Shown: one piece after another, positions 1 through 64,000 of the stretch | Layout: every line of letters starts with the position of its first letter | Position numbering within the stretch: position 1 is the stretch's first letter | Source: an uncultured Flavobacteriales bacterium | GTDB lineage: Bacteria > Bacteroidota > Bacteroidia > Flavobacteriales_G > Salibacteraceae | DNA: 64,000 nt | Reading direction: 5' to 3' | NCBI GenBank assembly: GCA_937121175.1 | Contig: CAKZKD010000012.1 | Span: 62,001-126,000 of the forward strand | Program-made: the position numbers and the translations under genes | Notes under the pieces: model-generated | Database searches by the model: none | Seen by the model: only the letters and a program-made list of their open reading frames with translations | What the model was told of the DNA's origin: nothing

Positions 1-2
1 CT

Positions 3-467
3 ACAGCTCCTAATGAAGGTAAAATCAATTTATCACCTAAAGGCATTGACTCTTTTAGAGTGCTCAACGAAAACCAAGTGATTTGGCTCAACTTAACTGG
101 AAGCGGAAATGAAACTCAAGCGCATGTTGACGAGAATGGCCGAATGACCATTATGATGTGTGCATTTGAAGGTGCTCCAAACATTCTAAGGCTTTATGGA
201 AAAGCAACTGCTATTCTTCCAAAAGATGCGTATTGGGATAAATACATCGACCTATTTCCAGAATTAGGTGGAACTCGACAATTGATATTACTGGATATTA
301 AAGCCATTCAAAACTCATGTGGATTTGGTGTTCCCTATTACGATTATAAAGGTGAACGCGATACACTTGGACTTTGGGCTGAAAAAAAAGGGAAGGAAGG
401 CGTTCGAGAATACCAAGAACTTAAAAATACCACGTCAATTGATGGAAAAGAAATTCGAATTGATTAG
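3..467 (+). CDS. Pyridoxamine 5'-phosphate oxidase-family FMN-binding protein, 5'-truncated
   Basis: The frame is open from the first codon of the window (TAPNEGKINLSP...) to TAG at 465-467, so only the C-terminal ~154 residues are seen and the start lies upstream. The text around GKINLSPKGIDSFRV, WLNLTGSGNETQAH and MTIMMCAFEG is characteristic of the PNPOx-like split-barrel family annotated as pyridoxamine 5'-phosphate oxidase-related. Such proteins usually bind FMN or F420 and have poorly defined substrates. A GTG at 60 is an internal codon, not a start. It converges with the MFS gene; I see no clear terminator in the 72-bp gap. Confidence 0.85.
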   Translation, partial: TAPNEGKINLSPKGIDSFRVLNENQVIWLNLTGSGNETQAHVDENGRMTIMMCAFEGAPNILRLYGKATAILPKDAYWDKYIDLFPELGGTRQLILLDIKAIQNSCGFGVPYYDYKGERDTLGLWAEKKGKEGVREYQELKNTTSIDGKEIRID

Positions 468-539
468 TTGAATAATTTGCCAATAAAATAATGTGATAAT
501 TCAATAATTGAAAAATTACCAAATTGTCAAATTAAAAAA

Positions 540-1745
540 CTATCCCTTCCTCAAACTGCGAACGGCCAAAACCATTGAAATAGCAGCTAAAATTGCACCC
601 AAGAAAAAGGTAGCTCCAGGCAAATGAAATGGAGCATCATCTCCACTAAAAACTGCAAACACCGAAGTGAACAGTACTGGACCAATTATACTAGTTGTGC
701 TAATCAAACTGGTTAAGGCGCCTTGTAACTCACCTTGTGCATTATCAGGCACTTCATTACTAATGACGCTTTGTAAAGTAGGCCCAGCCACTCCTCCTAA
801 ACAATACACAATTATAAATGAGTACATCATCCAACCTTGATAAGCAATCCCAAACAATATGAGGCCTAAAGTCCAAAAGAAATAGCCAATCATTATGGTA
901 TTGGTTTGACCAAATTTTTTGACCACTTTACCAATTAATCCTCCTTGAACAATAGTAACTAATATACCTACCACGGCCAGTGAATATGCAACTTCTGTGG
1001 CATTCCATTCAAACCTATACATGGTGTAATAACTCCATACAGACTCGACTGATTTACCAGCTAAATAGATTAAAAAATAAGCCAATACTAAGCCCATTAT
1101 CCTAGGGTATGTTTTAAGATTCAGCAAAGAGCTAACGGGGTTGGCTCGTTTCAATTCAAAAGGTCTAACATTCTTTGCATCAAGAGATTCTGGCAAAATG
1201 AAGATTCCATATAACATATTAAGCAAGCTAAGTCCTGCAGCAATAAAAAACGGAACTTTTAATCCCCATTGTACCGCCACACCACCGATAACGGGACCAA
1301 TTATAAAACCTAATCCAAATGCAGCTCCGATTAATCCAAAGTTTTTGGCCTTAGTTTCTGGAGTACTTATATCGGCCATATAGGCAGTTGCCACGGTAAA
1401 ACTGGCACCAAAGAAACCAGCAATCACCCTGCCTACAAAAAGCCAGAAAATAGTAGGTGCATAGGCATGAAACACGTAATCTAATCCCAGACCAAAAAGA
1501 GCTAAAATAAGGATTGGCTTTCGTCCAAATCTGTCGCTCAAGCCGCCCATAATAGGAGAAAATACAAATTGCATTATTGCAAAGGCGAACATTAGCCAAC
1601 CGCCAATTTTTGCTGCATCAGTTTCATCAACTCCACCTAATTCTTGAATTAATTCTGGAACAATTGGAATGATTATTCCAATTCCAATTACGTCAACCAG
1701 AATGGTTACGAAAATGAAAAATTTAGCGGCGTTTCCTTGTTTCAA
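540..1745 (-). CDS. TCR/Tet-family MFS transporter (TetA-like drug:H+ antiporter)
   Basis: 401 residues with about twelve hydrophobic segments, the size of class-B type TetA exporters. The N-terminus (VTILVDVIGIGIIIPIVPELI) and the MFS loop 2-3 motif GGLSDRFGRKP (residues 67-77) are visible. A second signature, GAAFGLGFIIGPVIGG, matches motif C of drug:proton antiporters. The family exports tetracycline or other small molecules across the inner membrane; resistance cannot be inferred from sequence alone. The first codon is TTG (1743-1745) and no in-frame ATG lies just upstream. It is monocistronic, divergent from the DUF2779 gene. Confidence 0.88.
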   Translation of the reverse strand: MKQGNAAKFFIFVTILVDVIGIGIIIPIVPELIQELGGVDETDAAKIGGWLMFAFAIMQFVFSPIMGGLSDRFGRKPILILALFGLGLDYVFHAYAPTIFWLFVGRVIAGFFGASFTVATAYMADISTPETKAKNFGLIGAAFGLGFIIGPVIGGVAVQWGLKVPFFIAAGLSLLNMLYGIFILPESLDAKNVRPFELKRANPVSSLLNLKTYPRIMGLVLAYFLIYLAGKSVESVWSYYTMYRFEWNATEVAYSLAVVGILVTIVQGGLIGKVVKKFGQTNTIMIGYFFWTLGLILFGIAYQGWMMYSFIIVYCLGGVAGPTLQSVISNEVPDNAQGELQGALTSLISTTSIIGPVLFTSVFAVFSGDDAPFHLPGATFFLGAILAAISMVLAVRSLRKG

Positions 1746-1842
1746 AATGTGGCGTATTTAGCAGCTGCGAAATAACACAGAATAAACCAGTTGTATTCCT
1801 GTTCACTCTAAAAAAATAGGTTTATTTGCTGACAAGGAACTA

Positions 1843-3378
1843 TTGAATCTATTGTATCCCTTGATTGATTTTAAAACCGTAATTAGTCGTTCATCCTATT
1901 CGCGCGGCGCACGTTGCAAAAAATCACTTTGGTTGCATAGGAACAGAGCCAAAGACACTAGAAACCTTCCGTCCGATAGCAAGTTAATAAAGTTAGCATC
2001 CAATCAACTTGTTGATTGTGCTGGTGAATTGTTCAATTCCACGCCATACTTGTGCGCAAGACTCAGTTTAGAAGAAGATAAGGATTGGAATGCCTCAGTC
2101 TTGGCAACAACTGCTGCAATAAAATCTGGTGAATCTGTTCTGGCAAACCCTTCCTTTTATGCCAACGATTTAATGTGTGATATTCATTATCTTGAGAAAA
2201 CTAAATCGGGTTCTTGGAATGCTTTTGTAGTAAAGTCTTCCACCAAAATATCAGACAAAAGCAAAGAAAAGGCAGCCTTTCAATTACACACCATTCAATC
2301 TGCTGGATTAAAAATTAATGGCTTTTTCTTCCTTACCATCAATAACAAATATGAGCGTGGTGACCAATTAGACCTCAAAAAAATGTTCCGAAAAAGGGAC
2401 ATATTTGCTGAATTAAATGCACAACTTCCCACGCTTAAAAAAACCGTTACCGAACTCCGAAAAACCTTAGCAACAGAAAAAGCCCCTGATATTGAAATTG
2501 GAGAATATTGTGTAAGTCCATACAGCTGTGAGTTTAAATCAAATTGCTGGAAACATGTACCTAAAGATTCTGTATTTAACCTTAGACGAGTTTCAAGAGA
2601 AACTAAATTTAAATGGTGGAACAATGGTGTAAAAACGGTTGCTCAATTGCAAGGTTCTAAATTTCAGGCAGGCATTGCGCTCTCCGACTCTCAATCTGAA
2701 GAAATAATTGACAAACCTCATTTGCTTGAATTCTTGAGGAGAGTTAATCACCCTATTCTTTTTTTAGATTTTGAAGGGTATTTGCCAGCTCTACCTCCAT
2801 ATAAGGGCATTAGACCTTTCCAGATTATTCCATTTTTATTTGCTGCTTACAGAATAGACTCAGTAGGCAGTGAATCAACTTTTCATTCTTTCATTGGAGA
2901 CCCCGCAAAAGATTCACGAAAAGAGTTTGCAACCCAACTCATTGAATTATGCTCTGAAATCGAAACCATTTTGGTTTATGACCCTCTAACCGAAAAACAG
3001 GTAATACAAGGATTGATGAGAGCTTTCCCAGAAATGAAGGATGATTTAGAATCCATTCTCCATAAAATTGTGGATTTAGCAAAACCAATTACGAACAAAC
3101 ATTTCTATTTGCCTGCAATGAAAGGCCTTTCGTCTATGAAGCGTGTATTGCCTGCTGTTGCACCTAACACAAATTATAAAAACCTGGAAGTACAATCGGG
3201 TCGAGCGGCTTCTCAGCTATACCAAATTCTTTGCGACGAAAATCACGATAGAGACACGGCCAGAGAACTTGACAATTTGGTGGAATACTGCAAAATGGAT
3301 GTATATGGATTAGTGCTGGTTTACAATGCAATTCGCGCTGCTATTGATGATCCCGTAAATCCTGCAATACCTTCTTAA
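1843..3378 (+). CDS. DUF2779 protein: Cas4/PD-(D/E)XK-like N-terminus plus DEDD-like exonuclease-fold C-terminus
   Basis: 511 residues. The C-terminal half carries an RNase H/DEDD-like pattern: FLDFEG (D309, E311), D411 in IVDLAKP and D486 in YCKMDVYGL, as in DUF2779 proteins. The N-terminal half looks like a PD-(D/E)XK nuclease with a possible Fe-S cluster: Cys25 in RGARCKKSLWL and a late triad C223/C229/C235 (C-x5-C-x5-C), the Cas4/AddB arrangement. A DIHYLEK...FVVKSST segment occupies the usual D...E-V-K place, but the Glu position is Val. No ATG is in frame; TTG at 1843, 1852 or 1861 are the candidate starts. Function is unknown; a nucleic acid processing role is inferred. Confidence 0.75.
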   Translation: MNLLYPLIDFKTVISRSSYSRGARCKKSLWLHRNRAKDTRNLPSDSKLIKLASNQLVDCAGELFNSTPYLCARLSLEEDKDWNASVLATTAAIKSGESVLANPSFYANDLMCDIHYLEKTKSGSWNAFVVKSSTKISDKSKEKAAFQLHTIQSAGLKINGFFFLTINNKYERGDQLDLKKMFRKRDIFAELNAQLPTLKKTVTELRKTLATEKAPDIEIGEYCVSPYSCEFKSNCWKHVPKDSVFNLRRVSRETKFKWWNNGVKTVAQLQGSKFQAGIALSDSQSEEIIDKPHLLEFLRRVNHPILFLDFEGYLPALPPYKGIRPFQIIPFLFAAYRIDSVGSESTFHSFIGDPAKDSRKEFATQLIELCSEIETILVYDPLTEKQVIQGLMRAFPEMKDDLESILHKIVDLAKPITNKHFYLPAMKGLSSMKRVLPAVAPNTNYKNLEVQSGRAASQLYQILCDENHDRDTARELDNLVEYCKMDVYGLVLVYNAIRAAIDDPVNPAIPS

Positions 3379-3447
3379 CCCTAATTTCTCGTTAACAAAA
3401 AAACAGATTCAACTTACCGCCAAACTACCGCCACTATACGAATTTGA

Positions 3448-3455
3448 TATATTTG
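3448..3455 (+). promoter_or_regulatory. Candidate -7 box TATATTTG of the rfbF operon
   Basis: A perfect match to the Bacteroidota -7 consensus TAnnTTTG lies 30 bp before the chosen rfbF ATG. No good -33 TTTG is seen at the expected distance. Confidence 0.4.
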
Positions 3456-3485
3456 TTTACTACACAAACAGGACTAAAAAACACT

Positions 3486-4259
3486 ATGAAAGTCGTACTA
3501 TTTGCTGGTGGTAAAGGCACCCGAATATCAGAAGAATCTCACCTAAGACCAAAACCAATGATTGAAATTGGTGGTAAACCAATTCTTTGGCACATTATGA
3601 AAACTTATGCAGCTTATGGGCACAATGAGTTTATCGTTTGCTTGGGTTACAAAGGATACATGATAAAGGAGTACTTTCTAAATTACTTTAAGCACAACTC
3701 TGACGTTACGGTTGACTTACAAACCAACGATGTAACAGTGCATGAAACCAACGCGGAGCCATTTAAAGTAACTCTTGTAGATACTGGATTAGAAACCATG
3801 ACTGGCGGACGGCTAAAGCGCGTAGAAAAATATGTTGGAAACGAACCTTTCCTATTGACGTATGGCGATGGAGTCTGCGACATTGATATGAAAGCTCAAT
3901 TGGAGTTTCATAAAAGCCATGGAAAAATTGCTACCATGAGCATAGTTCAGCCTGGTAGCAGGTTTGGAATGATTGAAATTGATGACAACCATAGTGTCAA
4001 AGCATTTGCTGAAAAACCTAAAGAAGATGGAGCTTGGATTAACGGAGGCTTTTTTATTCTAAATCCTGAAGTATTTAAGTATTTGCATGAAGATGCAGAT
4101 GATATTATGTGGGAACGTCAGCCATTAGAAGATATAACTGCTGATGGCGAACTTATGGCTTACAAACATGCAGGATTTTGGAAATGTATGGACACCTTGC
4201 GCGACAATCAACAATTGAATGAAATGTGGGAAGGAAATCCAAAATGGAAAAACTGGTAA
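3486..4259 (+). CDS. rfbF: Glucose-1-phosphate cytidylyltransferase
   Basis: Makes CDP-glucose from glucose-1-phosphate and CTP, the first step of CDP-deoxyhexose synthesis for surface glycans. The N-terminus MKVVLFAGGKGTR followed by RPKPMIEIGGKPILWHIM is the nucleotidyltransferase signature and matches RfbF closely. YGDGVCDID provides the metal-binding Asp, and the 257-residue length fits the family. I start at ATG 3486 instead of an upstream in-frame codon at 3444 because homologs begin at MKVV and a -7 box lies at 3448-3455. It is followed after 8 bp by rfbG, so the two are almost certainly cotranscribed. Confidence 0.95.
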   Translation: MKVVLFAGGKGTRISEESHLRPKPMIEIGGKPILWHIMKTYAAYGHNEFIVCLGYKGYMIKEYFLNYFKHNSDVTVDLQTNDVTVHETNAEPFKVTLVDTGLETMTGGRLKRVEKYVGNEPFLLTYGDGVCDIDMKAQLEFHKSHGKIATMSIVQPGSRFGMIEIDDNHSVKAFAEKPKEDGAWINGGFFILNPEVFKYLHEDADDIMWERQPLEDITADGELMAYKHAGFWKCMDTLRDNQQLNEMWEGNPKWKNW

Positions 4260-4267
4260 TCTGCTAA

Positions 4268-5347
4268 ATGGAATTTGAAGAATTAAAATCAGTTTACGAA
4301 GGAAAAAAGGTTTTCCTGACTGGACATACAGGGTTTAAAGGAACTTGGATGGTATTGCTGCTCAAACAATTGGGTGCAGAAGTAAAAGGATATTCCCTTC
4401 CTCCTCTTGAACATAACGCGCTTTATCACCAGGTTCGAGCAGAGCTGTATTGCGAAAGTGTAATTGGCGATATTCGAAATCGTGAAAAAATGCAACGAGA
4501 AATTGAAAAATTTCAACCCGATTTCATTTTTCACATGGCTGCACAAGCCTTAGTTATTGACTCGTATATCAATCCTGTTGAGACTTTCCAGACCAATGTA
4601 ATGGGAACGGTACATGTACTTGATGCTTTGCGTGAGCTAAACCACCCTTGTAAAGCCATAATGATAACCACTGACAAGGTTTACGAAAATCAGGAGAGAG
4701 AAGCTCCTTACTCAGAGAACGAACCACTTGGCGGATACGACCCGTATAGCAACTCAAAAGCTTGCTGTGAATTGGCAATTAGCAGTTACAGATTGTCCTT
4801 TTTTAACCCAGAACAACACGACGAGCACAAAATTTCTGTCGCGTCAGTTCGGTCTGGAAATGTTATTGGTGGTGGAGACTGGAGCGATAACCGAATTATT
4901 CCGGATATTGCAAGGGCATTAATGGCAGACGAAATTATTTTGGTACGCAACCCAGATTCTGTGCGGCCTTGGCAGCATGTTCTGGATCCACTTCACGGTT
5001 ATTTAGTATTGGGGGCTAAAATGGAAAGCGACCCTGTAAAATATGCGCAAGCCTACAACTTCGGTCCAGAACCTGAAGAGCGTATGACCGTCAAAGAATT
5101 AGTTGAAGCAGGAATTGAAGCCTGGGGTTCAGGGAACTTTGATGTAAGCGCGGATCCAAACAAACTGCACGAAGCAAACTTACTTCGATTGAATATTGAC
5201 AAATCGAAAAACGAATTGAATTGGACTCCAAAATACAACGCTAAGGAAGCGGTGCAAAAGACAATTGTTTGGTATAAAGCCTCGCAGGCCGAAGAAGATA
5301 TTAAAACCTATACCGAGCAGCAAATCACAGACTTCTTTAATGATTAA
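4268..5347 (+). CDS. rfbG: CDP-glucose 4,6-dehydratase
   Basis: Converts CDP-glucose to CDP-4-keto-6-deoxyglucose. It is a 359-residue extended short-chain dehydrogenase with the NAD-binding loop GHTGFKGTW (about residues 18-26), a TTDKVY segment and the catalytic YSNSK (Y-x3-K) around residues 158-162. The motif RPWQHVLDP in the C-terminal half is typical of RfbG. It overlaps the next gene by 8 bp. Neighbouring rfbF supplies its substrate. No 3-dehydrase (rfbH/ddhC) is present in the window, so the end product is open. Confidence 0.95.
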   Translation: MEFEELKSVYEGKKVFLTGHTGFKGTWMVLLLKQLGAEVKGYSLPPLEHNALYHQVRAELYCESVIGDIRNREKMQREIEKFQPDFIFHMAAQALVIDSYINPVETFQTNVMGTVHVLDALRELNHPCKAIMITTDKVYENQEREAPYSENEPLGGYDPYSNSKACCELAISSYRLSFFNPEQHDEHKISVASVRSGNVIGGGDWSDNRIIPDIARALMADEIILVRNPDSVRPWQHVLDPLHGYLVLGAKMESDPVKYAQAYNFGPEPEERMTVKELVEAGIEAWGSGNFDVSADPNKLHEANLLRLNIDKSKNELNWTPKYNAKEAVQKTIVWYKASQAEEDIKTYTEQQITDFFND

Positions 5348-5879
5348 ATTCTCACCAACCAACATAGAAGGTGTTTTTGAAATTGATTTTTTCAATATCA
5401 GGGACGAACGAGGTGGTTTTGTTAAGACATTTCACACCGGAAAACTTGCCGAAGCAGGTTTAGAAACTGAATTCAAGGAAAGCTTTTATTCTACCAATAA
5501 CAAAGATGTTATTCGAGGAATGCATTTTCAAACCCCACCCCATGACCACGCGAAAATTGTGTATTGCACTTCGGGTAGTTTAGTAGATGTTATTCTGGAC
5601 ATTAGAAAAAAATCTCCGACTTATGGCCAATTTACGACAGTTGAGCTCAGTGGAACAAACGCCAAAGGGGTTTACCTTCCTACCGGAACGGCTCACGGTT
5701 TCTGTGTAAAAGAAGATAATACCTGCATGGTTTATTTAACGAGTACGGTGCATAGCCCAACCAATGATGGAGGAATAGTATTCAATTCTTTTGGTTATAC
5801 TTGGCCCACGGAAACCGGCATACATTCAGAAAGAGACTTGTTATTCCCAACTTTAGAAAACTTTAAATCACCATTTTAA
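5340..5879 (+). CDS. RmlC-like dTDP-4-dehydrorhamnose 3,5-epimerase family protein, probably acting on a CDP-sugar
   Basis: 179 residues from ATG 5340, overlapping the rfbG stop; the open frame extends upstream but homologs start near MIKF. The cupin core includes DERGGFVKTFH and the catalytic His segment VIRGMHFQTPP. The place where RmlC normally has its catalytic Tyr before a Pro reads YLTSTVHSP, with Val/His instead of Tyr-Tyr (by-eye alignment), which may change stereochemistry or make it a mono-epimerase. Given its position behind rfbF-rfbG, the likely substrate is CDP-4-keto-6-deoxyglucose rather than a dTDP sugar (inference). Confidence 0.85.
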   Translation: MIKFSPTNIEGVFEIDFFNIRDERGGFVKTFHTGKLAEAGLETEFKESFYSTNNKDVIRGMHFQTPPHDHAKIVYCTSGSLVDVILDIRKKSPTYGQFTTVELSGTNAKGVYLPTGTAHGFCVKEDNTCMVYLTSTVHSPTNDGGIVFNSFGYTWPTETGIHSERDLLFPTLENFKSPF

Positions 5880-5888
5880 CACCCAAAT

Positions 5889-8800
5889 ATGAAAAGTTCG
5901 ATTCTCACTATTACCGTAGTACTACTGGCTTGTTGTTCTATTATGGGACAAGACCTTCAGAAGGTTACTTTATTTGATTCTGCAGAAATATTAGATTCTG
6001 CGTACAACGAATACGCTAAGGATTCTGCAGATTATAAGCTTGCCATTGAAATACTGGAAAATGTTCATGAATCAGATACGAATTTCGATTTGGTTCAATA
6101 TAGAAAAGCATATTACCATCATTTAGACAGCAATTACACCACTAGTATTGCCTTGTGCAATTATGGAATTAAAAATTACATCAACCGAAAAGATGATTTT
6201 TACAACTTAAAAGGTCTTTCCCTCAAAAACTCGGAACAATACGAAAAGGCAATTGAACATTATGATGCCTGCATTAAAGAATACCCTACAAACTACCTCT
6301 ACTACACCAACAAAGCACAAGTTTACAAGACGTTAGAACGTTTTCAGGAAGCATACGACAGCTACAAGTTATCAGTAAAATACAATCCGTTTTTTGCACA
6401 TGGATACAATATGATGGGCTATATACTTTCCTTATCTGGCCAAGTAACAGCATCTGGTTTGTGCTACCATTCCAGCCTATTTGTAAAACCAAAAGCAAGC
6501 AATGCTTACAATGTAATTTTATATGTAGAGCAGGTGACCACCAGTAAGGTTAAAAAAGTAGATTCTATAAATATTGTAGATCCTGATATTCCTGCCTATT
6601 TTAAGAGTATCGATAGGATTTTGAACAGCAGGACCTGTATTTCAAGTAATTACAAGACCAAATCAGAATTGAATTACAATATTATAAAGACCATTCAACT
6701 CATTTGCGAAAAACTGGAAGACCCTAAAAATGACCAAGGTTTTTACAACAGATACATCATCCGAAATTTCTACGACATGTGGAAAGATGAAGTTTTCGAA
6801 CCGTACTCCTATCGAATTTTTGAATCGCTAGAAAACGAATACATCCAAGGTGTTGTGAGTAAAAAACAGAACGAAGTTGAAAAATTCAACAATTGGATTG
6901 CGGACACCTACTTAGCCAACGTCAAAGAAAATTTAAGGACAGTAGAGCCCGGAAAAACAACTCAAAAAACAACCTATTACAACTCCAATTTTATATACGG
7001 TCAAGGAGAATTTAACCCCACTACCGCCAAAAACACCGGTCAATGGGTTTACTATTTTGAAGGTGGAAACAAAATGTCAGAAGGCGCATTTAACGAACAG
7101 GGTGAGCGAAATGGGCTATGGAATTGGTTTTATGAAAATGGAAACAAAAAAGAATCGCTGGTTTACGAAGATGGAACTGCCGCTGGAGATTACAGCTTTT
7201 ATAACAAGATTGGCATCAAAACTCAGGAGTACACCTACAACAAAAACGGAAAAATTGACGGTATTGTAAAGCTCTTCGACGATTTAGGAAACATAACTGA
7301 TTCCATGGCTTTTGAGGAAGGAATGAAACAAGGTATTTCTTACGAGTTTTTTCCAAATGGTACTATTCAGCGCTACTTCGCGTACAAAGACAATAAACTC
7401 AATGGCCCTACTAAAACCTTTTACATAAACGGTACGCTGCGCTACGATGGTTCATGTAAGGACAATTTCTACAGTGGAAAATTCACCGAATATTCAAAAT
7501 ACAACCCAAAACAGATAGTCAGAACAGGAAATTATGTGGAAGGAGATTACGAAGGAAAGTGGACGTTCTACCACGACAATGGCCAATTGAGAAAAGAAGT
7601 TGTTTATAAAGAAGGCGTTGAAACGGGAAAAATCGTTTCATACAATTCAGATGGAAGTATTGAAACGGAAAAAGAACTGGACGAAAGTGGAAAGTATAAC
7701 GGAACTATAGTTTACCACGATATTGATGGAAAACCGTATGAAGAAGTAGATTATAAAAAAGGAGATGTTATCGAGTACCGAGCAATTGGCGTAGATGGTA
7801 AGATTATAAAAACATTTGAAAAAGAAAACAAGGAAGTAAAATTTACAGGGTACTTTGCCAGAGGCGACAAGCGAGTTGATGGCCTATTTAACAAAGAAGG
7901 TCGCCACGGCAAATGGACGTACTACAAAGGAGAAAGCGTTGCCTATACCAGAGAGTATGAAGATGGGGTTGCCACTGGACCGTACCAATCCTATCTTATC
8001 AATGGCAATACACAAAAACTGTATTTCTACAAGGAAGGTAATTTTGATAGCTCGTACGTTAATTATTACATTAATGAACAAATCCGAAACACGGGTTACT
8101 ACGTTAATGGATTGTTAGAAGGCCCGTATGTCACTAGAAACTGGTATGGCGATACTACCGAAATCAATTTTTACAGAGAAGGCGACCTTTCGGGCAGAAC
8201 CATGTTATTTGATTACGATAATAACCTAACTACAGTTTATCATTATTACAAAGACTACTTTGTAGCCATTGACCAATACGATGCAAAAGGTGCTAAAATA
8301 AAAACGGACTCGATAAGCCAAGAGCAGACCACAATTGTAAGCCATTTTCCTAATGGAAAAAAGTACATTGAAAAAGGGTTCAAAAACGGATATCGACACG
8401 GTAAATCACTTTACTACAATGGATTAGGCCAGTTAATTAGTACAGGGCATTACAACATGGGGCTCGCCGATGGTGAATGGAGATGGTACTACGGTAATAC
8501 TAAAAAGCTAGAAACGTCAGGCGACTTTTTATTGGGCGATAGAATTGGAACGTGGTTGGATTATTGGCCTAATGGAAACTTAAAACGGACAAGAACATAC
8601 GAGTTTGGAGAATTGAACAGTAGCGACAGTTCATTTTACGAAAACGGTAAAGTGAGAATGGTATCTGAATACAAAAATAGCAACTTGCATGGGAAGCGAA
8701 CGAACTTTAACCAAAATGGAGAGGTAATTTGCTATCGCTACTATTTTCAAGGAGATATTGTAGGCTGTGGATACCCTGACCACCCAAAAGGGAAAGATTT

Positions 8801-9197
8801 TGTAGTAAGATTCCCAAATGGAACGGGTTCATTAAAAGCATTTTATAAGAACAAACAACCTGCCGCTGATATTACGTACAAAAACGGGGAATTGCACGGT
8901 AAATACACCATGTATCACGCAGGAAACAAGCCTTACATTGCTCAAAAGATTGAATACGGTTTTACAAATGGAGTGCGAAAGGAGTACTACCCTACTGGAA
9001 AATTAAAAGCATCAGAAACCTTTTATTACGACAATAAAAACGGTGCGTCAAAATACTATCACCCGAATGGAAAGTTAAAATCGGTGATTAATTACGCAAA
9101 TGACGAAAAACACGGCGAAGCAAAAATTTACGATGAAAGCGGTAAACTACTGACAACCCAACAGTGGTATGACGATTATTTAATGTCGGAAAACTAA
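5889..9197 (+). CDS. Secreted TPR plus YwqK-like MORN-variant repeat protein (1102 aa)
   Basis: An N-terminal signal peptide (MKSSILTITVVLLACCSIMG) is followed by tetratricopeptide-like helices at about residues 30-215 (YYTNKAQVYKTLERFQEAYDSYK), a helical linker, and a very long array of MORN_2/YwqK-type repeats from about 360 to the end. Each repeat has the form G-x-W-x-x-Y-(Y)-x-N-G-x-L. Despite the 'YwqK antitoxin' label often given to such repeats, nothing here suggests a toxin pair. It lies 9 bp after the epimerase and shares a 1-bp stop/start overlap with the next gene, so an envelope-related operon is likely. It is unusually long for the family. Confidence 0.85.
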   Translation: MKSSILTITVVLLACCSIMGQDLQKVTLFDSAEILDSAYNEYAKDSADYKLAIEILENVHESDTNFDLVQYRKAYYHHLDSNYTTSIALCNYGIKNYINRKDDFYNLKGLSLKNSEQYEKAIEHYDACIKEYPTNYLYYTNKAQVYKTLERFQEAYDSYKLSVKYNPFFAHGYNMMGYILSLSGQVTASGLCYHSSLFVKPKASNAYNVILYVEQVTTSKVKKVDSINIVDPDIPAYFKSIDRILNSRTCISSNYKTKSELNYNIIKTIQLICEKLEDPKNDQGFYNRYIIRNFYDMWKDEVFEPYSYRIFESLENEYIQGVVSKKQNEVEKFNNWIADTYLANVKENLRTVEPGKTTQKTTYYNSNFIYGQGEFNPTTAKNTGQWVYYFEGGNKMSEGAFNEQGERNGLWNWFYENGNKKESLVYEDGTAAGDYSFYNKIGIKTQEYTYNKNGKIDGIVKLFDDLGNITDSMAFEEGMKQGISYEFFPNGTIQRYFAYKDNKLNGPTKTFYINGTLRYDGSCKDNFYSGKFTEYSKYNPKQIVRTGNYVEGDYEGKWTFYHDNGQLRKEVVYKEGVETGKIVSYNSDGSIETEKELDESGKYNGTIVYHDIDGKPYEEVDYKKGDVIEYRAIGVDGKIIKTFEKENKEVKFTGYFARGDKRVDGLFNKEGRHGKWTYYKGESVAYTREYEDGVATGPYQSYLINGNTQKLYFYKEGNFDSSYVNYYINEQIRNTGYYVNGLLEGPYVTRNWYGDTTEINFYREGDLSGRTMLFDYDNNLTTVYHYYKDYFVAIDQYDAKGAKIKTDSISQEQTTIVSHFPNGKKYIEKGFKNGYRHGKSLYYNGLGQLISTGHYNMGLADGEWRWYYGNTKKLETSGDFLLGDRIGTWLDYWPNGNLKRTRTYEFGELNSSDSSFYENGKVRMVSEYKNSNLHGKRTNFNQNGEVICYRYYFQGDIVGCGYPDHPKGKDFVVRFPNGTGSLKAFYKNKQPAADITYKNGELHGKYTMYHAGNKPYIAQKIEYGFTNGVRKEYYPTGKLKASETFYYDNKNGASKYYHPNGKLKSVINYANDEKHGEAKIYDESGKLLTTQQWYDDYLMSEN

Positions 9198-11143
9198 TGA
9201 GAATCCGACTTACCATATCGGCCGTACTCTTATTCGGCTCAATTCTATCTTTTGGTCAATTGTTACCCGAACAAATTGAAGCAGGTAAAAAAGAGTATCC
9301 GAACTCAAAAGGATATTTAAAAAACTTGAGCTACGATTTTGAATTGGTTTACGATAAAAAACAGCAGAAACTTCGAGCTTTTCAAACCAAAAATGAGACA
9401 AGAGTATTTTTAAGCAATCAAGCGAATGCCTTTTCTGAAGACAAGGTATTTTTCTCCATTAATCGTCCTATTCTGGAAATTGAAGCATTTGCATTAAATT
9501 ACGACGGAGATAAGGTTGTGAAAAATAAGGTGAAAGAATTTGACACCACCAATTCGTTTTCCAACAGTATATTTTTTGACGATTCCAAGTATTTAGAATT
9601 CATCTTTGACGGACTCAAACGAGGTAGTGAATACCAAGTCCGAACTAAACACGAAATCAAAGAGTTACACTTTTTCGGTTCTGCAAGTATTGGAGGATAT
9701 TTCCCAGTAAAAGACGGAAAAATCACCTTGACATTTCCCAACACCGTTAAAATCAACTTTCAGGAGAGTAATTTTGAAGGCTTCAATATTAAACGCAGTG
9801 AATTAGTTGGTAAAAAGACCACCACCTTTACATGGGTGTTTACCGAAATTCCGAGGTTTAAATACATCAACGAAAATGTGAAGTACGATTATGTAATGCC
9901 TGACGTAACTTTTCAGATAAGTTCTTATGAAGACCCAGAATTGGGACATGTTGATTTTCTTCCAGACACCAACGCCCTTTACAAATGGTACTATTCGTTG
10001 ATTACTAAGCCACAAGAGGCAGAGGATGAGGGACTAAAACAAAAAGTAACGGAACTCACAGCGGGTGTTTCTTCAGATAAAGAAAAGGCGAGAATAATTT
10101 ACCACTGGGTACAAAACAACATAGACTACATTGCACTTGAGTACGGAAAAGGTGGAATTGTACCTAGAGAAGGAAAATTGACTTACGAACGCAGATACGG
10201 CGATTGTAAAGATATGAGTTGCCTGATGAAAAAGATGCTGAGCTACGCCGACGTAGAAGCACACATGGCTTGGATAGGAACCGATGATATTCCATTAACT
10301 TACCGGGACGCCCCTACTCCATTAGTTGATAATCACATGATATGTGTATATATTGAAAATGACAGTGTGTATTATTTGGATGCCACTGATGCTTTTAACC
10401 CTTTCGGAAACCCAACTGGATTTATTCAAGAGCAACAAACCATGATTGAATTAGGGCCTGACAATTACGTAATAAACAAAGTTCCTGCGGTTTCGATGGA
10501 GAATAACGGAATTTCAGACTCCTGTTTTATTTCAATCAACGGAACCGATATTTCAGGTGAATGTGTTGCAACCATTAACGGTTATACCGCAAGAAATCTT
10601 AGAAGTTCTTTATCGCGAAATATTGAACCCGATAAAATCAAAAAGTACTTAAAGTCCTTGTTAAGTAAAGGCAATAATCGCTTCAATCTTACTGAATACA
10701 AGGTGATTAACCAGCATAACTTGGATACCGCCTTGTACATAAATTACAGTTTTGAGTTACCGGGTTATGCCCAGACTTACGAAAATGAATTGTACGTAAA
10801 ACCTATGCTGAGTGCATTTTACAACAATACAAGCTTCAAGGAAAACGAATACCAATATGGATTTAATCAGGAATACGCCTATTTCAATGAAGAAATAAAT
10901 GTTTTTGAATTTCCAGAAGGATACAAACTAGCAGAGGTGCCAGAAGGTAAAGAATACCATGGAAAAAGATTTGGATACCTCACCAAATTTAACCATCAAG
11001 AAAACAAACAGCTCGGTGTTCAACATAAGGCACTGCTAGACTTCAAATACCTTGAACCTGAATTCTACAAAGAATACAATGACATGGTAAAAGAGACAGA
11101 GAAGAGTTACAATCGAGCCTTAGTGTTTATTAAAAATCAATAA
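9197..11143 (+). CDS. DUF3857 / transglutaminase-like domain protein
   Basis: 648 residues with a signal peptide (LLFGSILSFGQ), a DUF3857 beta domain, and a transglutaminase-like core. The catalytic triad can be placed at Cys337 (RRYGDCKDMSC), His380 (VDNHMICVY) and Asp395 (YYLDATDAF). The family is a papain-fold group common in the Bacteroidota periplasm, with unknown substrates. The start ATG overlaps the previous stop (TAATG). The following gene is a diverged paralog, so a tandem duplication is likely. Confidence 0.9.
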   Translation: MRIRLTISAVLLFGSILSFGQLLPEQIEAGKKEYPNSKGYLKNLSYDFELVYDKKQQKLRAFQTKNETRVFLSNQANAFSEDKVFFSINRPILEIEAFALNYDGDKVVKNKVKEFDTTNSFSNSIFFDDSKYLEFIFDGLKRGSEYQVRTKHEIKELHFFGSASIGGYFPVKDGKITLTFPNTVKINFQESNFEGFNIKRSELVGKKTTTFTWVFTEIPRFKYINENVKYDYVMPDVTFQISSYEDPELGHVDFLPDTNALYKWYYSLITKPQEAEDEGLKQKVTELTAGVSSDKEKARIIYHWVQNNIDYIALEYGKGGIVPREGKLTYERRYGDCKDMSCLMKKMLSYADVEAHMAWIGTDDIPLTYRDAPTPLVDNHMICVYIENDSVYYLDATDAFNPFGNPTGFIQEQQTMIELGPDNYVINKVPAVSMENNGISDSCFISINGTDISGECVATINGYTARNLRSSLSRNIEPDKIKKYLKSLLSKGNNRFNLTEYKVINQHNLDTALYINYSFELPGYAQTYENELYVKPMLSAFYNNTSFKENEYQYGFNQEYAYFNEEINVFEFPEGYKLAEVPEGKEYHGKRFGYLTKFNHQENKQLGVQHKALLDFKYLEPEFYKEYNDMVKETEKSYNRALVFIKNQ

Positions 11144-11153
11144 ATCAAATTCA

Positions 11154-13139
11154 ATGAAAAACCTAATTACATTATTTGTTTGCTTCACTCTTTTTGTCAT
11201 GAGTGGGCTTTCGCAAGAAAAATATTACAAGAATTGGTACAAAGAATATGATGAGGCTGAGATAAAAAACTCTGGCGTATCGAATGCTGATACCAGTGTT
11301 GCTGGAGTTGTACTTTTCGATCGTACCTGTATTGATTTGATGTACGAGGATTTGGAAGGCGAAAATCAGTTGGTGGAATATGTTACCTACTACTTCAAGT
11401 ACAATTTGAACAGTGAAAAAGCCATTGAAGATTTTAATAAAATTTACGTAAATCTGAACGCGGCTATTGACCTAGAGCGTATTCAGGTGCGTGTAATTAC
11501 CAGAGACAATGAAGTTATTATATCGGATGAAAAAGAAATACTAGAAGCTGAAAACTTCGAAGAATACGGTCGTCAGAAGTACTTAGCCGTAAAGGGGATG
11601 GAACTTGGCGCCGATTTGGAATACATCTATACTGTAAAAAAGGAGCCGTATTTCAACGGAAAACGATTCTTAAAACAAAGCTCAAGTCCAAAATCGAATA
11701 TTGAATTTGTATTTCAATGCCCTACCAACCTGATTTATGAATTCCAATCGTTTAACGGTTTCCCAGAAATGGTGCAAGACACAATCGACACCTTGGTGAA
11801 TCGTCACAGCGTATTTATCGAACAAATGCCCGGCTTAAACTATGATGAAACGTATAGTGCATACACTTCCTCTCGCCAGGGGGTAGCTTACAAACTATCG
11901 GAAAATACGGCAACTGGAAAAGACTTTTTGGTGTCTTATGGGGAATTGGCAACTACTGTTTACGAAAACCTACATTCCTCTATTGACAAGAGTGATTTAA
12001 AAGCCTTAAAATCCATTTCTGGAAAATTAAAACTCACCAAACTAGACGAGGAACAACAACTCCGAAAAATGGAGGAGTACATAAAATCGAACTTGAATGT
12101 TGTTGAAAAAAGTAGCCCTGAATTGGGTAAGGTTTCTTCTGTGCTTAAAAATAAAGTGGTAAGTAATTTTGGTATTATTCGACTTTTTGTAGCCTGGACA
12201 GAATACTTAGAAATCGATTATCAACTTGTATTTTCAATCGACCGCTCCGAGCAGTACTTCGATCCTAAGTTTGAGTCGTACCACATTCTGGATATGTACA
12301 TGCTTTACTACCCTTCTTTGAACAAGTACATTCTTCCTCGAATTTGGAACTATCGTCTTGGACCATCAATGCCGCATTGGAGCGCGGGTTACGGAATATT
12401 CTTGTACCCAGAAACATTAGGTGATTGGAAAACCTACGTGTATGAAACTCGCTACATTAAGGCCGAAGACAAAGAGTTTACCTATACTAACCATGACATT
12501 GATGTTGATTTGGGCACTGACTTTGAGAAAACGGAAATGAAAGTAAAACGGGCTACTGCTGGTCATGAGGCGGTGTTTTTTCAGCCGAGTTTTGATGAAT
12601 TACAAGGCGAAACAAAGGAGTCTATTGAGCAGTTTTTGACCGAGTACATTGGTGATGGCGAAGAGAAAATTGAAGCCGAATTTGTAAATGGAACTAGTGA
12701 AGATTTGTTCGTAAATCCTTTTATCGTAAAATCGACCATCAATTATCCAAACTTGGTAAGTCAAGCCGGAAACAAGTACTTAGTGAATATTGGTAAAGTA
12801 ATAGGACCACAAAGCGAACTGTATAACAAAAAAGACCGTACCATGGACATTGCGCTGGATTACAACCATAAGTACGAACGTGCAATTACCATTAAAATTC
12901 CTGATGGTTACTCTATAAAAAACGCACAAGATTTGGTGTTCCACAAAGAATTAAAAGAAGGCGATAAAATTACCATGCTCTTCGATTCTGACTTTGAGCT
13001 TACAAAAAGTGAACTAAAAATAACCGTGTACGAATACTACGACCAAATTCACACAAGCAAGGATTATTACGATGATTTTAAAGCAGTAATTAATGCAGCA
13101 GCAAATTTCAACAAGGTTGTACTCATTTTTGAGAAGTAG
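11154..13139 (+). CDS. DUF3857 protein, transglutaminase-like pseudoenzyme
   Basis: 661 residues with a signal peptide (FVCFTLFVMSGLSQ) and the same DUF3857 architecture as the upstream gene. In the segment aligned with the active-site helix (LKNKVVSNFGIIRLFVAW) the catalytic Cys position is Phe339 and the GDCKD motif is lost; later His/Asp equivalents are also not convincing. It is therefore probably non-catalytic and may serve as a partner or binding version of the neighbour (inference). It follows after 10 bp and overlaps the next gene by 47 bp. Confidence 0.85.
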   Translation: MKNLITLFVCFTLFVMSGLSQEKYYKNWYKEYDEAEIKNSGVSNADTSVAGVVLFDRTCIDLMYEDLEGENQLVEYVTYYFKYNLNSEKAIEDFNKIYVNLNAAIDLERIQVRVITRDNEVIISDEKEILEAENFEEYGRQKYLAVKGMELGADLEYIYTVKKEPYFNGKRFLKQSSSPKSNIEFVFQCPTNLIYEFQSFNGFPEMVQDTIDTLVNRHSVFIEQMPGLNYDETYSAYTSSRQGVAYKLSENTATGKDFLVSYGELATTVYENLHSSIDKSDLKALKSISGKLKLTKLDEEQQLRKMEEYIKSNLNVVEKSSPELGKVSSVLKNKVVSNFGIIRLFVAWTEYLEIDYQLVFSIDRSEQYFDPKFESYHILDMYMLYYPSLNKYILPRIWNYRLGPSMPHWSAGYGIFLYPETLGDWKTYVYETRYIKAEDKEFTYTNHDIDVDLGTDFEKTEMKVKRATAGHEAVFFQPSFDELQGETKESIEQFLTEYIGDGEEKIEAEFVNGTSEDLFVNPFIVKSTINYPNLVSQAGNKYLVNIGKVIGPQSELYNKKDRTMDIALDYNHKYERAITIKIPDGYSIKNAQDLVFHKELKEGDKITMLFDSDFELTKSELKITVYEYYDQIHTSKDYYDDFKAVINAAANFNKVVLIFEK

Positions 13140-14331
13140 CCTTTTAGCGGTCTTTCTAGTTTTTTCGTTTCAATTCGTTTCGGCTCAACCCAAAACGCTT
13201 TCAAATGAGGCAACTATAAGTTTATTGACATGCGGAGAAGGCAACGACCTCTACTCCATTTTTGGTCACACTGCGCTTCGTGTGTATGACCCCGTTCAAA
13301 ACATAGACGTAGCGTTTAATTACGGAACCTTTGCTTTTTCGGACGATTTCTATTACCAGTTTACCATGGGTAAGCTCAATTACCGACTTTCTGCGGAGCC
13401 TTTCAACCGATTTGTAGAAGGCTACCAATATGAAAATCGCTGGGTGCGTGAGCAGGTACTCAACCTAGATTCTTTACAAAAAGATAGAGCTTACAATTTT
13501 CTTGTGAATAACTTAAAACCTGAAAATGCCTACTACCTCTACGATTTCTTCTACGACAATTGTTCTCACCGCTCTGCTGATGTGTTTCAATCGGTACTCG
13601 GCGATGATTTAAAGTTCAATTTTTTGCACTTAGAAAAACAAAAAACGTTTCGCAATATGATTGACCTTTATTTAAGGCAAATGCCTTGGTCTGATGTTGG
13701 AATCGATTTGGGGTTAGGCACTCCTTGCGATATTATTTGTACCCCAGAGCTCAAAATGTTTCTTCCTCATTATATGATGGACGAATTTGACCGTGCAACC
13801 GTTATTACCAATGGAATTGAAGTTCCGTTCGTAAAGGAAAATAAACTCGTTGTAGATGCTCAACCGCTCGTTCAAGAGGGTTTCAACTGGTTTCACCCCT
13901 TGGTATTTTTTATTGGATTCATTTTGCTGCACAACCTCATTCTAATGACCAAGGTTCGGTTTCTGATTGGAACGTTTGATGGGTTGCTGTACACCATTAT
14001 TGGGATTGCGGGTTGGTTAATCTTTTTTCTATGGTTTATTACCGACCACAACGGTACACGTCCAAATTTGAATATTATGTGGGCAATGCCGCTATATCTT
14101 CCCTTTGGAATTGCATTTTTGTTTGCCTCAAAGGCTAAATTATTACGCTGGATTATGCAGTTCATAAATGGTCTGCTCCTACTCTGTCTGGTTTTCTGGG
14201 TAGTATTACCCCAAAACCTGAACGAATTTTACCTGCCAATTTTGGTCTGGTTGCTCTATAGAAATTCGGAGCGACTGGGTTGGTTCGATTGGGTAAAACA
14301 AAGAATTGGAAAGAGGCCAACAGTTGTATAA
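13093..14331 (+). CDS. DUF4105 domain membrane protein
   Basis: 412 residues. After a signal peptide (SSLLAVFLVFSFQFVSA) comes the DUF4105 domain with LLTCGEGNDLYSIFGHTALRV (His59) and FFYDNCSHR (Cys157, His159), a His/Cys pattern reminiscent of NlpC/P60-like hydrolases. The last ~130 residues form about five transmembrane helices, so the domain faces the periplasm. ATG 13093 lies inside the previous gene (47-bp overlap); TTG 13117 is an alternative giving a shorter signal peptide. It is the last gene of the 5.9-14.3 kb run. Confidence 0.85.
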   Translation: MQQQISTRLYSFLRSSLLAVFLVFSFQFVSAQPKTLSNEATISLLTCGEGNDLYSIFGHTALRVYDPVQNIDVAFNYGTFAFSDDFYYQFTMGKLNYRLSAEPFNRFVEGYQYENRWVREQVLNLDSLQKDRAYNFLVNNLKPENAYYLYDFFYDNCSHRSADVFQSVLGDDLKFNFLHLEKQKTFRNMIDLYLRQMPWSDVGIDLGLGTPCDIICTPELKMFLPHYMMDEFDRATVITNGIEVPFVKENKLVVDAQPLVQEGFNWFHPLVFFIGFILLHNLILMTKVRFLIGTFDGLLYTIIGIAGWLIFFLWFITDHNGTRPNLNIMWAMPLYLPFGIAFLFASKAKLLRWIMQFINGLLLLCLVFWVVLPQNLNEFYLPILVWLLYRNSERLGWFDWVKQRIGKRPTVV

Positions 14332-14512
14332 GGTAAAGTCTATTTTTAGATAGTTGGTGGTACATTGTGAACCAAAAGAATACTGAATTTACTCAGATAT
14401 CTAAAAGAATAAAGAGAAGTTAAAATGAACCAAGCTTGGTGATAAGTTACGAGTTCCAACCTTAAGAGTTGTTCCGATTTTCATTCATACAAGGCCCAGA
14501 ACTCTTTTGATA

Positions 14513-16432
14513 TCAATTCTTAATGAATCTCTTACTAAGTACATTTTCTTGTCCAGATACAAGAAGTAAATATGCTCCTGGCGTAAAATCAGTAATCTCT
14601 ATCGTAGTTTGCTTTGTACTAATAATTACTGTGTGTACCATATTGCCTTGCATATCATAAATTCTGAGATTTACGGCATCCTTAAGTGCTATTCCATTTA
14701 ACTTAAGATTGATGAAATTAGCAGCAGGAACAGGAAAAATTTCAATTTCAGATTCGAAGTTATTCTCAGGAATAGACAGCCCTTTAACACAATTAATCTC
14801 CTGAAAAGCTCTGTTTAATACTTCGTCTTCCCCATTTCTTATTCCTTCAATAGTTGGACGAACATATATATCTGGTATAATACCAATGCGTTGAGTTTGA
14901 GTTTTATCAGGATAATACCAACCAAGGAAAGATGCCATTGCAGTTAATTTTCCAGGTAGATAAATTCTAGCAACATTACCATCGGCCCCAGCTGTTGTAC
15001 TTCCTATTTTTTTTGCGTTTTGATATTGTTCCAATGCCATACAATAAAATTCTGCGTGAGACTGCGTGTTTTCATCAAACAGAATTGATATTTTACCCTT
15101 AAATTTTTGGGAAAAATTCGTAAAAGAAAAATCTTGATTATCCCAAATAAATGTGCCTGGATAAGAGTAACTAGGCTTGGTAAAATGTCCACTGGACAGT
15201 CTTCCAACAAACAATCTGTCCATTACAGAATAGTAAGTATCTCCCCTAGGGTAGCTCCTAACATCGAATACAATGTGATCTTCTCTACTCAAGCCATCAA
15301 ATGCAAGCGCAACGTCATTCTTTTGAAGTACACCTAAATCAATAATTCTAACATTACAATCATTTGATAAAACCGTGTCTCTCCATTTAGGATTTGGAAC
15401 AAACATACTTTGGTAGTTTTGATAGAATAATGTGGATAGCTTTATGGTTTTATTTGAATCTTTCCCTTGTAGGGTAAGGTCAATAGTAAACGAAGTTGTT
15501 CTACTCATTATTCTAATTATCTCTCGCCAAGCTGCTGCTTCATTTGAAGCATTTACTATAGGTCTAAGACTATCGTATAATTGTTGAATTGGGAGTGCGT
15601 TTATTTCACTAATCACATCTCCAGGCTTCAATAATACAGCGGCAGAAGGATGAACGTTTTTAACTACAATTGAACTATCTACATATTGCGCTGCTAATGG
15701 CCAATAAAGGCTTCCTAACCACCTTTGATAGGCACTAGATATTAAAAAACCATGCGTATCATCTATTCTGGAAAGCATTCTTTTAAATGCTAATGCGTAT
15801 TCAACATCACTTTTGGCGTTCACAATTAGAGGCACAATCTCCATAAAAGTAGAATCCCAATTTTGGTCCATCAAGTTTTTATAGGGAAAAAACCGGTCAA
15901 TAATATTCCAAAATCGAAACAAAGCGAGCAATCTGTATTCCTTTGCAGGGAAATCTGGAGTTAAGTAGTAACTACTATCAAAATCGAATGTTGGAGCACT
16001 CGAAGTGCCTTTCCGAAAATAAACATTGCTTTGTGGCCAAAAAGAATCTACAATTGAATCTAGGTACAACTTAACGGTATCGGATAATGAAGCATCTTTT
16101 ATCCACAAATCATTATTATTATTTAAACTATCAACAACATTGGGCAGATTACCACCTCTTCTAGAAGGCAAGCCTGCAGTCTCGAGCATGTTCAGGACTA
16201 TATTGTTATATGCGTTACTAGATGTTCCTGGAGAAACTCGGCCTAGAGTACTTAATAATTCGTCGTCCCAATTGATGTTTCCTTTTGCTATATCTGGGTG
16301 AAAGTATTTGGCAAGCCCCCATGCTTTGCACAAATAATGCAATTGCTTATAATAGGTACTATCCTGTTGAGCCTGAATTGGACTTATTAACAAGAATAGA
16401 CAAGCCGAAAGAAGAAAAATACATTTAGACAT
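14513..16432 (-). CDS. Secreted S41-family peptidase with T9SS sorting domain
   Basis: 639 residues: signal peptide (FLLSACLFLLISPIQA), helical N-terminal region, a PDZ-like segment (LLKPGDVISEINALP) and an S41 (tail-specific/tricorn-type) catalytic domain. The nucleophile is probably the Ser in TQSHAEFYC, followed by GSTTAGADGNV. The C-terminus (IEIFPVPAANFINLKL...GAYLLLVSGQ...KRFIKN) is a type A T9SS domain, so the protein should be exported by type IX secretion and end up at the surface or outside. It stands alone, facing the DUF4105 gene. Confidence 0.9.
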   Translation of the reverse strand: MSKCIFLLSACLFLLISPIQAQQDSTYYKQLHYLCKAWGLAKYFHPDIAKGNINWDDELLSTLGRVSPGTSSNAYNNIVLNMLETAGLPSRRGGNLPNVVDSLNNNNDLWIKDASLSDTVKLYLDSIVDSFWPQSNVYFRKGTSSAPTFDFDSSYYLTPDFPAKEYRLLALFRFWNIIDRFFPYKNLMDQNWDSTFMEIVPLIVNAKSDVEYALAFKRMLSRIDDTHGFLISSAYQRWLGSLYWPLAAQYVDSSIVVKNVHPSAAVLLKPGDVISEINALPIQQLYDSLRPIVNASNEAAAWREIIRIMSRTTSFTIDLTLQGKDSNKTIKLSTLFYQNYQSMFVPNPKWRDTVLSNDCNVRIIDLGVLQKNDVALAFDGLSREDHIVFDVRSYPRGDTYYSVMDRLFVGRLSSGHFTKPSYSYPGTFIWDNQDFSFTNFSQKFKGKISILFDENTQSHAEFYCMALEQYQNAKKIGSTTAGADGNVARIYLPGKLTAMASFLGWYYPDKTQTQRIGIIPDIYVRPTIEGIRNGEDEVLNRAFQEINCVKGLSIPENNFESEIEIFPVPAANFINLKLNGIALKDAVNLRIYDMQGNMVHTVIISTKQTTIEITDFTPGAYLLLVSGQENVLSKRFIKN

Positions 16433-16646
16433 CGTAATTAGGTTTTGATATGACCTTAGGAAAGTAGAAAGTTAATTTCACTTATGCCGGATTACTTCAT
16501 ATTCGGTACTTTGTAATACTTAATCGGCTTTTGTTCTGGTAAAAAATCGAAACCGTGTCAGTTAAACAAAAACGAATCAATGCTTAAATTATCATATTCA
16601 TATTGGAATAAAGCCCACCTGTAATTTATGAGCTAATATGAATACC

Positions 16647-16654
16647 TATTTTTG
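16647..16654 (+). promoter_or_regulatory. Candidate -7 box TATTTTTG of the DUF4293 gene
   Basis: Perfect TAnnTTTG match ending 14 bp before ATG 16669, implying a short leader. Confidence 0.4.
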
Positions 16655-16668
16655 CAAAAAATTAGGTT

Positions 16669-17142
16669 ATGATACAACGTATTCAATCCGTATTTCTAGC
16701 AGTTTCGGCAGTCGTTACGGCGCTATTCGCATTTCTGACCTTTGCCAGTTTCGAGGTTAATGGGAATATATACTATATGAAAGTACTCGGCCTGTACTAT
16801 CAAGACACCAGTGAAGTACTGTTTGAAGCTCCAAATATGAGTTTGAGCGCAGTGGCACTATTCGGAATACTACTTTCAGTATCTGCCATATTTCAATATA
16901 AAAACAGAACCACTCAATTGCGGTTGGTTTCGTTAGGCATAGTTGCTCAATTGGCCAGTATTGCTCTAGTGTTTTTTGCAACTTCATTTGTTCCTGAAGC
17001 GTTGTTTGAAGGCACAATTCCACAAATAAATTATAAATGGGTAAGCTTTCTTCCGGTGTGTTCAGTAGTGTTTATGGTATTGGCTATGCGGGCCATCAAA
17101 AAAGATGAAGCACTCATTAAAAGTTTGGACAGAATTCGATAA
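16669..17142 (+). CDS. DUF4293 family inner-membrane protein
   Basis: 157 residues with four predicted transmembrane helices. MIQRIQSVFLAV at the start and MRAIKKDEALIKSLDRIR at the end are conserved signatures of DUF4293, a family confined to Bacteroidota. No function is known. In other genomes such genes often sit near housekeeping functions; here the next gene is a YggS-type protein 58 bp downstream. Confidence 0.9.
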   Translation: MIQRIQSVFLAVSAVVTALFAFLTFASFEVNGNIYYMKVLGLYYQDTSEVLFEAPNMSLSAVALFGILLSVSAIFQYKNRTTQLRLVSLGIVAQLASIALVFFATSFVPEALFEGTIPQINYKWVSFLPVCSVVFMVLAMRAIKKDEALIKSLDRIR

Positions 17143-17200
17143 CGAGCTTTAACGGTACATTACCCATTTTCCCGAAAGAAATAAAGACTTTTGCCGCACT

Positions 17201-17860
17201 ATGAGCGTAAAAGAAAACTTACAACATATATCCTCTACCCTTACTGAAGGCGTTGAACTCGTTGCGGTTTCTAAAACCAAACCCAATGCGCTTATTGAAG
17301 AAGCTTATGCTTCAGGTCAGCGTCATTTTGGAGAAAACAAGGTACAAGAGCTAGTCGATAAATACGAGGCCTTACCCAAAGACATTCAATGGCATTTGAT
17401 TGGCCATTTACAAACCAACAAGGTAAAATACATTTCACCTTTCGTGCATTTAATTCACGCGGTGGATAGCCGAAAACTCACTAAAGAAATACAGAAACGA
17501 GCATCGCAAAACGAACGCACCATTGACATTTTGGTGCAAATAAGAATTGCTAAAGAAGAAACCAAATTTGGATTACCCTTCGATGAAGCTGAAGAATTAC
17601 TAAAAGATTTACGAGAAAATAAATACCCAAATGTTCGAGTTGTTGGACTGATGGGAATGGCAACAAATACGGACAACGAAACGCAAATTACCAATGAATT
17701 TTCGGCCTTGAAATCGTTCTATGATACACAACAGGAATTGAATCAGAATTTCAAGACCTTGAGCATGGGTATGAGTGGCGATTACAAGTTGGCTATGCAG
17801 TGTGGAAGCACTATGGTACGTGTGGGTAGTTCAATATTTGGAGCAAGAAATTATACTTAA
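17201..17860 (+). CDS. YggS/PLPBP-family pyridoxal phosphate homeostasis protein
   Basis: 219 residues, a single-domain TIM barrel related to alanine racemase N-termini. ELVAVSKTKP holds the PLP-binding Lys25; HFGENKVQEL, WHLIGHLQTNK and MGMSGDYKLAM...GSTMVRVGSSIFGAR are family hallmarks. These proteins bind PLP without a known enzymatic reaction and buffer vitamin B6 and amino-acid pools. The start is the only sensible ATG. It is followed by an 80-bp gap and a HEAT-repeat gene. Confidence 0.95.
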   Translation: MSVKENLQHISSTLTEGVELVAVSKTKPNALIEEAYASGQRHFGENKVQELVDKYEALPKDIQWHLIGHLQTNKVKYISPFVHLIHAVDSRKLTKEIQKRASQNERTIDILVQIRIAKEETKFGLPFDEAEELLKDLRENKYPNVRVVGLMGMATNTDNETQITNEFSALKSFYDTQQELNQNFKTLSMGMSGDYKLAMQCGSTMVRVGSSIFGARNYT

Positions 17861-17940
17861 TGAACCTTCCGCAACGAGGTATAACTTCGAAAAAGCATTG
17901 TGGAAGTTGCATGTGACAATTAAAAAATAGATACAGACAC

Positions 17941-18480
17941 ATGAATGTGATAAAAAATAAGGCACAGGTAGCCAAACAAGAAGAATCGTTACGCAAAGTA
18001 TTCGCGTCAAACGATGAAGAGAAAACCATAAAAGCAGTAAAAAAACTCCGTGAAACGGGTAATCCGGCTATGATTGGTCCATTGTTGGACTTGTTATCTG
18101 CTACAGAAAACGACAATGTGTTTAGCACGGTGGTGAGCTTACTAAACGACCTCAAAGACCAAGATGCAGCCGCACCTCTAATTGACGCATTAAACGACGA
18201 GAAATACGAAGGCATTCGTGTATTTATATTGCAAGTATTCTGGCAATCGAGATTGGATGCCCTTCCCTACTTGGATGAAATTGTGAATCTAGCCGTGAAG
18301 TCCGATTACATGGTCTGCCTGGAGTGTTTGACTATTCTAGAGTCTTTTAAAACAGCACCTACCGACGAACAAATTGTTGAAGCCAACACCCAAATCAAAG
18401 ACGCCATTATGGACAATTCTGAAAACAAGGATTTGTTGTTGGGTATGATTGAAGCGTTGAACAATTATATGATTGGGTAA
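17941..18480 (+). CDS. HEAT-repeat domain protein
   Basis: 179 residues of paired alpha helices, e.g. TIKAVKKLRETGNPAMIGPLLDLL and KDQDAAAPLIDALNDEKYEGIRVFIL, fitting HEAT/PBS-lyase-like repeats. No signal peptide or catalytic motif is seen; a cytosolic protein-binding scaffold is inferred. A terminator-like hairpin follows at 18511-18545, closing this transcription unit before the defence island. Confidence 0.8.
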   Translation: MNVIKNKAQVAKQEESLRKVFASNDEEKTIKAVKKLRETGNPAMIGPLLDLLSATENDNVFSTVVSLLNDLKDQDAAAPLIDALNDEKYEGIRVFILQVFWQSRLDALPYLDEIVNLAVKSDYMVCLECLTILESFKTAPTDEQIVEANTQIKDAIMDNSENKDLLLGMIEALNNYMIG

Positions 18481-18510
18481 GCTCCACAGTTTTTAAACTG
18501 AAAATTACGA

Positions 18511-18545
18511 AGCCTGTTGGATAAATTCTAGCAGGCTTTTTTTTT
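18511..18545 (+). terminator. Rho-independent terminator after the HEAT gene
   Basis: AGCCTG (18511-18516) pairs with CAGGCT (18532-18537), followed by a run of eight T. A small palindrome CAGTTT-TT-AAACTG (18487-18500) precedes it. Confidence 0.65.
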
Positions 18546-18579
18546 AGAATTTCTCAAATGGATATGCCATTTCCCCAAA

Positions 18580-18601
18580 TTTGAAACCCTAAAGTTTCAA
18601 A
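18580..18601. other. Inverted repeat TTTGAAAC-N6-GTTTCAAA
   Basis: Perfect 8-bp arms separated by 6 nt, in the non-coding stretch left of the island. It could be a terminator remnant or a binding site; nothing decides this. The rest of 18546-18737 shows no gene. Confidence 0.4.
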
Positions 18602-18737
18602 CATTTAATTAATTTTAGCGAAGCAATAATTCTAGAAACACGAACCCTTTACAAACACTTACAAACGACTAATTGCAAATAACCACCTCAACAGCAAAGA
18701 ATTACATATTAACCAAAACGATAACAGACAAAGATTA

Positions 18738-18755
18738 TAAACGCCATAGCGTTTA
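18738..18755. other. Perfect hairpin TAAACGC-CATA-GCGTTTA at the left island edge
   Basis: Seven-bp perfect arms and a 4-nt loop, 7 nt before the GTTGTATGCC sequence that marks the left end of the island. In an integron reading it would be the inner stem of a flanking attC-like or target site, but a matching outer arm (R'') upstream is not evident. Confidence 0.5.
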
Positions 18756-18787
18756 GCCACTAGTTGTATGCCATTAAAAAAAAGAAA

Positions 18788-18849
18788 AGCCACCGCACGC
18801 TCAAGCACATTTAATTTTGCTCGTACCTCACAAAATCAAAAGAGCTTTC
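18788..18849 (+). repeat. Left copy of the island's ~62-bp imperfect direct repeat
   Basis: Runs from AGCCACCGCACGCTCAAG to AGAGCTTTC and matches 26957-27019 at roughly 53 of 63 positions with one gap (counted by hand). The core CGTACCTCACAAA is identical. Confidence 0.8.
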
Positions 18850-18900
18850 ACTTCCCAACCACCACCCAATCATAAAGAGTTTGTTACAACACTGATGGAT

Positions 18901-18963
18901 TTGTCCCAAGTTTATTTGATTTTCGGGACAACCAGTCCCGTTTATTTACTACTTTTGGGACAA
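18901..18963 (+). promoter_or_regulatory. Four-half-site GGGAC/GTCCC operator of the island promoter
   Basis: TTGTCCCAA (18901-18909), CGGGAC (18924-18929), GTCCCG (18935-18940) and TTGGGACAA (18955-18963) form a nested dyad. GGGAC core centres lie 22, 10 and 22 bp apart, all close to whole helical turns, around a centre at ~18932. The last site overlaps the -7 box and abuts the ATG. Antitoxins of the AbiEi type bind inverted repeats in their own promoters, so autorepression is the natural reading (inference). Confidence 0.7.
18950..18957 (+). promoter_or_regulatory. -7 box TACTTTTG of the island operon
   Basis: Perfect TAnnTTTG match ending 5 bp before ATG 18963 and overlapped by the rightmost GGGAC half-site. 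The predicted transcription start would be at or next to the ATG, giving a nearly leaderless mRNA. Confidence 0.55.
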
Positions 18964-19544
18964 TGTTAGACTTAAAGACCATAAAGACTAAGGTCAATAA
19001 AGGAGATATCTTTTTTATTGCCGACTTCACCGAGTTAGGTAATTATGAGGCTGTACGTAAGTCTTTGCAGCGCCTAACAAAGGACGATTGCATTAAACGG
19101 ATTGCAAAAGGAATATACTTTTTACCTAAAAAGCATGAGCGTCTTGGCATTATTTACCCACACGCTGAACAAATCGCTAAAGCCATAGCCAAACGTGACA
19201 AAGCAAGGGTAATAGCCACTGGTTCAACTGCTCTAAATCTATTGGGATTGTCAACACAGATTCCTATGAACGTTGTGTTCTTAACTGATGGCTCTGCTAG
19301 AAACATAAAAGTGGGAAACCAAACTATTCAGTTTAAAAAGACAAACCCAAAAAACCTGAGTATTGAACACCGATTGACAAATCTTATAATTCAAGCATTA
19401 AAAGCAATTGGAGAAAAGAACGTTACACAAGAACAAACGGATAAAATACACACGATAATCGATGAAAGTGGTGAGCAAGAACTCATTTATCAAAATTTGA
19501 CAAACGCACCTATTTGGGTACAAAAAACAATATTGAGAAAATGA
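18963..19544 (+). CDS. DUF6088 / AbiEi-like type IV antitoxin and probable autorepressor
   Basis: 193 residues. The N-terminal ~60 residues look like a winged helix (IADFTELGNYEAVRKSLQRLTKDDCIKRIAKGIYFLP), followed by the AbiEi-type body (RVIATGSTALNLLGLSTQIPMNVVFLTDG). Type IV antitoxins counter a nucleotidyltransferase toxin without binding it and repress their own operon. The next gene is the matching AbiEii-like toxin, overlapping by 4 bp (ATGA). It is the first gene of an operon that continues into hsdM, hsdS and hsdR, so its repression would also govern the restriction system. Confidence 0.85.
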   Translation: MLDLKTIKTKVNKGDIFFIADFTELGNYEAVRKSLQRLTKDDCIKRIAKGIYFLPKKHERLGIIYPHAEQIAKAIAKRDKARVIATGSTALNLLGLSTQIPMNVVFLTDGSARNIKVGNQTIQFKKTNPKNLSIEHRLTNLIIQALKAIGEKNVTQEQTDKIHTIIDESGEQELIYQNLTNAPIWVQKTILRK

Positions 19545-20524
19545 ACAATTGGTTGTCACTATCAAAAGAGGAACAGGTTGAGTTATTTACTCAAATTGGT
19601 GTAAACACAAACTTACCACCCCAGGCTGTTGAAAAAGACGCATGGGTTACACTAATGCTACGGATGATATTTACTTCTGATTTAGCAAATCACTTAATAT
19701 TCAAAGGCGGAACTTCATTGAGCAAAGCTTTTAATTTGATTCAACGTTTTTCAGAAGATATTGATTTAGGAATTGACAGAAGGTTTTTAGGGTTTGAAGG
19801 AGAACTATCGAAAGGACAAATCCGAAGGCTGAGAAGAGCTTGTCACACATTTGTTTCAACCGATTTAGCAGAATTGCTGCAAAAACAATTGGTAGAATAT
19901 GGGGTTGATGAAAGCCACTTTGAACTAATTGTAGAAAACCCACAAGTATCTGATCAAGACCCTGAAACCATAAAAGTGAACTATCAATCACTATTTGATG
20001 AGGTAGCTTATCTACCTAAAAGAGTATTAATTGAAGTGAGTTCAAGATCATTAATTGAACCCAACCAAGAAGTTGCAATAAAATCTATGATTGATGAGCA
20101 TTATTCTGAAACGGATTTTGCAGAAACAGAATTTGTTGTAAACACAACCAATCCTCAAAAAACATTTTTAGAAAAACTCATTCTGCTACATGAAGAATTT
20201 CAAAAACCACAAGAGAAAATTAGGCATCTACGTATGTCAAGACATTTCTATGATATTGGGCAAATACTAGATTCTGAATATGGGCAAGCTGCTATAAAAA
20301 ACACAGCTCTTTTTGAAAATATCATTGCTCACAGAAGAGTATTAACACCAATGAAAACAACAGATTATGACACTTTGAACTTACAAAGTCTCAATATTAT
20401 TCCACCAGATGAATTCTTGGATAATTACAAATCTGATTACAAGGAGATGCGGAGCAGTATGATATATGGCGAATCACTAGATTTTGATACGCTACTTGAA
20501 AAAATAATAAACGAATTGAAATAA
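19541..20524 (+). CDS. AbiEii/AbiGii-type nucleotidyltransferase toxin
   Basis: 327 residues from the ATGA overlap at 19541; an upstream in-frame start at 19514 would overlap the antitoxin gene more deeply. The nucleotidyltransferase core is clear: FKGGTSLSKAF (residues 54-64) and RFSEDIDLGID (69-79), the GGTxxxK and S-x-D-I-D motifs of the family. RHFYDIGQIL near residue 235 is also conserved. AbiEii toxins transfer nucleotides to RNA targets in other systems; the target here is unknown. hsdM starts 5 bp downstream. Confidence 0.88.
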   Translation: MNNWLSLSKEEQVELFTQIGVNTNLPPQAVEKDAWVTLMLRMIFTSDLANHLIFKGGTSLSKAFNLIQRFSEDIDLGIDRRFLGFEGELSKGQIRRLRRACHTFVSTDLAELLQKQLVEYGVDESHFELIVENPQVSDQDPETIKVNYQSLFDEVAYLPKRVLIEVSSRSLIEPNQEVAIKSMIDEHYSETDFAETEFVVNTTNPQKTFLEKLILLHEEFQKPQEKIRHLRMSRHFYDIGQILDSEYGQAAIKNTALFENIIAHRRVLTPMKTTDYDTLNLQSLNIIPPDEFLDNYKSDYKEMRSSMIYGESLDFDTLLEKIINELK

Positions 20525-20529
20525 ACAGT

Positions 20530-22122
20530 ATGTCTGAAGACCATAAAAAAATATTGAAACAACAGCTTTGGAATATTGCTGATACGCTCAGAGGAAAAAT
20601 GAATGCAGATGAATTCCGTGACTATATATTAGGGTTCATTTTTTACAAATACCTAAGTGAAAAGATGGAGATTTTCGCTAACCAAATCTTGAAACAAGAC
20701 AATGTCAAATTTCGAGAGATCACTCCTACAATGTCTGATTATGATGAATACCTAAAAGCCATCAAAGAAGAAGCACTAGAGAAATTGGGTTATTTTTTAA
20801 AACCAGAAGAGTTGTTTTCTGAAATAGCTTTAAGAGGAAAAGGAGAAAATAATGAAGAAGACCATTTTGATGAAGAGAAAACAGGTTTCATACTAGAAGA
20901 CGTACAAAAAATATTACTCAATATTCAAACGAGTACAATGGGTACGGATAGTGAAGAGGATTTTGATAATCTCTTCGAAGACATGGACTTAAACAGTACG
21001 AAACTTGGTAAAACTCCAGAAGCTAGAAATACCATCATTGCCAAAGTATTAACTCATCTTGATAAAATTGATTTCAAATTAGAACATACTGAATTAGATG
21101 TACTTGGGGATGCCTATGAATATTTGATTGGTCAATTTGCAAGTAATGCAGGTAAAAAAGCAGGTGAGTTTTATACACCTCAAGAAGTTTCTACAATCTT
21201 GGCAAAGATTGTTACCACAGGTAAACAAAAATTGAAGTCTGTTTATGATCCAACATGTGGCTCGGGTTCATTACTCCTTCGTGTAGCAAAAGAGGTAGAT
21301 GATGTAGGTGATTTTTACGGACAAGAAATGAACCGTACCACCTATAACTTGGCACGAATGAATATGATATTACATGGCGTGCATTACCGTGAATTTGATA
21401 TTAAACAAGAAGATACTTTAGAGCGACCACAGCACATTGAAATTGAGTTTGAAGCCATTGTAGCCAACCCTCCTTTCTCTGCCAAATGGAGTGCCAACCC
21501 CTTATTTACAAGTGATGACCGTTTTAGCCAGTATGGGAAATTAGCACCTAGTAGTAAAGCAGATTTTGCTTTTGTGCAGCACATGATTCATCATTTGGCT
21601 GAAAATGGAACTATGGGAATCATTTTGCCCCATGGTGTATTATTTAGAGGTTCGGCAGAGCAACATATTAGGAGATATTTAATTGAGAATAAAAATTATT
21701 TAGATGCAGTAATCGGGTTGCCAGCCAACATTTTCTACGGAACAAGTATTCCAACTTGTATTTTGATATTTAAAAAATGTAGAGAAAACCCAGATGATGT
21801 ATTGTTTATTGATGCGAGTAACGGTTATGATAAGGCAAAAAACCAAAATCAACTTAAAGATAAACACATAGAAAAAATAGTTGAAACCTACCGCAACAGA
21901 ACGGAATTAGAAAAATACAGCCACAAAGCCACCCTAGCAGAAATTGCTAAAAACGATTACAACCTAAACATGCCAAGGTATGTAGATACATTTGAAAAAG
22001 AAACTGATATTGATATTGAAGCTGTTGCTGAAAGCATTAAGGAAGTAGATGATGCTATGGTTGATAATGATGAAATAATCAAAGAATTCTGTCAAGATCT
22101 AAAAATTTCAGCACCTTTTTAG
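20530..22122 (+). CDS. hsdM: Type I restriction-modification DNA methyltransferase subunit M
   Basis: 530 residues. An N-terminal helical HsdM_N domain (LWNIADTLRGKMNADEFRDYILGFIFYKYLSEK) precedes the N6-adenine methylase core: GEFYTPQEV, the SAM motif DPTCGSGS (240-247) and the catalytic NPPF (313-316). With HsdS it methylates the recognition site; with HsdR it forms the restriction complex. It is fused transcriptionally to the toxin-antitoxin pair upstream (5-bp gap) and to hsdS downstream (2-bp gap). Confidence 0.97.
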   Translation: MSEDHKKILKQQLWNIADTLRGKMNADEFRDYILGFIFYKYLSEKMEIFANQILKQDNVKFREITPTMSDYDEYLKAIKEEALEKLGYFLKPEELFSEIALRGKGENNEEDHFDEEKTGFILEDVQKILLNIQTSTMGTDSEEDFDNLFEDMDLNSTKLGKTPEARNTIIAKVLTHLDKIDFKLEHTELDVLGDAYEYLIGQFASNAGKKAGEFYTPQEVSTILAKIVTTGKQKLKSVYDPTCGSGSLLLRVAKEVDDVGDFYGQEMNRTTYNLARMNMILHGVHYREFDIKQEDTLERPQHIEIEFEAIVANPPFSAKWSANPLFTSDDRFSQYGKLAPSSKADFAFVQHMIHHLAENGTMGIILPHGVLFRGSAEQHIRRYLIENKNYLDAVIGLPANIFYGTSIPTCILIFKKCRENPDDVLFIDASNGYDKAKNQNQLKDKHIEKIVETYRNRTELEKYSHKATLAEIAKNDYNLNMPRYVDTFEKETDIDIEAVAESIKEVDDAMVDNDEIIKEFCQDLKISAPF

Positions 22123-22124
22123 AA

Positions 22125-23411
22125 ATGGCAGAAAAAAAGAACATACCGAAATTACGATTTCGTGAATTTTATGGAAATTGGAATGATGAACCAATGGGGA
22201 ATTCGTACTCTTTTAAAGTCACAAATTCATTTTCTAGGGACAATCTTAGCGATAGCGATAGCGATGGAGAGGTGAAAAATATTCATTATGGAGATATTCA
22301 CAAAAAATTTCCTACTCTGCTAGATATTACTAGAGAAGCCATCCCTTTTATCAAACCTGATGTTTCCATTGAAAGAATTTCAAAAGAAAACTATTGTATT
22401 GAAGGGGATATGATTTTCGCTGATGCATCAGAAGATATTAATGATGTTGGTAAAGCAATTGAAATTATCAATACAAATAAGGAAAAATTACTGTCTGGTC
22501 TTCACACAATTTTGGCAAGACCTGATTTACAAAAATTAACCATAGGTTTTGGAGGGTATTTATTTAAATCTGAATTTGTCAGAACCCAAATCCAAAAGGA
22601 ATCTCAAGGAACAAAAGTTTTAAGTATTTCAGCTACAAGGCTTTCAAAAATTAGTTTGAAATTTCCTTCTGACGAAAAAGAACAAACCAAAATAGCGTCC
22701 TTCTTCTCTGCTATTGATGAAAAGATACTAGCTCTTAAAAAGAAAAAAGAACTGCTGGAAGAATACAAAAAAGGAGTCGCTCAAAAACTGTTTTCTCAGG
22801 AGATACGATTTAAAGATGAGAATGGGAAGAATTATCCTGATTGGGAAGAAAAGTATTTAGGAGGATTATTTGAGAGGGTAATTACAAAGAATAAAGAGAA
22901 TAATTTAAACGTCCTTACTATTTCAGCACAAAAAGGATTATTAAATCAGAAAGAATATTTTAATAAATCTGTTTCAGCAAAGGATTTAACAGGATACTAT
23001 TTAATTGAAGAAAATGATTTTGCATATAATAAGAGTTATTCAAAAGGATACCCTTTAGGAGCAACTAAAAGGTTGAAAAAATATCCTAAGGGAGTTGTTT
23101 CAACATTATATATATGCTTTAGAATGAATACTAATAATAACATTTCATTTTATGAACAGTACTTTGATAGCGGTTTTTTAGATGAGGGATTAAGTAAAAT
23201 TGCTCAAGAAGGGGCAAGAAATCATGGACTATTAAATGTCAGCGTTGTTGAATTTTTCAGAGATATAGTTTTACCAAAACCACATATTTCTGAGCAAACT
23301 AAAATTGCTAATTTCCTTTCTGCCATTGATGAAAAAATAGCATTCGCAGATAAGAAATTGAAAGATTCAGAAAAGTGGAAAAAAGGACTATTACAAAAAA
23401 TGTTTTGCTAA
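22125..23411 (+). CDS. hsdS: Type I restriction-modification specificity subunit S
   Basis: 428 residues with two target recognition domains (about 1-165 and 245-385) separated and followed by similar conserved segments: EQTKIASFFSAIDEKILALKK in the middle and EQTKIANFLSAIDEKIAFADKK at the end. These repeats place the two TRDs for a bipartite target. TRD1 contains an in-frame hexamer repeat, three AGCGAT units at 22248-22265 (SDSDSD). The bases recognised cannot be read from sequence. Confidence 0.95.
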   Translation: MAEKKNIPKLRFREFYGNWNDEPMGNSYSFKVTNSFSRDNLSDSDSDGEVKNIHYGDIHKKFPTLLDITREAIPFIKPDVSIERISKENYCIEGDMIFADASEDINDVGKAIEIINTNKEKLLSGLHTILARPDLQKLTIGFGGYLFKSEFVRTQIQKESQGTKVLSISATRLSKISLKFPSDEKEQTKIASFFSAIDEKILALKKKKELLEEYKKGVAQKLFSQEIRFKDENGKNYPDWEEKYLGGLFERVITKNKENNLNVLTISAQKGLLNQKEYFNKSVSAKDLTGYYLIEENDFAYNKSYSKGYPLGATKRLKKYPKGVVSTLYICFRMNTNNNISFYEQYFDSGFLDEGLSKIAQEGARNHGLLNVSVVEFFRDIVLPKPHISEQTKIANFLSAIDEKIAFADKKLKDSEKWKKGLLQKMFC

Positions 23412-23414
23412 ACT

Positions 23415-24053
23415 ATGAAGCAAACTAAAGACATATTAGCACAGCTAGAAGCGGAATACAGTAACATTGATTATTACACGATCATTATTGATAAGATTGA
23501 AAATAATGTAAATGAGAATCCAGATATAGCCATTGAAAGTTGCAAAGCATTGTTAGAAGGTCTTTCAAAATTTATTTGGAATCATGTTGATAGTGCTTAT
23601 GATAAAACTGTAGCAGACAAAATGGATTTTCATCCTTTGGTGAGAAAATCTATGAACAAGTTGGCTGAGCATAATGAAGATATAGAAATTGACTTTGTCA
23701 ATAAGCTTAACAAGCTCATTGTGTCTATTGGGGAATTACGAAATAGAAGAGGCGATATTTCTCACGGAAAACTTTCTCCAAAAGAATATTTTAGTGATAC
23801 CCAATTTTCTAATTTGGTAGTAAATATTACGGATAACATGCTTCATTATGATTTGCATTGTTTCTCAAAAGTAAACGCAGTAAAAGAACTAGAATATGAA
23901 GACAATCCTGAGTTCAATGAAAAATTAGATACTGAAAACGATTTTGGCTTTTTAAGCTACAGTAAAGCATTGTTTGAGCAAGATTTGGTTGCTTACGAAC
24001 AGCAGCTACAAGATCATTTAGAAACCACCGAATTAGAAGAAGTAGATGAGTAA
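23415..24053 (+). CDS. Abi_C-type abortive infection family protein inserted between hsdS and hsdR
   Basis: 212 residues, soluble and largely helical. PDIAIESCKALLEGLSKFIWNHV and GELRNRRGDISHGKLSPKE (residues ~106-124) match the C-terminal domain of abortive infection proteins (RN-x-x-x-D-x-x-H-G). Its role within a type I system is not established; it may be an independent abortive-infection effector or a regulator of restriction. It starts 3 bp after hsdS and overlaps hsdR by 8 bp, so its expression is tied to both. Confidence 0.75.
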   Translation: MKQTKDILAQLEAEYSNIDYYTIIIDKIENNVNENPDIAIESCKALLEGLSKFIWNHVDSAYDKTVADKMDFHPLVRKSMNKLAEHNEDIEIDFVNKLNKLIVSIGELRNRRGDISHGKLSPKEYFSDTQFSNLVVNITDNMLHYDLHCFSKVNAVKELEYEDNPEFNEKLDTENDFGFLSYSKALFEQDLVAYEQQLQDHLETTELEEVDE

Positions 24054-26952
24054 ACAATCGGAACAAATATTAGAACAACAATTGATTGCTCAACTTCAAA
24101 AGTTGGGGTATGATTTTACCGTAATCAATAGTGAAAAAGACTTGTTGCGTAATCTAAAATCTCAATTAGAAAAGCACAACAACATTACTTTTTCTCCAAC
24201 TGAATTTGACAAGGTGTTGAATATCCTAAGTAAAGGAACTGTTTTTGAAAAAGGTAAAATACTGCGAGAGAAACAGCATATTATTAGAGATAATGGAGAC
24301 AACCTGTATTTTGAGTTTTTAAATTCTGAATATTGGTGTAGAAATCAATATCAGGTCACCAATCAAATTACGCAAGAAGGTAAATACAAAAACCGTTATG
24401 ATGTAACACTTTTGATTAATGGCTTGCCTTTGGTTCAAATAGAACTCAAGCGTAGTGGTTTAGAATTGAAAGAAGCATTCAACCAAATTAATCGTTATCA
24501 GCGACATTCTTTTGGTTCGGGAAGTGCATTATTCCAGTACGTGCAAATATTTATTGTTAGCAACGGAAGAAATACAAAATATTACGCCAATAACAGAAGC
24601 CAGAGCTTCAAACAAACCTTCTTTTGGACAGACAAAGAAAATAATAGAGAGACCAATATTCTTAATGGATTCACAGACTCATTTCTAGAAAAGTGCCACC
24701 TCAGTAAAATGATATGTAAATACATTGTACTGAATGAGGCACAAAAAATTCCAATGGTTTTGCGACCATACCAATACTATGCTGTAGAATCCATAATAGA
24801 TAGAGTTAAAAACTCTACTAAAAATGGGTACATCTGGCATACTACAGGTTCAGGAAAAACGTTAACGAGTTTTAAAGCCAGTCAGGTAATAATGAAACTA
24901 CCAGAAGTGCACAAAGTTGTATTTGTGGTAGATAGAAAAGATTTAGATTATCAAACTACTAAAGAATTTAACAGCTTTAGTGATGGTTGTATTGATGGAA
25001 CTGACAACACAAAAAATTTAGTACAACAATTTACAGGAACCTATAAAGACAGAAAAGGAGTATCCAAAAACTCCAATCTGATTGTTACCACTATTCAAAA
25101 GTTAAATTCGGCTATCAGTAAATTGAAGTATGAGGCGAAGATGGCTGAACTGAAAGACAAGAAAATTGTTTTCATTTTTGATGAATGCCATAGAAGTCAG
25201 TTTGGAGACACCCATAAACGCATTAAAGAATTTTTCAGCAACAGTCAACTATTTGGTTTTACAGGAACACCAATATTAGAACCCAATGCGAATAAAAGTG
25301 AAGCCATTGCTCGTACTACAAAAGACTTATTTGATGAATGTTTACATAAATATGTAATTACAGATGCCATTAAAGACGAGAATGTTTTAAAATTCTCTGT
25401 TGAGTATGTTGGTAGATACAAGAAGAAAGATTCTGCAACTGAAATAGATATTGAAGTTGAGGATATTGATACAAAAGAATTGATGGAGGATGAAAAACGA
25501 TTGGAAAAAATTTCCGATTACATCATTACCAATCATAGTCGTAAAACACACAGCAAAGAGTTTACAGCAATGTTCTGTATTAATAGTGTACCAACACTAA
25601 TTAAGTATTATGACATCTTAAAAAGGAAGAAAGTAGCCGGAGAACACAACCTAAAAATTGCCACTATATTTAGTTATGGAGCAAATGAGCCTGACCAAGA
25701 TGCAAATGGATTTATCAATTTTGAAGAAGATTTTGACAGTTTCGACTTAAACGTTGTTGCAGAAGACAGTCCACAATACAAAAAAAGTAAACACACTAGA
25801 GAGAAGCTAGATGAATACATTGAGGATTACAATCAGCTTTTTAATGTAAAATATAGCACAAAGGACAGTCAAGATTTCTACAACTATTACAACGATATTT
25901 CCAAAAAAGTAAAAGAGCGTAAAATTGATATCCTATTAGTAGTAAATATGTTTCTTACCGGCTTTGACAGTAAAACATTAAATACACTTTACGTAGATAA
26001 AAACTTACAACATCATGGTTTAATACAGGCTTACTCAAGAACTAATAGAATCTTGAATGAACAAAAATCACAAGGCAACATTGTAGTGTTCAGAAACCTA
26101 AAAAATAGGACGGATGAAGCCATTACTCTATTTAGCAACAAAGAGGCTCTTGAAGTAATCGTTATGCAACCTTATGAGGAATATGCCACCAAATTTGATG
26201 AAGCTTTTGAACAATTAAAACAGTACGCTCCTACTGTTGACAGTGTAAATGATTTAGTATCAGAAGAAGACGAGTTAAACTTTATCAAGGCATTTCGTGA
26301 TTTGATGCGTATCAAGAATATTCTTTCTGCATTTTCTGATTTTAAATGGGAAGGTTTACAAATGTCGGAACAAGAATTTGAAGACTATAAAAGCAAATAC
26401 CTTGACTTATACGACAAAGTAAAAAGCAATAATCAAAAAGAAAAAGTCTCCATTTTGGAAGATGTTGATTTTGAATTGGAGTTAATTCACCGAGACGAAA
26501 TTAATGTCACCTACATCATTCAACTTTTAATAAAGCTTAAAGCTGACACGCAAAAAGATACAAGGAAATCAGAGAAGGAAATTTTCAACCTACTAAATAC
26601 GGAAACTACGCTACGTAGTAAACGTGAATTAATAGAAAGATTTATTGAAGAGAATTTACCAATCATTGAAGACTCTGATGAAGTAATTCCAGAGTTTGAT
26701 AAATACTGGAGTAAAGAACAGCAAAAAGCATTTGACAAATTAGTCGGAGAAGAAAAACTCTCTTCTGAAAAAACAGAAAAACTAATTGAGGATTATCTGT
26801 TTGCTGAAAAAACGCCTCTTAGAGATGAAGTTTTAGAGCTTCTTGAAGGTGATAAACCGAGCTTATTACAACGGAAAAAACTAGGTGATAGAATACTTAG
26901 TCGAATAACCGATTTTGTAGAAACCTTTATAAATGGAATGACTGAAAATTAA
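24046..26952 (+). CDS. hsdR: Type I restriction endonuclease / translocase subunit R
   Basis: 968 residues. The N-terminal nuclease domain shows RYDVTLLINGLPLVQIELKR (D119, E133, K135; PD-(D/E)XK) and a following QxxxY-like helix (FNQINRYQR). The SF2 motor has Walker A TTGSGKT (266-272), DECH (379-382), FGFTGTP, and a C-terminal helical region. It needs HsdM and HsdS to cut unmodified DNA after translocation. Its stop is 4 bp before the right direct repeat, marking the end of the operon. Confidence 0.97.
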   Translation: MSKQSEQILEQQLIAQLQKLGYDFTVINSEKDLLRNLKSQLEKHNNITFSPTEFDKVLNILSKGTVFEKGKILREKQHIIRDNGDNLYFEFLNSEYWCRNQYQVTNQITQEGKYKNRYDVTLLINGLPLVQIELKRSGLELKEAFNQINRYQRHSFGSGSALFQYVQIFIVSNGRNTKYYANNRSQSFKQTFFWTDKENNRETNILNGFTDSFLEKCHLSKMICKYIVLNEAQKIPMVLRPYQYYAVESIIDRVKNSTKNGYIWHTTGSGKTLTSFKASQVIMKLPEVHKVVFVVDRKDLDYQTTKEFNSFSDGCIDGTDNTKNLVQQFTGTYKDRKGVSKNSNLIVTTIQKLNSAISKLKYEAKMAELKDKKIVFIFDECHRSQFGDTHKRIKEFFSNSQLFGFTGTPILEPNANKSEAIARTTKDLFDECLHKYVITDAIKDENVLKFSVEYVGRYKKKDSATEIDIEVEDIDTKELMEDEKRLEKISDYIITNHSRKTHSKEFTAMFCINSVPTLIKYYDILKRKKVAGEHNLKIATIFSYGANEPDQDANGFINFEEDFDSFDLNVVAEDSPQYKKSKHTREKLDEYIEDYNQLFNVKYSTKDSQDFYNYYNDISKKVKERKIDILLVVNMFLTGFDSKTLNTLYVDKNLQHHGLIQAYSRTNRILNEQKSQGNIVVFRNLKNRTDEAITLFSNKEALEVIVMQPYEEYATKFDEAFEQLKQYAPTVDSVNDLVSEEDELNFIKAFRDLMRIKNILSAFSDFKWEGLQMSEQEFEDYKSKYLDLYDKVKSNNQKEKVSILEDVDFELELIHRDEINVTYIIQLLIKLKADTQKDTRKSEKEIFNLLNTETTLRSKRELIERFIEENLPIIEDSDEVIPEFDKYWSKEQQKAFDKLVGEEKLSSEKTEKLIEDYLFAEKTPLRDEVLELLEGDKPSLLQRKKLGDRILSRITDFVETFINGMTEN

Positions 26953-26956
26953 CAAT

Positions 26957-27019
26957 AGCCAACGCAAGTTCAAGCACATTTAAAGTTTGTGCGTACCTCA
27001 CAAATTTAAAAGAGCTTTC
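26957..27019 (+). repeat. Right copy of the island's ~62-bp imperfect direct repeat
   Basis: Begins AGCCAACGCAAGTTCAAG and ends AGAGCTTTC; same orientation as 18788-18849. It is followed by CGCCAACGCTAAAAACG and the attC-like hairpin. Confidence 0.8.
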
Positions 27020-27056
27020 TCGCCAACGCTAAAAACGAAATGAATAAAATAAAAAC

Positions 27057-27126
27057 GGCATACAACAATATGTATAGTGCATAGCACCCTCCGTGATGCT
27101 ACGACACCATACATGGGACGTTCTAT
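27057..27126. other. attC-like imperfect hairpin at the right island edge
   Basis: Outer arm ATACAAC (27060-27066, one mismatch to RYYYAAC) faces GTTCTAT (27120-27126). Inside, ATGTAT (27070-27075) pairs with ATACAT (27109-27114), GTG (27077-27079) with CAC (27105-27107), and TAGCA (27082-27086) with TGCTA (27097-27101). Unpaired spacers of 3 and 5 nt separate outer and inner arms, and bulges make the stem asymmetric. The ~70-bp length and R-spacer-L layout resemble integron attC sites. Confidence 0.55.
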
Positions 27127-27142
27127 ATCCTAAAACAAAACC

Positions 27143-27643
27143 ATGTCAAATAAAAAAATGAACCACATTCTTACTACCCTATCGATAATTCCTCTACTCT
27201 TTTTCTCCTGTAAGAAAAATACTATTGAAGGTGATATTATCAATAATTCAGCGTTAGCTGAAAGTCTGAGAGAAAGCCCTGAGTCTATTTCTGTCGGAGA
27301 AAACAACTTAACCTTAAGCACCTATTTATGGCGTGATTTTATGCCTGTAGCAGAGGAAAATGGCAGTAAAATGATGTGCGTAAATACGTTAGTGGATGGG
27401 GATAGCGTTGCCATTCCAAGTTCTATAACCTTAAAAAAACAGTACGTAATTCGGAATAGTGGAATCTGGACAGCCGACTATTCTGAAACTAAAAAAAAAT
27501 CCGATTATGAACTTGAGGGAAGCCTAAGAAACGGGCCTAAATGGGGTCCAGATATAGAAGTAGATGTTGTTTGCGAATTTGAACAATCGGGAATAACGTA
27601 TCGAGTTTTGGCTAGGTCGCAGGTGATTCATAAAACATCCTGA
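27143..27643 (+). CDS. Hypothetical lipoprotein
   Basis: 166 residues with a lipoprotein signal peptide and lipobox (IIPLLFFSCKK; Cys near residue 26). The mature part is predicted mainly beta and has no motif I recognise. It begins 22 bp after the right edge of the island, so the insertion sits directly in its upstream region and may have replaced or moved its promoter. Expression of this gene could therefore depend on read-through from hsdR. Confidence 0.7.
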   Translation: MSNKKMNHILTTLSIIPLLFFSCKKNTIEGDIINNSALAESLRESPESISVGENNLTLSTYLWRDFMPVAEENGSKMMCVNTLVDGDSVAIPSSITLKKQYVIRNSGIWTADYSETKKKSDYELEGSLRNGPKWGPDIEVDVVCEFEQSGITYRVLARSQVIHKTS

Positions 27644-27687
27644 AAAGAACAACGAACGTATTTTCACACTATCCTCACACCACTAAA

Positions 27688-27711
27688 TTTTGAATGATTG
27701 TTCATTCAAAA
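27688..27711. promoter_or_regulatory. Palindromic operator 1 upstream of the Cu/Zn permease
   Basis: Ten-bp perfect arms around a 4-nt spacer, with core TGAATGA-TTGT-TCATTCA. It shares the core with the palindrome at 27731-27750, centred 41 bp away. The core also contains TGAA-N6-TTCA, so either a TetR-like or ArsR/SmtB-like repressor is possible. Confidence 0.7.
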
Positions 27712-27730
27712 ACCCATATTAACCTACCAT

Positions 27731-27750
27731 TTGAATGATATTTCATTCAA
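27731..27750. promoter_or_regulatory. Palindromic operator 2 upstream of the Cu/Zn permease
   Basis: Eight-bp perfect arms, core TGAATGA-TATT-TCATTCA, same half-sites as operator 1. It lies ~90 bp upstream of the -7 box of the permease gene. No regulator gene is adjacent, so the cognate repressor must be elsewhere. Confidence 0.7.
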
Positions 27751-27837
27751 TACTAGTTTCTGTCATTGTAATGTTTTAATCCATTACAAAGTGTACACGA
27801 ATTGCAAGACTTAACACATTCTCAACCTCACTTCCAC

Positions 27838-27845
27838 TACCTTTG
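27838..27845 (+). promoter_or_regulatory. -7 box TACCTTTG of the permease gene
   Basis: Perfect TAnnTTTG match ending 4 bp before ATG 27850, which predicts a leaderless transcript. A TTG at 27812-27814 lies 23 bp upstream, slightly far for a -33 element. Confidence 0.5.
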
Positions 27846-27849
27846 ACCC

Positions 27850-29103
27850 ATGAATATCGTAACCCAATTTGGCAGTGAGTTTTGGTCCATATTTTTGGAG
27901 CTTGCTCCCTATTTAATTTTAGGATTATCGATTGCTGGGTTACTGGATTTATTTGTAAAACGCTCCTTTGTAGAGCGACATTTGGGAAAGAATAACTTCT
28001 CTTCTACCCTCAAAGCAGCCTTGGTTGGCATCCCTCTTCCTCTGTGTTCTTGTGGAGTAATTCCAACTGGAATTTCCTTCAAAAATCACGGTGCTTCGGA
28101 TGGCGCTACTATCAGTTTTTTAATCTCAACCCCCCAAACAGGAATAGATTCTCTATTGGTCACCTATTCCATGATGAACGGCCCCTGGGCGTTGTTTCGT
28201 CCATTGGTGGCATTAGTCAGTGGAGTACTTGGTGGTTGGCTGGGCACTTACATTAGTTCGAGTGAACCTCAAACACAGCCCCAATCACAATCTATTGATA
28301 ATCAGAATAATGAGCCAAGTGAAGAAGTTACGCAACAACCAACCTTCAAACGGTTTTATGAATACGCTTTTGTTTCGTTTCTTACCGATATTAGCCGACC
28401 ATTGATTACCGGAATTGCATTGGCTACGTGTATTACGTTGTTTATTCCCGATTCGATTTTTACGGAGTATTTATCCAGTCCGAACTTGAATATGCTTATC
28501 ATTTTGGTGGCCTCCATTCCACTCTACGTTTGTGCAACGGGTTCAATTCCTATTGGTGCTGCGTTATTGGTAAAAGGACTTTCTCCCGGAGCAGTTTTGG
28601 TGTTTTTGATGGCTGGACCGGCAACAAATGCCGCAACTATAACGGTTTTATGGAACGCCTTAGGAAAAAAAACAACGCTGCTGTATATAGGAGTAATCAG
28701 TTTTTTCGCATTGCTGTTTGGCTGGATAATGAACAACTACCTTCCTGCCGATTGGTTTCAGTTGTTGCCTATGGCGCACGGAGAACATCATCATCAACTA
28801 TTGCCCAATTGGCTGCAATACGGTTCAGCAGCTTTATTAATATTGCTATTGCTTAATGTCGAATTTAAAAAATTGAGAAGAACGTTTATGACAACTCAAA
28901 ACAAAACAGAAGGAACGTACAAGATTGAAGGCATGACTTGTAACCATTGCACCGCGAACGTTGATAAGGCATTGCGCTCAGTTGATGGCGTTGAACACGT
29001 TGAAATGTCATTAGAACACGGTACTGCTCAAGTAGTTGGTTCTGCAACCGCAGAACAGATTAAATCCTCAGTGGAAAAAGCAGGTTACACATTCGTTGGC
29101 TAA
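27850..29103 (+). CDS. SO_0444-family Cu/Zn efflux permease fused to an HMA metal-binding domain
   Basis: 417 residues. The permease part (UPF0718/ArsP-like) has eight or so transmembrane segments, with PLCSCGVIP (C66, C68) and ISTPQTGID in membrane positions that can bind metal. After a His-rich loop (HGEHHHQ) and a last helix, a C-terminal heavy-metal-associated domain follows with EGMTCNHCTANV (C364, C367). The family is thought to export copper or zinc; the HMA domain probably delivers or senses metal. Two matching palindromes upstream suggest metal-responsive repression (inference). Confidence 0.88.
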   Translation: MNIVTQFGSEFWSIFLELAPYLILGLSIAGLLDLFVKRSFVERHLGKNNFSSTLKAALVGIPLPLCSCGVIPTGISFKNHGASDGATISFLISTPQTGIDSLLVTYSMMNGPWALFRPLVALVSGVLGGWLGTYISSSEPQTQPQSQSIDNQNNEPSEEVTQQPTFKRFYEYAFVSFLTDISRPLITGIALATCITLFIPDSIFTEYLSSPNLNMLIILVASIPLYVCATGSIPIGAALLVKGLSPGAVLVFLMAGPATNAATITVLWNALGKKTTLLYIGVISFFALLFGWIMNNYLPADWFQLLPMAHGEHHHQLLPNWLQYGSAALLILLLLNVEFKKLRRTFMTTQNKTEGTYKIEGMTCNHCTANVDKALRSVDGVEHVEMSLEHGTAQVVGSATAEQIKSSVEKAGYTFVG

Positions 29104-29140
29104 GCCTGGTTGGTGAAATTAACTATCTCAAAATAGAAGT

Positions 29141-29515
29141 ATGAAAATAGATTTACTGGCTAAATTTAGCGTTACCAAGGAAGAGGATATTGAACAAAGT
29201 AGAGCCAAAATAGAAAGCCTTCTATTGGACGATGAAACTATAGAAATGGCCTACTCGCATACCCGCGACAAAGTTTGGTTTACCAACAAACGCATCATTG
29301 CCATGGACGTGCAAGGAATAACGGGGAGCAAAAAAGAATTCCGCTCTTTTCCGTACAAAAACATTACTTCATTTTCTGTAGAGACCGCAGGTACTTTCGA
29401 CGGTGATAGCGACTTTAAAATTTGGGTGAGCGGTGTTGGTGTTTTCGAAATCAAATTTTACAGAAAACTAGATATCAAAAAAATTGGAAAATACCTCAGC
29501 GAGAAGTTACTCTAA
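29141..29515 (+). CDS. Bacterial PH-domain protein
   Basis: 124 residues, no signal peptide. The pattern KVWFTNKRIIAMDVQGITGSKKEFRSFPYKNITSFSVETAG is typical of bPH/YokE-like PH domains (T-N-x-R-I ... P-Y-x-x-I-x-S). Such small proteins probably mediate protein or membrane contacts; no specific function is known. It stands 37 bp after the permease and may be cotranscribed. Confidence 0.85.
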   Translation: MKIDLLAKFSVTKEEDIEQSRAKIESLLLDDETIEMAYSHTRDKVWFTNKRIIAMDVQGITGSKKEFRSFPYKNITSFSVETAGTFDGDSDFKIWVSGVGVFEIKFYRKLDIKKIGKYLSEKLL

Positions 29516-29555
29516 GCTCGTTCTAAAAACGAGATCGCCAACTAACTGAATACGC

Positions 29556-29563
29556 TATATTTG
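29556..29563 (+). promoter_or_regulatory. -7 box TATATTTG of pyrR-pyrB
   Basis: Perfect TAnnTTTG match 9 bp before ATG 29573. The predicted leader is only a few nt, leaving no room for a PyrR-controlled attenuator in front of pyrR. Confidence 0.5.
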
Positions 29564-29572
29564 CTCCTTGAA

Positions 29573-30124
29573 ATGCAGAGCAGGACTATAATAGATAACA
29601 CTGGAGTCAACCTAACCATTACCCGTCTTTGCTATCAACTCATTGAAAATCACCAAGATTTTAATAATTCCATTCTAATTGCTTTACAACCTCGGGGTAT
29701 TTTATTGCTGGAACGGATTATTCAAAAACTAAAAGAAATAGACCACAATCTCAACCCAAAAACAGGTTCTTTAGACATTACTTTTTACCGCGATGATTTC
29801 CGAAGAGGTAGTACTCCACTCGTTGCTAGCGCAACCAATATGGAACACAGTATTGAAGGAAGACGCATTGTAATTGTTGATGATGTTTTATATACCGGCA
29901 GAAGTGTGCGTTCGGCGCTAGATGCTTTACTTGACTTTGGACGGCCTATTCAAGTAGAATTGTTGGTTTTTGTGGATAGAAGATTCAAACGGCATTTGCC
30001 CATTCAACCGGAATATATTGGTAGTAGGGTCGATTCGCTAAACTCCGAGCGTGTAATTGTGAATTGGGGACAAAAGGAAGGAAAAGACGAAGTTCAACTT
30101 TATACGATAGAAGGAAATGAGTAA
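29573..30124 (+). CDS. pyrR: PyrR-type bifunctional regulator / uracil phosphoribosyltransferase
   Basis: 183 residues from ATG 29573; a TTG at 29561 in the same frame overlaps the promoter box and is rejected. The PRPP-binding loop is VIVDDVLYTGRS, and the DDFRRG and R-R-F-K-R segments fit PyrR. In Bacillus the protein regulates pyrimidine genes by RNA attenuation; here no attenuator is visible and it may act mainly as an enzyme or through other targets. It overlaps pyrB by 8 bp. Confidence 0.92.
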   Translation: MQSRTIIDNTGVNLTITRLCYQLIENHQDFNNSILIALQPRGILLLERIIQKLKEIDHNLNPKTGSLDITFYRDDFRRGSTPLVASATNMEHSIEGRRIVIVDDVLYTGRSVRSALDALLDFGRPIQVELLVFVDRRFKRHLPIQPEYIGSRVDSLNSERVIVNWGQKEGKDEVQLYTIEGNE

Positions 30125-31052
30125 ATTAAGTGTAGAGCATTTAATTGGAATTAAGTCACTGAAAGAGAGTGATATTCAACTCATTTTTGAAACCGCCGAC
30201 AACTTTAAACAAGTCATTAATCGTCCTATAAAAAAAGTACCAACCCTTAGAGACATTACCATTGCAAATCTTTTCTTTGAAAACTCTACACGCACCAAGT
30301 TATCTTTCGAATTAGCTGAAAAACGACTTTCTGCAGACGTTATCAATTTTGCAGCAAGCTCGTCTTCAGTTAGTAAAGGTGAAACTTTGGTAGATACCGT
30401 AAACAACATATTGGCGATGAAAGTCGATATGGTGGTTATGCGTCATCCTAATCCAGGAGCAAGTGTATTCTTGAGCCAACGCGTTAACAGCAAAATTATT
30501 AATGCCGGTGATGGAGCGCACGAACACCCTACTCAGGCATTGCTTGATGCTTATTCGATTCGCGAAAAATTGAATGATGTTAATGGCAAAAAAGTAGTAA
30601 TCGTTGGTGATATTCTACACTCAAGAGTTGCAATGAGTAATATTTTTTGCTTGCAAAAACTTGGGGCTGAAGTAATGGTTTGTGGACCTCAAACTTTGCT
30701 ACCCAAGTACATCAAAGAGATGGGAGTAAAAGTAGAAACCAACCTAAAAAAAGCACTTCAATGGTGCGATGTAGCCAATATGTTACGCATACAAATGGAA
30801 CGCCTAGACATAAGTTACTTCCCTAGCTTGAGAGAATACACGATGCAATTTGGACTAACAAGTAAAATGTTAGATGAATTGGATAAACCCATCACAATAA
30901 TGCATCCTGGACCAATAAACCGTGGAGTTGAGATTTCTAGTTCAATTGCCGACTCCGAACAAGCCATAATTTTAGACCAAGTAGAGAATGGAGTTGCAGT
31001 AAGAATGGCTATTCTTTATCTTTTGGCGCAAAAAATTGTAAGACCTCAATAG
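30117..31052 (+). CDS. pyrB: Aspartate carbamoyltransferase catalytic subunit
   Basis: Catalyses carbamoyl phosphate + aspartate to carbamoyl aspartate in de novo pyrimidine synthesis. 311 residues with the carbamoyl phosphate loop FFENSTRTKLSFE, the HPTQALLDAY motif and the C-terminal HPGPINRGVE. All active-site motifs look intact. It shares an operon with pyrR. No regulatory pyrI follows. Confidence 0.97.
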   Translation: MSKLSVEHLIGIKSLKESDIQLIFETADNFKQVINRPIKKVPTLRDITIANLFFENSTRTKLSFELAEKRLSADVINFAASSSSVSKGETLVDTVNNILAMKVDMVVMRHPNPGASVFLSQRVNSKIINAGDGAHEHPTQALLDAYSIREKLNDVNGKKVVIVGDILHSRVAMSNIFCLQKLGAEVMVCGPQTLLPKYIKEMGVKVETNLKKALQWCDVANMLRIQMERLDISYFPSLREYTMQFGLTSKMLDELDKPITIMHPGPINRGVEISSSIADSEQAIILDQVENGVAVRMAILYLLAQKIVRPQ

Positions 31053-31078
31053 ATTACCATTCCTTCGTTGCCTTTTAT

Positions 31079-31086
31079 TATTTTTG
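31079..31086 (+). promoter_or_regulatory. Candidate -7 box TATTTTTG of the STAS gene
   Basis: Perfect TAnnTTTG match 27 bp before ATG 31114; the following GACC is shared with the box at 51314. Confidence 0.4.
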
Positions 31087-31113
31087 ACCGGCATCCACTA
31101 CACTATTAAAACT

Positions 31114-31482
31114 ATGAGTTTTAGAAAAGAAAATTTAGAGCACTGCACAGCAGTTTATGTTGAGACTGATAAGCTGAACGCCACAATATCTCCTGAACTA
31201 AAAAAAATGTTCACAGACTCAATGGAAGAAGGGAAATCGTCGAATTTAGTTTTAGATATTTCAGCGTGTAAATATTGCGATTCTAGCGGGTTAAGTGCAA
31301 TTTTAGTTGGTCACAGAGCTACAAAGAACAGCAACGGTCTTTTAGTTGTGAACGGAGCATCAGATATGGTTGAAAAGTTAATTCACCTTTCCAAGTTAGA
31401 TTCCATTTTAAGCCTAACCCCTACTTTCCCTGAAGCGTTAGACTTAGTAATGATGCACGAAATTGAAAAAGGGTTTGAATAA
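31114..31482 (+). CDS. STAS-domain anti-sigma factor antagonist-like protein
   Basis: 122 residues from ATG 31114 (an in-frame upstream codon at 31084 overlaps the promoter box). The STAS core NLVLDISACKYCDSSGLSAILVGHR includes the D-S-S-G turn whose Ser is phosphorylated in SpoIIAA-type antagonists. No kinase or phosphatase partner lies nearby. The next gene overlaps its end. Confidence 0.9.
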   Translation: MSFRKENLEHCTAVYVETDKLNATISPELKKMFTDSMEEGKSSNLVLDISACKYCDSSGLSAILVGHRATKNSNGLLVVNGASDMVEKLIHLSKLDSILSLTPTFPEALDLVMMHEIEKGFE

Positions 31483-32206
31483 AAAACTGAAATACTTCAT
31501 CGTGCCATTGGCATTTTTAAGTTGTACCCTTTTAGGGTTCGACGGTCTTACACAATGTACCCCTGACAATACTAAAACGGAATTTGGCGCATACGGCAGC
31601 TTAGGAAAAAACAAATTACCTGATGCTAAGTTAGATTCTGCATACGAAGAAGAATTGACCTTGGTTGTTCCAGCGAATATTATTGGGGTAACCGTTGACG
31701 AGGTTAAATTAAAAAGTGCTCCAACGTTATATACTGGGTTGAGTTATACATGTAACCCTACTTCTTGTGTTTTTCGAGGTGGTGCTAACGGCTGTATTAC
31801 CATTTCTGGTACACCAACTGTTAAAGGAGAAACGAACCAAGATTCTGTAAAGCTAATACTGACGGTCACACTTCTTAACCTAACGCCCTTTGACACAACT
31901 ATTTATGTAGATTTTAATATGCCAGATTCAACAACTTTGAATTTGTCAAAATCCAAAAACAAACAAATTTCCATTTTCCCAAATCCGGCTAACAATTCTA
32001 TTTCCATTTCAAATTTGAGTATTGCCAATTCGGAAATAAGTATCTCACTAACCGACCTAAATGGTAAGATGGTGCACAATGAAATGCTCCAACCCTTAAA
32101 CGCCCCAATTGAAGTTCCGACAGCTCACTTTGAGAATGGATTGTACATAATGAGACTGGAATACGATAACGAAGTGCTGGTTCGAAAAATTAGGATTCAG
32201 CATTAA
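31475..32206 (+). CDS. Secreted protein with T9SS sorting domain
   Basis: About 243 residues starting from TTG 31475 (MNKKLKYFIVPLAFLSCTLLG, a signal peptide); TTG 31463 is the alternative. Either start lies inside the STAS gene. The middle resembles a putative Ig-like segment with several Cys. The C-terminal ~75 residues (ISIFPNPANNSISISNL...GLYIMRLEYDNEVLVRKIRI) are a type A T9SS domain, so secretion by the type IX system is expected. It shares TAATG with RNase Z. Confidence 0.8.
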   Translation: MNKKLKYFIVPLAFLSCTLLGFDGLTQCTPDNTKTEFGAYGSLGKNKLPDAKLDSAYEEELTLVVPANIIGVTVDEVKLKSAPTLYTGLSYTCNPTSCVFRGGANGCITISGTPTVKGETNQDSVKLILTVTLLNLTPFDTTIYVDFNMPDSTTLNLSKSKNKQISIFPNPANNSISISNLSIANSEISISLTDLNGKMVHNEMLQPLNAPIEVPTAHFENGLYIMRLEYDNEVLVRKIRIQH

Positions 32207-33123
32207 TGACTCCATTTGAAGTTACAATTTTAGGTTCTAACTCTGCCGTACCCACTCCATCAAGACATCCGACAAGTCAGTTAATCAACATCAATCATCA
32301 CTATTATTTAATTGACTGTGGTGAAGGCACACAAATTCAAATGCGCAAATTTGGTATCAAATTTCAGCGCATAGAACATATCTTCATTTCTCATTTACAC
32401 GGCGATCATTATTTTGGGCTAATCGGCTTGTTAAACACCATGCATTTGCTGGGCAGAGAAAAACCACTTACCATACACGCTACCAAGATGTTACGGGAGA
32501 TAATCAACATCCAATTATCAGTTGCAAATACCAAACTGAATTACCCCATTCATTACAATTATTTAGAAGACAATAAGGAGTCAGTAATACTGCGAGATGC
32601 CAATGTGGAAGTAATTGCTACACCTGTTGATCATCGTATTCCTTGTTTTGGTTTTGTGTTTCATGAAGCTCAACGACCACTCAAATTGAACAAAGAACGT
32701 ATTCATTCTTTGCAACTTGGTGTAGAAGAAATAAAAGAACTCAAACAAGGAAGAGATATCAAGCGTGGTGGTGAAACCATTTTCGTTGAAACAGTTGCGG
32801 AACCCCCTGCTATAAGAAGAAAATACTCCTTTATTACCGACACAAAACCAAACGACTCTTACCTAAAGGTCATTGAAAATAGTGACCTACTTTATCATGA
32901 ATCGACCTTTATGGGTGATGCCTCGCTGCGTGCTATTGATACCTTTCACTCCACCAACTTGCAGGCTGCAACAATTGCAACTAAAACGAATTGTAAAAAA
33001 TTGGTGCTAGGCCATTTCAGTACCCGCTACACCAAACTAGAACCGATAAAAGAAGAAGCTAGAACTGTTTTCGAAAACACAGAACTCGCTATTGAAGGCA
33101 CTACGTTTAAGATTGAGAATTAG
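32206..33123 (+). CDS. rnz: Ribonuclease Z (tRNA 3'-endonuclease)
   Basis: 305 residues, beta-lactamase fold. The zinc motif HLHGDH is at 63-68, preceded by the family N-terminus TILGSNSAVPTPSRHPTSQ; LIDCGEGTQ, HRIPCFGF and the C-terminal LVLGHFSTRY are all present. It removes 3' trailers from tRNA precursors, which matters for tRNAs lacking encoded CCA. Its ATG overlaps the previous stop. Confidence 0.96.
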   Translation: MTPFEVTILGSNSAVPTPSRHPTSQLININHHYYLIDCGEGTQIQMRKFGIKFQRIEHIFISHLHGDHYFGLIGLLNTMHLLGREKPLTIHATKMLREIINIQLSVANTKLNYPIHYNYLEDNKESVILRDANVEVIATPVDHRIPCFGFVFHEAQRPLKLNKERIHSLQLGVEEIKELKQGRDIKRGGETIFVETVAEPPAIRRKYSFITDTKPNDSYLKVIENSDLLYHESTFMGDASLRAIDTFHSTNLQAATIATKTNCKKLVLGHFSTRYTKLEPIKEEARTVFENTELAIEGTTFKIEN

Positions 33124-33190
33124 TCAATTTAAAAAATCCGCAAAATTCAATTAACAAGTTGCGCAATTATCTCATTATCAGATTATTGAA

Positions 33191-33535
33191 TCAGTCTTCC
33201 CAAGACTCATCGAACTCCTCATCAATAAGCATCAATGCTTCGTTGAGTTCACCTAAAGTTTTGTTGTTGTTTTGTTCATTAGCAATTTTTCGACCTCTAC
33301 GATAAATCTGAATTGCTTTTTCGATTTGGTCGGTTTCTTCGTACAGTTTACCCAAAAGATAATAGGTTCCTAAATATTTAGGGTCAAAATCTGCGATAGC
33401 TTCTAATAACTCAATCGCTTTGGGTTTGTCACCGTATTTATTGTACTCCAGAGCAGCAGCATAATTCAAAAATGGATCCTTCGTATTCGTCGAAAGCATC
33501 TCCTTAATTAATTTTATTCTGTCCCTTTTTATCAT
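33191..33535 (-). CDS. Small tetratricopeptide-repeat protein
   Basis: 114 residues with about two TPR units: PFLNYAAALEYNKYGDKPKAIELLEAIADFDPKY and GTYYLLGKLYEETDQIEKAIQIYRRGRKIA. The acidic tail ends MLIDEEFDESWED. A cytosolic binding protein is likely. It lies 43 bp downstream of the patatin gene on the same strand. Confidence 0.88.
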   Translation of the reverse strand: MIKRDRIKLIKEMLSTNTKDPFLNYAAALEYNKYGDKPKAIELLEAIADFDPKYLGTYYLLGKLYEETDQIEKAIQIYRRGRKIANEQNNNKTLGELNEALMLIDEEFDESWED

Positions 33536-33578
33536 GACCTAAACTGAATGATAAAAGTAAAAATTTCTATGTTGAATT

Positions 33579-35828
33579 CTATCTTGAGAGGTGGTATTTC
33601 ACCCTTTTTATTGACGATTGATGTCGCTTAGAATGAAACGCATCTTTTATCAAGTTTTTCTCTAATTGAGTCAACTGCCAACTTAGTGGAATGTACCTAG
33701 TTGAGTTGATTTCTAATGGAAAATCGATAACTTCAATTTTAGATTTAATGCTTTTAGGCATGTTCAAAAACAAATCATCTTCGCGTAATCGTTGGGTATT
33801 AAACATGTTTTTATAGACATGATCAACCGGAGCCGTTATTGAATGCATCAAAGACTGGTATGGATCTTCTCTAATTTGCACCTCCTTAGGGCGGTCAAAT
33901 ATTCGAACAATGACCACATTTACTAACGCAGTGTCAATCCAATCTTGCATTGCATGAATGTATTGACTTGTGGAGAGTAGCCCATAATTATCGCGCAAAC
34001 CCGCGTCCATAACCTGGACCTGTGGATGAGTTGGTAAGAAAATATTGGGCAACACAAAAGGAAAGGTCGAATTCATTCTAAGTGCTGTGGTAAACCGCAA
34101 ACTATCGGCCCCTTGATTTTTGAAAAAAGTTTGGAAATCGACGAAATCAATAAAAGGAACAGCGCCACTTTTTTCGATGGTAGGTTTGTACATAAAATTT
34201 AGCGGGAAACTGGAAACCATCAACCTTCTTCCATCATTAATAATAGTAGGGCTTAGTAGCAAAAAAGGCAAATCACCATTCTCGGTAAAGCCTTTATAGT
34301 AACTCAGTGGTTTATCGAGCATATTTTGCGTATTTGCATTCAGTTCTTGCTCGAAAAAATAGGCCCTGTCTTTAAAAAATGACTGTCCATTTATTTCAAA
34401 TTTTCGCCATCTAAAAATATCGTTTACTACCCACGAAAACGAAAGGGAGTTGAGTAAATCCTTAGACAATAATTCGCCGTTTTTATCAATTCCTATGCTC
34501 ACATCCTGGAGGATTTTTTGTCTTAAATGCAATTCTCGATAAAATGAAGCACCAATCATTCCTCCCGAAGCACCAGCAATTAATCGAGTTTGGTTAAGCA
34601 AAGATTGTGGAGCAACGGAGTCTAATTTAGCTAGACAGTAATAAGACCAGAGCGCAGAACGAAGTCCGCCACCACTTGTATTGATAATAAACAGAGTATT
34701 CGATTTAGTTCTTGCCTTCCAAGTATTTAGTGCTTTTATTTCATTAGTGAAACTCTTTTCAATTTGTTCTTTATTCAACAAAACATCTCGAATTTCCGCA
34801 TTGGTGTATAGCGCTGGAGTACCCGAATAATTTAAGCCGTAAGCCTTGTTTTCTTTTCGAAGTTCAGGGTGTTTCGAAAGTTCATTCATAAACAAAAACA
34901 GTACGACAAAGCCTAGAATACTCCAACCTTTCAACCAATTATGCAAGGCTCCAGAGAGCATTAATGTCATTGTAAAAAGCAACAATAGGCTAGCTCCAGA
35001 AGGGATTGCAAAAACAGCCGACTCCATAAAAACTCCAAGAAATACTAAGCTGGCTAATGCTCCTAATTCAAATAGGGATGCATTTAAATGGTTTTGCTGG
35101 AAAACTTTTTTAAGTGTAGCTCGATTGTAATGATCGCTACTTCTTGCAATTTTTACCTTAAAATCGCCCGACAAATAGGTTTCGATTTTCCAACCACTAT
35201 CTCGCTTCAAAAATTGATACCATTTGGTACTGCCATCAAAGAGCCTATTTAAAGGTTTGTACTTCACATTTGGTTCTAATTGTTTGGGTGCGATAAAAGA
35301 AAATATGCTCTTATTCGTTGAAAGAAAATACCAGTAACCTATCGTAAGAAAGGTTGAAATTCCAAGTACAAATCCTGTTACATGCAACAAGACTTTCCAA
35401 CTAGAAACCAACTCTTTATTTAACTGAAAATCAATTAAATGAAATAGGTAAAACCCCGAAAAAAGTAGCGGAATAAATGCGTTATTGAGGGAGTATTTAA
35501 GGAACGGCTTGCTAAGTGTAGCAATAAATGGAAAGCGATATCCAAACACGATATAACTAGAAATCTGAAAAGCCATAATGAACGATCCATAGGCTAACCC
35601 GAGAATAATATGACTTAGAAAATTTGAGGTACCTAAATATTCTGGATATAGCACCAAGTGGGGAATACCATATTTAGAAGCAAGCTGTCCGGAGGTTAGT
35701 CCAAAAAGAAGCAACCAAAAAACAATAAGCACATGACTTCGCTTAAGGTGCGCTAGAAGCAGTTGTATCGGAAAAAAGAACACCACACGCTGCACCCAGT
35801 ATCGGAATATGTGGAGTTTTCTTTCCAT
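33579..35828 (-). CDS. Membrane-anchored patatin-like phospholipase
   Basis: 749 residues. Roughly eight hydrophobic helices occupy residues 1-315, then a patatin domain: oxyanion hole TSGGGLR (384-390), nucleophile GASGG (Ser421), and the Asp of the dyad in VMDAGLRDNYG. Patatins hydrolyse acyl esters of phospholipids or glycolipids. The N-terminal membrane half is unusual compared with soluble bacterial patatins. Substrate is unknown; a role in membrane lipid turnover is inferred. Confidence 0.85.
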   Translation of the reverse strand: MERKLHIFRYWVQRVVFFFPIQLLLAHLKRSHVLIVFWLLLFGLTSGQLASKYGIPHLVLYPEYLGTSNFLSHIILGLAYGSFIMAFQISSYIVFGYRFPFIATLSKPFLKYSLNNAFIPLLFSGFYLFHLIDFQLNKELVSSWKVLLHVTGFVLGISTFLTIGYWYFLSTNKSIFSFIAPKQLEPNVKYKPLNRLFDGSTKWYQFLKRDSGWKIETYLSGDFKVKIARSSDHYNRATLKKVFQQNHLNASLFELGALASLVFLGVFMESAVFAIPSGASLLLLFTMTLMLSGALHNWLKGWSILGFVVLFLFMNELSKHPELRKENKAYGLNYSGTPALYTNAEIRDVLLNKEQIEKSFTNEIKALNTWKARTKSNTLFIINTSGGGLRSALWSYYCLAKLDSVAPQSLLNQTRLIAGASGGMIGASFYRELHLRQKILQDVSIGIDKNGELLSKDLLNSLSFSWVVNDIFRWRKFEINGQSFFKDRAYFFEQELNANTQNMLDKPLSYYKGFTENGDLPFLLLSPTIINDGRRLMVSSFPLNFMYKPTIEKSGAVPFIDFVDFQTFFKNQGADSLRFTTALRMNSTFPFVLPNIFLPTHPQVQVMDAGLRDNYGLLSTSQYIHAMQDWIDTALVNVVIVRIFDRPKEVQIREDPYQSLMHSITAPVDHVYKNMFNTQRLREDDLFLNMPKSIKSKIEVIDFPLEINSTRYIPLSWQLTQLEKNLIKDAFHSKRHQSSIKRVKYHLSR

Positions 35829-36044
35829 TTATTGTTTAATTGTTTGTAACGTAAATTCATGGTTTTCAGTATTCCTGAAAAAGAAGGGGTGTTATAAATA
35901 ATAACGCATTTTTATTGCGAGGGTTTGAGGTGATATTCGAAACCAACCAGCATAACACAACACGTTTCCGCATTTTATCCTGATTGTTGTACGAATTCGG
36001 ATTGACGCAACAAAGCTTTGCTCATTCAAAGAGAATATGAGGTC

Positions 36045-37742
36045 CTACCCAATAACCGCATTCACTTTCCCAACCAATTCAGCTTCTTTAGAAATGGCTT
36101 TATCTTGTATCTCCTGGCCTTTTCTTAAAATTTCAGCAACGTAATCTTTATCGGTCAAATCGCCTGTGTTGATTTTTACATTCATGAATGCACCCATAAT
36201 TGCAGAACGTGCACACAATGCTCCTACTCCAGCATCAGTTATAGAGTTTGGATTTCCGCTAGCAACCATTCCTTCAATCACTTCGAAGGATTCGTAAACG
36301 GTCTCCATTACCTGAAATGGAATTTCAATGGCATATTTGGTTGAGTCTTGAATGGCTTGCTTTCGGGCTGCTTTTTCCGCATCAGAACCTTTTGGCAAAC
36401 CGTATGCGTCCATGATTTTATTGAAGGCGTTGGTATCTTCATCTACCAAATGAATCAACTTGTTTTTTATAGTTTGACCTTTCTCTGCCCAATTTGAAAA
36501 TTCTTCCCAGCGGTCGTCCCAACCTCTTTTGTGAGAGGACAAATTCGCTACCATGGTAGCCAAGCTAATCCCTAATGCCCCTACATACGCCGAAATTGAA
36601 CCTCCACCAGGAGCAGGTGATTCGCTTGCAGTTTCATCAGCAAAAGCAGCTAAGTCCATATCAACCAGCTTATTACCAGCTTCGCTTCTAAGCTTGTATT
36701 CTATTATTTTTTCATTCGGGTCGAATGGAGCTAAATCGTCAAGGCCCAAAGATTTTACAGCAATTTTTATCAATTCGGATTCTGAAACGCCTACAGAGCG
36801 CTCTTGTTTTTTTAGAAAGTATCTTCCAGCTTCGAGCATGGCATTCAAAGGAACCAAACCGATAAGTTCTGAACCAGTAATTCGTAACCCTCTGCTTATT
36901 GCAGATTCTTGAGTTGCATCGAATGCTTCATGAATTGAGGTAACACTAATATTAGTTAGGTTGTACGAGATTTGCGCAATTCCATATTCGTCAATGTACC
37001 AGCCAATTCCTTTTACACATTTTAATTTTCCTGGAACTCGAACTGGTTCTCCGTTCTCATCCAACACTTTTTTGCCTGTAAGCGAACCACCTTCAGTTTT
37101 TAATCTTCCCGCTTCCCTAATATCAAAAGCCACTGCATTTGCTCTACGAGTTGAAGTTGTATTTAAGTTAATGTTATATGCCACCAAAAAATCACGGGCA
37201 GAAATAGCTGTAACCCCAGATTTAGAGACACTTGAGTTAAATTCAGCTGGACCAAAATCTGGCTTCCAATCAGGGTCAACTAGTTTTTTAGATAGTCCTT
37301 CGTACTGTCCTTCTCTGCAACTAGCTAAATTTCTTCGCTTTTCTTCTTTGGCTGCATTTTCATAAAAATATCCAGGTATGCCTAATTCTCGACCAACACG
37401 TTCACCCAGTTTATGAGCGTATTTGGCGGTTTCTTCCATAGAAATATTAGCAATAGGAACTAACGGACAAACATCGGTAGCACCAAAGCGAGGATGCTCT
37501 CCAGAATGCTTGCTCATATCAATAAGTTCAGATGCTTTTTTGATTAGTAGAAATGCTGCTTCAATTGCTTTTTCAGGTTCACCCACAAAAGTGATTACCG
37601 TACGATTTGTAGCTTTTCCGGGGTCAACATCCAACAGTTTCACTCCATCTACAGTTTCCACTACATCAGTAATTGTTTTGATTTTAGCACTATCTCTTCC
37701 TTCAGAAATATTCGGCACACATTCTATTAATTGCTGTTCCAT
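36045..37742 (-). CDS. ftcD: Bifunctional glutamate formimidoyltransferase / formimidoyl-THF cyclodeaminase
   Basis: 565 residues from ATG 37742 (an in-frame codon 51 bp upstream lies beyond the promoter box). Residues 1-300 are the transferase (LIECVPNISEGRD, HSGEHPRFGATDV); about 365-565 the cyclodeaminase (ETASESPAPGGGSISAYVGALG). It moves the formimino group of formiminoglutamate to tetrahydrofolate and deaminates it, the last steps of one histidine degradation route. The fused form is the vertebrate layout; many bacteria have separate proteins. No hut genes are nearby. Confidence 0.95.
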   Translation of the reverse strand: MEQQLIECVPNISEGRDSAKIKTITDVVETVDGVKLLDVDPGKATNRTVITFVGEPEKAIEAAFLLIKKASELIDMSKHSGEHPRFGATDVCPLVPIANISMEETAKYAHKLGERVGRELGIPGYFYENAAKEEKRRNLASCREGQYEGLSKKLVDPDWKPDFGPAEFNSSVSKSGVTAISARDFLVAYNINLNTTSTRRANAVAFDIREAGRLKTEGGSLTGKKVLDENGEPVRVPGKLKCVKGIGWYIDEYGIAQISYNLTNISVTSIHEAFDATQESAISRGLRITGSELIGLVPLNAMLEAGRYFLKKQERSVGVSESELIKIAVKSLGLDDLAPFDPNEKIIEYKLRSEAGNKLVDMDLAAFADETASESPAPGGGSISAYVGALGISLATMVANLSSHKRGWDDRWEEFSNWAEKGQTIKNKLIHLVDEDTNAFNKIMDAYGLPKGSDAEKAARKQAIQDSTKYAIEIPFQVMETVYESFEVIEGMVASGNPNSITDAGVGALCARSAIMGAFMNVKINTGDLTDKDYVAEILRKGQEIQDKAISKEAELVGKVNAVIG

Positions 37743-37764
37743 CTTATCGTTGAATTTTGTGCTA

Positions 37765-37772
37765 CAAATGTA
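37765..37772 (-). promoter_or_regulatory. -7 box TACATTTG of ftcD
   Basis: Read on the minus strand, TAnnTTTG 22 bp before ATG 37742. Confidence 0.45.
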
Positions 37773-37927
37773 AAATTCGCGTGCTTTGAGCATGTGGCAG
37801 ATGTTATTAAAACCATCAACAAATTTTTAATCATCAAAGTCCAAATATTAGCATCACGTATAAATTTAATATTGATGCAAATAAATCCTTTTACTTTTCC
37901 TTACCTTGTCCGCACAAATAGTTGTAC

Positions 37928-38491
37928 ATGGCTTATATAGAAACAGTTGACTACGAAAAATCTGATGGAAAGCTTAGAGAGGTATATGATCATCTAATTG
38001 ATACACGGGGAAAACTTGCAGATTTACACCAAGTTCAAAGTCTAGACCCAGAAGCGATTATTCGGCACATGGATTTGTATGTTCATCTGATGTATGGCAA
38101 AAGTCCACTAAAACGTGAACAGCGCGAAATGATTGGTGTTATTGTAAGTATTTGCAATTCTTGCATGTATTGCGTTAAGCACCACAGTGCAGCGCTTAAT
38201 CACTTTTGGAAAGATAACAATCGATTAGGTACGTTTTTACGAGACTTTACCAAAGCGGAATTATCTGAAGCGGACTTGCTATTGTGCCTTTTGAGCGAAC
38301 AACTTACGATTCGTCCAGCATTTGAGGGAAAGGAAGAAATGATTCGCCGTATCAAGGACAAAGGTCTTGACGACCGTGCCATTTTAGACGCAACAACCAT
38401 TATTGCTTACTTCAATTTTGTGAATCGACTCGTCTTGGGGCTTGGAGTTGAAGGCGATGACAAAGAGCAAAGTGGGTATACTTACGACTAA
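37928..38491 (+). CDS. AhpD/carboxymuconolactone decarboxylase-like peroxidase-related protein
   Basis: 187 residues from ATG 37928 (TTG 37922 is in frame just upstream). The AhpD-type motif is E67...C76-x2-C79-x2-C82-x2/3-H (SICNSCMYCVKHHSAAL). This fold reduces peroxides or lipoyl groups through the Cys pair. An extra Cys gives a C-x2-C-x2-C row. It is divergent from ftcD with about 185 bp between starts. Confidence 0.88.
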   Translation: MAYIETVDYEKSDGKLREVYDHLIDTRGKLADLHQVQSLDPEAIIRHMDLYVHLMYGKSPLKREQREMIGVIVSICNSCMYCVKHHSAALNHFWKDNNRLGTFLRDFTKAELSEADLLLCLLSEQLTIRPAFEGKEEMIRRIKDKGLDDRAILDATTIIAYFNFVNRLVLGLGVEGDDKEQSGYTYD

Positions 38492-38625
38492 ACCTTTTCA
38501 ACTTTGATCTAGATATGTGAACGATTGGACAATTTTCAATTAGACAATAGAATGATTTGTGAATTAACATTTTCAAGAACATTTTTTAATCTTACCATTT
38601 ATCCAATTAAAAATTCAACACTAAA

Positions 38626-38646
38626 AATTGAGAATTGAGAATTGAG
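38626..38646. repeat. Short tandem repeat, three AATTGAG units
   Basis: Three perfect 7-bp units in the AT-rich gap just before the stop of the Asp-box gene. Probably replication slippage; no function seen. Confidence 0.7.
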
Positions 38647-38648
38647 AA

Positions 38649-41600
38649 TCACTCATCCAGCTCCTTGAAAAAATTGAATTGTTGTTCGTCAACCAGTGAC
38701 TGATAGCGAACCCAAAGTCCAGTTTCAAATTCTACTTGTTTTTCATGTGCATTGCGCCAAGCGGTTAATAGACGGTCGATAGCAATTTCATAATTCCCCC
38801 CTTCTGCTCTATTTTCAGCTCGTAGATATCCACTTAAATTGTTGTATAGATTGGATATACGAACCGAGACATGGTCGTAGCCTTCAAAATCCTTTGGCAA
38901 AAAGTACAATTCGAAGAGTTGGTTAAGCGTATCTGTTACGTTTTTACTCAATTTAGAAATATCTTTTTTAGCCGAATCTCCTACAAAACTCAAATTTCCT
39001 TTTACTTTCTGTACAATGGATTCCATTTCCTTTAGTCGTTCCACATCCGCTAAAATGGGTTCAAAAAGTTGCTCTACCTCGTCGTAAGCATTGCGCTGCG
39101 CAATGCGGTAATCCTTTGTCTTTCCATGAATTGGATGTTCCTTAACAGTAAAACGATGCCTTGCTTCTACTGAATCAAGCACGGCTACTATTTCATATTC
39201 TCCTTCTAGAAGAGGCTTGCCCGGTGGTAGAATTTCACGTTTACCCTTCAAGTCTTTTTTATTTCTACTCAACCATTTAGAACCCGCTTCCATAAGCATA
39301 ATGAAGGCACGATTATTCATTAAACTGTCAGATTTACTGCGTGTATAATTCAAAGTGTCTCCATCTAAATTCTTAAGAAAAAACTCTATTTCTGGTTTCT
39401 TTTTTCCATCCTTTCCCTTGGCCTTCATATACATATCGGGTGAGACCCATGCTTTTACAAAATAGTTGGTGTGTCTATTTTGCCCCTTCCACTCACTATC
39501 TCCTGTAAAACGAATGCCTTTGGCTTGTTTCCAAGGCATTAAGTAACCCTCTTTATGACCGAAAAGAAGTAGCGAATCACTTAATAAGTCCCCCTTTTTA
39601 TCCGCCAATGTTCTAAGAGGTGAAATATCGTCCAAAATGATAATCGCACGTCCAAAAGTTCCAAGTACCAAATCGTGTTCCCTTGGATGAATTTTCATAT
39701 CCCGAATGGGCATAGAGGGCAATTCTTCGTTCCATTTGTTCCAAGAATTACCTCCATCTAAACTCACGTACAATCCTCTTTGGGTGCCTAAAAACAACAA
39801 ACTTCTGTTGATTGGATCTTGTGCAACACTCAGGCAGTAGCCGTCAATATTTTGCTCATTGGCAATTCGCGACCACGTTTTTCCGTAGTCAATGGTTTTG
39901 TATAAGTAAGGGCTCCAATCGTTTTGCCTGTAATTATTGACTACCACAAATGCCTCTCCTGCCATTAATTTTGAGGAAACTATTTGCGGAAACCACGCTC
40001 CTTTTGGCAAATCAGGTAATCGAGCTGAAATGTCTGTCCAATTTTCACCGCCATCTTCAGAAACATGCAGTTTGCCATCGTCAGAACCTACATAAATTAA
40101 GTTACTATCTAACGCACTGGGTTCTATGGATAAAATCGTTGTATGATTTTCGGCCTTTGTAGCATCAATAGTCAATCCACCGCTTTCAACTTGTTTTTGT
40201 TTCGAAGTGTCGTTCGTAGTTAAATCTGGCGAGATAATCTTCCAGTTTTTTCCGCAATCGCTCGAATAATGTACAAATTGACTTCCAAAATAAACTCCGC
40301 ATTCGTTAAAAGGGTCTTGTGTTAGTGCCGCGTTCCAGCTGAACCTGAGCGGAATAGAATCGGTAGTTTGCGGCTGGATGAAACTAGAATAACCTGTTGT
40401 AACATCAACCTCCGTCAAAGTTCCACCTTGGTACATTGCAAAAAGTTTGTTTTTATCAGCTTTGTTTGGCATAACGTCGAATCCATCTCCAAAAAGAACT
40501 TCAGACCAATGATGATTTCTAATTCCTCCTCGTTCATAAACGTACGATGGCCCTACCCAACTTCCGTTATCTTGCAATCCTCCATAAACGTTGTACGGTA
40601 TTTCATCATCAATATTTATATGATAAAACTGACCTAATGGCAAGTTTGAAACGTATTGCCAACTGTTGCCACCGTTTCTTGAAATAAGCAGTCCCCCATC
40701 GTTTCCATCAATAATAAATCGACCTTCCGTTGGTTCAATCCAAAACGCGTGGTGGTCTGGGTGCGCTTTGTGATAAGGTGCTATTCCCTTAAAAGTTTTC
40801 CCTCCATCTTCGCTTCGTGTAACGGTAGAATACAAATTAAATATCCGGTTTTCGTTCGTTGGGTCAACGAAAATGTCTGCGTAATAAAACGGGCGATTTC
40901 CTATATTTTTAGTAGAAACCAATGTCCAATTTTCACCGCCATCAACGCTTTTGTATAGCCCGGTTTTCTTAGCCTCCACCAATGCATACACTATGTTGGG
41001 TTTATTGGTTGCAAACGAAAGCCCAATTCTTCCCAAATCACCTTTCGGCAAACCTTCTTTTTCGGTTTTGAGTTTCCACGTTGCACCGCCATCGTAGGTA
41101 ATATGAATACCAGAACCTTTTCCACCGGAATTAAACATCCAAGGTTGACGATTGTACTGCCACATTGCGGCTATTAGTTTATTCGGATTCGACGGATCAA
41201 GCACTAAATCTGCACACCCTACGCTATCATTAATGTACAAAATCTTGTTCCAGTTTTCGCCGCCATCAGTGGTTTTAAAAACGCCTCGTTCTTTGTTAGG
41301 CCCCCAAGCAGAGCCAAGACTGGCCACGTAAACCACATCGGAGTTTCTTGGGTCAACAATTATTCGGTGTATCGTTTTTGAGTTTTCTAATCCCGTTTGG
41401 TGCCAATTTTTTCCTCCGTCTATCGACTTAAAAATTCCAATCCCACTGCTTTGACTATTTCTGGGATTACCTTCTCCAGTTCCGGCCCACATTACACTTG
41501 GATTGCTTGGGTCTATGGCTACAGCACCTACAGATTGAATTGGTTGCTTATCAAAAATCGGATAAAACGAAATTCCACCATTTTTTGTTTCCCAAACTCC

Positions 41601-41792
41601 TCCAGAAGCTGTTCCAATGACAATATGATCCAAATTGGTTCGGTTGACATCAATACTCGTTACACGACCACTCATTCCAGCAGGACCAATGAATCTTGGT
41701 TTAAAGCCTTTCATTAAATCAAGTACATTGTCTTGACCAATCATTGAAATTTGAACCAAAGAAATTATGGAAACTAGGATATACTTTTTCAT
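38649..41792 (-). CDS. Large secreted VPS10/sortilin-like Asp-box repeat protein
   Basis: 1047 residues from ATG 41792 (MKKYILVSIISLVQISMIG, signal peptide); an upstream in-frame start is rejected because it would cover the promoter box. About 720 residues of beta-propeller follow with many Asp boxes of the form S-x-D-x-G-x-x-W (SIDGGKNW, TTDGGENW, SVDGGENW, SEDGGENW, SLDGGNSW). The C-terminal part is helical. Such proteins are usually called glycosyl hydrolase or VPS10 domain, but no hydrolase residues are identified and binding is as likely. No T9SS domain is evident. Confidence 0.85.
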   Translation of the reverse strand: MKKYILVSIISLVQISMIGQDNVLDLMKGFKPRFIGPAGMSGRVTSIDVNRTNLDHIVIGTASGGVWETKNGGISFYPIFDKQPIQSVGAVAIDPSNPSVMWAGTGEGNPRNSQSSGIGIFKSIDGGKNWHQTGLENSKTIHRIIVDPRNSDVVYVASLGSAWGPNKERGVFKTTDGGENWNKILYINDSVGCADLVLDPSNPNKLIAAMWQYNRQPWMFNSGGKGSGIHITYDGGATWKLKTEKEGLPKGDLGRIGLSFATNKPNIVYALVEAKKTGLYKSVDGGENWTLVSTKNIGNRPFYYADIFVDPTNENRIFNLYSTVTRSEDGGKTFKGIAPYHKAHPDHHAFWIEPTEGRFIIDGNDGGLLISRNGGNSWQYVSNLPLGQFYHINIDDEIPYNVYGGLQDNGSWVGPSYVYERGGIRNHHWSEVLFGDGFDVMPNKADKNKLFAMYQGGTLTEVDVTTGYSSFIQPQTTDSIPLRFSWNAALTQDPFNECGVYFGSQFVHYSSDCGKNWKIISPDLTTNDTSKQKQVESGGLTIDATKAENHTTILSIEPSALDSNLIYVGSDDGKLHVSEDGGENWTDISARLPDLPKGAWFPQIVSSKLMAGEAFVVVNNYRQNDWSPYLYKTIDYGKTWSRIANEQNIDGYCLSVAQDPINRSLLFLGTQRGLYVSLDGGNSWNKWNEELPSMPIRDMKIHPREHDLVLGTFGRAIIILDDISPLRTLADKKGDLLSDSLLLFGHKEGYLMPWKQAKGIRFTGDSEWKGQNRHTNYFVKAWVSPDMYMKAKGKDGKKKPEIEFFLKNLDGDTLNYTRSKSDSLMNNRAFIMLMEAGSKWLSRNKKDLKGKREILPPGKPLLEGEYEIVAVLDSVEARHRFTVKEHPIHGKTKDYRIAQRNAYDEVEQLFEPILADVERLKEMESIVQKVKGNLSFVGDSAKKDISKLSKNVTDTLNQLFELYFLPKDFEGYDHVSVRISNLYNNLSGYLRAENRAEGGNYEIAIDRLLTAWRNAHEKQVEFETGLWVRYQSLVDEQQFNFFKELDE

Positions 41793-41810
41793 ACCATTAT
41801 TTATAAAAAT

Positions 41811-41818
41811 CAAAAATA
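41811..41818 (-). promoter_or_regulatory. -7 box TATTTTTG of the Asp-box gene
   Basis: TAnnTTTG on the minus strand, 18 bp before ATG 41792. It supports the shorter start. Confidence 0.5.
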
Positions 41819-41861
41819 TGTTGCTCAACAGAGCTGAAGGTTAATTGTTGTGATGAATGGT

Positions 41862-42194
41862 TTAGAGCAATTGCTTTTCTACCTCATTCCATGGCATGAG
41901 ACCGCCAACATTTCTATCGTCGATAAAAACATCTGCTGAAATTAACCGGCTCATTCCTTCCTTCCACTCTTCGTCTGGTTCGTTTGCATTTACAGCATAA
42001 AAATCTACACCATTTGACTTGCAATACTCTACTGCATCCTGCAAAGTATCTCCACTACGGTAGGTCCATAGAATGAGTGTATGATTGGCTGCTTGAAGTT
42101 TCTTGAGCACTTCAATCGCATTTGGAATTGGGCGGCCAATTCTAGGATATTGGTGTTCAACCACCGTACCGTCAAAATCTACAGCTATTCTCAT
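41862..42194 (-). CDS. Small HAD-superfamily protein, copy B
   Basis: 110 residues. VDFDGTVVE near the start has the DxDGT nucleophile/acid pair, ILWTYRSGD gives the motif II Thr region, and DVFIDDRNVGG the acidic motif IV. No cap domain is present at this size. It is a paralog of the gene before it, overlapping by 4 bp. The substrate is unknown; the family is listed only as a hydrolase. Confidence 0.85.
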   Translation of the reverse strand: MRIAVDFDGTVVEHQYPRIGRPIPNAIEVLKKLQAANHTLILWTYRSGDTLQDAVEYCKSNGVDFYAVNANEPDEEWKEGMSRLISADVFIDDRNVGGLMPWNEVEKQLL

Positions 42195-42604
42195 TTGAAC
42201 ACAGCCTTTAACCGATCAATAAATGAAGGCTTAGAATAATTATTTTCTTGTTGAATACCTTGGCCTGTCATTTCTTTAATTTCCTGCCAAGCCTCTCCCC
42301 AACCTGGAAGACCTCCTATATTTTTTTCTGAGATAAACACCTCGCAATTCACTTTTCGGCTGGCATTTGTTTCATAAACCTCTTCAGGGTAACTTGCATT
42401 TACAGCATAAAATTCAATTCCGTTCTTCTTACAAAAATCAACGGCATCTTCAAGTTCTTTGCCAGTTCTGGTCGTCCATAGAATAAGCTGGTGATTGCTT
42501 TTTTGCATTTCACGCAAAGTTTCGAATGCAAAAATTTTAGGCTCACCAATAGCTGGGTGACAATCCTCAACAATAGTCCCATCAAAATCTACAGCTATTA
42601 CCAC
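42191..42604 (-). CDS. Small HAD-superfamily protein, copy A, with altered motif IV
   Basis: 137 residues, clearly similar to copy B: VDFDGTIVEDCHP, ILWTTRTGKELEDAVDFCKKNG(I/V)(E/D)FYAVNA. Where copy B has FIDDRNVGG, this one has FISEKNIGG, so one of the metal-binding Asp residues is replaced. It also has a 30-residue C-terminal extension ending in a basic tail. It follows gpmA after 10 bp; the three genes form an operon. Confidence 0.85.
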   Translation of the reverse strand: MVIAVDFDGTIVEDCHPAIGEPKIFAFETLREMQKSNHQLILWTTRTGKELEDAVDFCKKNGIEFYAVNASYPEEVYETNASRKVNCEVFISEKNIGGLPGWGEAWQEIKEMTGQGIQQENNYSKPSFIDRLKAVFK

Positions 42605-42614
42605 AGTTATTAGG

Positions 42615-43220
42615 TTAAATAAATTTGGCTGATTTTACTTCCAAGTTTTCCCTTAAGTCGTAAATGTAAGGTGTGCCTGTTGGAATTTCCTTTTGTAATA
42701 TTTCCTCTGGACTCAAATTTTCTAAATGCATTACTAAAGCTCTTAGACTATTTCCGTGAGCCGTAATAATTACATCCTTACCTTCTTTAAGAATTGGTGC
42801 AATATGCTCTTCAAAATAAGGAATAACACGCTCACGAGTGTCTTTTAAACTTTCGCCACCAGGAGGTGGAATGTCGTAACTTCTTCTCCATATATGTACC
42901 TGTTCGGTACCAAATTCTTCTGCAATTTGAGTTTTGTCTTTCCCTTGCAAATCGCCGTACATTCTTTCGTTCAACGCCTCGTTGCGCTCTACATGCAAAT
43001 CGGATTGACCTATGCCTTCTAAAATAAACCCCATTGTGCGGTTTGCTCTTTTTAGCAAAGACGAAAAAGCAAAATCAAACTTAAATCCGTTCAATTTTTC
43101 ACCGGCATTTCTAGCTTCATTTTCACCTTTTTCGGTTAAATCAACATCGACCCAACCCGTAAATTTATTTTGAAGGTTCCACTCCGATTGTCCATGACGA
43201 ACACATACTAATTTTGGCAT
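42615..43220 (-). CDS. gpmA: 2,3-bisphosphoglycerate-dependent phosphoglycerate mutase
   Basis: 201 residues, a short form lacking the usual C-terminal extension of ~248-residue enzymes. VCVRHGQSEWN (catalytic His in RHG), FTGWVDVDLTEKG, ERMYGDLQGKDK, RRSYDIPPPGGESL and VITAHGNSLRALV (second His) are all present. It interconverts 3- and 2-phosphoglycerate in glycolysis. A -7 box lies 24 bp upstream of ATG 43220. Confidence 0.94.
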   Translation of the reverse strand: MPKLVCVRHGQSEWNLQNKFTGWVDVDLTEKGENEARNAGEKLNGFKFDFAFSSLLKRANRTMGFILEGIGQSDLHVERNEALNERMYGDLQGKDKTQIAEEFGTEQVHIWRRSYDIPPPGGESLKDTRERVIPYFEEHIAPILKEGKDVIITAHGNSLRALVMHLENLSPEEILQKEIPTGTPYIYDLRENLEVKSAKFI

Positions 43221-43244
43221 CTACTTTTGCTTTTTATATTCATT

Positions 43245-43252
43245 CAAATGTA
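43245..43252 (-). promoter_or_regulatory. -7 box TACATTTG of gpmA
   Basis: TAnnTTTG on the minus strand, 24 bp from the gpmA start. Confidence 0.45.
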
Positions 43253-43565
43253 AGTTCGGGATTAAGTTTCACCAAGTCGATTTATCGAAGAAATCAGCAT
43301 TTTTGAACAGGTTTTAAACCTCATCAAATAAAATCACCAACACAATTTAGACTCTAGATTTTAGGTGATGTTGCAGAATGACTAGTTTCCCACAATATTA
43401 GACTACATCGCTTTTTTTTACGGCTGTTTTCTGAAAACAACTTGTACTACCGCTCGCAATTTGCCTTTATATCGTTTTAATTCAGCAATTTTTTCTTCGT
43501 TCCGGCGTTTTGAACTTTCTTTACGTTCTATTTGTTAAAGAAGCTTAACACCTAAAATATTAGAA
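43253..43565. other. Intergenic stretch between gpmA and the 138-aa membrane protein
   Basis: Apart from the gpmA promoter at its left edge, I see only a T-run near 43412 and AT-rich text. No gene, RNA or clear inverted repeat is supported. Confidence 0.5.
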
Positions 43566-43982
43566 ATGAAAACCTCTCTGCTCAAATCTCTATCATTACT
43601 AGTCTCAATACCCCTTATCAACTCAATCTTATTTGGTATTGGTACTATTTTCCATGAAATGTTCTACTCAACAATCAGTTTAGAGCAAATGGAGCGTTAC
43701 GAAAATGTAATGATTGTGATGACGGTAATTAGTGCTGTATCAATTCTGCTTATCGAAAGATTGTACGACACACTTACCTTCGACAACAAAATGGCTATAG
43801 TTACTTACTGTGCAGTTTTTGTGCTTATCGCGGTGCTTTCGTACGATCAATTTATTTTTCGTCCATACGAACATAGCCTAACCTATTTTTCAATACTTAC
43901 AATTCTAGTATCCAGGGAATTAATTAATAGACATCCAAATTTAAAAAGTGAAAGAAGCAAGATAACGGCACCAAGCTATTAG
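43566..43982 (+). CDS. Hypothetical inner-membrane protein (about four TM helices)
   Basis: 138 residues: hydrophobic segments at about 8-28, 47-63, 78-94 and 103-114, a charged tail (NRHPNLKSERSKI). No family recognised. Its stop codon overlaps the stop of the convergent formyl-THF cyclo-ligase gene by 4 bp, so no terminator separates them. Confidence 0.6.
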   Translation: MKTSLLKSLSLLVSIPLINSILFGIGTIFHEMFYSTISLEQMERYENVMIVMTVISAVSILLIERLYDTLTFDNKMAIVTYCAVFVLIAVLSYDQFIFRPYEHSLTYFSILTILVSRELINRHPNLKSERSKITAPSY

Positions 43983-44515
43983 CCTACAATAACCTTATCT
44001 ATTCTAACATCGTGGCATTGGGTCGGCACATAATCAATCAATTGAAAGTCGTACGCAACTCCAACTTTCAACGCATCTGGGTTTGCACTTAAAAAATGGT
44101 CGTAATAGCCTCCACCATACCCTAGTCGTCCACCTTCGTGGTCAAAAGCCAAGCCCGGTACTATAATTACATCTATGGTTCCACTAAATTCATTTTCTCC
44201 ACCAGGATATTGTGTTCCAAAAACCCCAAGCTCTATGTCCTCCAAACTAGTTAGAGTAAGGTGTTTTAACTCCGGTTTTTTAAGCGTTTTGGGACAAACA
44301 ACTTTAATTCTTGATTCGAGACAGAACTGAATAACAGGGGTAATATCAACCTCCTTTCCCATGGGTATGAAGGCATGAACGGTTTTGAATTTATTGAACG
44401 CTATTAATTCTGTTAGTTGACGGCAAATTAGTCTATTAGCATTAAATCGACTCGATTCATCAAATGCCGCCCTTTGCTGAAGCATAGTTGAACGTATAAA
44501 TTCTTTAGTCTTCAT
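43979..44515 (-). CDS. 5-formyltetrahydrofolate cyclo-ligase
   Basis: 178 residues. It converts 5-formyl-THF to 5,10-methenyl-THF with ATP. LGYGGGYYDHFL is the conserved ATP/substrate motif and VPGLAFDHEGGRLGYG the family signature; MGKEVDITP in the middle also fits. It follows the metallophosphoesterase gene after 6 bp on the same strand. With ftcD, it is the second folate one-carbon enzyme in the window. Confidence 0.95.
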   Translation of the reverse strand: MKTKEFIRSTMLQQRAAFDESSRFNANRLICRQLTELIAFNKFKTVHAFIPMGKEVDITPVIQFCLESRIKVVCPKTLKKPELKHLTLTSLEDIELGVFGTQYPGGENEFSGTIDVIIVPGLAFDHEGGRLGYGGGYYDHFLSANPDALKVGVAYDFQLIDYVPTQCHDVRIDKVIVG

Positions 44516-44521
44516 TAAAAG

Positions 44522-46396
44522 TCATTTGGTTAGCTGAAATTCATCAACTGTTTCTTCAGTAAAAGGGTTTTTAACCTGTACACTCACTTTCTCACCTCCT
44601 ACCTTTACTAACACTACAACATTCTGAGTCGAAAAATTAGAAACATAATCAGACCAAGGAGTTTCTTCCTGAGCGTAATAAGGCGCACCTGCCGAGCCGT
44701 TATTAATTTGATAAATTGACCGTTTTAATTTGAGCTTAGGTTTATTCCAACCTTCTGGATAGCGAGGCATTTCTTCACAAATTTTGGTTTTAGCGTAGTT
44801 GTGCTCGTCCCCTGTTAATAATGCCCTCACCTTAGTTGTTTGATTAATCATAGCGTCCAACAATTCATCTCTGCGTTCAATTATACCCTTCTCTACTCGC
44901 TCACCAGCAATAATTGGTCTTGGCCAGTTTTTTCCGTTATACCACATATCATCTGAAACATGACCACCGTTTGGAAAAAACGGAGTGTGCAGAGTAACGA
45001 ACACATGCTCGATGGCATTATCCTCTTCGTATTTGACTAACTCTTTTTTGAACCAATCCAATTGGTTATCCATAATGTAGGCATGAATATTACCGCTAGT
45101 TGATGGGTATCGAGTTAAGGAGTAGGCGTACCAATAATTCGAATTAAGAACAATTACTGCAACATTGCCATGCACGTACGAATACACCGTTTCACTATAT
45201 GGCGGAAAATCAGTCGTATTCGGATCTGGATCGTAAATTGAACCATCTTCAGAAGTTAACTCCGAAGAATAGTTACAAAAGTTTGAAGCAAACACCGCCT
45301 CAGCACTTTCTGATTCAAATGGAAACCTATCGATTCCCAAGCCTCCTGCGCTACCTTCAGGAGAAAAATAGTGCACCAGGGCTTCGTGGTTTCCCATGGC
45401 TACATTTACAGGAAAATTACTAGCAAACGGCTCAAGAGAACGTTTCCAATTGGCGTACTGTAAGTTCATCTCCAATTTATCGGCTAAATAGCCATTAATC
45501 ATATCTCCTGTAAATTGCAGAAATGCTGCGTTCCGCGCTTTAGAATACGCTACAACACGTTGCATTACATAATAATTTGCACCATATAAATTGCGTTCTC
45601 CTCCACCCTGTCCATTTCTAGAGTCACTGGCATAAGCAAATACAAATTCGTCTTTGGCCCCTATTTTTGGAGCTGTTTTGAAGGAGTAACTTCGATTTCC
45701 CGCTTCGATTAATTGATATTTGTATTCAGTGTTGGATGCTAATTCATTTACCTTAAACTCGATTTTCGCAGTCTTTTCTGAAACGTAATTTTCGTCATTA
45801 ATAGTAAGGGTCAATTTAGTCGGACGATTGAGGGTTGCCGAAATCACTACACTGGAGTCGGTAAGCTGATTAACAAAAGGCCCTTGGATTATGGAAGGCA
45901 TAACTCGAAAAAGCTCATTTTGAAAACTAAAATTCAGCCTACCATCGTATAGCAACATTCCTTGAGAATTAACTACTCGGTAACCAATTTGGCCTAAATT
46001 TCCCTTCTCCCAGCCACTCATATCGTATTTACCTGTAAGTTGTTGAAGGTTTACTTCCGCAATTGAATTATTGATTTTAGCTGTGCGCTTGAAATAAACA
46101 GGCATTGGAAAAGTACCATCCATTGGATTTATTAACCCAAAATATACAGTACCGTATTTCACTTTCGGTCCAAAGTTGAATTGCATCCCTAATTCAGTCC
46201 CTTTTGGATTGCCAATTAAGTCATTTAGGGTATAACCGCGGCCATTGTTGGACTCCTTTATGGATTGCCCTTTAATGTTGGCAAACAAGGAGCCATCACT
46301 CATTTTAAGATTCGAATAGACCGAAGGAATTTGAGCAACAGTCTGAAAAGTGCAAAGCGCAAGAATTAGACTAGGTGCTATTCTAGCAATATTCAT
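44522..46396 (-). CDS. Secreted purple-acid-phosphatase-like metallophosphoesterase
   Basis: 624 residues with a signal peptide (SLILALCTFQTVAQ), an N-terminal beta region including a fibronectin-like segment (IQGPFVNQLTDSSVVISATLNRPTKLTL), and a metallophosphoesterase domain: FAYASDSR, FTGDMING, VAMGNHEAL, VFVTLHTPFF and LLTGDEHNYA supply the dinuclear metal ligands. Phosphate or nucleotide monoesters are likely substrates. The C-terminus (KNPFTEETVDEFQLTK) is short and not a clear T9SS domain. Confidence 0.88.
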   Translation of the reverse strand: MNIARIAPSLILALCTFQTVAQIPSVYSNLKMSDGSLFANIKGQSIKESNNGRGYTLNDLIGNPKGTELGMQFNFGPKVKYGTVYFGLINPMDGTFPMPVYFKRTAKINNSIAEVNLQQLTGKYDMSGWEKGNLGQIGYRVVNSQGMLLYDGRLNFSFQNELFRVMPSIIQGPFVNQLTDSSVVISATLNRPTKLTLTINDENYVSEKTAKIEFKVNELASNTEYKYQLIEAGNRSYSFKTAPKIGAKDEFVFAYASDSRNGQGGGERNLYGANYYVMQRVVAYSKARNAAFLQFTGDMINGYLADKLEMNLQYANWKRSLEPFASNFPVNVAMGNHEALVHYFSPEGSAGGLGIDRFPFESESAEAVFASNFCNYSSELTSEDGSIYDPDPNTTDFPPYSETVYSYVHGNVAVIVLNSNYWYAYSLTRYPSTSGNIHAYIMDNQLDWFKKELVKYEEDNAIEHVFVTLHTPFFPNGGHVSDDMWYNGKNWPRPIIAGERVEKGIIERRDELLDAMINQTTKVRALLTGDEHNYAKTKICEEMPRYPEGWNKPKLKLKRSIYQINNGSAGAPYYAQEETPWSDYVSNFSTQNVVVLVKVGGEKVSVQVKNPFTEETVDEFQLTK

Positions 46397-46476
46397 TTTG
46401 TAAGTTTTCGCTAAAGTACAAGACTTGTCTTTCTACGAAAACAATTAGCGGAATAAAGCTTTTATGAAACGGACTT

Positions 46477-47550
46477 CTACTGTCGAATTACGCTGGAGTT
46501 AAAAAGAATTTTATTCCCATCGAATACCTGAAGTACATAGCTACCCCTGGACTCGGGTAACTCAACTTGGAAATTGCTTACTGCACCAACAATTCCTTCC
46601 TTAACTGCCCGCCCTGCCGTATCAAGGAGTTTATATGTCACAATTGAACCAATTTCGGCCAACTGCACAGTAATTTCCTTATCTGCTGGAATAGGAAAAA
46701 CAAACACGTTGTTTTCAGTTTGTGGATTGCCTTCAACTCCAACCTTTATGGTATCTCGCACAATTACGGTATCATAAACCGTAATCTTGGTAGTATCGTA
46801 ATACAAAACTGTATCATACACTGTTACCGTGTTATAGCATGTATCTTTTTTACAGGAATACATTTTGTAAATATCATTGATTTCTGTTGCGGACTTTGCA
46901 CAATCATAAAATCTAACATCATCAATTCTTCCATCAAAATATTGCTGATTAGAGTGTCTGCGGCCAATCAATGCTTCAGTTTTGGTTCCAAAATTCGCAC
47001 GAGAGGCTGAAAATGTAGTAGTTCCATTCAGAACACCATTGACATACAGGCTAACACGGGTATTGGTGCGAACACCAGCTAAATGGTACCACTGATTGGT
47101 ATTGGGTAAGGTGCCGACTATGGAACGATGGGCAGTCTGGTCTTGATTATGACAACCAAAACTAAATCCATAAAAACCAAATTGAGGATTATTATTTAAG
47201 AGTATATGAATATCGCCTGTAGGACCTCCTACTGCCATAATACTTGCCGCTGAAGATCCTATGTTATCTACATTAACCCAACAACTAAAAGTGATTGAGT
47301 CTAATTTATAGTCCAACGAATCAGAAAGAACAAGTGCATCATCAACACCATCGAACTTCATAGCCGAATTAGGCTTTCCATTTCTATCCGTACCAAAGGT
47401 TGGATTCCCATTAATAACCACACCTCTATTATTTGAAGAAACATCATCAGGCACTCCATTGAAACAATGGCTAGAAATTGGATTACAGTTTTGCCCGATA
47501 GAAAAAAAGCTGATGGAAATGGTGATAATTGAAAGTAACAAAGATTTCAT
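46477..47550 (-). CDS. Secreted LamG-like domain protein with T9SS sorting domain
   Basis: 357 residues from ATG 47550 (MKSLLLSIITISISFFSIGQ). A LamG/concanavalin-like jellyroll covers about residues 30-205 (AMKFDGVDDALVLSDSLDYKLDSITFSCWV ... YFDGRIDDVRFYDCAKSATEI). A short repeat-like linker follows (VYDTVLYYDTTKITVYDTVIVRDT), then a C-terminal T9SS domain (VFPIPADKEITVQL...GSYVLQVFDGNK). It probably binds carbohydrate at the cell surface (inference). Confidence 0.88.
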   Translation of the reverse strand: MKSLLLSIITISISFFSIGQNCNPISSHCFNGVPDDVSSNNRGVVINGNPTFGTDRNGKPNSAMKFDGVDDALVLSDSLDYKLDSITFSCWVNVDNIGSSAASIMAVGGPTGDIHILLNNNPQFGFYGFSFGCHNQDQTAHRSIVGTLPNTNQWYHLAGVRTNTRVSLYVNGVLNGTTTFSASRANFGTKTEALIGRRHSNQQYFDGRIDDVRFYDCAKSATEINDIYKMYSCKKDTCYNTVTVYDTVLYYDTTKITVYDTVIVRDTIKVGVEGNPQTENNVFVFPIPADKEITVQLAEIGSIVTYKLLDTAGRAVKEGIVGAVSNFQVELPESRGSYVLQVFDGNKILFNSSVIRQ

Positions 47551-47573
47551 TGTGTGGTTTTTACAATTGAACG

Positions 47574-47581
47574 CAAACATA
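47574..47581 (-). promoter_or_regulatory. -7 box TATGTTTG of the LamG gene
   Basis: TAnnTTTG on the minus strand, 23 bp before ATG 47550; it supports that start over the upstream in-frame codon. Confidence 0.45.
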
Positions 47582-47683
47582 ATTCTAATCTACAATGCAG
47601 CTAAGTTTTCTCTGTGAAGCACTTACTTTTTTTGACGAACAGAATCACCATGTCCTTTCACACTCATTTGCTAATGAAAACCC

Positions 47684-47691
47684 TAATTTTG
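47684..47691 (+). promoter_or_regulatory. -7 box TAATTTTG of prfC
   Basis: Perfect TAnnTTTG match 22 bp before ATG 47714. Confidence 0.45.
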
Positions 47692-47713
47692 TCAACCTAT
47701 TTTTTACCGCAGG

Positions 47714-49309
47714 ATGAAGTTTACTGAAGAAATCGAAAAAAGAAAAACCTTTGCTATTATTAGTCACCCCGATGCTGGTAAAACTACCCTAACGGAAAAG
47801 TTTTTGTTGTTTGGTGGTGCCATTCAAGTGGCTGGAGCGGTAAAAAACAACAAAATAAAAAAGACCGCTGCATCCGATTTTATGGAAATTGAGAAACAAA
47901 GAGGAATCTCTGTCGCGACTTCCGTAATGACCTTTCCATACAATCAAAAGATTGTCAATATCTTAGATACTCCTGGTCACAAAGACTTTGCGGAAGACAC
48001 CTACCGAACCCTTACAGCTGTTGACAGTGTTATCTTGGTTATTGATTGTGTAAAAGGTGTTGAAGCACAAACTGAGCGACTCATGGAAGTATGCCGCATG
48101 CGTGATACACCTGTTATCATTTTTATCAATAAAATGGATAGACCGGGTCGTGATGCGTTCGACTTACTTGATGAATTAGAAGAAAAATTGGACATAAAGG
48201 TCCGTCCGCTCAGTTGGCCTATCAACATGGGCAAAGAATTTAAAGGAGTTTATAAATTGTATGATGGTACACTGAACTTGTTCGATGCAGAAAACAAAAG
48301 TAAAGTTGCCGAAAACATTGTTCCTATTACAGGTTTGGAAGATTCCAAGCTAGACGACCTAGTTGGAGAAACCGATGCCAATGAATTGAGAGAAAACGTT
48401 GAGCTTATCGACGGTGTTTACGAGACCTTCGAGAAGGAAGAATACCTAAAAGGAAAGCTTGCTCCAGTATTTTTTGGGTCGGCACTAAACAACTTCGGAA
48501 TTAAAGAAATGCTGGATACGTTTACAGAAATTGCTCCTAATCCTCAACCAGTGGAAACCGACAAACGAGAAGTAACGGCTAGCGACGAAAAATTTTCAGG
48601 ATTTATTTTTAAAATCCACGCTAATATTGACCCGAACCACAGAGATCGAATTGCATTCTTGAGAATTGTCAGTGGAAAATTTAAGCGCAACACTTTTTAC
48701 AAGCACGTCCGGCTCGATAAGAAGCTAAAATTTGCCAATCCTGCCTCGTTTATGGCTCAGAGTAAAGAAATAATTGAAGAAGCTTTTCCAGGCGACGTTA
48801 TTGGATTGTACGACACGGGTAACTTCAAAATTGGCGATACGCTAACCGAAGGAGAAGAAATGATGTTTAAGGGCATTCCTTCATTTTCGCCAGAAATGTT
48901 TAAAGAAGTGGTGAACAAAGACCCTATGAAAACCAAACAATTGGAAAAAGGGCTTCAACAACTTACCGAAGAAGGCGTGGCGCAGTTGTTTACAAAGCAG
49001 CCCGGAAATATCAAAATCATTGGTACAGTTGGAAATCTTCAATTTGAGGTAATTCAATACCGTTTAAAAAATGAGTACGGTGCAACCTGCGACTTCAAAT
49101 CATTGAATTACCACCTTGCCTGTTGGATAACAACCAAAAACGAAGAACAATTGAATCAGTTTGTGAAAGTAAAAGGTTCGGATGTTGGATACGACAAGGA
49201 TGGAAACCCCGTATTTTTAGCCCCTTCGGCTTGGATGCTTGAAAAAGCTAGAGAGAATTATGCAGATTTGGAATTCCATACAACCTCAGAGTTTAAAGTT
49301 CAGCTGTAG
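47714..49309 (+). CDS. prfC: Peptide chain release factor 3 (RF3 GTPase)
   Basis: 531 residues, full length. GTPase motifs: [13 protein letters not shown] (G1), [10 protein letters not shown] (G2), [11 protein letters not shown] (G3), NKMDRPGRD (G4). RF3 releases RF1/RF2 from the ribosome after termination. The C-terminal ~150 residues match the RF3 domain ([21 protein letters not shown]). The lipoprotein gene downstream starts inside its 3' end. Confidence 0.97.
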
Positions 49310-49934
49310 CATTGTTCTGCTGCCTATAATTTTGCTATATCTAGGTTGCAATAGACAGCCTGAAGCTTGTGTTTCTGCATCTGCTACTCAAGTTCTAATT
49401 GGTACCCCGTTAATTGTAGAAGATTGCTCCGAACGCGGTTTCGAAAATATTATCGCATTGGGAAATGGAGCTAAATTCAATAATGAAAAACGAATAGCTT
49501 ACACCTATTACACAAGCGGAACCTATTCTATAAAAGTGACCGCATTCAGCAAAAAAAATACTAAAAAAGAAACTGCTGGAACTCAGGTTATCATCAGCTC
49601 TCCACCCAAAACCGATATTCAAGGTAATTGGACGTTAATCAAAGTTGAAACGCGCGAACAGCTAGAAGTGGACCCAAATATTTCCATTTTTGATTTGCCT
49701 ATTGACAGCAGTCGCACATTTTCGGAACGCTATGAAATTACGGAGGATAGCATTTTTGTGCAGCACAGCGGCGAACAGTTTTACCTTTTTCAATTTAGAA
49801 ATGGATATCAATACCAAGAAGGTGCATTGCTAATAAACGGAACAAGCTTTCCTGTAGTGCAATTAAATTCAGGCAGCATGGTACTGAAAGGCCCTTATTT
49901 TAAAGGGTTTGAGTTGCTTTATTTGGAGCGGTGA
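49260..49934 (+). CDS. PKD-like lipoprotein
   Basis: 224 residues from ATG 49260, overlapping prfC by 50 bp; TTG 49239 is a longer alternative. Signal peptide with lipobox ([13 protein letters not shown], Cys37 from 49239 numbering, about 30 from ATG). A PKD/Ig-like segment follows ([30 protein letters not shown]), then a domain of unknown type with [12 protein letters not shown]. It is probably anchored to the outer membrane and may be surface exposed. Confidence 0.75.
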
Positions 49935-49935
49935 A

Positions 49936-50325
49936 CTAATAGGAAACTACAGTTGGTTTACCAATTGTAATACCTTCCTTATCTTGCACAAGCAATGTAT
50001 ATTGAGCAGATTGAAAACAAACACGAGAAAAAACGGTACTTTTTCTTGTGAGAGGCAACCTTCTTCTAAGGTTATCATTTCTAAAAATTAGAACTGAACC
50101 AATATTATCGGGATGAATAATGACTCCTGATAAATCCGTATGAAATTTTAACGTTAGCTCACAACTCTGGCCTGGTCCCCGTTCACTAAAACCATCAAAA
50201 AATACAACTTGCTTTTCGGGGTAATCAGACTCATAAATGTTTCCACCTAATTCGAAATCTTGGAATTCATCTTTCTCACATGAACATAATATAAATCCAA
50301 GGCACACAACAACTAAAGCCCTCAT
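49936..50325 (-). CDS. Hypothetical lipoprotein
   Basis: 129 residues; lipobox VCLGFILCSCEKDEF. The rest is beta-rich with no known motif. Follows the PEGA-like gene after 3 bp, so they are cotranscribed; it ends next to the stop of the convergent PKD-like gene (1-bp gap). Confidence 0.65.
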   Translation of the reverse strand: MRALVVVCLGFILCSCEKDEFQDFELGGNIYESDYPEKQVVFFDGFSERGPGQSCELTLKFHTDLSGVIIHPDNIGSVLIFRNDNLRRRLPLTRKSTVFSRVCFQSAQYTLLVQDKEGITIGKPTVVSY

Positions 50326-50328
50326 ATA

Positions 50329-51090
50329 CTAAAAAATAAAAGTAAAAATCAAAGAATTTGAAAATGGATCTAAACCTAGATTTACATTACTCATAGCTGG
50401 AGTTTCAATAAAAGGTTGTGCTTTCATCTTACTAGCCAACCAGTATGCACCAACCATTCCAACCGTGGCAGCTGAAATTTTAATCACTTGGTTTCTAACA
50501 AACTTATTGTGTGCGTTCCTCTTAGAATCATAGTAAAACTTTGCACTTTGATATTCAGTTCTAGCTAATGCAGTAGTTTTAATAGTGGTAGCATTATCAT
50601 AATCTTCAATTCTTTGGTAAACTACCAATTCCGAATCTTCCATTTCAGTCCTAGTCTTTCCAACACCAAGAAAGTACTGAGCACTAAAACCAATTATAGC
50701 GATAGGAGGTAATATGCGCAACATTGAACGAAATCTTTGCTTTCCTTTTTCTTTTCGTTTGTACTTCCTAAATTGGTCACTGAATACCAAATATTTACCC
50801 ATGAATACGGTGTCATTTGGTAAAACATTTACCGTCCCCTCTTTCGTTTTGTAGGTTGGTGCCAAAATTTGAAAGGAGTGTTTACCAGTATCAAGGACTT
50901 GGTAATATAGTCCTTGCGTATCCATTTGATGAATTTGTCGGTTGTCGATTTTTACAGTGGCATCTGTTGGTCGAACAACTATTTTTAACGTACCAATTGT
51001 TTGTTGACCAAACAAATAAGTCGTCGGCATGGCAATAGACAAGAATAGCAGTAGACTAAAGTGCTCCGAAATGGCTGTGATTGATTTCAT
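50329..51090 (-). CDS. PEGA-like domain protein with central TM segments
   Basis: 253 residues. N-terminal signal peptide (LLLFLSIAMPTTYLFG), then a PEGA-like unit (IGTLKIVVRPTDATVKIDNRQIHQMDTQGLYYQVLDTGKHSFQI, with P-x-x-A-x-V-x-I-D). A basic stretch (KYKRKEKGKQRFR) precedes two hydrophobic segments. PEGA domains occur in surface or S-layer-like proteins. Function unknown. Confidence 0.65.
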   Translation of the reverse strand: MKSITAISEHFSLLLFLSIAMPTTYLFGQQTIGTLKIVVRPTDATVKIDNRQIHQMDTQGLYYQVLDTGKHSFQILAPTYKTKEGTVNVLPNDTVFMGKYLVFSDQFRKYKRKEKGKQRFRSMLRILPPIAIIGFSAQYFLGVGKTRTEMEDSELVVYQRIEDYDNATTIKTTALARTEYQSAKFYYDSKRNAHNKFVRNQVIKISAATVGMVGAYWLASKMKAQPFIETPAMSNVNLGLDPFSNSLIFTFIF

Positions 51091-51313
51091 ATTTGCATTT
51101 TGTTCTGCACAATATTAGGAAAACAATTGGCTGCATTACTCATCCCCAAAAGTAGATTTTCGAACAAGCAATGAGCATCACCAACGATCTTGAAAAATAA
51201 ATAATTCATTAGTTCAGCCATTTAGCTGTCTTCATACATAATTACATACCTTATTAATAAGTCCTATGTTCATAAAACAACCCCATCAGGCTGTCATTCC
51301 TTTTCTCAAATTT

Positions 51314-51321
51314 TATTTTTG
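51314..51321 (+). promoter_or_regulatory. -7 box TATTTTTG of the SpmA/SpmB-like gene
   Basis: Perfect TAnnTTTG match ending 5 bp before ATG 51327, predicting a nearly leaderless mRNA. Confidence 0.5.
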
Positions 51322-51326
51322 ACCAT

Positions 51327-52604
51327 ATGGCACTCAATTACATATTCATAGGCTTTTTTCTGATTGCATTTGTTGTTGCCGTACTGCGTGTAATAGGCTA
51401 TTTTTTTAGAGATTTTTTGGCCAACTATGGAATGCAATTCGGGGAGGTCGATTTAAATGTTTTCCACGCAATTGTTCAATCTACCTTCAATATGGCCGAA
51501 ACCTCCATTTCTATTGTGGTTTACCTAATTGGAATAATGGCCTTGTGGTTAGGAATTATGAAAATTGGCGAACATGGTGGAGCGATTAACATTCTTTCTA
51601 GAATGGTGGCGCCCTTTTTCAGAAAATTGTTTCCAGAATTACCAAAAGACCATCCTGCCATGGGAAGTATGATGATGAATTTCTCGGCCAATATGCTAGG
51701 CTTAGATAATGCCGCCACCCCTCTTGGGCTAAAAGCAATGAATGAATTGCAGTCCACCAATAAATCGAATGATACTGCTAGCAATGCCCAAATTATGTTT
51801 TTGGTCTTGAACACATCTGGGTTGACTTTAATACCTGTTTCGGTAATGGCATTGCGTGCTGCCAATGGAGCCGCACAACCTTCTGATGTATTCTTACCCA
51901 TACTTTTAGCCACCTTTTTTGCCACATTAGCAGGGCTTATTTCTGTTTCTATTTATCAGAAAATCAATTTATTAAACAAAGTAGTCCTTGCGTATTTAGG
52001 TTCGCTTACACTCGCAATTTGCCTATTTATTTGGTGGTTGACCGGACTTTCGCCAGACCAAGTTTCAAAAGTTAGTTCACTGCTTGGAAACGGAATTCTT
52101 TTTACCGTAATTATCACATTTGTAGCTTTGGCGGCTAAAAAGAAAGTCAACGTTTACGATTCCTTTATTGAAGGTGCCAAGGAAGGTTTTCAGGTAGCCA
52201 TAAAGATAATCCCGTACTTAGTTGGAATGCTGGTAGCTATAGGAGTTTTTAGGGCTAGTGGAGCGCTTGATATTGTTGTAGAAGGTTTTCGACTCGCTGT
52301 TTATTCTTTTGGTGTAAACGCTGATTTTGTTGATGCTATGCCAACTGCGTTTATGAAACCACTCAGTGGTTCTGGTGCAAGAGGAATGATGGTAGAAACC
52401 ATGACTACTTTTGGTGCTGACTCCTTTGCAGGAAGACTTTCCAGCGTTTTCCAAGGTTCTACAGAAACTACATTTTACACCCTTGCAGTTTATTTCGGAG
52501 CGGTTAACATTACCCGAACTCGATACACCGTGGTTTGCGGCCTGATAGCAGATACGGTTGGCATTATCGCTGCCATCTGTATTGCTTACTTGTTCTTTGG
52601 ATGA
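51327..52604 (+). CDS. Nucleoside-recognition (Gate) domain membrane protein, SpmA-SpmB-like fusion
   Basis: 425 residues with about ten hydrophobic helices. Two Gate domains are visible: IGIMALWLGIMKIGEHGGAINILSRMVAPFFRKLFPELP with MMMNFSANMLGLDNAATPLGLKA in the first half (SpmA-like), and AIKIIPYLVGMLVAIGVFRASGALDI with MKPLSGSGARGMM in the second (SpmB-like). In Bacillus these two are separate spore-maturation proteins; in non-sporulating Bacteroidota the fused form has no proven function. It is probably a transporter (inference). Confidence 0.88.
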   Translation: MALNYIFIGFFLIAFVVAVLRVIGYFFRDFLANYGMQFGEVDLNVFHAIVQSTFNMAETSISIVVYLIGIMALWLGIMKIGEHGGAINILSRMVAPFFRKLFPELPKDHPAMGSMMMNFSANMLGLDNAATPLGLKAMNELQSTNKSNDTASNAQIMFLVLNTSGLTLIPVSVMALRAANGAAQPSDVFLPILLATFFATLAGLISVSIYQKINLLNKVVLAYLGSLTLAICLFIWWLTGLSPDQVSKVSSLLGNGILFTVIITFVALAAKKKVNVYDSFIEGAKEGFQVAIKIIPYLVGMLVAIGVFRASGALDIVVEGFRLAVYSFGVNADFVDAMPTAFMKPLSGSGARGMMVETMTTFGADSFAGRLSSVFQGSTETTFYTLAVYFGAVNITRTRYTVVCGLIADTVGIIAAICIAYLFFG

Positions 52605-52678
52605 TTGTGCAAGTTTTTCGTAAAATTAGTCAGCAACCAAGGGCTTTTAAATGCTAACATTGCAAGCGAACAAACACC

Positions 52679-53617
52679 TTGGAATCCACTCAAGAAAACA
52701 TACTTGCCCCATTGAATTTGTCAGATAATCAAAAGCACATTATCAGGCAATTACTATACTACTCTATCTTCAACTATCCGTTGGAAACTAGTGAGTTAGA
52801 CTCCTATTCCACCAACAACAAACTTGAAACTGAACTCGCCACCTTGGAGGAAAAACAATTGATTGGGCGCAAAGAAAATTTATTCGGAATTGCCATTACT
52901 GCTGATCAAATACAACGACGTAAAACTGGAGTTGAAGCTGCAAAAGCAGTTTATCCTAAAGCTGCACAAAACGCACGAAAAATATTCAACTTCCCTTTTG
53001 TTAAAGGCGTTTACGTTTCAGGCAGTTTATCCAAGGGATTTTTAAGTGAAGATGGCGATATTGACTATTTTATCATCACCAAACCAGGCAAACTTTGGCT
53101 GTCTCGCACCCTACTAATTTTATATAAAAAACTGTTTTTATTGAACAGTAGAAAGTACTTCTGTGTAAATTATTTTGTGGATGCTAACCACCTGGAAATT
53201 ACTGAAAAAAACATCTTTACAGCAACCGAATTAGCCACATTAATACCCTACGAAAGCGACGGAGTTAATGACTCATTAATATCTGATAATAAGTGGGTTG
53301 AGTCATTTTACCGAAACAAAAAAATTAAATTTTTAGGTAACACAGAAAAACACGAAACTGGCTTTAAAAAACTAGCAGAGTTTTTATTGAATAATTGGTT
53401 TGGAAATCAACTAGACACATTTTGTATGTGGCTCACTATGAAAGTTTGGGAACGCAAATTTGGAAACTTCAAACCAGACGATTTTGACCTTGCCATGAAA
53501 AGCCGACGATACGTTTCTAAGCATCACCCTCAAAATTTCCAAAAGAAAGTACTTGATGCGTTTGCTGAAAAAGTTTCAGCGTTTGAAACCAAACACAATG
53601 TAGATTTGAGTCTGTAA
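52679..53617 (+). CDS. Nucleotidyltransferase-fold protein
   Basis: 312 residues. GVYVSGSLSKGFLSEDGDIDYFII (about residues 108-131) has the G-S-x-x-x-G and D-x-D pattern of the Pol beta-type nucleotidyltransferase fold. The N-terminal ~100 residues look like a winged helix. TTG 52679 is the only sensible start; a stop precedes it by 21 bp and no in-frame Met lies near the start. Its end overlaps the radical SAM gene by 1 bp, so it opens the glycan/lipid cluster. Substrate unknown. Confidence 0.75.
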   Translation: MESTQENILAPLNLSDNQKHIIRQLLYYSIFNYPLETSELDSYSTNNKLETELATLEEKQLIGRKENLFGIAITADQIQRRKTGVEAAKAVYPKAAQNARKIFNFPFVKGVYVSGSLSKGFLSEDGDIDYFIITKPGKLWLSRTLLILYKKLFLLNSRKYFCVNYFVDANHLEITEKNIFTATELATLIPYESDGVNDSLISDNKWVESFYRNKKIKFLGNTEKHETGFKKLAEFLLNNWFGNQLDTFCMWLTMKVWERKFGNFKPDDFDLAMKSRRYVSKHHPQNFQKKVLDAFAEKVSAFETKHNVDLSL

Positions 53618-55074
53618 TGAAGGTACTTTTTTCGCACTCTTACTTCTACCCTTTAGATGCCAAACAATGGGCTAAAAAACAACCCTACCCGCCTTTAGGC
53701 ACCATTCAAGCCGCAGCTTACTTGCGCGAAAATGGTCACGAAGTGGAATTATTTGACACCAATCTCATAGACAATCCTTCAGCAATTGAGGAATCCATAA
53801 AGCGATTCAAGCCCGATGTTTTGGCACTTTACGACGACGGTTTCAATTACCTGACTAAAATGTGCCTAACCAATATGCGAGAAGCGGCATTTGAAATGAT
53901 TGCCATTGCAAAGCGATACGACATTCCTGTTTTTGTTTCTAGTTCTGACAGTACCGATCAATACGAACTCTATCTCGATAAGCAGGCAGACGTAATCATG
54001 CTAGGAGAGGCTGAAGAAACTCTGTTGGCTTTAAGTACCGCTGTTGAAACTAATGAAACGTTTGAATCCGTTGCTGGAATTGCAATGCGCTCCGAGAATA
54101 AGACAATAAAAACCCCAAAGAGACCCGTTCTAAAGGATTTAAGTAGCCTTCCATTGCCTGCATGGGACTTAGTGAACATAGAAGACTACAAAGCAATTTG
54201 GTTGGAAGGAAATGGCTATTTCTCATTGAATTTGGCCACCACACGAGGCTGTCCATTCAAATGCAACTGGTGTGCAAAACCCATTTACGGCAATCGGTAC
54301 AACTCCAGAAGCCCAGAACATGTGGTTTCCGAAATTGAATTATTGATTGGTGAATACGGACCAACCCACTTTTGGATGTGTGACGACATATTTGGCCTAA
54401 AACCCGGTTGGGTTCAAGAGTTCGATCAATTAGTCAAAGCCAAAAAGCTCGATTTTAAATACACCATTCAGTCCAGGGTTGACTTGTTATTAAAAGAAGA
54501 TACCATTGATGCTTTGGCTTCTTCAGGTGCCCATGAAATTTGGGTTGGTGCAGAAAGTGGTTCGCAAAAAGTGTTGGACGCCATGGACAAAGGCACTCAA
54601 GTTGAACACATCTACGAAGCCACCAGCATCTTAAAATCTAAAGGCGTTCGAATTGCATTTTTTCTGCAATTTGGTTACCCAGAAGAAACACAAGAAGACA
54701 TTCAGAAAACCATTGATATGGTATTGGAATTAATGCCCGACAATATTGGGGTTTCTGTGTCGTATCCCCTTCCTGGAACACCATTTTATGAGCGCGTTAA
54801 AAATGAATTGGGCGCTAAAGCAAATTGGACAGAAAGCGACGACCTCGACCTTATGTTCGCTAATACTTACCCAAAATCTTATTATCGCAAATTACAGCGC
54901 TACATCCATCGAATGTTACGAAAAAAGCAAGGTATGGAGTCGATTAATATGCTAACCTCGAACCCAACTAAAGCGTTTAAAAATATGAGATCAATTGCGC
55001 TTTTCCCCTATTACTTAGTAACCACAAATTTGGATAAAAGAACCCTTCGAAAATTAGAAGCCAGCGTATCGTGA
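53617..55074 (+). CDS. B12-binding radical SAM protein (first of the cluster)
   Basis: 485 residues: a B12-binding-like Rossmann domain (residues 1-160) and a radical SAM core with TTRGCPFKCNWCAKP (C212, C216, C219, C-x3-C-x2-C). AESGSQKVLDAMDKGT and FLQFGYPEET fit the B12-radical SAM (BchE/HpnP-like) group. Its reaction is unknown; such enzymes often methylate or rearrange unactivated carbons. It overlaps the methyltransferase gene by 4 bp. Confidence 0.9.
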   Translation: MKVLFSHSYFYPLDAKQWAKKQPYPPLGTIQAAAYLRENGHEVELFDTNLIDNPSAIEESIKRFKPDVLALYDDGFNYLTKMCLTNMREAAFEMIAIAKRYDIPVFVSSSDSTDQYELYLDKQADVIMLGEAEETLLALSTAVETNETFESVAGIAMRSENKTIKTPKRPVLKDLSSLPLPAWDLVNIEDYKAIWLEGNGYFSLNLATTRGCPFKCNWCAKPIYGNRYNSRSPEHVVSEIELLIGEYGPTHFWMCDDIFGLKPGWVQEFDQLVKAKKLDFKYTIQSRVDLLLKEDTIDALASSGAHEIWVGAESGSQKVLDAMDKGTQVEHIYEATSILKSKGVRIAFFLQFGYPEETQEDIQKTIDMVLELMPDNIGVSVSYPLPGTPFYERVKNELGAKANWTESDDLDLMFANTYPKSYYRKLQRYIHRMLRKKQGMESINMLTSNPTKAFKNMRSIALFPYYLVTTNLDKRTLRKLEASVS

Positions 55075-55862
55075 GTTCTTTTGATGCTGCCGCAAAACAC
55101 TACGACGATGATTTCACCAATTCGCCAATTGGTAGAATTCAACGAAAGCAGGTGTTGGATTATTTAGAGAAGCATTTACCAGCTAAAAACTTAAACCTAC
55201 TTGAAATAAATTGCGGCACCGGAGAAGACGCCCTTTGGCTTGCAAAAAAAGGACACCGAGTCGTTTGTACTGATGTTTCTGCTTCAATGCTAGAAATTGT
55301 AAAGGCAAAGGTTTCAAATGCTAAACTTGAGAAGAAGATTACGATTCAGCAGTTAGATTTAACTAAAATTGAATCTTGGGAAACAACCGAAAAATATGAT
55401 ATTATCTTCTCCAATTTTGCTGGTTTAAATTGTTTGAATCCTACCGAATTACAAGTTACTCTTGCTGAGCTTAGCAAGCTACTGAAGCCAAATGGGCAAT
55501 TAATTTTAGTATTTCTCGGTCGGTTTTGCGCTTGGGAAACCAAGTACTTTTTGCTAAAAGGAACATGGAAATCGGCGTTTCGCAGAATGAATAAGGAGGC
55601 TGTTTTTGCGGATGTTGACGGCGAAAAAGTAGCCACCTGGTACTATTCTATTTCTGGGGTTAAGAAATTAATATCCTATAATTTAAAACTAAAAAACAGC
55701 AAGGCAATAGGAACTCATGTACCTCCTTCGTACCTAAATCCATGGTTCAGGAACAAAAAATGGCTCTTGAATATATTCGCCGCACTTGACCAACTTTACG
55801 GAACTAGCCGTATTTTCACAGGCTTATCAGACCACTATTTAATTGAGTTAGAGAAAGCATGA
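55071..55862 (+). CDS. Class I SAM-dependent methyltransferase
   Basis: 263 residues from GTG 55071 (GTGA overlap). The SAM-binding motif I is LLEINCGTGEDALWLA (residues about 43-58), followed by VVCTDVSASMLEIVK. A late LILVFLGRFCAWETK is typical of small-molecule methyltransferases. Lying between two radical SAM genes with tight overlaps, it should act on the same product. Confidence 0.9.
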   Translation: MSSFDAAAKHYDDDFTNSPIGRIQRKQVLDYLEKHLPAKNLNLLEINCGTGEDALWLAKKGHRVVCTDVSASMLEIVKAKVSNAKLEKKITIQQLDLTKIESWETTEKYDIIFSNFAGLNCLNPTELQVTLAELSKLLKPNGQLILVFLGRFCAWETKYFLLKGTWKSAFRRMNKEAVFADVDGEKVATWYYSISGVKKLISYNLKLKNSKAIGTHVPPSYLNPWFRNKKWLLNIFAALDQLYGTSRIFTGLSDHYLIELEKA

Positions 55863-57229
55863 AAGTTCTATTGAGTCACGGTTATTTTTTGGAGGAAGAC
55901 CCGAAGGAACAAGAAGTCATGCGTCCCTATCCTACTCTAGGATTACTGTACATTTCGGCCTACCTGAATGAACACCAAAAAACACACGAAGTATTTGATA
56001 CAACCTTTTCCAACAAATCGAAATTCAAAGCTCAACTAATAGAAATCAAACCAGACCTAATTGCTTTTTACACCAATTTAATGACCAAGGTGAACATCAT
56101 TGAATTGATTCAATTCATTAAACAGACCGAACAATTATCGAATTGCCAAATTGTTCTAGGCGGGCCAGATATTACCTACAATGTAGAGAATTACATGAAC
56201 GCTGGTGCTGATTTCTTGATTATTGGCGAAGGAGAGCAGACTGCTCTAGAATTAGTTAATGCATTGGAATCGAAGTCAGATTTTAGTACAATAACTGGAC
56301 TGGTTTTCAAAGACAAAAAAGGAATTCAGAAAAACCCAGCCAGAGTAAAAATTAAAGAACTCGACAAATTACCGCTTCCCAATAGAGCTGCATATCCAAT
56401 AGAAAAATATTTGGCGACGTGGAAGAATGCACATGGCGAAAGCGCGCTCAATGTAAGCACACAAAGAGGTTGTCCATATACCTGTAAATGGTGTAGCACA
56501 GCTGTTTACGGTCAGAGTTACCGACGAAGGTCTGCCAAAAAAGTGGTAGAAGAATTGGCGGAACTAAAGACAACCTATAACCCCGATACCTTCTGGTTCG
56601 TTGACGATGTATTTACGGTGAGTCACAAATGGTTACGTGAATTTCATGCCGAAATACTGAGAACTGGTCTTCAAATCAATTTTGAGTGTATTACAAGAGC
56701 CGAACGTATGAATGACGAGGTTATTCAGCTGCTCAAAGAGAGTGGTTGTATTCGGGTTTGGATTGGTGCAGAAAGTGGTTCCCAGCGAATTATTGACGCT
56801 ATGGACCGTAGGGTTGACATTAACCAAGTGAAGGAAATGCTAATTAAAACCCGCGAAAGTGGAATTGAAACTGGCACTTTCATCATGGTAGGTTATCCTG
56901 GAGAAACTGTTGAAGACATTGAAACAACTGCTCAGTATTTAGTCGATGCCCTACCCGACTATTTTACCATTACCAAGAGTTACCCAATAAAGGGTACACG
57001 ACTCTACACAGAAATTGAAGAAAACATAACTCAAAAACCGGAATGGACAACATCCACAGACCGGGAAATTGATTTTGAGCGCAAATACTCGGACCGCTTT
57101 TACGACATGGCGATTCGGAACATTTACAATCGCGTAAAGCTGGAGCGTGAACGAAAAGCAGGTGGAAAAAGCCTAAAAACTCATGCTAAGGTATTCGGTA
57201 CCCAATTAGGAATGAAACTTTTATCGTAA
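55859..57229 (+). CDS. B12-binding radical SAM protein (second of the cluster)
   Basis: 456 residues with the same architecture as the first: B12-like N-terminus, then TQRGCPYTCKWCSTAVYG (C205, C209, C212), AESGSQRIIDAMDRRV and FIMVGYPGETVED. The first gene reads TTRGCPFKCNWCAKPIYG at the same place, so the two are paralogs. ATGA overlap with the methyltransferase. Substrate unknown. Confidence 0.92.
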   Translation: MKVLLSHGYFLEEDPKEQEVMRPYPTLGLLYISAYLNEHQKTHEVFDTTFSNKSKFKAQLIEIKPDLIAFYTNLMTKVNIIELIQFIKQTEQLSNCQIVLGGPDITYNVENYMNAGADFLIIGEGEQTALELVNALESKSDFSTITGLVFKDKKGIQKNPARVKIKELDKLPLPNRAAYPIEKYLATWKNAHGESALNVSTQRGCPYTCKWCSTAVYGQSYRRRSAKKVVEELAELKTTYNPDTFWFVDDVFTVSHKWLREFHAEILRTGLQINFECITRAERMNDEVIQLLKESGCIRVWIGAESGSQRIIDAMDRRVDINQVKEMLIKTRESGIETGTFIMVGYPGETVEDIETTAQYLVDALPDYFTITKSYPIKGTRLYTEIEENITQKPEWTTSTDREIDFERKYSDRFYDMAIRNIYNRVKLERERKAGGKSLKTHAKVFGTQLGMKLLS

Positions 57230-57232
57230 AAA

Positions 57233-58423
57233 ATGAGTCCAAATTCAATCGTAAAGTTCTGTTTCAGTTTCTGTATTGTCATCATTGTAATTCTTTCTTG
57301 CAAAAAAAAAGACCCAGAGCCTCTGGAATTTCCGACACCACCGACCCATGAAGTTCAAATAGAAAGTGAATGGCTTTATCTAAACTGGTATCCTAGCACT
57401 GATGAAACTCAATCGACCATTGAATCTGGTCTAAAATGGTGCTTTTCTTATTTAGGAGCAACTCTTCCAACTGGATCAATGAAAAAAGCACTCATTTGGC
57501 AAAATGACCAAAAAATCAGACTTAATATCCTTGAGTTGGGATTCAATGAACAGGCTGAATTAACCCTTAGAAGAATAGTTAGCACCATCAAAAATAATGA
57601 AGACTACCAAATTAAAGGAGGTATAGACCTTGGTCGATTGGTTGTTACCATTTTCAACAATTCTAACCACTATTATGAAATAGTGAATATGCCAAAAACG
57701 CTGGATGAATTTGATGGCCAGCAAATCTACTCTACTAAAAAAGCTGGAATTGAGGAGTCACTTGTATCATTTGCCAATCGGGTTTTGCTTTTTCCTGAAA
57801 ACCTTTCAAGCGAAACCAAAAAATTCAAATCTCTAGAAGTGGAAGGATCTATTAGAAGTGAGAATGTGAAAATTAAAGAATTTGAAGTTTTTGATTTTAT
57901 GCCCAATGGACAACCTCGCTTCGGGATTTATGATTTAGAGGGCAAGATAATAAATGGCGCAGACACCAAATTGACATCAGCAGGAAAGCCAGCGAAATGT
58001 CATTGGTGTCACGAATCTACTGTTTCAAGGCCTTTTGTATCAACGACCAATGTTCCGGGTTACTACACAATTGCACAGTTTGACTCACTAACGGAGGAAG
58101 CAATGAAATATGTGAATGAATCCAGAAGTAAATTAAACTCAGACTTAGACTTTGGCAATACTAGTGAGCACACCCAATTCGACAAGATTTACATTAGATT
58201 TTTGGAGCCTTCCCTCAAAAGGTTGGCCAGCGAGTATGCTATTAGTGAAGAAGAAGCTTTCAATCGATTTAAGTCGCTGCCTACTCACCGAAGTGCTGAA
58301 TTTCCTGATATGGGAGAACTGTATTCACGAAAACAAATTGACTTGCTGAGCGCTGTTGAACTAATACCAATAAGTAAGAATGCCCGAGACACGGAACTTA
58401 ACGAACCCAATTTACTCAAATGA
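57233..58423 (+). CDS. Hypothetical lipoprotein with a CxxCH motif
   Basis: 396 residues; lipobox IVIILVILSCKKK-like (Cys23) after a signal peptide. KPAKCHWCHESTV at residues 256-260 is a C-x2-C-H motif, which would bind heme c if the protein is exported, though a single motif can also occur by chance. The remaining sequence is not recognised. It starts 3 bp after the radical SAM gene and overlaps the next gene by 4 bp, so it belongs to the cluster. Confidence 0.65.
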   Translation: MSPNSIVKFCFSFCIVIIVILSCKKKDPEPLEFPTPPTHEVQIESEWLYLNWYPSTDETQSTIESGLKWCFSYLGATLPTGSMKKALIWQNDQKIRLNILELGFNEQAELTLRRIVSTIKNNEDYQIKGGIDLGRLVVTIFNNSNHYYEIVNMPKTLDEFDGQQIYSTKKAGIEESLVSFANRVLLFPENLSSETKKFKSLEVEGSIRSENVKIKEFEVFDFMPNGQPRFGIYDLEGKIINGADTKLTSAGKPAKCHWCHESTVSRPFVSTTNVPGYYTIAQFDSLTEEAMKYVNESRSKLNSDLDFGNTSEHTQFDKIYIRFLEPSLKRLASEYAISEEEAFNRFKSLPTHRSAEFPDMGELYSRKQIDLLSAVELIPISKNARDTELNEPNLLK

Positions 58424-59883
58424 GTTCAAGTATTCGATTCCAGAATAAGAGAATAAACTCCTTTGAGTGTCTGCTACTAGGTATCCCTATTTTAAGTTGG
58501 GCTTTAGTTTATTTTATGCTTGGTTTTGATGGATTAACTGGTCAAGATGCGTATGAATATGCTAGATACTCAGACTCATGGTTGAATTATCTCCAGAACG
58601 GACAAAACCCAGGAAACTATTTCTGGCCAATGCTATATCCAGTTTTAGGTGCTTTGATATCATTTATCACATTTCTTCCTGTCGAGATTTCATTGCAGTT
58701 GATTAGTGTGCTTTCCATTTCTATTAGTAGTTTCCTTTTATTTCGAATAACTTCCCTTTTCTTTAATATTCAAGCAAAATGGTCCTTTGGATTAATTGCT
58801 ATTTTTTATTGTTTTTCTGCTTATAATTTTAGAATACAAATGATGTCAATGACCGATGCCTTGGCGTCTATGTTGTGTTTATCGGTGTACTACTACTTCT
58901 TTTGGTATAGAAAAAACTCGAAACCAATTTATCTGCTACTAATAGCCTTGTTGGCTTCGGCAGCAATAAATACAAGATATATATCCTTGTTGTTGGTCCT
59001 TCTGCCATTATTCTTTGCCGTTCTCCAAGCCCTTAAAACTAAATCCTTCATAAGCCTACTTCTTATGATTCCCTTAGTCCTATTTCCATGTATTCCACAT
59101 GTATTAATTAGATGGGAAACCTTATTTGATTTCATTCATCATGAGGCCGTTTCAGAATGGAGTTTGACTAATTATTTTATTCGTCCCGAATTTTATATCC
59201 AACGTGGGAATGCACTTAGGTTACCAAACGCCTTATATGTTCTGAGTCCTTTTTTTCACCCCGGTTACTTGTTAATTGGGTTCTTAGCATTATTTGGAAT
59301 GAACCAAAAATTAGATTTTAATAGAAAGATAGTACTCTTTTCGATTTTAATTTACCTGCTCTATTTTGCAGGATTAAACAACCATTTACTTCCTCAAAAT
59401 CTTAGGTACTTTGTAACTGTATTCCCTCTTGTTGCCTTACTTTCCTTCAGCTGGATTGCTAAGGCCATTGAAAGTTACTTCGTAGCTTTCAATCCAAAAT
59501 TGGTTTCTTTGGCAATTGTAGCTCTTATTCTTATTCAATTTGCTATTACCTCCTTTACCTTCAATTCCTCATTAAAAAGAAATCAGTTGGAGCAGAATAT
59601 TGCGAAGTATTTTGAAGATAAAAATGGACTCATGGTTTACTCTTATGGTATGAACATAGCCATGAAATATAGGAATAAGTCAAATGATTTTTTGTCTTTG
59701 CACGAAAGAGAAATTGATTGGCTTCCAACAAATGGTTACATTCTAGCGCACGATTCATGGAGTACTGGAAGACTAGAGAAACTTAGCCCTGGGCTTGTAT
59801 TCTCACAACTAAAATCAACTAATAGAATTGGGTTGAAACAAAATTTTGGACAACATTGGAAATTATACACCATTCTAGAATGA
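58420..59883 (+). CDS. GT39/PMT-like polytopic membrane protein
   Basis: 487 residues with about ten TM helices. The first periplasmic loop has FDGLTGQDAYEYARYSD, where acidic residues near GQDAYEYAR correspond to the catalytic D/E of dolichyl-phosphate-dependent or undecaprenyl-phosphate-dependent glycosyltransferases. It probably transfers a sugar from a lipid carrier to a glycan or lipid outside the inner membrane (inference). ATGA overlap with both neighbours. Confidence 0.75.
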   Translation: MSSSIRFQNKRINSFECLLLGIPILSWALVYFMLGFDGLTGQDAYEYARYSDSWLNYLQNGQNPGNYFWPMLYPVLGALISFITFLPVEISLQLISVLSISISSFLLFRITSLFFNIQAKWSFGLIAIFYCFSAYNFRIQMMSMTDALASMLCLSVYYYFFWYRKNSKPIYLLLIALLASAAINTRYISLLLVLLPLFFAVLQALKTKSFISLLLMIPLVLFPCIPHVLIRWETLFDFIHHEAVSEWSLTNYFIRPEFYIQRGNALRLPNALYVLSPFFHPGYLLIGFLALFGMNQKLDFNRKIVLFSILIYLLYFAGLNNHLLPQNLRYFVTVFPLVALLSFSWIAKAIESYFVAFNPKLVSLAIVALILIQFAITSFTFNSSLKRNQLEQNIAKYFEDKNGLMVYSYGMNIAMKYRNKSNDFLSLHEREIDWLPTNGYILAHDSWSTGRLEKLSPGLVFSQLKSTNRIGLKQNFGQHWKLYTILE

Positions 59884-60920
59884 TAGAAAAACTAATCATT
59901 CTAACTCCTGGGTTTCCGCACAACGAATCGGATACAACCTGCGTTCCACATCTCCAAAATTTCATAATTGGCCTCAAGAAACTCTCACCCGACCTTACCA
60001 TCATTGTCATTACAATTTCGTACCCCTTTTCGTCGAAACGATATCAATGGAACGGAATTGAGGTGGTTCCCTGTTATTCGTTTTTAGGCAAACTTGCCAA
60101 ATGGCCAAGAGCTATTTTTAATATTATAGCTGAAACTAAAAAAACTACAACAATTGTGCATTCGTTTTGGTTAACCGAGGCCAGCTTTACGGCATACATT
60201 GCAAAAAAAATCAAATCATTTGCTTGGATTAAAACTGCTATGGGGCAAGACGTTTATACTACAAACAATTACCTGAAGTTCATAAAAACCAGCCAGAACG
60301 ACACCGTCTTGCTTTCCTCCAGAAGTTTGGCCGAATTGAATAAATCTTGGGGAGAAAAGCAACGACCGATAATACCATTTGGAGTTGAGCCGATATTTGA
60401 AAACCAAACAAAATCAGCAACTGTAATTGGGGTTGGCTCACTTACTGAACTTAAAAACTTCTCTCAGTTTATTGAAGTAGCCAAATTAGTGTGTGCAGAA
60501 CATCACTCTGCTAGATTTATAATAGCAGGCGAAGGGCCTGAAACTGCGAAACTTCAAGACAAAATTGACCATTATGATCTCAATGAAACTGTGAAGCTGC
60601 TGGGGAACTTACCTAGAAGTGAAGTATTACGGCTCATGTCAACATCAAAGGTCTTACTGCACACCTCCAGAACCGAGGGTCAGGGTTACATTTTTAATGA
60701 AGCAATCTCGGCGAAATGCTATCTCGTTAGCACTCCAGTTGGCCAAGCAGAACCAACTTCGGATTGGGCTACAAGCTCCAATACAATTGAAATGGCGAAA
60801 GCTGTTTTGAGCTTTCTCAATTTAAATGATCTACCTAAACACCCTTCTCAACTTTCGATTGAAGACAATGCAAAGGAAATGTTGGCTCAATATGAATCAA
60901 TACTGTCCAACAACGCCTGA
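59880..60920 (+). CDS. Glycosyltransferase family 4
   Basis: 346 residues from ATG 59880 (ATGA overlap); a longer in-frame start 24 bp upstream is unlikely. GVGSLTELKNFSQFIEVAKLV, RFIIAGEGPETAKLQDKID, and VLLHTSRTEGQGYIFNEAISAKC match the GT4 C-terminal Rossmann domain (E-x7-E). It makes a retaining sugar bond from an NDP-sugar on the cytoplasmic face. The flippase gene follows after 2 bp. Confidence 0.92.
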   Translation: MIEKLIILTPGFPHNESDTTCVPHLQNFIIGLKKLSPDLTIIVITISYPFSSKRYQWNGIEVVPCYSFLGKLAKWPRAIFNIIAETKKTTTIVHSFWLTEASFTAYIAKKIKSFAWIKTAMGQDVYTTNNYLKFIKTSQNDTVLLSSRSLAELNKSWGEKQRPIIPFGVEPIFENQTKSATVIGVGSLTELKNFSQFIEVAKLVCAEHHSARFIIAGEGPETAKLQDKIDHYDLNETVKLLGNLPRSEVLRLMSTSKVLLHTSRTEGQGYIFNEAISAKCYLVSTPVGQAEPTSDWATSSNTIEMAKAVLSFLNLNDLPKHPSQLSIEDNAKEMLAQYESILSNNA

Positions 60921-60922
60921 TA

Positions 60923-62077
60923 ATGAGCTGGTCATCACCATACCTTAATCAGAAGTTAGCCACTTCTGGACTTAATATCCTTAGAAGCACTGCTCCCACT
61001 GTTTTCATATTTGTAATAACCCTGTACGGAGTGCAAAAGTTTAGTGCAATTAATTGGGGGCAAATTATTGAACTTCAAATGTGGATGTACCTGATTGTCT
61101 TTATTGCCGGTTGGGGAAACAAAGACTTTTTATTACGAAAGTATAGCGCCTCCCCACAACTTATTGCTCGAAACTTTAGCAGGAGTGCCACTACCAGGCT
61201 TTTTCTATTAGTTCCGAGCCTCGCCTTTTTCTTTTTTTACTCCGCAGAAGTTGCAGGATTAGTGCTTTTAATAATCGTTGTTAGGTACGTCCACAATAGC
61301 CTAGATTCATTAATCATTTATAATAAAACTTTTAAGCTTCATTTAATCGCAGAGTTTTGTTCCACGGTCATTCTATTAGGATTTTTAATAGGCTCAGATT
61401 CCTTTGAAGTCTCCAACATTCTCATGTTTTTTTTACTGGCCGAAACAATCAAAACCACATTTATTCTACTGCGATTTAGAAATGAATTTCAGAGCTTAAA
61501 ATTCGATATAATCCATATACAGCTTGCGTTTCCATTTTTCTTAATCGGGTTTAGCGGTTGGATTCAGTCTAGAATTGACATGTACGTTATTGATCAAATG
61601 ATGGATACCGCAACTTTAGCAAACTACCGCATACTTTCTAATTCATTTTTGATGGTGCAAAGTATTTCAGCCCTTGCTGTCTATCCCTATGTAAAGCAAC
61701 TTTACCGAGCCAAATCAAAAACAGTCAATCAACTTTCTGTTTTAGTGATTAAGCTTAGTATTCCTATTGTTGTTTTTAGCACTGTTGTTATCTACCTAAT
61801 ATTCAGCAACCTAAAAGAACTTGCACTTGACCCATCCTATTACATTGTTGCTGCATCAGGGGCACTTCCAGCATTTTTGTACATATTGGATGTATATCAA
61901 TTTTACAAAGCTGGTAAAGAGAAAATCATCCTACATTTAAATATTATTGGAGCGATTGTAAATTTACTTTTAGCGGTTTTGGGAACCTATTTGTATGGAT
62001 TTATTGGTGCCTTAATTGCAAATACCATATCGCAATGGTTATTATTAATCGCTTTTAAAAAATACAAACCTGCATGA
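60923..62077 (+). CDS. Polysaccharide flippase (Wzx/MATE-like)
   Basis: 384 residues with about ten to twelve TM helices, N-terminus KLATSGLNILRSTAPTVFIFVITLYGVQKF and LPAFLYILDVYQFYKAGKEK near the C-terminus, as in oligosaccharide-lipid flippases of the MOP superfamily. It would move the lipid-linked glycan made by the GT4 enzyme across the inner membrane. ATGA overlap with the next gene. Confidence 0.8.
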   Translation: MSWSSPYLNQKLATSGLNILRSTAPTVFIFVITLYGVQKFSAINWGQIIELQMWMYLIVFIAGWGNKDFLLRKYSASPQLIARNFSRSATTRLFLLVPSLAFFFFYSAEVAGLVLLIIVVRYVHNSLDSLIIYNKTFKLHLIAEFCSTVILLGFLIGSDSFEVSNILMFFLLAETIKTTFILLRFRNEFQSLKFDIIHIQLAFPFFLIGFSGWIQSRIDMYVIDQMMDTATLANYRILSNSFLMVQSISALAVYPYVKQLYRAKSKTVNQLSVLVIKLSIPIVVFSTVVIYLIFSNLKELALDPSYYIVAASGALPAFLYILDVYQFYKAGKEKIILHLNIIGAIVNLLLAVLGTYLYGFIGALIANTISQWLLLIAFKKYKPA

Positions 62078-62922
62078 AATTTTCTTGCCCAGAAACTGGC
62101 GTTATTTTCAATATTGACAAGAGCGATAAAAATGAAACAGCTCCAAAATCTTATCATTTCAATAATGGGGTTCACAGTATATTAAGTGAAGAATTGAATA
62201 AGTTATTAGCGGAATATATTCCTGCATTTGAAAAGTACCGCGAGCCTTATCTAAAATCAATTAGTTCAGATGATTTTAGAGATTTGCCATACGTCAATTT
62301 TGATAAGGCAACTTGGAAATTAAGGCAATATGACCTTGAGTTAGTGCAATCTTTAATGCCTGCGAAGAGAAATAAAATTCTGGAAATTGGTGCGTGGACA
62401 GGTTGGCTAAGCCACCATTTAGCCAAAGAAAACGACTTACTGGCGTTGGATTATTTTACCCATGAATTAGATGGATTGGCAGCAAAAAAATTCTATTCAG
62501 AGGATTGGTTAACTGTGCAAATGGATTTGGAAAATTTTTCTATTATTCAAGAGAAGTTTGATTTGATAGTCGTAAACCGAGCATGTAGTTACTTTACGGA
62601 TTTGAATAGAAGTTTAGAACAAATTAAGACATTACTAAAACCTAATGGGAAGATTGTACTTTTAGGAATTTGTTACTATTCAAATACAGTACAAGCGAAG
62701 CAACGACTAACTGACTTGCAAGTAGATTTCGAGCAAAAAAGCGGCATCCCGTTCTTTTTCAAAACTTACAAGGGCTTAATTGATAGTGACGAACTATTCG
62801 TGATAAAAAATGCAAGTTTTGAAATAAAAAATTACTCACAACTTAGATTCAAATCTTTCATTAATAAATTTAGAAAAAACAAGCCTGAGTACCTATACGC
62901 CACATGGCAAAAACGCTGTTAA
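62074..62922 (+). CDS. Class I SAM-dependent methyltransferase with Trm112-like N-terminus
   Basis: 282 residues. The N-terminal 50 residues (MKFSCPETGVIFNIDKSD...YHFNNGVHSILSEE) resemble a Trm112-type zinc-ribbon/partner domain, though with only one Cys. Then the methyltransferase fold: ILEIGAWTGWLSHHLAKENDLLALDYF and IVLLGICYYS. Substrate is unknown, presumably the cluster product. It is the last intact gene of the plus-strand cluster. Confidence 0.82.
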   Translation: MKFSCPETGVIFNIDKSDKNETAPKSYHFNNGVHSILSEELNKLLAEYIPAFEKYREPYLKSISSDDFRDLPYVNFDKATWKLRQYDLELVQSLMPAKRNKILEIGAWTGWLSHHLAKENDLLALDYFTHELDGLAAKKFYSEDWLTVQMDLENFSIIQEKFDLIVVNRACSYFTDLNRSLEQIKTLLKPNGKIVLLGICYYSNTVQAKQRLTDLQVDFEQKSGIPFFFKTYKGLIDSDELFVIKNASFEIKNYSQLRFKSFINKFRKNKPEYLYATWQKRC

Positions 62923-63049
62923 CTTTAAATCTCTTTTTCTTCACGAAAGGAAAAGCCATTTTATTATACATTAAGTGAAATTCAGAACTCTAAACAATGG
63001 GTAAGTTCAAGAGCGGCTTTAACAAAGCTGGTGGCGTAAAACCCACATA

Positions 63050-63537
63050 TTGCATGTGATCTGGTGCATTTTAGTTTTAATTCAAGGTTACATCACCAAT
63101 TTTAATAGCCCAAAATCGGATGCACATTTAATACGAGAAAGTGGTTGGGCGTTAGCTGCTAAACTGGGGCATTCCCCTAACCGATGGTCACAAATATTAG
63201 CCACATGTCCTTTTGTGGATACAGAAAAACAAGGACTTAATATTGGTTTCGGTTGGGGAATAAGCGCGGCATTGTTTGAAGGTCTTACTTTAGACGAAAG
63301 TTCAAAAAAACAAGTTGAATCTAATTCAATATTAATTCAATATTAATTCAATGTTTGCTATTCGAATTTTCACAAGAAGAACGTAATTTTATTAAAGAGG
63401 GAGTTTTATTTTCTTTTAGTAATAGAGTATATCCTTTCATGGACAAAAACATATTAATCAATCATGTTTTGCCTAGAATTGACTCCACAAACGATTATTA
63501 TTCAGACTCTATTTTTACCACCGAATTCAAGAATTAG
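63050..63537 (+). pseudogene. Broken protein-like ORF with an 11-bp tandem repeat at the frameshift
   Basis: Two open stretches, 63050-63346 and 63355-63537, are in different frames. The first has coherent protein-like text (RESGWALAAKLGHSPNRWSQILATCPFVD ... LNIGFGWGISAALFEG). The break falls inside three copies of TAATTCAATAT. Removing one 11-bp copy puts both stretches in one frame (...SNSILIQCLLFEFSQEE...). Upstream, a third frame reads MGKFKSGFNKAGGVKPTYCM from 62998 and stops, suggesting a further lesion. I do not recognise the family. Confidence 0.4.
63322..63353 (+). repeat. 11-bp tandem repeat (TAATTCAATAT x ~3)
   Basis: Units at 63322-63332, 63333-63343 and a partial at 63344-63353. 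The unit is not a multiple of three, so copy number changes shift the reading frame of the ORF it lies in. Confidence 0.85.
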
Positions 63538-63577
63538 AGTAAATAAGACAACTTTTCGTTTCAATTTAAAAAACCAA

Positions 63578-64000
63578 TTACGATAATTTTTGAGCAGGTC
63601 TGGCTAGCTCAAACAACTTTCGTTCAATTGGAAAACCATAAGCATCATTATCAACTCTCCACCGTCCTAGTTTTTGTACAGGGTAAAACAGCCGACGACG
63701 TTTTCCGTACCCGACCTTCAAGAAAAATTTGAAATTTTCGAAGAATTTATACATTTCATCGTTAACCCATGGACCAGCGGAACCTATATAATCAAAGGTT
63801 GACCACTCTTCCAAACTGTTTGGCAAAACGTAGCCTTCTTTTACCACATCGTCTGTAATTCTTGAGCCTGGGTAAGGTTTAAAATAAAATATAGGTGTTT
63901 CAAATTTCGGAGAAATTGCATTCAATTGTTTCACGACAGAAATGGTTGCATCAAGACTTTTCTGCGTTTCTTTAGGAAAGCCTACTATGAATGGAAAGAT
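63578..64000 (-). CDS. Radical SAM protein, C-terminal part, truncated by window end
   Basis: The minus-strand frame is open to the window edge; upstream codons read IFPFIVGFPKETQKSLDATISVV before the GTG that looks like a start. FIVGFPKET is the conserved radical SAM segment seen in the two other radical SAM genes here (FFLQFGYPEET, FIMVGYPGET). C-terminal half: PIFYFKPYPGSRITDDVVKEGYVLPNSLEEW, typical of B12-radical SAM proteins in glycan clusters. It converges on the broken ORF. Confidence 0.85.
   Translation of the reverse strand: MFPFIVGFPKETQKSLDATISVVKQLNAISPKFETPIFYFKPYPGSRITDDVVKEGYVLPNSLEEWSTFDYIGSAGPWVNDEMYKFFENFKFFLKVGYGKRRRLFYPVQKLGRWRVDNDAYGFPIERKLFELARPAQKLS

Follow-up and report, generated by a model that had tools for sequence, protein, structure and literature searches.

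A predicted operator for the autoregulation of a type IV AbiE toxin-antitoxin operon with restriction-modification genes in an uncultured Flavobacteriales bacterium

In the AbiE system of Streptococcus agalactiae, the antitoxin AbiEi (6Y8Q) consists of a winged helix-turn-helix and a C-terminal domain, is encoded just before the toxin AbiEii and autoregulates through inverted repeats in the promoter (PMC7319586). Both this antitoxin and its Mycobacterium tuberculosis relative bind their promoter repeats as monomers, one per repeat, and repress; cooperativity is positive in the former and negative in the latter (PMC7319586). The streptococcal operator is built of two 23-bp repeats 3 bp apart, and that of Rv2827c-Rv2826c of M. 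tuberculosis (1ZEL) comprises four 23-bp sites with gaps of 13 and 4 bp (PMC7319586). The locus described here lies in a stretch of 64,000 nucleotides from an uncultured Flavobacteriales bacterium (contig CAKZKD010000012.1, positions 62,001 to 126,000), hereafter the window, to which all coordinates refer; every feature is given on the + strand. An array of short repeats in front of a DUF6088 gene was analysed, and it very likely serves as the operator through which a type IV AbiE operon regulates itself, working by the binding and repression scheme proposed below.

The operon comprises six genes on one strand, which overlap or are separated by at most 5 bp. The first, abiEi (18963-19544), encodes the DUF6088 antitoxin-repressor (DUF6088, 5.2e-66; PADLOC AbiEi, 1.3e-64). 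Directly downstream, with its start overlapping the abiEi stop (ATGA), abiEii (19541-20524) encodes a nucleotidyltransferase toxin of the DUF1814 type (AbiEii, 2.6e-38). After a gap of 5 bp follow hsdM (20530-22122), hsdS (22125-23411), an Abi_C/AbiJ-like gene (23415-24053) and hsdR (24046-26952). The DUF6088 protein was modelled as a winged helix-turn-helix with a pLDDT of 95.9 and carries the AbiEi-type C-terminal antitoxin domain. Its best full-length fold match was S. agalactiae AbiEi (Z 8.4, rmsd 4.6, 172 residues; Foldseek E 2.9e-4), with approximately 14-18% identity over the structural alignment, and Rv2827c was another near fold. AbiEi was reached by fold comparison only, as a sequence-profile search of the PDB with the DUF6088 protein returned nothing useful.

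The four GTCCC/GGGAC half-sites were found exactly where the original prediction had placed them: GTCCC at 18903-18907, GGGAC at 18925-18929, GTCCC at 18935-18939 and GGGAC at 18957-18961, with centre spacings of 22, 10 and 22 bp. The two outer half-sites extend to 9 bp, as had been claimed (TTGTCCCAA, 18901-18909, and TTGGGACAA, 18955-18963). All sites also face one side of the helix, the centres at 0, 22, 32 and 54 falling within about 1.5 bp of a single face at 10.5 bp per turn. The array amounts to the inverted repeat GTCCC-N17-GGGAC present twice in tandem at a distance of 32 bp. The proximal operator O1 (18933-18963) is formed by the third and fourth half-sites, and the distal operator O2 (18901-18931), TTGTCCC (18901-18907)-N17-GGGACAA (18925-18931), is an auxiliary copy upstream of it. 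When up to three mismatches were allowed, the full four-site pattern gave one match in the window and none in 100 shuffles of it. The exact GTCCC-N17-GGGAC repeat occurs in the 3.7-Mb genome at these two places only, and no other genomic site with 0-1 mismatch was found with 6-bp arms. This confirms that the four half-sites are real and did not arise by chance.

The promoter could be located by its -7 box, TACTTTTG (18950-18957), which follows the Bacteroidetes consensus TAnnTTTG (PMC7366714); a sigma-70 promoter scan is uninformative for this phylum. The last half-site had been predicted to overlap this box and to touch the start codon, and indeed base 18957, the G of the box, is the first base of that half-site, and the ATG starts at 18963. 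The same register was observed in 90 of 95 proximal repeats of homologous promoters, in which the last base of TAnnTTTG is also the first of the right half-site; at the twelve neighbouring registers there was no case. No -7 box was found at the distal repeats of the homologous promoters scanned. Within the operon the only TAnnTTTG on the + strand is at 21987, so the promoter at the operator probably serves all six genes. Provided that transcription starts a few bases past the -7 box, the abiEi mRNA, whose ATG is directly behind the operator, would probably be leaderless. Such transcripts are uncommon in Bacteroides, where approximately 3.7% of 5' UTRs are shorter than 10 nt (PMC7366714).

Homologues of the DUF6088 protein were gathered from whole genomes, GTDB contigs and viral contigs, and 121 loci were scanned. 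The relatives on viral contigs were found by an alignment-based scan, a single-protein scan having given none. The AbiEii gene follows the DUF6088 gene in 109 of the 121 loci. A scan of the upstream regions, whose alignment the original prediction had proposed as a check, revealed a perfect inverted repeat of the form GTnnC-N17-GnnAC in nearly all of them. The spacer is 17 bp in almost all loci, 18 bp in a few from viral contigs and 16 bp in L031-L033; a clear repeat was not found upstream in L028, L142, L179 and L180. The idea of a conserved symmetric four-site array held in part: the single repeat with its -7 box is conserved and the exact 22-10-22 layout is not. L035, which is the closest relative with 89% identity, and L040 have no second copy, and in L036-L039 it lies at 53-54 bp. 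The conserved unit is one inverted repeat fused to the -7 box, with an optional second copy. Since L035 has one repeat, the array in the window represents a duplication of the family operator and not a layout that the family has kept.

Linkage to the restriction genes is rarer in the family. The association with hsdMSR was conserved only in L036 and L037, and L035 has an HsdM match of 58 aa. In L037, a close relative from an uncultured Aquimarina, the operator, DUF6088 and hsdMSR are kept and AbiEii is reduced to about 97 residues; the toxin may have been lost there while the regulator stayed on beside the restriction genes.

A second repeat of the same class was detected in about a dozen homologous promoters; when up to two mismatches were allowed, 21 sites were counted where 2.0 were expected. 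Its distance is 32 bp in the window, 33 bp in L164 and 41-45 bp in several others, besides the 53-54 bp mentioned above. For same-class copies within about 60 bp, with offsets selected after the fact, multiples of 10.5 bp are preferred (R 0.73, p ~0.002, one value per clade, post hoc). When all second sites up to 160 bp were taken, other classes included, the phasing was weak (R 0.38). Offsets of whole helical turns would fit cooperative binding.

The half-sites fall into classes, of which GTCCC (46 loci), GTCAC (24), GTCGC (18) and GTAAC (14) are the main ones among 108 non-redundant loci, the rest being rare. Upstream second operators of another class than the proximal one were seen in L030, L068, L075 and L108; in L108 the other-class operator is followed by the apparent start of a GTCGC-class DUF6088 gene, giving the impression of an abiE locus placed upon the remains of a different one.

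In order to find which protein positions follow the operator class, the whole protein was ranked by mutual information over 49 representatives sharing less than 70% identity within a class. The top columns were K33 (z 13.4), R32 (13.0), Q36 (11.9) and E29 (10.3), and the next one reached 5.0. In the model these residues (i, i+3, i+4, i+7) occupy one face of the recognition helix formed by codons 28-40 (19044-19082). The GTCGC class shows K29, a small or polar residue 32, K33 and E36 in 12 of 12 cases; in GTAAC residue 33 is aliphatic and residue 36 is F or H, in GTCAC residue 32 is R and residue 33 is Q or K, and in GTCCC residue 29 is E or D, residue 32 is R or K and residue 33 is K or R. From what is expected in DNA recognition, glutamine goes with adenine, and lysine or arginine with the guanine opposite cytosine. 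The variable letters of the half-site are very probably read by these four residues of the antitoxin. One of the 43 residue combinations, ERKQ, maps to two classes; it is the combination of the window protein itself, where the rule cannot separate GTCCC from GTCAC (L075, L164). Seven distant homologues (L150, L151, L152, L154, L155, L175 and L176) combine D32 with GTCAG half-sites, a class outside the stated rule.

On a tree from which the helix had been left out, at least 19 changes of operator class are counted, and therefore kinship alone does not explain the match between residues and operator. Among identity-matched pairs, approximately 2.7-3.1 of the four residues differ when the operators are different, compared with 0.2-2.0 when they are the same. 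At ten other positions of the helix the two groups of pairs show equal differences, except in the closest identity bin. All informative independent pairs on the tree pointed in the expected direction, with too few well-supported branches for significance. The rule relating residues to class was written down before further loci were examined. It was right for 27 of 29 new operators, and the closest training protein for 20 of 29. Below 75% identity the figures were 19 of 21 for the rule and 12 of 21 for the nearest kin, and where the two disagreed the rule prevailed by 8 to 1 (p 0.039). The 29 scored loci are those for which the rule gave a class and the repeat was perfect; another 15 had no prediction or no such repeat, seven of them of the D32/GTCAG type, and four loci were left unscored since the segment could not be placed.

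Taken together, the conserved repeat, its register with the -7 box, the covariation of residues and half-site and the 27 of 29 predictions indicate that the DUF6088 protein almost certainly binds the repeats in the window and probably represses the promoter of abiEi-abiEii-hsdM-hsdS-Abi_C-hsdR. The original prediction that the antitoxin encoded first in the operon recognizes the half-sites was strongly supported by the conservation, the recognition-helix covariation and the hold-out test; its emphasis on the symmetric four-site array found partial support. Two DUF6088/AbiEi protomers would sit on GTCCC and GGGAC, 22 bp or approximately two helical turns apart, each with helix 28-40 in the major groove and residues 29, 32, 33 and 36 reading the variable bases. 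As the -7 box ends in the base that opens the right half-site, the bound protein would compete with the sigma factor for the same DNA. Transcription of the operon, the hsd genes presumably included, would be held down until free antitoxin runs low, as in negative autoregulation. The second repeat, approximately three turns upstream and devoid of a -7 box, would hold a second pair on the same face and so most likely strengthen repression, perhaps with cooperation between the repeats.

It is possible, if rather doubtful, that only the proximal repeat works, the distal one being a duplicate that is weak or in decay, and that the 22-10-22 symmetry has no function of its own. Such a reading agrees with the single repeat of most homologues and of the nearest relative, and with the restriction of the -7 box to the proximal repeat. 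However, the half-sites of both copies in the window are intact, the number of second repeats is about ten times that expected by chance, and in the post hoc phasing test they tend to lie at distances close to whole helical turns. It is very unlikely that another regulator, such as a host global repressor, a sigma-related factor or a control protein of the restriction-modification genes, occupies the repeats instead of DUF6088. The repeats do overlap a promoter, where many factors bind, and the hsd genes share the operon, but in distant species the half-site letters vary together with four residues of the neighbouring DUF6088 protein, from which they were also predicted, and the motif is otherwise absent from the genome.

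Two further readings would assign the repeats a role other than that of an operator. The inner pair, CGGGACAACCAGTCCCG-TTTATTT (18924-18940), was listed as terminator-like and might be an intrinsic terminator or attenuator insulating the operon from read-through. This is very improbable: the pair lies upstream of the -7 box and thus outside the operon's own transcript, it could not form in homologues that have a single repeat or a different spacing, and terminator-like sites in the region number 7 against 4.7 expected. That the repeats are recombination sites of a mobile cassette is suggested by the cassette-like unit, bounded by repeats of its own, that encloses the operon, and is nevertheless a highly improbable explanation, for the cassette ends and hairpins are separate elements outside the operator, which is found both in their presence and in their absence and keeps a fixed register with the -7 box.

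Compared with S. agalactiae AbiE, the operon in the window would be autoregulated likewise, through a different operator: instead of 23-bp repeats 3 bp apart, its operator has short GTnnC half-sites with a 17-bp spacer, a -7 box included in the repeat and two tandem copies. The Rv2827c operator resembles the array in having four half-sites, in two pairs over the promoter of an AbiEi-fold antitoxin, and differs in family, in spacing and in its negative cooperativity. The autoregulation by AbiEi was already known; what appears to be new is the 17-bp spacing, the fusion with the -7 box, the four-residue code and the option of a tandem copy. The WYL-domain family, whose members sit with defence islands (PMC9122601), is alike in that a DNA-binding regulator is placed with phage-defence loci. 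WYL-domain regulators have a protein fold other than that of DUF6088, and the regulator described here is itself an antitoxin.

With these results DUF6088, so far without a known function, would become a family of antitoxins whose operator is defined and predictable. The code is open to tests by single substitutions, and the operators and cross-talk of many AbiE systems could be predicted from the protein sequence. In all five pairs of co-resident DUF6088 copies that were seen, the operator classes differ, for which chance is estimated by us from the class frequencies at about one in five; three pairs are in G218 (L012/L181/L182), one in G820 (L163/L171) and one in Membranihabitans maritimus (L107/L109). 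This hints at insulation between the copies. A wider proposal, which we hold tentatively and rate somewhat below an even chance, is that the four-residue, one-helix code has been switched many times so that co-resident AbiE loci avoid cross-talk, and that in this lineage the operator has come to act as the master switch of a mobile cassette with type I restriction-modification. The operon in the window raises the possibility that a toxin-antitoxin repressor controls an entire set of defence genes, those for restriction included.

The abiE-hsd operon looks like one integron-type cassette of about 8.3 kb (18763-27126). Its probable left end, GTTGTATGCC (18763-18772), is the perfect reverse complement of GGCATACAAC (27057-27066), which opens the attC-like site at the right end (GGCATACAAC AATATGTATA...CATACATGGGAC GTTCTAT, 27057-27126). 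This site forms a bottom-strand hairpin with a modest fold z-score of -1.9 to -2.1, and an Rfam search for attC gave no match. A hairpin that is multicopy in this genome, AAGCACATTT...AAAAGAGCTT (18803-18847), lies on the left, and one of the same family on the right (26972-27017). When 10-base complementary ends followed by an attC-like start were screened for, the window alone was positive. Similar ends were found in L042, L082 and L090 with a loose pattern that gives about 4 matches in shuffled controls. The same hairpins and ends surround AbiE genes in Maribacter (L090) and in a Flavobacteriales MAG (L082), and in the genome of the window they surround an MZA-like defence set beside a tyrosine recombinase on contig C4. 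The recombinase scored 199.6 of 265 and 217.8 of 220 bits against the curated integron-integrase cut-offs, in both cases below. Cassette arrays were observed in the same genome (G000) on C4 (84246-107900; L211, L197) and on C9 (L196). The C4 array begins with the 396-aa tyrosine recombinase, followed by dcm-MzaB-MzaC-MzaD-like genes and then by more cassettes, with attC-like sites ending in TATACTAAACGTT between them.
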